From the NCBI GenBank assembly GCA_902386255.1, contig CABMII010000097.1, positions 1 through 32,835 on the forward strand: a stretch of DNA of 32,835 nt. The letters run 5' to 3'. How positions within the stretch are numbered: position 1 is the first letter of the stretch; each line of letters starts with the position of its first letter. The notes under the pieces are model-generated. The model saw only the letters and a list, made by a program, of their open reading frames with translations, was not told the origin of the DNA and made no database searches. A program made the translations under genes and the position numbers. The stretch comes from an uncultured archaeon. Its GTDB lineage: Archaea > Halobacteriota > Methanosarcinia > Methanosarcinales > Methanoperedenaceae. Below, piece by piece: positions 1-32,835 of this stretch.

Positions 1-1
1 A

Positions 2-571
2 GAAAATCCAGTAATAGTCAATATAAAAACCCGGCGCAGTACAAGGGATTATCTTGATACACCGTTATCAGAAGATACTATCAACAAGGTCATTGATGCT
101 GGCAGGTACGCACCCACAGGGCTTAATCTTCAGCCATGGCGTTTCATAGTTGTCCAGAATAAGGAGATGCTGAATAAACTCTCAGAATACGCAAGACCAA
201 TTCTGGCAAAAAACCTTGAGGGACGGAAGGATGCAGGAGCGATAAATTTTCTTAAACGATTGCAGGATAAGAATTTTAACCTATTTTACAATGCGCCTCT
301 TCTTATCCTTGTTATCGGAAGCAAAAACAACGCCCTTACCGATTATGATTGCTCAATGTGCGCGGAGAATATGATGCTGGCAGCTCATTCATTGGGTATC
401 GGAAGTTGCTGGATAGGAGGCGCTTCAGTAATCCAGCAGAGTGAAGAAATCATGGCAGAACTAAAGATACCTCCTAATTACAAGCTCGTGGCGCCACTAA
501 TCTTCGGGTATCCAAAGACAATTCCTCTGGTTCCTGAAAAGCGCGAACCTGTGGTATTCTGGATGCGATAG
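2..571 (+). CDS. nitroreductase family protein, 5' end cut by window
   Basis: The frame is open from base 2, so the true start lies upstream of the window; 189 codons plus a TAG stop are visible. The N-terminal part carries the FMN-binding signature of the NADH oxidase/nitroreductase fold: TRRSTRDY followed by APTGLNLQPWRF about 30 residues later. The second signature, GIGSCWIGGA, sits near the C-terminus, before the usual hydrophobic 'GYP' strand and short tail. Members are homodimeric cytosolic flavoproteins that use NAD(P)H to reduce nitro groups, quinones or flavins; the substrate cannot be told from sequence. An internal ATG at 167 would remove the RRSxR motif, so it is not the start. 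The next gene begins six bases after the stop. Confidence 0.9.
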   Translation, partial: ENPVIVNIKTRRSTRDYLDTPLSEDTINKVIDAGRYAPTGLNLQPWRFIVVQNKEMLNKLSEYARPILAKNLEGRKDAGAINFLKRLQDKNFNLFYNAPLLILVIGSKNNALTDYDCSMCAENMMLAAHSLGIGSCWIGGASVIQQSEEIMAELKIPPNYKLVAPLIFGYPKTIPLVPEKREPVVFWMR

Positions 572-576
572 CTCAT

Positions 577-1215
577 ATGATGAAATTTCGCTCTCTCCTT
601 TCGCCTTCAGACCGCCATTCCGAAATACTTTTCGGGCTGATTATGGTGCTCGCTATTACGGGTACTGTCGGGCTTGAGACCGGCTCAAGAATAGCAATTA
701 TAAGCGCCGGGATAGGCGCATGCATTGCATGGGGTATAGTGGATGGCATAATATATGTCTACAGCAACCTGCTTGAGAGAGGGAGAATTGCACTGTCTGT
801 GCAGGAGACATCTACATGCACAGGGGAAGGATGCGACCTCATGAAGGTAAAAGAAGAACTTCAAGGTACTATCGTGGATACCCTGGGTGAACGCGAGAGA
901 CATGAAGTAGCACAACACATTCTGATTCGCCTCAAGCCAGTCGAGAATCATACTCGAGCGACAAGAGAAGATATCCTTGGTGGGATCGCCGCCGGCACAC
1001 TTGTTTTCGTATCAGGGATACCTCTTCTCCTCCCGTTCATGTTTCTTGATGGTGTCTGGGCATTGAGACTCTCCCGCATTATCGGTCTTGTCATGCTCTT
1101 TGCCATCGGTTACAGGTGGGGAGGATATGTGGGAAGAAACAAGTTCAGGACAGGTGTTATTATGATGAGCGTGGGCATTTCAATAACGGCCGTTGTCATA
1201 GCCCTTGGAGGATAA
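577..1215 (+). CDS. VIT1/CCC1-like integral membrane protein
   Basis: A 212-residue protein with about five predicted membrane segments: roughly residues 18-35, 38-62, 132-156, 164-182 and 190-210. A charged soluble stretch of about 65 residues lies between helices 2 and 3. This two-plus-three arrangement with a cytoplasmic metal-binding insert is typical of the VIT/CCC1 family of iron/manganese transporters, and the sequence 'GIVDGIIYVYSNLLERGR' after helix 2 fits it. The insert has the Cys pair in CTGEGC and many Glu residues that could bind metal. The start is ATG at 577; a second ATG at 580 is equally possible, and neither has a clear ribosome binding site. It lies five bases after the nitroreductase stop, so the two are probably co-transcribed. 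The transported ion is unknown. Confidence 0.65.
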   Translation: MMKFRSLLSPSDRHSEILFGLIMVLAITGTVGLETGSRIAIISAGIGACIAWGIVDGIIYVYSNLLERGRIALSVQETSTCTGEGCDLMKVKEELQGTIVDTLGERERHEVAQHILIRLKPVENHTRATREDILGGIAAGTLVFVSGIPLLLPFMFLDGVWALRLSRIIGLVMLFAIGYRWGGYVGRNKFRTGVIMMSVGISITAVVIALGG

Positions 1216-1293
1216 AAAATTGTGATAATGGAACCATGCAGCAGGTTGAGAGTGATTTTGAAGCAGATGTATTGGGAATCCTGAATTTCCAGC

Positions 1294-1302
1294 TTTTTTT
1301 TT
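1294..1302 (+). terminator. oligo-T terminator candidate after VIT-like gene
   Basis: A run of nine T residues on the coding strand about 80 bases after the VIT-like stop, followed by TCAATATTTT. Archaeal RNA polymerase terminates at T-rich tracts without needing a hairpin. The rest of the 1216-1389 gap holds only the promoter and ribosome binding site of the next gene. Confidence 0.4.
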
Positions 1303-1338
1303 CAATATTTTGAGATTCGGTCTGCGGTACCTAAACAA

Positions 1339-1347
1339 TTTTATAGG
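1339..1347 (+). promoter_or_regulatory. archaeal TATA box candidate for the VOC gene
   Basis: The sequence TTTTATAGG lies about 45 bases before the ATG at 1390. An archaeal TATA box is centred about 26 bases before the transcription start, which would give a short leader containing the strong ribosome binding site AGGAGGTC at 1379-1386. Confidence 0.4.
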
Positions 1348-1389
1348 ATAAGAATCAACCTTTAATCCAGGGAAGTACAGGAGGTCAAA

Positions 1390-1868
1390 ATGAAAGGAAA
1401 AGTTAAAGCCATTCCGGAAGGTTTCCATACGCTCACAACAAGTCTCGTTGTGCGTGATGCAGCGCAGGCAATTGAGTTTACAAGAAGGCATTTGGTGCAA
1501 AGGTCCGCAGGATCTTTTACGGCCCTGATGGTAAAACCATCGGCCATGCTGAACTTGAGATAGGTGATTCGATATTGATGTTGTCTGATGAGTTCCCGGG
1601 CATGAACGTCGTCTCGCCGCAATCGCCAGGCGGCGGCACAAGCGCCAGCATTTTCATGTACGTCGAGGACGTCGATGATGTCTTTAACATGGCAGTTTCC
1701 AATGTCGCCACAGTAACCATGCCATTGATGGATGCGTTCTGGGGCGACCGCGCCGGCGGTCTGGTGGACCCATTCGGTCACAGGTGGATGGTTGCTAAGC
1801 ATATAAAGGATCTTTCCGACGAGGAGATAGAGGAAGGTTCGAAGGCGGCATTTGCCAAAATGTCCTGA
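1390..1868 (+). pseudogene. VOC-fold (glyoxalase/PhnB-like) protein, single frameshift
   Basis: The gene starts at ATG 1390 after a near-perfect AGGAGGTC ribosome binding site. The first frame reads the usual PhnB-like opening (IPEGFHTLTTSLVVRDAAQ, then AIEF) and then derails. From about 1482 the family sequence continues in another frame: KKAFGAK-like text, then FYGPDGKTIGHAELEIGDS and MLSDEFP, to the stop at 1866-1868. One missing T in the TTT run at 1477-1479 explains it exactly: restoring it gives GAG TTT TAC AAG AAG GCA and a full-length protein of about 159 residues. The cause is either a real disabling deletion or an assembly error at a short homopolymer; the rest of the frame is intact, so damage is recent or not real. 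VOC proteins bind metal and act in glyoxalase, dioxygenase or resistance reactions; the substrate here is unknown. Confidence 0.8.
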
Positions 1869-1881
1869 TTAAGGGGGGAAC

Positions 1882-2826
1882 ATGAAAGCGGCACAAATTA
1901 AAAAATACGGTGGCAGCGAGGTTGTCGAGATCAATAATAATGCACCGAAACCGTCTGTATCGGAAGGACATCTTCTCGTCGAGGTACATGCAGCCGGGGT
2001 TAATCCAGTCGATTGGAAAATCCGCGAAGGGTACATGGCGCAGGTGTTGCCATTGAAATTCCCTGCCACACTGGGCGGGGATTTTTCAGGCGTAGTAGTG
2101 GAAGTCGGTGCTGGGGTTCCAGGGTTCAGGAAAGGCTATGAGGTTTACGGACAGGCTGGCACTTTAAGAGGCGGGTCAGGGTCATTTGCGGAAATTGTTT
2201 CAACAGATATAAAAGTCACGGCGCGAAAACCAAAGAATATCGGTCATGTTGAAGCCGCAGCTTTACCCCTTACAGGAGTAAGCGCATGGCAGGCGCTTGT
2301 GGATCATATCGGGCTCTCCAGGGGAAAAAAGATTCTCATCCACGGAGGCGCAGGCGGTATCGGGACAGTCGCCATCCAGCTCGCCAAGAATCTGGGAGCA
2401 TATGTAGCTACAACGGTGGGCGCGAGAGATTTGCAGTATGCCAGGGAACTGGGAGCAGATGAAGCTATAGATTATAAAAACCAGTCATTTGATGACCTCT
2501 TACACAACTATGACGCGGTATTTGACACTGTGGGGGGCGACACGTACGAAAAATCGTTCAAAGTACTCAAGAAAGGCGGCATAATAGTTTCCATGTTAGA
2601 GCAGCCCAATGCCGCCCTCATGAAACAATTTGGTGTTAATGCCATAGGACAATTCACGCAGGTGAACAGCGAACGATTATCAAGGGTGGCTGAACTTGCA
2701 GAGAAACGCGTTATCAAAGTGCATGTTGATAAGATATTTTCTCTTGATCAGGCAAGGGAGGCGCTTGAGTTCCTGCAAACCGGGCATCCCAGAGGTAAGG
2801 TTGTTTTGAAGATGAAGGAAAACTGA
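1882..2826 (+). CDS. zinc-free MDR oxidoreductase (NADPH:quinone oxidoreductase-like)
   Basis: A 314-residue medium-chain dehydrogenase/reductase. The N-terminal GroES-like half has the family run AAGVNPVDWKIREG and a PATLGGDFSGVVVEVG segment. The Rossmann half carries the nucleotide motif AGGIG near residues 157-161 within HGGAGGIGTVAIQLAK. The Cys/Glu catalytic zinc ligands and the four-Cys structural zinc lobe of alcohol dehydrogenases are absent, as in quinone oxidoreductases and enoyl reductases. The expected product would reduce quinones or activated alkenes with NADPH in the cytosol. The usual GD.VYG turn reads KGYEVYG here. The start at 1882 follows a GGGGGGA ribosome binding site, 13 bases after the VOC gene, so the two probably form one transcript. 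Confidence 0.88.
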   Translation: MKAAQIKKYGGSEVVEINNNAPKPSVSEGHLLVEVHAAGVNPVDWKIREGYMAQVLPLKFPATLGGDFSGVVVEVGAGVPGFRKGYEVYGQAGTLRGGSGSFAEIVSTDIKVTARKPKNIGHVEAAALPLTGVSAWQALVDHIGLSRGKKILIHGGAGGIGTVAIQLAKNLGAYVATTVGARDLQYARELGADEAIDYKNQSFDDLLHNYDAVFDTVGGDTYEKSFKVLKKGGIIVSMLEQPNAALMKQFGVNAIGQFTQVNSERLSRVAELAEKRVIKVHVDKIFSLDQAREALEFLQTGHPRGKVVLKMKEN

Positions 2827-2862
2827 CCGTTCATCCCTTCTAGGATAATCGATCACAGAGTA

Positions 2863-2916
2863 CACAGAGAGCACAGAGCGTTGCCACTTTTCTCTGTGTG
2901 CTCTGTGCTCTCTGTG
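2863..2916. repeat. CACAGAG-rich inverted repeat (hairpin)
   Basis: The arm CACAGAGAGCACAGAG at 2863-2878 is matched perfectly by its reverse complement at 2901-2916, giving a 16-base-pair stem with a 22-base loop. Further CACAGAG units flank the left arm from 2854. Repeats of this kind recur between genes in many prokaryotic genomes; this one could also end the upstream transcript. Nothing else is evident in the 2827-3072 gap. Confidence 0.7.
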
Positions 2917-3072
2917 GTTTTTCAAACCAGAAGATAATAAAAAGTCTCTAAATTACCTTTGCGGTTCTCTGGTGTATAAAATCGCACACCACAAAGTGTT
3001 CACAAGAATATGTTTGAAAGATTCTCGACTACCGCAAGGGCGAAAAAATTTATGGATTTTTGATTTTCTTTG

Positions 3073-3636
3073 TTATTTCTTCTTTCCGATGGAAAACGCC
3101 TTGCCAATATTTTTGCCAACTCCGTAATAGCTCGCAGTATCAGGAGCGAATATTACAGGTTTTAATTTTTCAATATCAAGAACCCCTTTTTCCATCAACG
3201 CCTCATCTGCCTTGACATCCATGATCTCCCCAATAAACTCCGTATGCAGCCCTATTTCGATGGTGCGTATAAGTTTGCACTCAAGAATAACAGGAAATTC
3301 CTTTACGTACGGCGCATCCACTATATCGCTCTTCACGCTGGTAAGCCCGGATTCGGTGAACTTGTCCACGTTTCTGCCTGAGACAGTACCGAAATAATCC
3401 GCTTCCCTGACGTATTTTTCGGAGGGAACATTTACAGTGAAAGCTTTTCGCTCAACGATATTCCCGTACGAATATGTCGCTTTCCGAAGAGAGATGGCTA
3501 CACACGGCGGGTCGGAGCAGCAAATCCCGCCCCAGGCTATAGTCGCCACATTCGGCTTTCTTTCTTTGTCATACGTTCCAACGACCCAGACCGGGAGAGG
3601 ATAAATTAGAGTTTTTGCACCTAATGATTTTTTCAT
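3073..3636 (-). CDS. flavin reductase-like domain protein (flavoredoxin type)
   Basis: A 187-residue protein of the FMN-binding split-barrel family. Visible family features are the opening [12 protein letters not shown], the [22 protein letters not shown] segment with its unusual Cys pair plus one more Cys, and the FTVNVPS strand followed by the DYFG loop. It ends with a lysine-rich tail. Relatives bind FMN and reduce flavins or act as electron carriers (flavoredoxins of anaerobes). The start at 3636 is preceded by AAGGAG at good distance, and an AT-rich box near 3675 may be its promoter. It lies 66 bases downstream of the erythromycin-esterase gene on the same strand but differs clearly from it in base composition, so it need not share its history. 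Confidence 0.88.
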
Positions 3637-3702
3637 AGATTTCTCCTTATGTAAGTTCTGGTTTGTAGATATTTTAACACTTCGGTTGGCTTTAACGTCC
3701 CA

Positions 3703-5031
3703 TTATTGCAGCGGCGGCCCACCGCGGCTGTATGCTGTTGAATCCAGGACCGCCAGCCAGTCAAAATCGGTGAAGCTTCGAGAGGTCAGTGGAAAGTAGG
3801 TCGTGTTCTTCATGCTGCCCGAGCGAGTCGGAAGAGCTGCAATTTCCGAGGTTGGCAGTCCCTGGCCTCTATGGGTCGGAATTAGCCGCGCCGGCCCCTG
3901 CACAGCAGTCAGCCGCGACTCAAGAGTGCCGGCTTCGGGCTGGCCGATGCCATTGGCGGGAGATTCGCCCACTGCCGAACCGATGACAGCATAGCGCGAG
4001 CCGAACATCTCATAGAGGTGCGATCTCGCCGGCCACCATGCCAGCAGGTCAGCGCCTAATTGCCATTGTGCCTTTCCGCGCTGCAGATGGCTGTTGTGAG
4101 CAAAGGCCAGCACTTTCCCCCGGCCACGCTCACGGGACACCATGTACGCCAGGTTATCCGCCATCAACAGGTCGCGAATGCCGAGAAGCTCGACAAGCCG
4201 TTTGCTCGACGTTCGCGCGAGCGCTGCATGATAGTTCAGTAACTGCCGTGCGACCGTTGCATACTGCGCGGCTTCCAGATAGCGGCTTTCGTCGCTCTTC
4301 GCCACCAATTCGGGACGGCGTAAGCGCAGTTCTGTAATCAGCTCTTCCGTCTCAATCCGGAGTGCCGTTGCGGCGGGGGAGTGGCCTACCGACTTCGTCG
4401 GGTCAAACGATGCAGCGGGGTTCTCCCAATCTGAGTCCTGTCCAAGAAGCTTTTCGATGCGCTGGCGATGCTCTTGGGCGCTAACACGATCGATTGAGTC
4501 GAGATAATCAAGGACAAAATTCAGGAGTTGGCGCGGACTATCGCTGCCGATCATTTCAGTCGGACTATCGAAGCCGTAGAATTGGAGTTTGACCTGATGG
4601 GAAGGATTGGCGTTGAACGCCCTCATCCACTCCACAAGCTCTCGGTTTGCGTCGAGCCGGCCGAAGCCGTGGCTAAATCCGGTTTCCTTAACAGCCTCAT
4701 ACGATGCCGGGCCGCGACCGGCCACGTACTCGTTCACTACGCGCGCCCGGGGGAAACTGCTCTCGATGGCAATGGCGCTGTAGCCATGCGCCTCCACCAG
4801 GCGCTGGAAGAGCCTGTTGCGCAGTATTAGAATGTCCTCGCCGCCGTGGAGTGCTTCTCCAAAGCCAAGCAACTCCACTGAATCGTCAAGTGAGGCGATG
4901 ACCTTGTCGATGGAGGCGTTGAAAGTTTTGGATAAATCGATGGAGAACGGAATCGCTTCATGTAGAATCCAATCGTCGAGGGTTGCATACACCGGGTCGG
5001 AACTTCTCTCTCGAAATAAACTTTTTTTCAT
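3703..5031 (-). CDS. erythromycin esterase family protein
   Basis: A 442-residue protein of the erythromycin-esterase/succinoglycan-biosynthesis domain family. The catalytic landmarks known from Ere proteins are present: GEALHGG at residues 58-64 (Glu59, His62), the Glu in AIAIESSFP at about 90, and AHNSHLQR at about 311-318 with His312 and His315. These families use a metal-independent histidine/glutamate mechanism to open macrolactone rings, but many chromosomal members have no known substrate, so resistance should not be assumed. The DNA is distinctly richer in G and C than the genes on either side, with codons such as GCC, CGC and CTG favoured, which suggests acquisition from a high-GC donor. 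No clear ribosome binding site precedes the ATG at 5031. Confidence 0.88.
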   Translation of the reverse strand: MKKSLFRERSSDPVYATLDDWILHEAIPFSIDLSKTFNASIDKVIASLDDSVELLGFGEALHGGEDILILRNRLFQRLVEAHGYSAIAIESSFPRARVVNEYVAGRGPASYEAVKETGFSHGFGRLDANRELVEWMRAFNANPSHQVKLQFYGFDSPTEMIGSDSPRQLLNFVLDYLDSIDRVSAQEHRQRIEKLLGQDSDWENPAASFDPTKSVGHSPAATALRIETEELITELRLRRPELVAKSDESRYLEAAQYATVARQLLNYHAALARTSSKRLVELLGIRDLLMADNLAYMVSRERGRGKVLAFAHNSHLQRGKAQWQLGADLLAWWPARSHLYEMFGSRYAVIGSAVGESPANGIGQPEAGTLESRLTAVQGPARLIPTHRGQGLPTSEIAALPTRSGSMKNTTYFPLTSRSFTDFDWLAVLDSTAYSRGGPPLQ

Positions 5032-5103
5032 TTAAAGTCAACAACTTTTAATTATTCTGCATATATTTGTTTATCTACTATGTAATGTTTAAACCAATGG
5101 GTT

Positions 5104-5295
5104 TCAATTTATTTGGAGATAGTTGAATTGTAACTGTTTCTCTTTTTTTACTCTAATTTCTTGCACATCACTAAAAGTTGCCAATAATGGCATAATGTCT
5201 TTTTCAGCAATAACAGTATAATTTTTCTCTCCTAAATCAATTTCCAGTTCCGATGAGTGTTTCGAACATATGCTTTTATATACACTTCCTTGCAA
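5104..5295 (-). CDS. doubtful small hypothetical protein
   Basis: A possible 63-codon frame opening with TTG; an in-frame stop lies two codons upstream, so no longer version exists. The translation is mixed in charge with no motif I recognise and no ribosome binding site. The whole stretch 5032-5517 is AT-rich and otherwise appears empty: no RNA gene, repeat or second frame stands out. It may be decayed sequence next to the acquired esterase gene. Confidence 0.2.
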   Translation of the reverse strand: MQGSVYKSICSKHSSELEIDLGEKNYTVIAEKDIMPLLATFSDVQEIRVKKEKQLQFNYLQIN

Positions 5296-5517
5296 TAACT
5301 AAGTCTTTACGTCCAAATTAAAATGACAATCCCTTCGATGCAGGTTAAAAAAATATGATAGGTGAATATTGTAAAAAAATAAAACGGACTTGCCAACTAA
5401 GAAACAGTTGCGTAAAATGTGCTTCAAACACGGTTGTACCCAAAGAAACTACAGTTATGCATTTAATCAATGGCGTTATTGCGCCTTGAAGAGAACAATC
5501 GCTTAAGGTTAAAATGA

Positions 5518-6255
5518 CTACGTGCTTCTAACATGTGCCTTTAAAAACTGTAACGCCTCTTTCCACGCATCGTCTGCTGCCTCTTTATTGTACGTTGTCG
5601 GGTTCGTATCGTTCATAAATGCATGGCCGGTATTGGGATATACTTTGAACCGGAAATCTTTCTTGAATTTTTTCATAGAATTTTGAAGGCGCTGCAAATC
5701 CTGCACTAAAGCAGTATCCTTTTCACCGTAAAATGCCATAATCGGGCATGAGATTTTGGCAATTTCTTTTTCTTTTTCCGGGGCATGGCCATAAAACGCA
5801 AGAGCTGCAGCAAGCTCCGGTTCATTGATTGCCAGGCTGTAGCTATAGGTACCGCCAAAACAAAATCCCATAACTGCAATTTTCGGAAGGTTATATTCCT
5901 GCCTTAAACAATCGAAACAAATCTTCAGCCGTTCGATGGTTTCCCTTCCGAATTCTTCCGACCTGATTGGAGTCATGACTGCACGCATTTTCTTTTGTGC
6001 TTCATCGCGGGTAGCAGGATTGGCAGCCTCGGCCAGAATGGACTGGTCTATTTTTTCCGTGATTCCGGTATGGGAAATAAGATCTGGTGCGAGCACGAGA
6101 TACCCCTGTGCTGCTAAGCGGTCGGTGAGGCTTCTGATATTTTTATTAAGCCCCCATACTTCGTGAATGAGAATGATTCCAGCGCGATTATTTTCCTTAC
6201 CTGCAACGTAGGCCGGAATTTGATATTTTGTATGAGTGTTTGTAATATTTGTCAT
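5518..6255 (-). CDS. dienelactone hydrolase family protein
   Basis: A 245-residue alpha/beta hydrolase of the DLH type. The catalytic set is complete: the nucleophile elbow GFCFGG with Cys132, the acid Asp180 in YGEKDTA, and His211 in NTGHAFMN. Glu32 in HEVWGLN is the residue that in classic DLH interacts with the cysteine. There is no signal peptide, so it is cytosolic. Classic members hydrolyse dienelactone in chloroaromatic degradation, but archaeal homologues are general carboxylic-ester or lactone hydrolases and the true substrate is open. It is transcribed away from the M1 peptidase gene, with a 124-base divergent promoter region between them. Confidence 0.9.
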   Translation of the reverse strand: MTNITNTHTKYQIPAYVAGKENNRAGIILIHEVWGLNKNIRSLTDRLAAQGYLVLAPDLISHTGITEKIDQSILAEAANPATRDEAQKKMRAVMTPIRSEEFGRETIERLKICFDCLRQEYNLPKIAVMGFCFGGTYSYSLAINEPELAAALAFYGHAPEKEKEIAKISCPIMAFYGEKDTALVQDLQRLQNSMKKFKKDFRFKVYPNTGHAFMNDTNPTTYNKEAADDAWKEALQFLKAHVRST

Positions 6256-6309
6256 AGTAGTGAAGTATGTTGATCTGTGAATTTGAATTTTGGGGTTGTG
6301 CCGGACAAA

Positions 6310-6320
6310 ACTTTATTTGA
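6310..6320 (+). promoter_or_regulatory. TATA box candidate for the M1-ChaN-PDZ gene
   Basis: ACTTTATTTGA, preceded by an A-rich element, lies about 65 bases before the ATG at 6380. It would place the transcription start near 6340, at the edge of the palindrome at 6343-6358. Confidence 0.4.
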
Positions 6321-6342
6321 TGACAGGATGATTTCATATTGT

Positions 6343-6358
6343 TGATTGTTAACAATCA
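6343..6358. promoter_or_regulatory. perfect 16-bp palindrome, candidate operator
   Basis: TGATTGTT followed directly by AACAATCA forms an uninterrupted perfect palindrome. It lies in the divergent region between the dienelactone hydrolase and M1-peptidase genes, 21 bases before the ATG and just after the predicted transcription start. This is a typical place for a dimeric helix-turn-helix repressor to block transcription. Confidence 0.5.
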
Positions 6359-6379
6359 GGGAAATCTAATGGGGGTAAA

Positions 6380-9300
6380 ATGAAGCTCATAATAGTTCTG
6401 GCTCTTCTCGTATGCGCTTTTACATCCACTGCTGCGGCGGGAGAAACCCTTCCGATTTACAACATTTCGGTCTCATTCGACATTCCGGAAAATCTCCTGA
6501 ATGGCGTCTCAACGATTACCATTCCTGAAAACATGGAGATGAATATTTCCACAGGTGACCTCATGATTTCTTCTGTGAAGCTAAACGGATCGCCTCTTTC
6601 ACCCGAGATTAAAGACGGTATATTTAAAGTAAAAGGCAAAGGCACGCTTGAAATATCTTTTGCTGGCAAGTTTGGGGAAGTAACGGGAACCCAGAATCCT
6701 GAAAATGCAGGTGTAGTCTCAAATGATATAATCAGCGAGGACGGAATATCCCTTACTGGCATGTGGTATCCGCATATAGAAGGCAGGGCATATTACCATC
6801 TGTCCGCACTCCTTCCTGAAGGTTTTACTGCAATCTCAGAGGCAGATGAGATTACTTCTGTGAATACACCGAAGGGTATGGAGTATTCTTTCAACTTTCC
6901 GCATCCCCTGAATGGAATAAACCTTGCTGCGGGCAAATATATGATACGGAAGGAGAGCTTCAATGGTACGGACATTTATGTATATTTTTTCCCGCAAGAC
7001 CTATCGGTTGACATTATCGGGTATTTTGATGATATCCAGCGTGCAGATACTTACCTTGAATATACGAAGAAATACCTGGAGATGTACGGGAAACTCATAG
7101 GCACTTATCCCTACAAGCGGTTTTCCGTTGTGGAGAACGTACTTCCCACAGGATATTCAATGCCCACGTTCACCCTCCTGGGCGGAGACGTGATGCGCCT
7201 CCCGTTCATTGTCAACACATCCCTTGGTCACGAGATATTGCACCAGTGGTTTGGGAATTATGTTTACGATGATTTCGAAAAGGGAAACTGGATAGAGGGA
7301 CTTACCACTTACCAGGCCGACCAGTTTTTTGAAAAGCAAAAAGGCGAGGGCGCGCAGTACAGGAAGAAACTCCTCACCGGCTACCAGAGTTATGTAAAAC
7401 CAGATAAAGAGGCCCAGCTTGCGGATTTCTACCAGAGGACTGACTTCGCATCCGAGGCAATCGGCTATGGAAAAGGGACAATGTTATTCAACATGCTGAA
7501 TAATGAGATAGGGGACGATGCATTCTACAGGGGATTGAGAGGGCTTATCAAAGAAAAGGCATTCCAGGAAGCAACCTGGGATGATGTAAGAATGGCTTTT
7601 GAAAATGCTTCGGGCAGGAACCTCGGGCGGTTTTTCAACCAGTGGCTCTACAGGAAAGGTGTAATATCAATCGATGTGCAAGACCAGAGAGTGGATGTCT
7701 TAAACGGTGTCCCGACAACATCTTTCAAAATCGTTCAGCAAGGTGAGCCGTATGAGTTTAATCTTTCAGTCAAGATAATTACAGACAAAGGCGAGCTCAC
7801 AAAAACATTGGAAATAAGCAAGGAAAATGAGACCTTCGAGATTCCTTCAAACGGGACACCGAGAGAGCTGGTTCTCGATGGAGGCTACGATTTGATGCGC
7901 AGTCTCCCGGAAAATGAATACCCGCCTGTTATAGCAAGGCTTCTTGGAGATGAAAAAAGGCTCATTGTTATTCCTGAAAATGATACGGGAAAATATGAGG
8001 CTCTGGCCAATATTTTCGAAAGTGAGGGATTTATTCCAATTAAGGAAAAAGAAATCAATGATGAAAATATAACAACATCATCCCTTCTCGTGTTGGGTTA
8101 TGATAGTCCGGTTATTAAAAGGCTCTTCGGCGGATGGAAAAAGCCGGCTCCCGGATTCAGCCTTGCAGTAGCAGATAATCCCCTTAATACATCGAAGGTG
8201 GTAGCTATTGCTTATGGCGATTCAAAGGACGAGGTTGACCTCGCTTCTGGAAAGATAGTCCACTACGGCCAGTATTCTTTCATAAGATTTGAAAAAGGTA
8301 AAAATGTAGAAAACAGGACTGATGAAACCGAACAGGGAATAAGGGTCAGCCTGGATGAGCCTGTGCCTGGCATCCAGCCCCAAAAGACAATCAAGTTCGA
8401 TGATATCATTCACAATATTTCTAATAAGACAATTATCTATGTCGCTGAAACCCACACCAATTACGAAGACCATAAGGTGCAGCTTTCGGTTATAATGAAT
8501 ATAGCAGATAATGGGAGCAAGTTTGCAATAGGAATGGAGATGTTCCAGAAACCTTTCCAGAAGGTAATTGATGATTATATTGCCGGGAACATAACCGAGA
8601 AGGAATTTTTAAAGAATACGGAATATTTCAAGAGATGGGGATATGATTATAATCTTTACAGGGAAATCATCGAGTTTGCAAGAGCAAAGAAAATCCCTAT
8701 CGTTGCCCTGAATCTCCGGTCAGAGATAATTGACAATGTTTCAAAGGGAGGTCTTGACATCCTCACTGATGAGGCGAAGAAAGAAATCCCCAGAGACATG
8801 GATATGTCTGATGTGGTTTACAGAAACAGGCTCAAGGAGATTTTCGACCAGCACGGAAACCAGGGATTTGACAATTTTAACTATTTCTACCAATCCCAGA
8901 TACTATGGGATGAAACCATGGCTCACTCGGTGGATGATTTCCTGAAACAGAACCCGGATTACCGCATGGTTGTACTTGCGGGTGCCGGGCATATCATGTA
9001 CGATTCAGGCATCCCGAAACGGGCATATAGACTGGATGGTAAAGATTATGCAACGTTGATACAAAATCCCGACAGCATTGATGAAAATATCGGGAATTTT
9101 GTGCTTTTCCCGAAATCCCAGTCGCCGCTCCCGACCATGCAGCTTGGGATTTTCCCTTCTGAATCAGGCGGCAGGGTTATAATCACGAATGTTGAAAGTG
9201 ATAGCGCTGCAGAGAAAGCAGGGCTCAAAGCAAATGACACCTTTATCACCATTGATGGCTGGAAGATTGAGACTATAGACGATTTGAGAATTTCCATTTT

Positions 9301-9385
9301 CGATAAAAAGCAAGGCGATACTGTCAAGGTCAGGGTATTGAGAGCCGGGAAAGAGCTTGAATTTACTGTGACACTTCTTCAGTAA
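6380..9385 (+). CDS. exported M1-like metallopeptidase fused to ChaN-like and PDZ domains
   Basis: A 1001-residue protein in three parts. Residues 1-20 form a signal peptide (hydrophobic core ending TAAAGE). Residues about 20-510 are an M1-aminopeptidase-like region: GHEILHQWFGN places zinc ligands at His284 and His288 with catalytic Glu285, and the third ligand Glu306 lies in NWIEGLTTY. Residues about 665-890 are a ChaN/Tiki-type domain, with VAETHTNYEDH at 686-696, IGMEMF, and LAGAGHIMYD near its end; ChaN proteins bind haem or act as metal-dependent hydrolases. The last 90 residues are a PDZ domain (SAAEKAGLKANDTF). The start ATG has GGGGG five bases before it. The protein should act outside the membrane, in peptide or haem-protein processing; this role is inferred from the domains. 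Its last seven bases overlap the end of vapC on the other strand. Confidence 0.88.
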   Translation: MKLIIVLALLVCAFTSTAAAGETLPIYNISVSFDIPENLLNGVSTITIPENMEMNISTGDLMISSVKLNGSPLSPEIKDGIFKVKGKGTLEISFAGKFGEVTGTQNPENAGVVSNDIISEDGISLTGMWYPHIEGRAYYHLSALLPEGFTAISEADEITSVNTPKGMEYSFNFPHPLNGINLAAGKYMIRKESFNGTDIYVYFFPQDLSVDIIGYFDDIQRADTYLEYTKKYLEMYGKLIGTYPYKRFSVVENVLPTGYSMPTFTLLGGDVMRLPFIVNTSLGHEILHQWFGNYVYDDFEKGNWIEGLTTYQADQFFEKQKGEGAQYRKKLLTGYQSYVKPDKEAQLADFYQRTDFASEAIGYGKGTMLFNMLNNEIGDDAFYRGLRGLIKEKAFQEATWDDVRMAFENASGRNLGRFFNQWLYRKGVISIDVQDQRVDVLNGVPTTSFKIVQQGEPYEFNLSVKIITDKGELTKTLEISKENETFEIPSNGTPRELVLDGGYDLMRSLPENEYPPVIARLLGDEKRLIVIPENDTGKYEALANIFESEGFIPIKEKEINDENITTSSLLVLGYDSPVIKRLFGGWKKPAPGFSLAVADNPLNTSKVVAIAYGDSKDEVDLASGKIVHYGQYSFIRFEKGKNVENRTDETEQGIRVSLDEPVPGIQPQKTIKFDDIIHNISNKTIIYVAETHTNYEDHKVQLSVIMNIADNGSKFAIGMEMFQKPFQKVIDDYIAGNITEKEFLKNTEYFKRWGYDYNLYREIIEFARAKKIPIVALNLRSEIIDNVSKGGLDILTDEAKKEIPRDMDMSDVVYRNRLKEIFDQHGNQGFDNFNYFYQSQILWDETMAHSVDDFLKQNPDYRMVVLAGAGHIMYDSGIPKRAYRLDGKDYATLIQNPDSIDENIGNFVLFPKSQSPLPTMQLGIFPSESGGRVIITNVESDSAAEKAGLKANDTFITIDGWKIETIDDLRISIFDKKQGDTVKVRVLRAGKELEFTVTLLQ

Positions 9386-9774
9386 CTCTCTACTGCCAGC
9401 CCTGGAACTTTAGAAAAATGCTTTGCGTTTTTTGTGAGCAGCGGCTCACCATGAGTAAGGGCAATACTTGCTATCAGAAGGTCAAAATCCCCAATATCAT
9501 TTCCTTTTCTTTGGAGTTCAATCGAAAGTTTTCCAAAAGTTTCACTTGCTGCGCTCGAAAATTCCAGGATATCAAGAGTATCAAGCAGATGCCTGACTTT
9601 TTTAGCTTCTTCGATAGGGCGGGATGAGTTATATGCACCTTTGTAGAGTTCGGAAGCGTTAAGGGGCGTCGTAGTCAATTTATCCCCTTCTGCTGTGAGG
9701 TCTTCCAATTTCCTCTCAGCTTCAGATTTCCGGCGCAGCAGGTCTATTATGAAATCGGTGTCGAGGCAGGTCAT
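9379..9774 (-). CDS. vapC: PIN-domain toxin, VapC family
   Basis: A 131-residue PIN domain. The acidic active-site residues expected of these magnesium-dependent RNases are visible: Asp5 (LDTD), Glu42 (NASELYKGAY), and Asp96 and Asp98 (GDFDLLIAS), with the TKNAKHF motif at 114-120 near the C-terminus. VapC toxins cleave tRNA or rRNA when released from the antitoxin. Its ATG overlaps the stop of the upstream vapB in a four-base ATGA arrangement, so translation is coupled. The 3' end overlaps the convergent M1-ChaN-PDZ gene by seven bases, leaving no room for a terminator between them. Confidence 0.92.
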   Translation of the reverse strand: MTCLDTDFIIDLLRRKSEAERKLEDLTAEGDKLTTTPLNASELYKGAYNSSRPIEEAKKVRHLLDTLDILEFSSAASETFGKLSIELQRKGNDIGDFDLLIASIALTHGEPLLTKNAKHFSKVPGLAVESY

Positions 9775-10004
9775 TGAAAACCAACTTTCCTTAATTTTGC
9801 TTTTCTTGTTTCGCGCATTGCTTTTTCAATATTATCCGCAAGTTCGGCGCTGGGTTTCAGGGAGCGCAAATAGTCAAGCGTGTTCTTTCTTCTGGTCAGC
9901 TTCAATATGATGTCCGTGAAGCTTTCATTGGAGGTTTTTTTTGCGCGTAATCTCTTATAGGCATCCAGTGTAATTGTTATGGTTTTGGTCGTCATATTAT
10001 CCAT
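9771..10004 (-). CDS. vapB: VapB-type antitoxin (UPF0330/DUF217-like)
   Basis: A 77-residue protein with an N-terminal beta strand (TKTITITLDAYKRL) and helices (SNESFTDIILKLTRR) typical of ribbon-helix-helix antitoxins of the DUF217/UPF0330 family. The lysine- and arginine-rich C-terminal half would wrap the toxin. It is paired with vapC in the standard antitoxin-first order. ATG at 10004 or the third-codon-later ATG (MTTKT) could be the start. No ribosome binding site is seen, but a TTATAA box around 10021-10026 lies close enough for a leaderless transcript. The TGTACA/TGCACAT repeats just before the start could be the autoregulatory site; this is weak. The 100 bases from 10005 to 10104 hold nothing else. 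Confidence 0.85.
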   Translation of the reverse strand: MDNMTTKTITITLDAYKRLRAKKTSNESFTDIILKLTRRKNTLDYLRSLKPSAELADNIEKAMRETRKAKLRKVGFQ

Positions 10005-10104
10005 GTATGTGCATGTACACTTATAATTCTTGTCCTGGAATAAAAGCTCAGTACATACTCACTGATGCATGAATTCAGTGCAGGTTTCATCATCTGAATG
10101 ACTT

Positions 10105-11313
10105 CTATCTCCCCAGCTCTGCATGCGCCTTTGCCAGGTGACGCGCGGCGAGGGCGGCGATGAGTGAAATCTCTCCTGCAAGTACTGCCGCTGCTGCAAT
10201 CTCGGCAAATTTCTTTGCGTTTGAGCCCGGTGGATTTCCGGCTCCCGCTACCCCGAACATGTTCAGGCACTCCTGCTGCGTACCGATTCGGGTGCCGCCG
10301 CCAATCGTCCCCACTGGGAGCGAAGGTAGTGTGACCGAGCAGTAAAGTCCTTCTTCTGTGATTTCCATCGTGGTCATGGCATTACTTGCCTCTACGACAT
10401 GCGCAGCATCCTGTCCGCAGGCGATGAAAAGCGCTGCCGCGATGTTTGCCGCATGCGCATTGAACCCGAGCGACCCGGCGCGGGCTGAACCGATAAGGTT
10501 TTTCCTGTAATTTACCTCTGCCATTCTTTCAGGAGTTGTTTTAAGTTTCCCACTTATTACCTCTCTTCCAAGCATAACATCAGCAGAGACTGTTTTCCCC
10601 CTGCCCTCAATAACGTTTATGGCTGCTGGTTTCTTGTCTGTACACATATTGCCCGATAATGCTACAAGTTCCACATCATTTGCCTCAAGAACCAGGTCAA
10701 CCGCGGCATCGGTAGCAATCGTGACCATGTTCATTCCCATGGCGTCCTTGGTGTCATAGGAAAATCGCAGGAACACGTTCCTGCCTGCAACAAATGCTTT
10801 CACAGAAAGAAGCTCGCCGAACTTCGTTGTTTCTTCTGCTCTATCTTTTAAGCGTTTGAAATTCGCATTTACCCAGTCCACAAGTTTTTTCGCGCTTATT
10901 ATGTCCTGTGCCCTGAAAACAGGCGCCCTTGTCATTTCATCTTGGAAAATCCGAACATTCGCTCCGCCGCAGGCTGTGACGGCCGAACTTCCCCTGTCTG
11001 CGCTTGCCACGAGCGCGCCCTCCGTGGTGGCAAGAGGGATATAGAAATCGCCATTTGCATATTCGCCGTTAATGCGGAGAGGCCCTGCCACGCCAAGCGG
11101 AACCTGCACAGCGCCAATCATGTTCTCGATATTGCGCTTTGTTACGTTTTCAATGTCAAATGAAAAATTGTGGATATGCCTGAATTGAGTTCCGGTTAAT
11201 TCGGAAACAAGAGCCCGCCGGAGTTCGATTGCCGTGTTGACGTCAAGTGATTTTCCAATCTCGTGAAAACTTGTCTCCCCGTTTTTGAGTTTAAGAAGGA
11301 GTTCCCTGTCCAT
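10105..11313 (-). CDS. hmgA: 3-hydroxy-3-methylglutaryl-CoA reductase, class I
   Basis: A protein of about 402 residues that reduces HMG-CoA to mevalonate with two NADPH, the committed step towards archaeal isoprenoid ether lipids. All family signatures are present: ENMIGAVQVPLGVAGPL, catalytic Glu near 98 in ATTEGAL, the dinucleotide motif DAMGMNM near 189-195, catalytic Lys near 226 in CTDKKPAAIN, Asp near 301 in CGQDAAHVVEA, GTIGGGT, and the C-terminal histidines in RHLAKAHAELG. It has no membrane anchor, as usual in archaea. A TTTAATTA box near 11338 sits about 27 bases before the ATG, and there is no ribosome binding site, so a leaderless transcript is possible besides read-through from the upstream genes on the same strand. 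Confidence 0.97.
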   Translation of the reverse strand: MDRELLLKLKNGETSFHEIGKSLDVNTAIELRRALVSELTGTQFRHIHNFSFDIENVTKRNIENMIGAVQVPLGVAGPLRINGEYANGDFYIPLATTEGALVASADRGSSAVTACGGANVRIFQDEMTRAPVFRAQDIISAKKLVDWVNANFKRLKDRAEETTKFGELLSVKAFVAGRNVFLRFSYDTKDAMGMNMVTIATDAAVDLVLEANDVELVALSGNMCTDKKPAAINVIEGRGKTVSADVMLGREVISGKLKTTPERMAEVNYRKNLIGSARAGSLGFNAHAANIAAALFIACGQDAAHVVEASNAMTTMEITEEGLYCSVTLPSLPVGTIGGGTRIGTQQECLNMFGVAGAGNPPGSNAKKFAEIAAAAVLAGEISLIAALAARHLAKAHAELGR

Positions 11314-11352
11314 AGGGAGTGGTAAATGAACCTGTTAATTAAAAAGGCTTGC

Positions 11353-11724
11353 TCAAAGTGTTATTACAAGCTGCCCTTCTTCGCAGTACTCAAGCATCAG
11401 GTCAGCCACCTCAAAGGAATGTATCATTTCAACGCCTTCAATCAGTTCATCGGTGTCAAAACCTATCATGGAAGACGCCAGTTCGCAGCATTTGAATTTA
11501 ACCCCCATATCAATACACTCGCGAACCCGTTCATCATACGGCGGCGAGCCACGCTTTCCTTTTTTCGCAAGAATGACACCCATCGGGCCCCAGAGAACAA
11601 CGACCACATCAAGGCCTTTCTTGCGGTAATATTTTGCAAAGCGTAATATTTCCATCGGGCTTGTGCTCTCGTAAACCATATTCTTTAGGAACAGGAGTAC
11701 TTTTGTGACTTTTTGCGGCATCAT
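11353..11724 (-). CDS. DsrE/DsrF-like sulfur-relay fold protein
   Basis: A small protein of about 123 residues with the DsrE-like alternating strand/helix pattern: KVTKVLLFLKN opening, a GLDVVVVLWGPMG strand, then the conserved cysteine region KCCELASSM with Cys79-Cys80 and a FEVADLMLE segment before the final strand. The conserved cysteine in this family carries sulfur in relay systems (TusD/DsrE), though many archaeal members are uncharacterised. The frame can be read from TTG at 11727, but ATG at 11724 or 11721 is the more likely start. It lies 39 bases before hmgA and 45 bases after the UPF0104 membrane protein, all on the same strand. Confidence 0.75.
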   Translation of the reverse strand: MMPQKVTKVLLFLKNMVYESTSPMEILRFAKYYRKKGLDVVVVLWGPMGVILAKKGKRGSPPYDERVRECIDMGVKFKCCELASSMIGFDTDELIEGVEMIHSFEVADLMLEYCEEGQLVITL

Positions 11725-11769
11725 CAATGTTATATTTCAAATAAAGGATAATTAAATTATCTCTCGATT

Positions 11770-12714
11770 TCATACAATTTCCCTGGATGCGGCTACAACA
11801 GTTCTTAAACCTATTATGTCAACCAACAATATGCTGACCCGCACTAAAATAAAAAAGGCTAATGCGGATTCCGGAGCAATTTTTAATAATAAAAAGATTC
11901 CGATACCTCCTACTTCCATTATTCCAAGACCTGCCGGCGATATCGGCACGAACATCAATATTGTGATCAGCGGATGAAGTAAAAAGAAATCAAAAAAAGA
12001 GAGTGGAATCCCCAGGGCTTTACCAAGATAATACCACTGCAGGGCTGAAAAAAACCAGCCAATCATATATAATATTAAAATGGCATTAATGCTGCCTTTA
12101 ACCTGGATACTTCGTTCCTTGAAAGAAGAAAGGTTTTCTGCGAATTTATTGAAAAAAGGCAGCCTTTGAAAAAATTTAAACGTCACACTTTCCTTTTGCC
12201 ATGAAATAATCAGCATAACAATCCCCACAACCAGTAAGAAAATAATGCCAAGCCAGGCAGACGTAAGCAAATCCTTATTGATACTTGAAAGTCTGGAGAT
12301 ATAGAAAATTGCAGCGACCGCCCCACCAACTTTGAGAATAAATTCAATAGCTTGGGGTGCAAAAATGCATGCCATTCCGTCGGTTACTCTTGTTCCTGCA
12401 TTTTTTTTAAGGATTGACGGTGTTAAAAAATATCCACTCCTTCCGGGTGTGATGTCACCGACAATCATTCCTCCAATGTGGGAAAAGAATACAGATGAGT
12501 AATTTATATGATATCCAATTTTTTTGAGTAAATAGAATAAACGGGAAGCGAGAACAAAGTCTAAGCAGAGATAAGACAGGCAGGCTAAAATAAGATATGT
12601 TAAATTAGTTTTTTTGAGAGCCGAGAGTACTTTGCCTAAATCAATTTGGGTTAAAATTAAGGTAATAATTAATATGCCGATGATTATTGGAACAAATATC
12701 CGCAACTTTTTCAT
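11770..12714 (-). CDS. YbhN/UPF0104 (LPG synthetase transmembrane-domain-like) membrane protein
   Basis: A 314-residue polytopic membrane protein with about seven or eight hydrophobic segments. It has the family pattern of the lysylphosphatidylglycerol synthase TM domain / flippase-like group: an opening helix (IFVPIIIGILIITLIL), a KVLSALKKTN amphipathic stretch, a conserved GDITPGRSGYF loop near residues 90-100, and PISPAGLGIMEVGG near 260. The GR.GE-type loop and PAGLG motif are hallmarks. The catalytic aminoacyl-transfer domain of MprF is missing, so it is the stand-alone flippase-like form. Archaeal members are linked to lipid or polyprenol-linked sugar transport, which is not proven here. 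It follows the HELHH gene by 28 bases. Confidence 0.83.
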   Translation of the reverse strand: MKKLRIFVPIIIGILIITLILTQIDLGKVLSALKKTNLTYLILACLSYLCLDFVLASRLFYLLKKIGYHINYSSVFFSHIGGMIVGDITPGRSGYFLTPSILKKNAGTRVTDGMACIFAPQAIEFILKVGGAVAAIFYISRLSSINKDLLTSAWLGIIFLLVVGIVMLIISWQKESVTFKFFQRLPFFNKFAENLSSFKERSIQVKGSINAILILYMIGWFFSALQWYYLGKALGIPLSFFDFFLLHPLITILMFVPISPAGLGIMEVGGIGIFLLLKIAPESALAFFILVRVSILLVDIIGLRTVVAASREIV

Positions 12715-12742
12715 TCTGAGGACGTAATATTATCTTTCAAGG

Positions 12743-13354
12743 TTAAATGTTTCGGATATTCACGGTTCTGGAACGGGGGATGCGGATCATATCGCCGTAG
12801 ATGGCGCCGTACCTGCGCCTCAATTCGGAATACTTGTATTTTAAAAACCCGCTCAATTCGGGATGAGCGGTTGATTTGATATATTCATCGGTATAAATAT
12901 CGATTAGCGCGTCATATTTTTTTCTTGAACTTCCGTGTGCGTAATTTTTGCCCTGGAATCGCCTTATATCGCCGTTAAATAAAGGGGATATGTGATGAAG
13001 TTCGTGCAATACCGTGGAAAGTTTTGTCCTGTGGTTGCCGTGATTCAGGAACCGCGGCAGATGGAAATATACGATGTAGAGGATATTGTTTCCGTTAATA
13101 TTGACCTCTGGAGCGATATATTCTATTCCGCGGGCAATCCGTGTTTTAGCGCCATTTTCAAATCTCATGGGTCTTAGTTTTGCAACAACGCCGTTACTTC
13201 TTCCATTGGACGGGGATATTGCAACGAGGACATTATCAGGTCCTATGTGGCAAAAAAATGGATGGGTGTTAACAACGTCTTTCACAAGCAGCGTCATACT
13301 ACCTGTGAAATCAAAACCCGTCGCGCTATTTTTTCCTGGATTTCCTTGCAGCAT
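12743..13354 (-). CDS. archaeal putative metallopeptidase (HELHH motif)
   Basis: A protein of up to 203 residues with a zincin motif HELHH in VLHELHHISPLFNGD at about residues 117-121, followed by a GKNYAHG segment whose histidine could be the third zinc ligand. This resembles small archaeal 'putative metallopeptidase' proteins, in which a central beta region with an aromatic strand (YIVYFHLPRF) leads into the zinc helix. No signal peptide is seen, so it is probably cytosolic; the substrate is unknown. The ATG at 13354 lies inside pgk, giving a 29-base overlap. An alternative start at the internal ATG near 13297 (MTLLVKD) would remove the overlap and leave the zinc site intact. Base pairing cannot decide, because neither has a convincing ribosome binding site. 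Confidence 0.7.
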   Translation of the reverse strand: MLQGNPGKNSATGFDFTGSMTLLVKDVVNTHPFFCHIGPDNVLVAISPSNGRSNGVVAKLRPMRFENGAKTRIARGIEYIAPEVNINGNNILYIVYFHLPRFLNHGNHRTKLSTVLHELHHISPLFNGDIRRFQGKNYAHGSSRKKYDALIDIYTDEYIKSTAHPELSGFLKYKYSELRRRYGAIYGDMIRIPRSRTVNIRNI

Positions 13355-14549
13355 CCTTTAATGCCTCAATGCCGGGCAGTTTTTCACCTGCTAAGAAATC
13401 GATGCAAGCGCCTCCGCCCGTGCTCACATGAGAGAATTTACTTGAAATCCCCATCTGTTCGGCGGCTGCAGCAATGTGACCACCCCCTATTACCGAGAAT
13501 CCCGATTTTGCTCCGGCTTTTATGAGTTCCTGGGTTCCGAGGCCGAAAGCATCTTTCTCAAAAACCCCGGCCGGGCCGTTCATTACAACTGTCCTGGCGC
13601 TGCTTATTTCCTCTGAGAATTTGACCATCGTTTCGATGCCTATGTCATGAATGGGCAATTCCGTGTTCAGGTTGTGCACTTTTTCTTCCACACGCTCATC
13701 ATTTTTATTAAGCGCAACATCCACCGGCATCCCGATATTTTTCTTAAAACGTGAAAGGAGCTCCCGGGCTATCTCTACCTGCGGCAAATAACCCTGTTTA
13801 TCAATAAAATTCATATTCGAGCTTCCTATTTTCACCCCTGACGCCGCAAGAAATACATTTGCCACCACGCCGGTTACCAGCACCCTGTCAGCGCATCCCC
13901 GCTCAAGTACGTTTTTCGTGACTTTGATGGAATCATCGACTTTCGTGCCGCCAAGCACGTATATACATGGGCGGTCGTTGCAGGTTAATCCTCTGTTAAG
14001 GGAGTCGATTTCCTTTTCCATTACCCTTCCCGCTATGCTTGGCAATACTTCGGTAAAACCTGTGACTGAAAGATGAGACCTGTGGGAAACTGAAAAAGCG
14101 TCGTTTATAAAAAAATCGCAAAGGGGCGAAAGCCGCTTTACCATGTGTGTCCTTGTATGTTCTTTCGGTGCGCGTTCAAGCGATTCTTCGGAATAAAAAC
14201 GGGTGTTTTCAAGCATTATGATGTCGCCTTTGCCCATCCTTTTTATAGAATTGACTGCGTGGGAACCGAATATGTCATCGACATAATCCACATTCCTGCG
14301 CATCATTTTCGATAATATTTTTGAATGGGGCTCCATGGTTGTGAAATCGCTCTTGCCGGGCCGGCTCTGGTGCGATAAGATTACGACTTTTGAATCTTCA
14401 AGCTCCCTGAGGGTTGTAAGGTGGCTCCTGAACCTGCTGTCGTCAAGTATCGTCCCGTTGGGGTCCATCGGCGAATTCAGGTCGAGCCTGCATAAAACGG
14501 TCTTCCCTTTTGTATTGATGTCATCCAGTGTAAGGTAATCACGCATCAT
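13326..14549 (-). CDS. pgk: phosphoglycerate kinase
   Basis: A 407-residue archaeal phosphoglycerate kinase, which interconverts 1,3-bisphosphoglycerate + ADP and 3-phosphoglycerate + ATP; in this type of organism it would serve mainly gluconeogenesis. Seen features: the N-domain substrate region CRLDLNSPMD, SHQSRPG, ENTRFY and INDAFSVSHR; the hinge and nucleotide region YVLGGTKVDDS; VMNGPAGVFE and the C-terminal GGGHIAAA and TGGGA loops. The length agrees with archaeal PGK. The frame can start at either of two adjacent ATGs. A strong TATA box at 14580-14590 makes it the first gene of the five-gene minus-strand run that ends with hmgA, and its 3' end overlaps the HELHH metallopeptidase. Confidence 0.97.
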   Translation of the reverse strand: MMRDYLTLDDINTKGKTVLCRLDLNSPMDPNGTILDDSRFRSHLTTLRELEDSKVVILSHQSRPGKSDFTTMEPHSKILSKMMRRNVDYVDDIFGSHAVNSIKRMGKGDIIMLENTRFYSEESLERAPKEHTRTHMVKRLSPLCDFFINDAFSVSHRSHLSVTGFTEVLPSIAGRVMEKEIDSLNRGLTCNDRPCIYVLGGTKVDDSIKVTKNVLERGCADRVLVTGVVANVFLAASGVKIGSSNMNFIDKQGYLPQVEIARELLSRFKKNIGMPVDVALNKNDERVEEKVHNLNTELPIHDIGIETMVKFSEEISSARTVVMNGPAGVFEKDAFGLGTQELIKAGAKSGFSVIGGGHIAAAAEQMGISSKFSHVSTGGGACIDFLAGEKLPGIEALKDAARKSRKK

Positions 14550-14579
14550 ATAGAGTGGATTTAATTCTAAGAGGATAGC

Positions 14580-14590
14580 TATATAAATAA
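14580..14590 (-). promoter_or_regulatory. TATA box for pgk
   Basis: On the minus strand TTATTTATATA is centred about 36 bases before the pgk start. This places transcription start about ten bases before the ATG and is the best TATA match in this part of the window. Confidence 0.6.
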
Positions 14591-14623
14591 CGGAATGATT
14601 TTCTTGGCACCGGCATCGATAAG

Positions 14624-14634
14624 GTTATTTATGA
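14624..14634 (+). promoter_or_regulatory. TATA box candidate for the lipoprotein gene
   Basis: GTTATTTATGA lies about 36 bases before the ATG at 14665. It is arranged back to back with the pgk promoter, forming a compact divergent control region. Confidence 0.45.
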
Positions 14635-14664
14635 ATACTGCTAACATTAATATTGGTGTGGCGT

Positions 14665-15180
14665 ATGAAAATTAATAAACTAATCCCTATCGTCATCGTA
14701 ATTATTTCGTTCTTTCTCCTTGGATGTGTCAATCCCCAGGTTGGAACTCCTACACCGACTGCAACTCCAACCGCAACTGTTCAGCCTACCGTCTTCCCAA
14801 CCATATCGCCGACTCCAACGCTGACAGCCACTCCAACTCCGTCTCTTGAACCCGTAATGTACAGGGTCTGGGTTGACAGTGATTACGGGTTTTTCATGGT
14901 AAGGGCAATCAGGGGGAATTCTTCTTATGACCTTCCTGCAGACTTTAACAAACTGAATTTTACCATTCGCGTCGGTGATAGCGTCAGATGGATAAATGAT
15001 GATGGCTATGATTTTCCTCTAACCATAATTAGTAATGAAGGGCTCTGGACAGGCAGGACAGGACTCATGCGCTACCAGACCGAGACCTTTACTTACACGT
15101 TTAACAAGGCCGGGACATATACATTCTCAATTGAAGAATGGCCGATTCTCGGGAACCAGACAATAACAGTAATACCATAA
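14665..15180 (+). CDS. exported lipoprotein with cupredoxin-like domain lacking copper ligands
   Basis: A 171-residue protein. Residues 1-20 are a signal sequence ending in a lipobox LLGC, with Cys21 as the lipidation site. Residues 28-60 are a Pro/Thr-rich linker with repeated TPTPTAT-like text, and the C-terminal 100 residues form a beta-rich domain. That domain follows the cupredoxin layout: FTIRVGDSVRWINDDGYDFPLTI, then FTYTFNKAGTYTFSIEEWP and a final ITVIP strand. In copper-binding relatives the first histidine sits after the 'W.N' strand, and the Cys and second His lie in the C.PHP turn. Here those places read DFPL and IEEWP, so copper binding is unlikely. An in-frame TTG at 14653 also opens the frame, but ATG 14665 gives a normal signal peptide. 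The role is unknown. Confidence 0.75.
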   Translation: MKINKLIPIVIVIISFFLLGCVNPQVGTPTPTATPTATVQPTVFPTISPTPTLTATPTPSLEPVMYRVWVDSDYGFFMVRAIRGNSSYDLPADFNKLNFTIRVGDSVRWINDDGYDFPLTIISNEGLWTGRTGLMRYQTETFTYTFNKAGTYTFSIEEWPILGNQTITVIP

Positions 15181-15220
15181 CTATCGGGTAAACCCGCCAT
15201 CAGGCGGCGCCTCACGGGGT

Positions 15221-15236
15221 CTGGGGCTTGCCCCAG
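15221..15236. terminator. GC-rich hairpin between convergent genes
   Basis: CTGGGGC-TT-GCCCCAG is a perfect seven-base-pair stem with a two-base loop, preceded by a GCC/GGC-rich stretch (15194-15211) that can also fold. It lies between the lipoprotein and TatD genes, which converge here. It may serve as a two-way transcription barrier, but archaeal terminators usually rely on T tracts and none is present. Confidence 0.4.
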
Positions 15237-15260
15237 CGCATATTGATTAAGAAGATGCGC

Positions 15261-16109
15261 CTAAACATTGATTTCCACTCCGTAAACTTTCTCAGGATTC
15301 TCTTTGTGTATTTTCCAGAACACATCCTCTCCCCATTCAGGTATGAGCTGTTTTGTCCTTTTCGGGACGGTCTTTGGCCCGAGTACCGAACCCGGTCTTT
15401 TGAGGTCGTCGATGTAATCGGTTTCCATCATGAAACGTGTCCCTTCGGAAAGGGCTTTTTCTATGGCATCCTCAGCCGCAAGGACACTCGGGAAAATGCC
15501 ATGTTTCTCACAGATTTTCACCATAGGCGGCGAAAAATGCTTGACGACTTTCCTGGGCGGCAAACCCACGTCCCCAGCAATCCTCGCGATTTCAGCCAGC
15601 CCCTCCTCTGTGGCGCTTTCGGTATGCACTTGCACAGCGCAGCCAGCATCCTTTGCCAGCGTGAAGCTGTGGCGCATGATGTCATTTGAGGCATCCCATA
15701 TTTTGGGCTCAACCTCATAATGCGGGCGCCCTGATTTTAATCCGATAGCAAAACCTTTTTCGACATATTCGCTCGCAATTTCAAGTCCACCTTTCATGAT
15801 TTCTATGCTACGCGGAAGCCCGAGGCGCCCGTAATATTTTGTCAACTCTGCAGGATGGACGCCCAGCACCACGAATACCTTAACTTTCTCCGCTTCCCCG
15901 GCGCGCCGTGCGATTTTCAGGACTTTGTCAAAAACCTGCCTGTAATCATCGGGCGCGTTTATCTCGATGCCAAGTGACCACGGCGGGAGCGAGACAAGAA
16001 CAATATGCGTCCCCCCGGCGCGCGCGAATTCGCGGACTGCATCGAGGCACCTGCCTGCAGGGTTGAGGTGCATGTGGTTGTCGAGGATGGGGAGGGCAGG
16101 GGTGGTCAT
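15261..16109 (-). CDS. TatD-family metal-dependent hydrolase
   Basis: A 282-residue TIM-barrel hydrolase of the archaeal TatD branch. The metal ligands are laid out as expected: DNHMHL at residues 10-15, GVHPAE near 85, a carboxylate in the GLKSGRPHYEVE region, QVHTES near 165, KHFSP near 195, and METDYIDD near 232. TatD enzymes are divalent-metal DNases or related phosphodiesterases; archaeal members are mostly uncharacterised. Its ATG comes seven bases after the res stop with no ribosome binding site, so it probably depends on read-through from the type III restriction genes. That suggests, but does not prove, a link to DNA processing. Confidence 0.85.
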   Translation of the reverse strand: MTTPALPILDNHMHLNPAGRCLDAVREFARAGGTHIVLVSLPPWSLGIEINAPDDYRQVFDKVLKIARRAGEAEKVKVFVVLGVHPAELTKYYGRLGLPRSIEIMKGGLEIASEYVEKGFAIGLKSGRPHYEVEPKIWDASNDIMRHSFTLAKDAGCAVQVHTESATEEGLAEIARIAGDVGLPPRKVVKHFSPPMVKICEKHGIFPSVLAAEDAIEKALSEGTRFMMETDYIDDLKRPGSVLGPKTVPKRTKQLIPEWGEDVFWKIHKENPEKVYGVEINV

Positions 16110-16116
16110 GATATCG

Positions 16117-18936
16117 CTATTCTCGTCTCATCTTCAACAGGGCAAGGTTTGATTCACATCTTTCAATTATACTTCGCAATCCATTCCCTTTCATTTCTTC
16201 AAAGATGTTCTGGGGAAGCAATACATAATTCCAGTTGCGAGGCTGATTTGTGAGAGGAATGTTCTTTATTCTTGACATTTGAGAACATTTTGATACAGCC
16301 GCAATTGCTTTTATTTTTGTATCAATATCTGTATTAGCATCTTTTGTGGATTTTGTCTCAATAATATACATGTCGTCTCTGGTTTTTACTAGGAAATCCG
16401 GATAATAAGGCACTAAATGTCCCATAGAATTTATGTAAGGAATAGAGAATTGATGCACATACTGGTTGAGTTTTACATAAGATTCAACTGAGGAATCATT
16501 CTCAAGCACATCTTCTGTAAATTTTCGCTCAAAACCACCTCTGGGTGGAAAATCGATATGTGGATACAGGCATTTTTTAGTTGGGATGGCTCGTTCCATG
16601 CGGATTTTTAAACTTTTGTAGTTCGAGAGTTTTGTCCATTCAGCTTCAATAACTTCGTTTGATTTTGCATTCTGTATAAATTTCATTAGCTTTTTTCTGA
16701 CTTCAGTTATAACAAAATCAAAAACTTGCTGATTTCTCAACCTTCTCAAATTTTCATCCTGATTGAAATCGATTTTTCTTCCAAATAAATAATCTGATAT
16801 ATACTGGTCAACTATCCCTGTAATATCAGGCGCAAAACGTGTAAGCCATGCTGTTCTCTTACTTCCCCCAATGATGCCTTTGACTGCATTTCGCAGGAAT
16901 ACGCTGTACGAGAAATTTGATTCTTCCAGTTCCCATTCCCGTCTATATTTTGTATCGGGATGAAAATCTGTAATCAGTATTTTGGTCTGCATTATTTCTT
17001 CAAAAGGTTTCTCAAAAAATGGTAGTTCAGAAACGTTGAAATATGAAAAATCAATTGCTTCTTCGGTTTTATATTCGAATGACACAGGCCAGCTCATATC
17101 CAGGGTTTTAATTCTCTCCTCATCAACGGTTATGAGCACGCTTTTAGTATCAAGGGATATATCGATGGAACTGCCGCTTGCGATCGCCGCACCCGCCTCA
17201 GTCAACTGTGTGTATATTTCATTATATTTGGGGTGTTCAACTACGAAAAGAAGGTCGTATGAATTGATTAGAGGTTCTTTATTCTTGATTTTCTGATAGT
17301 TTTCATTTTTTTCAGCTTTATATTCAGGCTCAGGGAACATCTGTCTAATCCCCCTGCCTATTACCTGCTCTGTAAGAAGGTCTGAATCTGAGCGCCGAAG
17401 CACTACAAGAACACACACATTTTTAACATCGAAACCCTCCCTGAGCATAAGGACACTGACGATTACCCGCACAGGATTTGAGGCATCATCGCTTGAGAAT
17501 ACCTTATTTCGCAGGGTTTCGTAATCCTCATCCGATAGTGAATCCTTTTTTCCGATGTGCAATGTCACTACCTGCTCACCTTTAGAATCGTCGCCGTATG
17601 ATCTTCCTGTTGAATCAGTCTTTTGCTTTATATAATCTGCAATCATGTTGGCTTCTTCATTCATGTCAGCCATTACGAACATGACTGGTTTTTTGTTAAT
17701 CTTGAATTTATTAAAATCATTTAGCAAAGAGTCAAGCTTAGCAAGCCCGATATCTATCATATGCTTCTGTACTTCCGAGAGTTCGATGGGCTTGTTACTC
17801 TCATCCCGGTGGGCAGTGACCATCAATTTTTCAGATTCAGGCAGAGATTCTATTTTATTTGAAAGAAGGCTGCTTTTTTCTATGAAAAGCTGTTTTACCA
17901 GCATCGCATGCATGGCTTCGACAAGCCCGTAATCATAAACCACATGCGGGAAAAATTCTTTTTTCTTTCCCTTTATCGTGAAAGGCGTAGCGGTGAAATC
18001 AAGTTGCGTGAACAGGGCATTTTTGTTGTGTTTGATTTTCTCCCTTAATTCCTCGATAGATTCCTGCCATCTTTTTTGTTCCGCATCCGAGGCATTATGG
18101 ACGTGGTGCGCCTCGTCGTTGATGACCATGAGGTCGCCATTGTATGTCAGGAAATCCATAAAACGCTCGACGCGCTGCGATATTGCGTCATCTATACTTT
18201 CTATACCTATATCCTCGGCAAGAGTGATTTCTTTCTTCCGTGAGGTATCCATCAGTTGATGCCAGTTGGTTATCAGGATAAAAGGTGATTCCGTGAATGG
18301 AGTACTTTCCTGCAAGTCTTCTTTTGAGAATATCCTGAGATCAAAATCCTGCCTTAGGTTATCGGGCATGAACAGGGATTTATTCAGATCAGCCGTCATT
18401 GGCTGCCTTTTTCCATTCCTTTTCTTTCCCAGAAATGAATCAAGCAGCCTTTCATATACTATGTTTCCTGGGGCTACAAGTAAGAAGTGGGATGCGAACC
18501 TTTTATCATTGAGGTTTACCCTGTTCCAGTATTGCCATATTATCAGGGCGGTAAGAACCCATGTTTTCCCAGTCCCTGTTGCCATTTTGATAGCAAATCT
18601 TGGATGTTCCATGGATTCAATCCCGTGGCGCAGGTTCTCTTTTTCGAGGAGTTCACATGAGAACTGCTTGAAGAGGGTTTCGACTTGGGGAATTCCGAGA
18701 ATCTCGTAACAATAAATTATTGTCTCGATGGCACGTCTCTGGCAGGTATGGAAAGATTCACCTTCATGAGCCATATCCGAGAACCAGTAATTTATGAGTT
18801 CTCTTGTTATGTGGGTAATTTGCTTACCGTTGGCCGGAGGATAATTGTCCGCAGACCATTTTTCAATGACTGGCTCTATGGATTTAGCGAGGGGATGCTT
18901 GCCGAATAATTCTGTTTTAGATTTTGCGCGCGCCAT
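16117..18936 (-). CDS. res: type III restriction endonuclease, helicase/nuclease subunit (Res)
   Basis: A 939-residue superfamily 2 helicase with a C-terminal nuclease. Walker A is ATGTGKT at residues 119-125, the DEAH-type Walker B is NDEAHH at 273-278, motif III is DFTATP at 313-318, and motif VI is QVIGRGIRQMF near 535-545. Near the C-terminus YPDFLVK and, about a dozen residues later, YIIETKS give the PD-(D/E)xK nuclease core expected of Res. The enzyme translocates or slides on DNA and cuts when two Mod-recognised unmodified sites meet. The reading frame is intact, so it is probably functional. It starts one base after the stop of a tiny coiled-coil gene and lies about 1.06 kb downstream of mod, with a GxxExxY gene and repeats in between. 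Confidence 0.93.
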   Translation of the reverse strand: MARAKSKTELFGKHPLAKSIEPVIEKWSADNYPPANGKQITHITRELINYWFSDMAHEGESFHTCQRRAIETIIYCYEILGIPQVETLFKQFSCELLEKENLRHGIESMEHPRFAIKMATGTGKTWVLTALIIWQYWNRVNLNDKRFASHFLLVAPGNIVYERLLDSFLGKKRNGKRQPMTADLNKSLFMPDNLRQDFDLRIFSKEDLQESTPFTESPFILITNWHQLMDTSRKKEITLAEDIGIESIDDAISQRVERFMDFLTYNGDLMVINDEAHHVHNASDAEQKRWQESIEELREKIKHNKNALFTQLDFTATPFTIKGKKKEFFPHVVYDYGLVEAMHAMLVKQLFIEKSSLLSNKIESLPESEKLMVTAHRDESNKPIELSEVQKHMIDIGLAKLDSLLNDFNKFKINKKPVMFVMADMNEEANMIADYIKQKTDSTGRSYGDDSKGEQVVTLHIGKKDSLSDEDYETLRNKVFSSDDASNPVRVIVSVLMLREGFDVKNVCVLVVLRRSDSDLLTEQVIGRGIRQMFPEPEYKAEKNENYQKIKNKEPLINSYDLLFVVEHPKYNEIYTQLTEAGAAIASGSSIDISLDTKSVLITVDEERIKTLDMSWPVSFEYKTEEAIDFSYFNVSELPFFEKPFEEIMQTKILITDFHPDTKYRREWELEESNFSYSVFLRNAVKGIIGGSKRTAWLTRFAPDITGIVDQYISDYLFGRKIDFNQDENLRRLRNQQVFDFVITEVRKKLMKFIQNAKSNEVIEAEWTKLSNYKSLKIRMERAIPTKKCLYPHIDFPPRGGFERKFTEDVLENDSSVESYVKLNQYVHQFSIPYINSMGHLVPYYPDFLVKTRDDMYIIETKSTKDANTDIDTKIKAIAAVSKCSQMSRIKNIPLTNQPRNWNYVLLPQNIFEEMKGNGLRSIIERCESNLALLKMRRE

Positions 18937-18937
18937 G

Positions 18938-19078
18938 TTACAACTTCAGTTTTTCTTTTTTCCAAAGCTCTTTCCTGACCTTTTCCAGTTTTTTCAAATC
19001 CTTCTCCCTGATATCCAATTTTTCTAATGTCTCTTCAATGACCTCTCTTTTTTTCTGATTTTTGATATCATTATCCAA
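18938..19078 (-). CDS. 46-residue highly charged coiled-coil protein between mod and res
   Basis: A short frame that starts with TTG at 19078, about nine bases after a strong AAGGAGG, and ends in TAA one base before the res ATG. A GTG at 19087 is possible but abuts the ribosome binding site. The product is about half Lys/Glu/Asp/Arg with Leu, Ile and Val at roughly heptad spacing (VIEETLEKLDIREKDLKKLE), so it should be one long amphipathic helix or coiled coil; a single Trp lies near the end. The stop-to-start spacing points to translational coupling with res. It could be a Res or Mod adaptor or an assembly factor; nothing in the sequence proves this. A stop codon lies upstream in frame at 19145, so the frame is not the tail of a longer gene. 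Confidence 0.6.
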   Translation of the reverse strand: MDNDIKNQKKREVIEETLEKLDIREKDLKKLEKVRKELWKKEKLKL

Positions 19079-19196
19079 CCGTAGCACCCTCCTTTTCAGA
19101 TATGAAATTTGGTTAACCGCAGATGAATGTAAACAAACGTACGATTAGCAATGTCATATAAGACTGCAAGTTGTCCTTTATTTGAAATGACGTATA

Positions 19197-19257
19197 GTTG
19201 CCTGGTATTATAGAATTTTAAACCGCAGATGAACACAGATAAACGCAGATTTATTGC
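19197..19257 (+). repeat. 61-bp direct repeat, copy 1
   Basis: The first of two 61-base copies that differ at only a few positions (ACA versus GCT in the middle). It contains the widespread CCGCAGATGAAC..AGATAAACGCAGAT interspersed motif joined to a unique GTTGCCTGGTATTATAG leader. A degenerate third motif is at 19115-19139. The 384-base stretch 19079-19462 holds these repeats and no convincing gene. Confidence 0.85.
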
Positions 19258-19323
19258 CTGGAGTTTATCTATGACCAACAGCAGTCCGCAAAGGACGTAT
19301 TTTATCACAATAATGAATGTTGG

Positions 19324-19384
19324 TTGCCTGGTATTATAGAATTTTAAACCGCAGATGAACGCTGATAAACGCAGATTTATTGCA
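19324..19384 (+). repeat. 61-bp direct repeat, copy 2
   Basis: The second copy, exactly 127 bases after copy 1. The 66 bases between the copies are not conserved, and there are only two full copies, so this is an interspersed repeat and not a CRISPR. Confidence 0.85.
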
Positions 19385-19462
19385 CGGGATTTGTGTATGC
19401 CCGATAGCAATGATTTTTGTTTCAATTCTGGTTTATTTTTATCTGTGTTCATCTTTCTCCCT

Positions 19463-20002
19463 TTAGATACCATTCACGATTCTTTTGATTTCTACCCTTG
19501 GCTTACTGAAATTGAAAAGAAGGCAAAGTTTGAGACCCGTTATTTTGAGATAATTAAGGCATTGAGCAGTGTGAATTGTGTCTAACTCTTTTACAGCTTT
19601 TACTTCAATTATGATTTCATTTTCAACCAGAATATCTGCAATATAGTCGCCAACTAATTCGTTTTTATAATAAACTTTTAAAGGCGCCTGCTGTAAACTT
19701 TTTAATCCCCTCAGGTTTAGTTCTATATTCAGGGCATTTTCATAGACCTTTTCAAGGAAACCCGCGCCGAGAACATTACTTACTTCAAAAGCGCAACCTA
19801 TTATTTCTTCAGACAAAGCATTTAATCTGCGTTCATCACTGCCGAAACCCTGCGGGTTCTCGACTCCGCACACACGCATGGCTGCGCCATGCGTGGATAT
19901 ACCCAAACAATCTTTTTCTATACTCACCGACTCATTAAATCTGCGTTCATCTGCGTTTATCTGCGGTTCGTTCTCTATAGAATCCCTTACAACCATAATC
20001 AT
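19463..20002 (-). CDS. GxxExxY family protein, coupled to mod
   Basis: A 179-residue frame. Residues about 61-179 are a clear GxxExxY domain: LSEEIIGCAFEVSNVLGAGFLEKVYENAL contains the name motif GFLEKVY. After it come the GDYIADILVENEIIIEVKA strand with the D...E.K carboxylate pattern reminiscent of PD-(D/E)xK nucleases, and the final FSKPRVEIKRIV. The family is common near mobile DNA and its function is unknown. The ATG at 20002 overlaps the mod stop by four bases (ATGA), implying translational coupling. The first ~60 residues are not family sequence: they are translated interspersed repeat (INADERRF, GSDERRLN) and a hairpin element at 19873-19895. The functional start may therefore be the internal ATG in that hairpin (MRVCG) or the whole tail may be tolerated. 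Confidence 0.8.
   Translation of the reverse strand: MIMVVRDSIENEPQINADERRFNESVSIEKDCLGISTHGAAMRVCGVENPQGFGSDERRLNALSEEIIGCAFEVSNVLGAGFLEKVYENALNIELNLRGLKSLQQAPLKVYYKNELVGDYIADILVENEIIIEVKAVKELDTIHTAQCLNYLKITGLKLCLLFNFSKPRVEIKRIVNGI
19824..19837 (-). repeat. interspersed CGCAGATT motif, short copy
   Basis: AATCTGCGTTCATC, the reverse complement of GATGAACGCAGATT, inside the GxxExxY frame; it encodes part of the DERRLN text. It is in opposite orientation to the copies at 19197 and 19324. Confidence 0.6.
19873..19895. repeat. perfect 10-bp stem hairpin inside GxxExxY N-terminus
   Basis: CACGCATGGC-TGC-GCCATGCGTG: a perfect ten-base-pair inverted repeat with a three-base loop, within a small GC-rich block at about 19846-19905. 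Hairpins like this occur as REP-type elements in intergenic DNA. Here it lies inside a reading frame without breaking it. Confidence 0.75.
19937..19969 (-). repeat. interspersed CCGCAGATAAACGCAGATG motif, inverted copy
   Basis: On the minus strand this reads ACCGCAGATAAACGCAGATG followed by AACGCAGATTT, the same motif as in the 61-bp repeats but in the other orientation. It encodes QINADERRF in the GxxExxY frame. Together with the copies at 19115-19384 it brackets the GxxExxY core. Confidence 0.8.
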
Positions 20003-22065
20003 CTCAAATTCAGTTCTTTAGTGACAGAAGCATCATTCCCGAAAACATCCACAACGCGAACAGCAATAGTATATTTCTTGCCCTTCTTCAGGCTCGCATC
20101 AGCAACAACTGGCACAGGCTCACCCTTCTTCCTGTCCCGCATCGCCTGCCATGTGCTCCTGAACACTTCGCCGTCGTAATCCCAATCCACAGTCCAGTAA
20201 TCGATGAGCGCGGCAAAGTTCTTTGCAAGCATCTTTTCTATTTCGGGGCGCTTTTCCTCATCTTTCAGAGGAATGTCAAGGACAACATACTGTTCCATCT
20301 TTATCTGAACATCCACAGTATCGCCATACCTCTGCCGCACGTTCGGCTCGCCCATTCTGAGGTAAGGCTTCTGGTAAAAAGTGATCTTATCAGCAAGCGA
20401 GCCGCCGTTTACGCCTGTCTTTCGGAGGTATTTCAGTACATCCGAAGGTATGACTTTAAATTCACAGGATGCAATCTCTTTTTTGTTGGCTTTGAGCCTC
20501 TCAAAGTCATTATCGAAATCAAGTTCATAATCCCATGCGAGTATCACAATTTTCTTGTACCCTTTCCCATCCGCGAGATATGCCTGCTTCGCAAGGTCTA
20601 TGGCTTTCCTGCCGGTCATGGGTCTATCAGGCTCGCACACAAAGACAAGCGTACTTTTATCATCCTGCTTTATCCCGAACCCCTGCATATCCTCGCGCGG
20701 CGCCGCACCGTAGAGCTTGAGGATGATATTGTACATCTCTTTGAGCTTCACATCGCGCATGTAGATGAGCTGGCGCTGATAATTACCGAGATTTTGAATC
20801 TGGAAGGGCGCTGCGTTCTGGTTCACAAGGCGCGCACGGGTTACCTGGATGGCGGTTTTTGATAGGTCTGTAGTAATCCAGCGCCGTCCAAGCTTTTCAG
20901 CGACTGCGGCTGTGGTGCCTGAGCCGCAGAAGAAGTCGGCGATGAGGTTCCCTTCGTTGGAAGAGGCTTTGATTATACGTTCAAGAAGTTTTTCAGGTTT
21001 TTGAGTGGGATATCCCAAAATTTCATTTCCAGTCTTGCTCGGAAGTATGTCAGTCCAAATAGATTGAACCCGTCTTCCTTTTTCCAAATATTCATCCATA
21101 TATTGTTTCAAATATGGTGTGTCAGTTTTTGAGAAATAGAGAAGGTTCTTTGCTTCAAGTTCATCAATTTTTTCTTGGGTATAACTCCAATGTCTTCCTT
21201 TTGGTGGTGCAATTAATTTCCCTCTAAATATACGGCTGGGCCCTGAGCCAGGTGCAGTTATCGGACCCGCAAAAAAGCGACGACCAGTATCTTCATCAAT
21301 TTCATTAAAACGAGTATTTATGTGTTCTTCAGAATGTGAAATATAAACTGGATAGTAATTCCAAGAATTACTTTTGCTATAAATAAAAATTGAATCATGC
21401 ACTACACCAAATTTGGTTGCATCATTATGTGCACCAGTCCTTTGCCAAACAATCTCATTTAAAAAGTTCACATTTCCGAACACTTCATCCATTATAATTT
21501 TTACATAATGGCTTATATTGGGGCCTATATGCACATAGATACTTCCATCATTTGCCAGTAATTTTTTCATCAACTGCAATCTCGGATACAGCATATCCAG
21601 AAAGCTGTCAATCCCCCTGTCCCACGTATCCGTATATGCCAGCCTCTCGCTCATTGGCATCTCTTTCTCAAACGTCTGATCCCCGATTGTAACCTCATTC
21701 GGGAAATTGAAATTCTCCCCTGTATTAAAAGGTGGATCGATATAAATCAAATCAATCTGCCCCTCATACCCCTGCGCCAGCAACGCCTGCATCACAAGCA
21801 GGTTGTCGCCCCAGATGAGGCGGTTGGGCTGGGTGTCAATCTCTTTCTTCTCAGCCTCAAAGAAACTGCGAAGGTCGCCAGTGGCTTTGTTGGGGACTAC
21901 TATTTCAGCGGTCTGAAAATCCAAATCCTTCGGCGAGGGCTCTTTCCTGGGCTTGGACGCCCATATCAGGCGCGCGGTGTCGCGCTGCTTCTTCTTTTCG
22001 GCGCCGTACTGGAGGCGCTCTTCCTGGACTGTGAAGTCCGGGGTTTGGGGGAATTCGGAGGACAT
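19999..22065 (-). CDS. mod: type III restriction-modification methyltransferase subunit (Mod)
   Basis: A 688-residue DNA amino-methyltransferase. The catalytic motif IV DPPF is at residues 110-113, before the SAM-binding motif I DFFCGSGTT at 377-385; this order defines the beta class used by type III Mod proteins, which make N6-methyladenine on one strand of an asymmetric site. Before motif IV is RLIWGDNLLVMQALL, and GYPTQKPEKLLERII precedes motif I as in the family. The region between about 230 and 345 is the variable part expected to hold target recognition. The frame is complete. A TATA box lies at 22093-22101. Its stop overlaps the start of the GxxExxY gene, and res follows further down, so mod leads the operon. 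Confidence 0.95.
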   Translation of the reverse strand: MSSEFPQTPDFTVQEERLQYGAEKKKQRDTARLIWASKPRKEPSPKDLDFQTAEIVVPNKATGDLRSFFEAEKKEIDTQPNRLIWGDNLLVMQALLAQGYEGQIDLIYIDPPFNTGENFNFPNEVTIGDQTFEKEMPMSERLAYTDTWDRGIDSFLDMLYPRLQLMKKLLANDGSIYVHIGPNISHYVKIIMDEVFGNVNFLNEIVWQRTGAHNDATKFGVVHDSIFIYSKSNSWNYYPVYISHSEEHINTRFNEIDEDTGRRFFAGPITAPGSGPSRIFRGKLIAPPKGRHWSYTQEKIDELEAKNLLYFSKTDTPYLKQYMDEYLEKGRRVQSIWTDILPSKTGNEILGYPTQKPEKLLERIIKASSNEGNLIADFFCGSGTTAAVAEKLGRRWITTDLSKTAIQVTRARLVNQNAAPFQIQNLGNYQRQLIYMRDVKLKEMYNIILKLYGAAPREDMQGFGIKQDDKSTLVFVCEPDRPMTGRKAIDLAKQAYLADGKGYKKIVILAWDYELDFDNDFERLKANKKEIASCEFKVIPSDVLKYLRKTGVNGGSLADKITFYQKPYLRMGEPNVRQRYGDTVDVQIKMEQYVVLDIPLKDEEKRPEIEKMLAKNFAALIDYWTVDWDYDGEVFRSTWQAMRDRKKGEPVPVVADASLKKGKKYTIAVRVVDVFGNDASVTKELNLR

Positions 22066-22092
22066 TTTGACGATACTTTATTAATTTTCCCG

Positions 22093-22101
22093 TATAAATA
22101 A
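22093..22101 (-). promoter_or_regulatory. TATA box for the mod operon
   Basis: On the minus strand CCTTATTTATACG contains TTATTTATA centred about 32 bases before the mod start, predicting a leader of about six bases. The same 43-base gap must also hold the start of the divergent DUF2283 gene; TTTATTAA at 22077-22084 could drive that one as a leaderless transcript. Confidence 0.55.
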
Positions 22102-22108
22102 GGATTTA

Positions 22109-22333
22109 ATGAAAATAATATATGACCCACAAACCGATTCACTTACTTTGATTCTAAGAGAAATGGCTGTTAAAGAAAGCGATGAAATTCGAGAAGGTCT
22201 CATAGTCGATTACGGGGAAGATAACAAAATTGTGGCAATAGAAATGCTTGATGCCTCTGAAAATATTTCCGAACCGCAGGCTTTCCTATACGAAATCAAG
22301 AAACAGAAAGCGGCGCATAAGGCGATTGCATAA
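22109..22333 (+). CDS. DUF2283 family protein
   Basis: A 74-residue protein with the DUF2283 pattern: MKIIYDPQTDSLTLIL opening, an acidic middle (KESDEIREGLIVDYGEDNKIVAIEMLDAS) and a lysine/alanine-rich tail. The family is small, beta-rich and of unknown function, common in archaea and cyanobacteria. It is often found beside a DUF4258 partner in a toxin-antitoxin-like pair, but no such partner is visible here. It is divergent from mod with only 43 bases between the starts. The 126 bases after it (22334-22459) are C-rich and hold nothing I can name beyond an AT-rich segment before marC. Confidence 0.85.
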   Translation: MKIIYDPQTDSLTLILREMAVKESDEIREGLIVDYGEDNKIVAIEMLDASENISEPQAFLYEIKKQKAAHKAIA

Positions 22334-22459
22334 ATCCCGCGACCCCATCTCTCCCGTCACCCGCGCGCCCACGAACGCCTCACGTCTCTGCGCTCGATAC
22401 AAGACTTCTGGAAATATCTATCCAAAACATTCAATAGCATTTAAAGAATAGTATCAGTA

Positions 22460-23092
22460 ATGACCCCGGAGCTTACCTTCCTCATTTATGCCTTCACATC
22501 CATCTTCGCAATCGTCAATCCGGTCAGCGGCGTGATGGCTTTTATTTCAATGACCACACACATGAGCAAGGCTGATAAGATTTATGTGGCAAGGCGGTCG
22601 GTACTTATCGCCTGCGTCATTGCGCTAATCTTCTCAGTATTAGGGGACTTTATTTTAAGACTTTTTAACATAACAGCCGATTCCTTAAGGGTGGCGGGCG
22701 GCGTCTTACTTTTCCTTGTAGCAATTGACATGCTGTTTGCAAGAACCACGCGTGAAAGCATCACATCAGAGGAATTAAAAGATGCGGCGCAGAGGGAAAA
22801 CATATCGATATTCCCTATTGCAATGCCCCTCCTGACAGGACCGGGAGCGATTACCACGATAATAGTACTGATAAAGACTGCAGACAGCCTCGACTTAAAA
22901 CTGGTGGTTATAGGCGCAATCCTGCTCACTTTTATTTTTACTTTTTTAATCTTCAGGTTTTCTGATTACTTTAACAGGGTGGTCGGGATGACAGGCATGC
23001 TTGTCATGACACGGATTATGGGTCTTTTCCTGGCTGCAATAGCAGTTGATTTTATCTCTACCGGAATTAAAGGAATATTCGGCCTGAGTTGA
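22460..23092 (+). CDS. MarC/NAAT family integral membrane protein
   Basis: A 210-residue membrane protein with about six hydrophobic segments. Family sequence is clear: FTSIFAIVNPVSGVMAFISMT near the start, GGVLLFLVAIDML, the PIAMPLLTGPGAITTIIVL motif in the middle, and MTRIMGLFLAAIAVDFISTGIKG at the end. MarC proteins were once linked to multiple antibiotic resistance and are related to neutral amino-acid transporters; the substrate is unsettled. The stop is separated from the next start by one base, so it is co-translated with the cofactor-synthesis genes downstream, and it may carry a precursor or product of that pathway. That last point is only inference. Confidence 0.9.
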   Translation: MTPELTFLIYAFTSIFAIVNPVSGVMAFISMTTHMSKADKIYVARRSVLIACVIALIFSVLGDFILRLFNITADSLRVAGGVLLFLVAIDMLFARTTRESITSEELKDAAQRENISIFPIAMPLLTGPGAITTIIVLIKTADSLDLKLVVIGAILLTFIFTFLIFRFSDYFNRVVGMTGMLVMTRIMGLFLAAIAVDFISTGIKGIFGLS

Positions 23093-23093
23093 A

Positions 23094-24572
23094 ATGAACA
23101 TCCTCGTAGTAACAGGGAAACTGGCAGAGAATGCTGTAAGAAAGTCAGTACAGGATGAAGCAGATGTCCTTGTACTGGATATAGAGGTTGCGGCTTTTGT
23201 TACCCCTGCACTTCTGCGCCGCTTTTTACCAGAGAATAAATATGAACTGATTCTCATTCCAGGCTTAGCCTCAGGCGATTTTTCAGGACTTGAAAAAGAG
23301 TTCAACACGCAAATAAGACTCGGGTCAAAACATGCAGTCGACCTTGATTTTGTTCTTTCCTTTGCAGACATCATCGCTTTTTCCAAAAAAATCCCGGCGT
23401 GTGAGCTGCTGTTAGAAAAAAGGCGAAGCAGCGCATTTGAAAAGATAATCGAAATTGAAGAAAGGTCAGTTTCGCCTTTAACATTGAAAGGAGTAAAACT
23501 TGGCGGGGATTCCCGCATGAAAGTGATGGCTGAAATAGTGGATGCCGGGCATTTGACCCGGAGCGAGATTAGTAATAAAATCTCCTATTATGTCGAAAGG
23601 GGAGCCGATATCATTGACCTTGGGATTTCACTTGACACCGCGCCGGAAAAAGTGAGGGAGGCAGTCGAAACTGCAAAATCGATGACAGATGCCCCTTTAA
23701 GCATAGATACTCTTGACCCCGTGCTAATCAATACGGCTCTTGATTCCGGGATAGATATTGTTCTCAGTGTAAATTCAGAAAATATAAGTGAAATAAAAGA
23801 TAATATCGTTCAGAATTCCGCTGCTGCCGTAATAATTCCAGATTGTGTTGAGGATTTGGAGAGTTTATTTAAAAACATTGAATCCGCCCAGAATTCAGGC
23901 ATCAGGCAGATAATCGCCGACCCTGTGCTTGAACCTGCGGGGCACGGTCTTGTGGAATCCATTAACAGGTATTACGAGTTCAGGGAACGCGACAGGGAAA
24001 CGCCGCTTTTCTTTGGCATCGGCAATGTTACGGAACTTATAGATGCCGATTCGATAGGGGTTAATGCCATGCTATCGGGCGTTGCCATGGAGCTTTCCGC
24101 CAGCATCCTGTTCACGCCCGAATTCAGCTCAAAAGCCCATGACAGCGTGTCCGAATTGAAAACCGCCTCTATGATGATGATGCTTGCAAGAGAAAGGGGA
24201 AGCGCCCCGAAAGACCTGGGGATTGATATGCTTGCGATAAAAGAGAAAAGAAGGCGGGAGTTCGGTCTGCTTCCTGAAAAAGCGATAGAAGCAGAAGGGA
24301 GCGGGAAATGGCCTCTTGACCCGGCAGGCTGTTTTAAAATCGGGGTAACAGAGGACGAATACCGCAACGGAAAAGTCCACCCGGGAAAAATCGTGGCAAA
24401 GCATAATGATAATTCAATCGCAGGAGAGACGGCAAAGGATGTTCTTGACACAATCATAAGGCTTGGGCTTGTTTCACGCATTGACCATGCAGGTTATCTT
24501 GGAAGAGAACTAATGAAAGCCGAACTTGCCCTGAAATTCAAGAGGAGCTATTCACAGGATGACAAATTTTGA
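23094..24572 (+). CDS. dihydropteroate synthase-like protein (archaeal, methanopterin-associated)
   Basis: A 492-residue protein in three parts. An N-terminal domain of about 140 residues (MNILVVTGKLAENAVRKS, then DVLVLDIEVAAFVTP) is specific to archaeal homologues. Residues about 150-370 are a pterin-binding TIM barrel: KVMAEIVDAG, the YYVERGADIIDLGIS segment matching the DHPS 'GA.IID.G' motif, APLSIDTLDPV with its conserved Asp, and IADPVLEPAGHG. The C-terminal 90 residues resemble DUF4346 (GKWPLDPAGCFKI). Relatives in methanogens are annotated as dihydropteroate synthase-related and are thought to act in tetrahydromethanopterin synthesis; the exact reaction is not known from sequence. It starts one base after marC and overlaps cofH by 14 bases. 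Confidence 0.87.
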   Translation: MNILVVTGKLAENAVRKSVQDEADVLVLDIEVAAFVTPALLRRFLPENKYELILIPGLASGDFSGLEKEFNTQIRLGSKHAVDLDFVLSFADIIAFSKKIPACELLLEKRRSSAFEKIIEIEERSVSPLTLKGVKLGGDSRMKVMAEIVDAGHLTRSEISNKISYYVERGADIIDLGISLDTAPEKVREAVETAKSMTDAPLSIDTLDPVLINTALDSGIDIVLSVNSENISEIKDNIVQNSAAAVIIPDCVEDLESLFKNIESAQNSGIRQIIADPVLEPAGHGLVESINRYYEFRERDRETPLFFGIGNVTELIDADSIGVNAMLSGVAMELSASILFTPEFSSKAHDSVSELKTASMMMMLARERGSAPKDLGIDMLAIKEKRRREFGLLPEKAIEAEGSGKWPLDPAGCFKIGVTEDEYRNGKVHPGKIVAKHNDNSIAGETAKDVLDTIIRLGLVSRIDHAGYLGRELMKAELALKFKRSYSQDDKF

Positions 24573-25662
24573 AATAATAAAAAATTTCTCGGATAATGAT
24601 GCCATTTCCGAAATCCTCAGCCGCGCCCTTGATAATGAACCAATTGGACTTCAAGAGGGCGTTGAGCTGCTCGAATGCAATAATCTTAACCTTCTGGGCG
24701 CAGCAGCGGACGAGTTGAGAAAACAAAGCGCCGGAGAGCTTGTTACTTTCGTGGTTGACCGGAATATAAATTATACCAATATATGCTCTTCAAAATGCAA
24801 ATTCTGTGCATTCTTCAGGGAACCTGACGCAAAGGATGCATACGTGCTGGCAATCGATGAAATTCTTGCAAAAATCGATGAGGCGGTCAGGCTCGGAGCG
24901 ACACAGATTCTACTGCAGGGCGGGCTGAATCCCGACATCACGATCGATTACTATGAAGAAATGCTGAAGCAGGTAAAAAACAGGTTTAATGTCCAGATGC
25001 ATGCTTTCTCGCCGCCTGAAATAGTGCATATCTCGAAGTTATATGGCGCAAGCATTGAGGAAACGATTTCACGCCTTCATGATGCGGGCCTTGATTCAAT
25101 ACCCGGCGGAGGGGCTGAAATATTGGACGACCGCGTGCGAAAGAGTGTATCTCCGAATAAAATAGGATGGAAACAGTGGCAGGAGGTCATGCTGGCTGCC
25201 CATTCGCTCGGTATCCCGACCACTGCGACCATGGTATTCGGGCATGCCGAGACTCTAAAAGAGCGGGTGAAACACATACTTCGCGTGCGTGAAATGCAGC
25301 AAAAATATAATGGATTCACCGCATTTATCCCGTGGAGTTTCCAGTCAGAGAACACGCAATTGAGCGGGACTTCAACAGGAGTGGATTACCTGAAAATGGT
25401 CGCAGTGTCGCGCATTCTTCTAAATGGCTATATTAAAAACATACAGGCTTCATGGGTTACGCAGGGTTTATCAGTCGCCCAGGTTGCGTTAAATTATGGG
25501 GCTAACGACCTCGGGGGAACGATGATAGAGGAGAACGTTGTCAGGGCCGCAGGAGTGCCTTTTCACAGCAAGAGCATAGATGAGTTTGTGCATATTGCGA
25601 AAAAAATGGGGCGCCCTGTTGCTAAACGGGACACGCTATATAACATTCTGGAGCGGTATTAG
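24559..25662 (+). CDS. cofH: FO synthase subunit 2 (CofH)
   Basis: A 367-residue radical SAM enzyme. The CxxxCxxC cluster motif is Cys76, Cys80 and Cys83 in NICSSKCKFCAF, which gives the family aromatic after the last Cys. Further marks are GATQILLQGGLNPDI, the MHAFSPPEIVHIS strand, SIPGGGAEILDDRVR and FIPWSFQSENT, all typical of CofH/MqnE-type enzymes, and the short spacing and GGTMIEENVVRAAG end match CofH. CofH joins 4-hydroxyphenyl-type radical from tyrosine to 5-amino-6-ribitylaminouracil, and CofG then closes the ring to give FO, the F420 chromophore. CofG is not in this window. The gene overlaps the DHPS-like gene by 14 bases and is followed at two bases by the aminotransferase. Confidence 0.92.
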   Translation: MTNFEIIKNFSDNDAISEILSRALDNEPIGLQEGVELLECNNLNLLGAAADELRKQSAGELVTFVVDRNINYTNICSSKCKFCAFFREPDAKDAYVLAIDEILAKIDEAVRLGATQILLQGGLNPDITIDYYEEMLKQVKNRFNVQMHAFSPPEIVHISKLYGASIEETISRLHDAGLDSIPGGGAEILDDRVRKSVSPNKIGWKQWQEVMLAAHSLGIPTTATMVFGHAETLKERVKHILRVREMQQKYNGFTAFIPWSFQSENTQLSGTSTGVDYLKMVAVSRILLNGYIKNIQASWVTQGLSVAQVALNYGANDLGGTMIEENVVRAAGVPFHSKSIDEFVHIAKKMGRPVAKRDTLYNILERY

Positions 25663-25664
25663 TA

Positions 25665-26807
25665 ATGTTCTGCCGGAAATCCGAAAAAATCCCTCCGTTC
25701 CACGTAATGGAAGTTCTTGAACGAGCTATCGAACTTGAGCGCGCAGGCAAAAACATAATCCATCTTGAGATTGGCGAGCCTGATTTCCCCACGGCGCCGC
25801 ACATCTGCGAGGCGGCGTTAAATGCGCTGAAGGGCGGGGAAACAAAATACACGCACAGCCTGGGTCTGCCGGAACTGCGGGAAGCTGTGGCTGAATATTA
25901 CAACCGGAAGTTCAGACTTGAAATAAATCCAGGGCAGGTGGTCATTACATCAGGAACCAGCCCCGCGCTGCTTTTGCTTTTCATGGGGTTGCTTGACCCG
26001 GGCGATGAAGTGGTGATGTCGAATCCATATTATGCCTGTTACCCCAACTTTGTGGAATACCTTGGAGGGAAACCCGTATTTGCATATACTCATGAGGAAG
26101 AAGGTTTCGGGATGGAGCCTGAGGCGGTTTCGGGCGCAATGACTTCAATCTCAAAAGCCATATTGATAAATTCACCCTGCAATCCCACGGGTCATGTAAT
26201 GTCTCCCGAAACCATGAAAGGCATAGCAGAAATCGCCGGCACCGTTCCTATCATCTCGGATGAGATATACCAGGGCCTGATATACAAAGGCAAAGACCAC
26301 TCCGTCCTTGAATATACGGATAATGCTTTTGTATTGAACGGCTTTTCAAAACTGTACGCAATGACAGGCTGGAGGCTTGGATATCTTATCGCCCCGGCAG
26401 AATATATGAGACCGCTCCAGAAGCTGCAGCAGAATTTTTTTATCTGCGCCAATAGTTTTGTCCAGCATGCGGGAATTGCGGCGCTTCGGGGGCCGCAGGA
26501 GCATGTAAAGGAGATGGTCGCCACGTATGACATGAGGAGGCGATACATCCTGAAGCGTCTTTCGGATATTGGATTCGGTATAAAAAGCGAACCTGAAGGA
26601 GCCTATTACGTTCTTGCAAACGCCAGGGAGTTCGGTTCTGATTCGCTTTTGCTCGGCAGGCGCATCCTTGAAGAGGCAGGCGTGGCAGTAACGCCGGGAA
26701 TCGATTTCGGCGACGGGGCGCAAGGGTATATTCGGTTCTCGTATGCCAGCAGCCTTGAAAATATCAAAGAAGGTCTTGACAGGATAGAGAAGCATCTCAA
26801 TAATTAA
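25665..26807 (+). CDS. class I/II PLP-dependent aminotransferase
   Basis: A 380-residue fold-type I aminotransferase. Landmarks are LEIGEPDFPTAPHI near residue 34, TSGTSPALLLLF near 95, SPCNPTGHV with the cofactor-contacting Asn173, ISDEIYQGL with Asp199 and Tyr202, and the Schiff-base Lys229 in NGFSKLYAMTGWRLGY. This is the aspartate/alanine/tyrosine-aminotransferase-like subgroup common in archaea; the amino-acid preference cannot be told from sequence. The start at 25665 follows the cofH stop by two bases, so it is the last gene of the MarC-DHPS-CofH transcript. A role in supplying tyrosine for FO synthesis is possible but unproven. The internal Met15 (HVMEVLER) is an alternative start. 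Confidence 0.92.
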   Translation: MFCRKSEKIPPFHVMEVLERAIELERAGKNIIHLEIGEPDFPTAPHICEAALNALKGGETKYTHSLGLPELREAVAEYYNRKFRLEINPGQVVITSGTSPALLLLFMGLLDPGDEVVMSNPYYACYPNFVEYLGGKPVFAYTHEEEGFGMEPEAVSGAMTSISKAILINSPCNPTGHVMSPETMKGIAEIAGTVPIISDEIYQGLIYKGKDHSVLEYTDNAFVLNGFSKLYAMTGWRLGYLIAPAEYMRPLQKLQQNFFICANSFVQHAGIAALRGPQEHVKEMVATYDMRRRYILKRLSDIGFGIKSEPEGAYYVLANAREFGSDSLLLGRRILEEAGVAVTPGIDFGDGAQGYIRFSYASSLENIKEGLDRIEKHLNN

Positions 26808-26819
26808 GTGTATTAAAAG

Positions 26820-26836
26820 AAAAAGGTGTACTTTTT
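26820..26836 (+). terminator. AAAAAG-CTTTTT hairpin with T run
   Basis: AAAAAG, a five-base loop GTGTA, and CTTTTT form a short stem directly after the aminotransferase stop, and the descending arm supplies the T tract favoured by archaeal RNA polymerase. It would end the marC-cofH operon. Confidence 0.4.
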
Positions 26837-26893
26837 AATCCACACAATATAATTATTTATCTGGATAAATATACCCAATATACCAAAACTATA

Positions 26894-26904
26894 TTATATA
26901 TTAC
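26894..26904 (+). promoter_or_regulatory. TATA box candidate for the giant cytochrome gene
   Basis: TTATATATTAC lies in a strongly AT-rich block (26840-26935). It predicts transcription start near 26925 and a leader of about 85 bases before the ATG at 27012. The long leader could hold a control element; I see no riboswitch fold in it. Confidence 0.45.
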
Positions 26905-27011
26905 TTACTAACTTTGTAAAAAACGAATTGATTAATTGGATAGTACATCGATTGATGGTGCTTGGGACATAGAAAACAAATGGTGACATCAGTTGCTATT
27001 GAAATGGTAGT

Positions 27012-30000
27012 ATGGCTATTAAAATGAATGAAGGTCACTGTAAAAAGTGGATAAGGCGGGCAAGGCCGGTTGTAGTTTTGATTGTATTTGGTGCAGTCTT
27101 TTTTTCAGCAGCTCCTGCGGTAAATGCCGCCATGTCTCAACAAACGTTGAGATGTGATTCTGGCACTTCCATTGGTGTTGATACAACTAATTTTACATGC
27201 AGTACGGCTTCCACTCCTTATGACATAGGATTACTCATGAATACAACAGCCGGGACCAGCACTGTTATTCGAATAGCAACGGCTGGAAATGGACCATGGG
27301 TTTATGCTTATTTTATAAACAACACGGCATTTTCAGTTCCTACAAGGGTCACTGCGTATTCGGCTTCAATTCCTTTGAGGATAACAACAGCTGGTAGAAC
27401 AGATAAAGGATGGTATGAATTAGGATATTATGATCCAAATGGAGTTGCAGGTAATATGCCAGGTAATTTTGTTGGCTTATTCAATTCAACTGTGGCAACA
27501 ACTACCTCAGCGACCCAAACATCATTTGCAATATCATTTAGCGGTCAATCAGCAGTTATACCAGCCAATCGCAAATTGGCAATCAGGGTATGGATGAACG
27601 TCTCGGGTGCAACTGACAGGCCGTATTATTATTCATTCAGTACGGCAGCTAACTCTAATAGTTCATTCTTTGTTGACATTGTTCCCCTTCCAGGTTATAA
27701 CATCTCAGGCTATGTAACCAACAAGACCGGCGGCCAGCCCCTCAGCGGCGCTACAGTCCAGACCAACACAAGCCTGAACACAACCACGAACGCTACCGGT
27801 TTCTATAATTTCACGGGATTATTCAATGGGACATATGTCATTAATGCAACTCTCACAGGTTATTCTGTAAATTCGACATACGTAACAATTAACGGCGCTA
27901 ATAATAATACTGCAAATATATCACTTTCGCCTCTGCCGACTTATCAATTATCAGGCTACGTTACCAATGCTTCAAACGGACAGGCGATAACCGGAGCCAC
28001 GGTTACAACGAACACAGGACTTTCTGCCAACACAGACGGCACGGGCTACTATAGTTTTACTGTGGGCAACGGCACTTATATCATAACAGCCAGCAAGTCG
28101 GGCTATAATGATAATTCAACCACGCAAACAATAAACGGAAGCGCTGCAAGCAATGTTAATATTCTGCTTTTGCCCATCCCTCCGTCAATCGGTGGAAAAA
28201 TACTGATTGCAACGAACAGGTTCATAATTCTGGACGACATCAATTCAACAGGCGCAAGCGCAGACACAGCGTCAGGCTTTACCCTTCCGAACAGGAATTG
28301 GGGAACAAATAACTGGAAAGATATGAATACCCGCATAAATGTCACAGCGCTTTTTATAGATGACAATGGTTTTCCTGTATCAGGAAAAGTTATAAACTTC
28401 ACTTTATATTTCCCCAATTCAACGGCTTTAACCACTGTCAGCGACACCACAAATGCATATGGGTTAGCCAACTTCAGCTATGACATGAATGATAAAGATT
28501 ATTATGGAAAATGGCGTGTCAAGGCAGCTAACGGAAATCTTGGAGACAACGCAACCTTCATTTACAACTGGTGGGGTTGCACCTTCGCATCAGGCACATG
28601 CACAGGTCATAACTCTCAATCCCTCCCTACCGCCGTGACTGCTAACTCACCATATCTATCCGGCAGGGATACAACCACATCTCGAAATAATAACCACAAC
28701 GCTGCGACCACTAATTGCACGGAATGCCATCAATCATTCGATGGTTTGCCGGGTGGCAGCAATTCAGATGTGAACCATACAAGTTTTGCTTCAGACGTGC
28801 ATCACAATATACGGTGCGACAATGCTAATTGCCATGGCAGTTACACTGCTCACAACACAAATCAACTTATTAACTCCTGCTACAACGCAGGCTGCCATGG
28901 GAATGGCTCAGCATGGGACAGGAAAGACCTCTCGAACAAATCCACGCTGGACCGGTCAGATGTCAATACCGCGGTGAGCATTTATTCTTATAACAATGGT
29001 TCCTCTTTCAATGCAACCTTCCACACTCCCAACTCTACCGTGCCCTGTATCATCTGTCACGGACCCATGCACAACATAACCAAACCTGATGAATCCCAGC
29101 GGTTCATAAGAAACAACAATACTGAAGATTCCCAGTGCACAACCTGCCACTCAACATATACTGAGCACAATTCAAGCAATACAACATCGGGCGGCGTAAA
29201 CTGCACTCTCTGTCATAGCGACGATGTGCATTACATACAGGTGTTTGCGCAGAATGCAACGTATATAACCTTAAATAAAAATAATCCAAATCCAGCAAGA
29301 GGCGACTGCGCCAACTGCCACCAGAACACTACGTTCTTAACCGCTCTTAAGAACCAGACCAGGACAGGAAATTACGCAGGCAGGTACCCGCCACAGATTC
29401 CAAAACCCCTAAACCACAGCATTGATTCAATGAGCGGTGCCTTGTGGAATGGCACTCAAGTACGCTACTGGGACAACACGAGCCAGTTGAGCGCATGCAA
29501 TTATTGCCACGGATCAACACTTCACACCACTTCGGCGCTGGGCAGCATAAGCAATGTTAAAGGAACAAATAATTTGAACCAGATATTTACAAGCAGCACG
29601 TGGTGCGCCAACTGCCATTACAAGAATGCGCCCGATTACGGAGGGAACCTGTTCTCACCACAGCCGCCTGAAGTGTTAAACCAGAGCGGGCTTGTCCCGG
29701 CAATTTCCAGGAATGGCACTGCTTTCTACAACCATTCAAGTGTAGTTTCCTCAAGCTATGATGATGCTACGTGCAAGGGCTGCCATGATAACAACCTGAA
29801 TGCAGGGGCAACGTCTCTCAACTTTAGCCATAATGTAGGTAGAGGGCAGGCAGGAGGGGCCAACTGTACAAATTGCCACAATGCCGGAGGCTCAGCCGGT
29901 GCAGGAAAACTTGTTAACATCAGTGCAATGAACGATGTAAACGCCATCCACAGCGGCCTGAACAGCGGAGCCACTACAAGCCTGCCTGCAGAGAACAAGA

Positions 30001-32835
30001 AATGCTGGGCGTGCCACGGCAACGGCAGCGAACCGGCAGGCGGTCATCCGTCTAATTATAAAACTCCATATAACTGTCCGGACTGCCACGTAACGAGACA
30101 GAATCTGAACTTCACACCCAACACAACTCTGCTCACTGTAACACAGCACTATGCAAACGGCACCAGCATCATTACTTCTTCGGCTACTTCGTGTTATGGA
30201 TGCCATAACAGGACAGAAATGATGCTTGGCACAAATCTTGATCCGGATGGCGCTGGAACCGTATACGGTGGCGCCAATGGAGGAAGCAACAGTACAAGCC
30301 ATTATGGCAAGAAACGCACGGATTATCCGGCACAGGGAACAAACGATTATTGTAATAAATGCCACAACAACCAGACAACAGTATTCCCGTTCATCGATAA
30401 TGCAAACAAGACCATAGCAAACCACTCATCCGGCTATCCCTCTTCCAATCCGGACTGTGCGGACTGCCACCAGGCCGGCAGAATTCATAACAGTACACTT
30501 TACAAGCCGGCGTCACCCATGGATAATAACAGTTTATGCCTGGGTTGTCATGGCAACAACGGAACTGGCGGTACCAATTATACAAGAGCAGTAACGGGTT
30601 ATAAAGAAAACCATAACAATGCCGTAAATTGTACAGGCTGTCACCTCAACGATAGCAGGAGCATCCACCAGGTGCGGTACCTCCAGCAGGACGGCTCCAA
30701 CTTCAGCACATCAAAGACAAATGCAGTAAACTGTGTTACATGTCACGAGGGCGGTCTTGGAAACTTCAGCACTGCCCCGAAAATTCCGGCGACCTCTAAC
30801 CACAGCACCAGCATCTATAACGGGTCACTGTGGAATGGCAGCCAGCAGGGCTACTGGACAAACACCAGCCAGCAGAGCGCCTGCGATTACTGCCACAACA
30901 AGTCCGCCCTTCACAACGCTTCAGGGCTGGGTTATATCTCACTCATCCAGGGCGGCAACAGCAAGAACCAGAGCTTAAGCGGCGGGTTCTGGTGCGCCAA
31001 CTGTCACTTCGCCGGGGCGCCCGGCTATGCGGGTACCATGTATAATCCCCAGCCACCCGAAGTTTATAACAAGAGCGGTTTAGTCCCTGCAACAGCGCGG
31101 GATGGCAGCACCAGTTTCTTCAACCATTCAGGCAGCATTTCAATCTATGACGATGCCAAATGCAAGACCTGCCACAACAACATTCTCGGGGCAAGTGCGA
31201 CATCGCTCAACTTCGGCCATGATGTCCGGCCCGGCGGAGGGGGCTCTGATTGTCTCGCATGTCATGACATAACAGGAACAGGGGCACCAGCCAACAAGAA
31301 AATAAACGCCAGTGCCATGCGTTTGGGCGCCCACCGGAACCTGAACAAAAACGCCACCAGCACCACAGGAATAGACCCGCTCAACAAAGCATGCTGGGCA
31401 TGCCATGGTGACGGCATTGAGCCTAACGGTCACCCGGCAAACAAATCCAACCCGTGGTCATGCCCAGATTGCCACAACGCAACCACAAGGTTCACCAGTC
31501 CAAACTCAACGCTCATGAACGACACAACCGGAAAGAAAATATACAATCATATCCCTGGCAACTATACCACAGATGTCTTCAAGATTTACTCTGACTTCTG
31601 GAATCATTCAGTGAATTGTGCTGCATGCCACAATAAGAGCACAGTCTATTTCAATATCACGTTCACTGCGGTCGATCCGGTGGCCGCCAAAGTCTCGCAT
31701 TATGCGAACACCTCAAACCTGATAACTCCCACAATAAACTGTACCCTTTGCCACAAATCACCTGCGAACTCTCAGGAATGGTACGCTAACATCACAAGGC
31801 ATCCTGCGAAAAGCCAGAATGTGAGCTTCTGTGCCAACTGCCACAACACCACCAATGCAACAACCTTACACTCCCAACCCTTACGCCTTCCCATGGTAAT
31901 ACACGGCGGCTGGCAGACAGGAGGCGGATTTGACTGGGAAAATAACTCAGCCACTCTGGACGGGGCTGCGTGCTATGCCTGCCACGGCACGGGAAACCCG
32001 GGCACGATCTCGGCGAACCTCCAGAGCGTCAAACTGTGCGAGAACTGCCACGTAAACGCCAGCCCAATATTCACAGGCCCGAACAGGACTGCTTTCTATA
32101 CCCTGAGGAGCGACATCAACGATACGCTGCCCTATGTTTATTCCCATACGAGTTATTCCAACATAACTGGCACTAACGTAAGAGTACCCTCGCAAGGCGG
32201 GACTGCAACATATCCAACCACATGCTATGTTTACAACGCAGTCACGGGAGCAGGAACATGCCATGCAGCCCCGTATTTCAACAGGTCGAATTTCGGAGGT
32301 TACTTTGCACAGTATAACAGTCCCGATGGGCCAGTTGACAAGTATGACCCGCCTCACTGGACCGGGACAATAGACCGCATGCCAGTTACTACAAATTGCT
32401 TATTCTGTCACAACCAGAGCAATGAAACAATAAGGAAAGGATGGGGCAATGCAACGCAGGTAAACGCAGGCAACATGTTCGGGGCTACAACCAACGATTC
32501 GTGCTATACCTGTCATACGAGGAGCGGCAAGCAGCCTGTGGATTTCCATTCAAACGAAGTAGTGTCTGGCGGCAGTCCCGGATGCCTTGGCTGCCATAAT
32601 AATTCCAATCCACAGAACTTCACAGGCATGCATTACATAGACGGGGCGAACTTCAGCCTATCAGTGCATGCAAACATGAACAGCAACAACGCCTCAGGTT
32701 ATGGCATTAACGCAAGCTGTTGGGCATGCCATAACTCAAGCGGCTACGCAGTAGCTAACAACACCCATCCTGACAGGAGAGATACGCCGTACACATGCCC
32801 GGACTGCCACTTAGCAAATGGAAGCAACGCAGGTG
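27012..32835 (+). CDS. giant secreted multihaem c-type cytochrome, 3' end cut by window
   Basis: One frame of 1941 codons runs open to the window end. An in-frame stop at 27000-27002 and no earlier ATG fix the start at 27012 (ATG 27024 is possible). Residues 1-42 are a signal peptide: a basic stretch, then VVVLIVFGAVFFSAAPAV, cleaved near NAA. Residues about 45-228 form a beta-rich domain. About 229-310 and 311-392 are two carboxypeptidase-regulatory-like beta domains (each opening SGYVTN and containing a SGAT or TGAT turn). About 400-525 look Ig-like. From residue 569 on there are 33 CxxCH haem motifs, two CX4CH (28815, 28878) and one possible CX11CH (32223). Asn-x-Ser/Thr sequons are abundant, fitting a glycosylated surface protein. 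It should conduct electrons outside the membrane, as in ANME archaea. The haem region is built of related ~1.4 kb units. Confidence 0.93.
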   Translation, partial: MAIKMNEGHCKKWIRRARPVVVLIVFGAVFFSAAPAVNAAMSQQTLRCDSGTSIGVDTTNFTCSTASTPYDIGLLMNTTAGTSTVIRIATAGNGPWVYAYFINNTAFSVPTRVTAYSASIPLRITTAGRTDKGWYELGYYDPNGVAGNMPGNFVGLFNSTVATTTSATQTSFAISFSGQSAVIPANRKLAIRVWMNVSGATDRPYYYSFSTAANSNSSFFVDIVPLPGYNISGYVTNKTGGQPLSGATVQTNTSLNTTTNATGFYNFTGLFNGTYVINATLTGYSVNSTYVTINGANNNTANISLSPLPTYQLSGYVTNASNGQAITGATVTTNTGLSANTDGTGYYSFTVGNGTYIITASKSGYNDNSTTQTINGSAASNVNILLLPIPPSIGGKILIATNRFIILDDINSTGASADTASGFTLPNRNWGTNNWKDMNTRINVTALFIDDNGFPVSGKVINFTLYFPNSTALTTVSDTTNAYGLANFSYDMNDKDYYGKWRVKAANGNLGDNATFIYNWWGCTFASGTCTGHNSQSLPTAVTANSPYLSGRDTTTSRNNNHNAATTNCTECHQSFDGLPGGSNSDVNHTSFASDVHHNIRCDNANCHGSYTAHNTNQLINSCYNAGCHGNGSAWDRKDLSNKSTLDRSDVNTAVSIYSYNNGSSFNATFHTPNSTVPCIICHGPMHNITKPDESQRFIRNNNTEDSQCTTCHSTYTEHNSSNTTSGGVNCTLCHSDDVHYIQVFAQNATYITLNKNNPNPARGDCANCHQNTTFLTALKNQTRTGNYAGRYPPQIPKPLNHSIDSMSGALWNGTQVRYWDNTSQLSACNYCHGSTLHTTSALGSISNVKGTNNLNQIFTSSTWCANCHYKNAPDYGGNLFSPQPPEVLNQSGLVPAISRNGTAFYNHSSVVSSSYDDATCKGCHDNNLNAGATSLNFSHNVGRGQAGGANCTNCHNAGGSAGAGKLVNISAMNDVNAIHSGLNSGATTSLPAENKKCWACHGNGSEPAGGHPSNYKTPYNCPDCHVTRQNLNFTPNTTLLTVTQHYANGTSIITSSATSCYGCHNRTEMMLGTNLDPDGAGTVYGGANGGSNSTSHYGKKRTDYPAQGTNDYCNKCHNNQTTVFPFIDNANKTIANHSSGYPSSNPDCADCHQAGRIHNSTLYKPASPMDNNSLCLGCHGNNGTGGTNYTRAVTGYKENHNNAVNCTGCHLNDSRSIHQVRYLQQDGSNFSTSKTNAVNCVTCHEGGLGNFSTAPKIPATSNHSTSIYNGSLWNGSQQGYWTNTSQQSACDYCHNKSALHNASGLGYISLIQGGNSKNQSLSGGFWCANCHFAGAPGYAGTMYNPQPPEVYNKSGLVPATARDGSTSFFNHSGSISIYDDAKCKTCHNNILGASATSLNFGHDVRPGGGGSDCLACHDITGTGAPANKKINASAMRLGAHRNLNKNATSTTGIDPLNKACWACHGDGIEPNGHPANKSNPWSCPDCHNATTRFTSPNSTLMNDTTGKKIYNHIPGNYTTDVFKIYSDFWNHSVNCAACHNKSTVYFNITFTAVDPVAAKVSHYANTSNLITPTINCTLCHKSPANSQEWYANITRHPAKSQNVSFCANCHNTTNATTLHSQPLRLPMVIHGGWQTGGGFDWENNSATLDGAACYACHGTGNPGTISANLQSVKLCENCHVNASPIFTGPNRTAFYTLRSDINDTLPYVYSHTSYSNITGTNVRVPSQGGTATYPTTCYVYNAVTGAGTCHAAPYFNRSNFGGYFAQYNSPDGPVDKYDPPHWTGTIDRMPVTTNCLFCHNQSNETIRKGWGNATQVNAGNMFGATTNDSCYTCHTRSGKQPVDFHSNEVVSGGSPGCLGCHNNSNPQNFTGMHYIDGANFSLSVHANMNSNNASGYGINASCWACHNSSGYAVANNTHPDRRDTPYTCPDCHLANGSNAG
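29046..30455 (+). repeat. cytochrome internal unit 1
   Basis: The first of two clearly related consecutive coding units inside the cytochrome, running from CIICH to just before CADCH. It includes the landmark series LWNG..YW.NTSQ.SAC.YCH, FWCANCH-like WCANCHYKNAP, PQPPEV, SGLVPA, YDDA.CK.CH, ATSLNF.H, CWACHG and CPDCH. Similarity to unit 2 is at the protein level and partly at the DNA level. Confidence 0.75.
30456..31829 (+). repeat. cytochrome internal unit 2
   Basis: This repeats the order of unit 1 with an offset of about 1390-1430 bases: CADCH, CLGCH, CTGCH, CVTCH, then LWNGSQQGYWTNTSQQSAC, WCANCHFAGAPGY, PQPPEV, SGLVPA, YDDAKCKTCH, ATSLNFGH, CWACHGDG and CPDCH. A third CWACH..HP..CPDCH block at 32718-32810 lies 1326 bases after the second, so a third, more diverged unit probably runs off the window. 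The right boundary is approximate. Confidence 0.7.

Follow-up and report, generated by a model that had tools for sequence, protein, structure and literature searches.

The exceptionally large secreted multihaem cytochromes (MHCs) of ANME archaea within the Methanosarcinales have been divided into types A, B and C (Chadwick et al., 2022, PMC9012536). Types B and C carry haem-free surface domains at the N-terminus, and type C has neither an S-layer domain nor a C-terminal helix (PMC9012536). Giant cytochromes are also the suspected outlet of Ca. Methanoperedens, a freshwater methane sink able to respire minerals and electrodes. At the level of the genus, cytochrome-mediated extracellular electron transfer is experimentally supported (PMC10542353, PMC10874420).

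The window analysed here is an entire contig (C97, 32,835 bp) of a 2.60-Mb genome in 172 contigs (G000), the best named matches of which are Ca. Methanoperedens; the genus comparison comprised G000 and 30 further genomes. No recognisable mcrA was found in G000, a 96%-complete Methanoperedens MAG; the gene is present in 23 of the 31 genomes of the genus, and its absence from G000 is probably a binning gap. With mcrA missing, methanotrophy of the host is assumed from its genus. The gene under study, MHC1, lies at the end of the window. Two other loci in the window are of separate interest: a probable restriction-modification set (16117-22065) consisting of an N6/N4 DNA methylase, a PD-(D/E)XK protein and a ResIII helicase with a weak TnsA-like end, and a 1001-aa protein (6380-9385) with the odd combination of M1 peptidase-like, ChaN/Tiki haem-binding and PDZ domains.

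The open frame and its N-terminal modules

On the plus strand, positions 27012-32834, the list of open reading frames contains one frame of 1941 aa that is still open where the window stops. Since the window is the whole of C97, the frame is cut by the assembly and not by a stop. Its features are as follows.

27012..32835, + strand: MHC1, residues 1-1941, truncated at its 3' end where the contig stops; about 2586 aa predicted for the complete protein (ORF; shared 127-bp ends and synteny for the missing part)
27012..27131, + strand: predicted secretion signal, residues 1-40, with n-region KKWIRR, hydrophobic core and A-x-A-like site (hydropathy, alignment of relatives)
27132..27686, + strand: N-terminal beta-rich domain, residues 41-225 (AlphaFold model; conserved in relatives; without Pfam match)
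27702..27926, + strand: CarboxypepD_reg-like domain 1, residues 231-305 (PF13620, E 4e-22; pLDDT about 90)
27942..28175, + strand: CarboxypepD_reg-like domain 2, approximately residues 311-388, boundaries approximate (second PF13620 stretch; beta-strands 311-388, pLDDT about 90)
28191..28571, + strand: Ig/MG2-like domain, approximately residues 394-520 (conserved directly before the haem array in many relatives)
28716..28898, + strand: entry haem motifs, CxxCH at 569 and CX4CH at 602 and 623 (motif scan)
29034..30428, + strand: 12-haem brick 1, residues 675-1139 (brick profile E 9e-151, full length 1-435)
30444..31793, + strand: 12-haem brick 2, residues 1145-1594 (brick profile E 4e-124, 1-426 of 435)
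31809..32835, + strand: third, divergent brick, first part, residues 1600-1941, running past the contig (two partial brick matches)
32709..32835, + strand: 127-bp repeat at the contig end, with the same sequence as the C90 end; assembly branch point (end comparison)

The window part of MHC1 contains exactly 33 CxxCH motifs (mean 0.14 and maximum 2 in 2000 composition shuffles), in agreement with the minimum of 33 counted in the initial annotation, as well as two CX4CH motifs and one CX11CH motif (residue 1738, window 32223-32264); the latter is conserved in the proteins of C90, G006 and G025 and is possibly an unusual haem site. Residues 16-37 are hydrophobic and are accompanied by an A-x-A-like site that is conserved in relatives, consistent with the signal peptide proposed earlier, and by motif count and predicted export signal MHC1 qualifies as a secreted multihaem c-type cytochrome. 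In a Pfam search, MHC1 yielded two CarboxypepD_reg stretches, which bear out the two carboxypeptidase-regulatory-like domains of the initial annotation, seven stretches of the MtrC/MtrF II-IV model and nine of Cytochrome_C7. The Ig-like domain, also proposed there, falls below the Pfam cut-off in MHC1 (MG2, E 0.0024) and is supported by the homologous region of a 5599-aa relative (see below), which passes for MG2 and Big_1, and by the AlphaFold model of residues 394-520, which is mostly beta.

A fold search with the stalk (residues 41-520) revealed resemblance to the beta-sandwich domains of the pilin SpaA, of SdrD and of the S-layer stalk SlaB. The earlier description of the N-terminus as adhesin-like thus holds for the fold; the modules alone do not prove adhesion, because relatives whose C-termini differ markedly have them as well. 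The protein contains 111 N-glycosylation sequons, compared with 46.6 +/- 5.7 in shuffles, and six cytosolic-type proteins of the window are without such an excess; MHC1 is therefore probably N-glycosylated. The general picture of a giant secreted multihaem cytochrome of the ANME kind with beta-sandwich surface modules is accordingly supported, with Ca. Methanoperedens as the host.

An array of 12-haem bricks

Two features of MHC1 had escaped the initial annotation: the haem region is an array of repeated 12-haem units ("bricks"), and the contig breaks in a repeat that is common to a second giant cytochrome (MHC2) of the same gene cluster. The brick was delineated with an iterated 435-position profile, for which the fetched proteins supplied 89 full copies. 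The alignment has exactly 12 conserved CxxCH motifs and exactly 12 conserved columns of free histidines, ten of which are occupied in at least 92% of the copies and the other two in 78% and 66%. Twelve free histidines is the number needed for 12 bis-His haems, and such ligation can be inferred. Successive copies are separated by about 5 residues. Units were counted in 49 proteins and fragments that exceed 700 aa and contain one unit or more. These were picked by similarity to the window protein and hence describe that family rather than all Methanoperedens cytochromes; among them, the number of units correlates with the number of CxxCH motifs (r = 0.988), and 1589 of the 1757 motifs fall inside the units. 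Defined in this way, as tandem units of about 435 aa, a brick array is recognised in MHC1, which has two full copies and a divergent third in the window and a predicted fourth in the tail encoded on another contig of G000, C90; the window part of the third brick shares 75% identity with the second giant cytochrome, on C90.

The two complete bricks of the window protein are only 39% alike, so MHC1 exemplifies the architecture rather than recent amplification, for which the evidence comes from relatives. In the 5599-aa protein of G008 (C49, 10792-27591; L061+L062), with 113 CxxCH motifs and about 9 brick units, the five middle bricks are 64-88% alike and the three outer full bricks are 32-47% like those; a similar pattern is found in proteins of G026 and G021. 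Given that the middle bricks are alike and the outer ones divergent, the middle bricks seem to amplify between older end bricks. The simpler idea that a brick has its nearest relative within its own gene was rejected, as it holds for only 20 of 74 bricks (shuffled mean 1.6); it fails because outer bricks are old and position-specific, and middle bricks are recent copies in some genes. Taken together, the brick rule suggests that these giant cytochromes grow by brick copying. Brick matches with E <= 1e-30 were detected in 14 of 295 sampled genomes of the phylum, in five families besides that of the window genome, which implies that the brick is older than Methanoperedens or shared beyond it.

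A profile search of solved structures gave no whole-brick match, the best being a partial match to UndA (E 8e-12). The structure prediction suggested by the initial annotation for the haem region was run on two bricks and produced a model of low confidence (pLDDT 54.6, pTM 0.34), again with no solved-structure match. In the literature searched, no description of a repeated brick, or of the ResB link considered below, was found for Methanoperedens, which is not proof of absence.

The missing C-terminus and the gene cluster

Three contigs of G000 share their termini: C97 and C90 have the same 127 bp at their ends, and C90 and C31 have the same 127 bp at their starts. These shared ends are the signature of an assembly graph with k = 127 broken at a repeat, R, that would be present twice, in the order C97-R-C90-R-C31. 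This reading is consistent with G025, where a single unbroken contig encodes MarC, DUF4346, CofH-like, aminotransferase, MHC1, FG-GAP beta-propeller, 6-haem cytochrome, radical SAM, thioredoxin-like, ResB, CcsB and MHC2. In G000 the cluster appears to be split, with the first part of MHC1 and the genes before it on C97, and the MHC1 tail and the genes after it on C90. The alternative path C97-R-C31 was rejected on the basis of the tails, that of C31 being of the MHC2 type (G006, G030) and that of C90 of the MHC1 type (G025).

The repeat R corresponds to 165 aa with 3 CxxCH motifs in G006 and G025 alike, a length taken from two draft assemblies that could have collapsed repeats. C90 begins with a frame of 480 aa and 10 CxxCH motifs, the predicted MHC1 tail. 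As the relatives have 165 aa between the parts found on C97 and C90, the predicted whole MHC1 has 1941 + 165 + 480 = 2586 aa or thereabouts and 33 + 3 + 10 = 46 CxxCH motifs, to which CX3-4CH and CX11CH motifs would add about 6 further possible haem sites, for up to about 52 haems. The 165-aa piece itself was not found in G000: the last 236 bp of the window match only C97 and C90, and there is no direct end-to-start overlap between contig ends, from which it follows that the joining contig is absent from the bin. The frame, its motifs, the bricks and the genes of the cluster are read directly, and the missing tail is deduced from relatives.

The possibility that the open frame is itself a misassembly, with unrelated genes joined or a repeat collapsed and a true order or length that differs, draws on the fact that C97 does end in a repeat common to a paralogue and that MHC1 and MHC2 form a mosaic, in which, over residues 1389-1753, DNA divergence drops from 47% to 9%, reaching 0 at the contig end. 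It is nevertheless very improbable. Residues 39-1941 of MHC1 are collinear, at 64% identity, within one uninterrupted 2856-aa frame of G006, and one frame of G025 combines the N-terminus with two complete bricks and the C-terminal tail. Moreover, the differences between MHC1 and MHC2 at codon positions 1/2/3 (98/91/206 in the part common to C97 and C90) are as expected of a selected protein. The collinearity and the codon-position pattern argue against the assembly fusion that the initial annotation had named as a refuting outcome, and its single frame of 1941 residues, open at the window edge, is confirmed by the ORF and the contig end. The fall of the divergence to 0 at the contig end instead indicates recent exchange of MHC1 with its neighbour MHC2, the N-terminal region of which matches the PGF-pre-PGF domain. 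Separately, G006 encodes a hybrid giant cytochrome (C9, 11708-20278; L059+L060) with an MHC2-type N-terminus, an MHC1-type stalk and array and an MHC2-type tail, an arrangement that suggests recombination between paralogues.

The predicted MHC1 ends in ...GCHVQPSTGGRRGR, an arginine-rich tail, and the stop of the tail frame on C90 is preceded by ...CFSAGCHVQPSTGGRRGR. The S-layer domain (PF07752), which is present elsewhere in G000, for example on C50, is absent from the window part and the C90 tail in the Pfam search and from the 165-aa gap as judged from relatives, and the C90 tail lacks a C-terminal transmembrane helix (maximum 19-residue mean hydropathy 0.72). The downstream extension proposed in the initial annotation, for which the synteny of relatives supplied the join, thus yields neither segment in the predicted tail. 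Of the suggestion that the protein is anchored or docked at the cell surface, anchoring by its own C-terminus is unsupported, given a predicted tail without S-layer domain or membrane helix, and docking via partners or the stalk is possible.

The cluster around MHC1 includes, besides MHC2, a 6-haem cytochrome with a C-terminal helix, by which it would be anchored, an FG-GAP beta-propeller protein and a ResB/CcsB pair. The FG-GAP gene (C90, L013, 1406-4291) abuts the giant cytochrome with the arginine-rich type of tail in five genomes (G000, G025, G006 (C55), G026 and G033), and its product is a likely partner of the giant cytochrome.

The ResB and CcsB genes (C90, L013, 7330-9568) lie between the two giant cytochromes. 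ResB matches PF05140 (E 2e-53), and CcsB passes the System II equivalog TIGR03144 (197.0 bits, cut-off 187.6). A survey from 2015 had reported that System II proteins were not found in archaea (PMC4429474); the ResB family also matches in a Methanosarcina acetivorans control. ResB is single in G000 and is present in 16 of the 31 genomes of the genus. A giant brick cytochrome adjoins the pair in G000, G025, G006, G005, G012, G008, G019 and G034, and CcsB alone in G027; these counts come from stretches chosen for the cytochrome and therefore give adjacency conditional on a cytochrome. Roughly half of the genomes in the genus have no ResB hit, so giant cytochromes as a class do not need the System II link. 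A CcmF-like protein on C26 of G000, below the family cut-off, indicates that System I is probably present too. CcmF2, which adjoins the type B MHC of ANME archaea, provides a known parallel for a haem-attachment gene beside a giant cytochrome (PMC9012536), and the ResB/CcsB pair probably attaches the haems of MHC1.

Proposed function and relation to known systems

From its sequence features, MHC1 is likely to serve Ca. Methanoperedens as an extracellular electron conduit that is secreted and probably N-glycosylated. We infer its localisation, electron path and acceptor, together with the haem ligation and the role of ResB/CcsB, along the following lines. The beta-sandwich stalk would bear a linear array of tandem 12-haem bis-histidine bricks, in the predicted order of 3 entry haems, brick, brick, divergent brick, brick and 2 terminal variant motifs, with the haems attached probably by ResB/CcsB or Ccm. 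MHC1 would have the membrane-anchored 6-haem cytochrome, the beta-propeller protein and the second giant cytochrome as working partners, either outside the cell envelope or within it. Electrons from the membrane side would enter via smaller cytochromes, for example the anchored 6-haem one of the cluster, and hop from haem to haem along the bricks to an external acceptor (metal oxide, electrode or partner cell), and a separate S-layer-fused cytochrome of G000 could pass electrons through the S-layer.

Two other functions have to be weighed against that of a conduit. MHC1 could act at the cell surface as the terminal reductase of a metal oxide or an electrode; the beta-sandwich would then bind mineral or matrix, with the array serving mainly as a docking and discharge surface rather than a long conduit. 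The match of the haem units to the MtrC/MtrF II-IV model, the fact that the best solved-structure profile match is UndA, an outer-surface metal-reducing cytochrome, and the pilin, adhesin and S-layer stalk folds of the stalk are all compatible with this role. It appears rather unlikely, however, as the MtrC and UndA matches cover only brick positions 204-376 and owe part of their score to the CxxCH motifs, and a terminal reductase has no obvious need for 4 bricks, let alone for the up to about 9 that relatives have. A haem-rich electron store (capacitor) in the envelope, which buffers when acceptors are scarce and whose capacity is set by the number of bricks, would account for some 50 haems in one chain and for a brick copy number that differs widely across genomes, with middle bricks amplifying in some relatives. 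A store could do without contiguous bricks and without conservation of every haem position, although these features do not speak against one, and this role is improbable; conduction and storage are nonetheless compatible.

Giant archaeal cytochromes might more generally be length-tuned wires. The first and last bricks would stay fixed, a 12-haem bis-His brick would undergo amplification or gene conversion between them, the number of bricks would set the reach, and a dedicated System II pair would serve these proteins in part of the genus. This generalisation is put forward tentatively; if true, it provides a simple, testable rule, that brick number equals reach. If the arrays consist of one brick, the origin and working of a 50- or 113-haem protein reduce to those of one unit of about 435 residues and a linker. 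As a warning, short-read assemblies will break or collapse genes for brick arrays.

Among the described proteins, the 113-haem MHC/S-layer protein of Ca. M. manganireducens (PMC7082337, PMC7327174) belongs to the same genus, and the 113-CxxCH protein of G008 equals this record-holder in haem count. The G008 protein shares with MHC1 the brick and the Ig-like domain before the array; at its end it has an S-layer domain together with a hydrophobic C-terminal stretch, both of which MHC1 lacks, whereas MHC1 has two carboxypeptidase-regulatory-like domains and about 4 bricks instead of about 9. From the predicted sequence, MHC1 fits none of the three named ANME types. With type C it shares the absence of both an S-layer domain and a C-terminal helix, the same absences that set it apart from types A and B. 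Its N-terminal domains are carboxypeptidase-regulatory-like and Ig-like rather than pectin lyase-like or peptidase M6-like; in particular, Pfam gives carboxypeptidase-regulatory-like domains where type B has a peptidase M6-like domain. The maturation genes also differ, being ResB/CcsB beside MHC1 and CcmF2 beside type B.

With MtrC, MtrF and UndA of Shewanella, MHC1 shares the seven stretches of the MtrC/MtrF II-IV model and the partial UndA profile match; there is no full-length match, and MHC1 is archaeal, several times longer and built of a repeated 12-haem brick. Scores for the MtrC/OmcA and DmsE decahaem families are below the cut-offs (TIGR03507, 47.7 bits against 209.3; TIGR03508, 79.8 against 192.2). 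The polymeric periplasmic cytochromes of Geobacter, with their tandem trihaem c7 domains, are likewise long by repetition of a unit, albeit a different and much smaller one (3 haems). The nanowires OmcS, OmcE and OmcZ and the archaeal PcECN and AvECN (PMC12954529), none of which was among the solved-structure matches of the brick profile, are also haem chains for long-range extracellular electron transfer, but are polymers of small separate subunits, whereas the units of MHC1 are fused in one polypeptide. Giant cytochromes of Methanoperedens are thus already known (PMC7327174), and what the present comparison would add to them is an anchorless C-terminus resolved through relatives, the brick rule and the link to System II.
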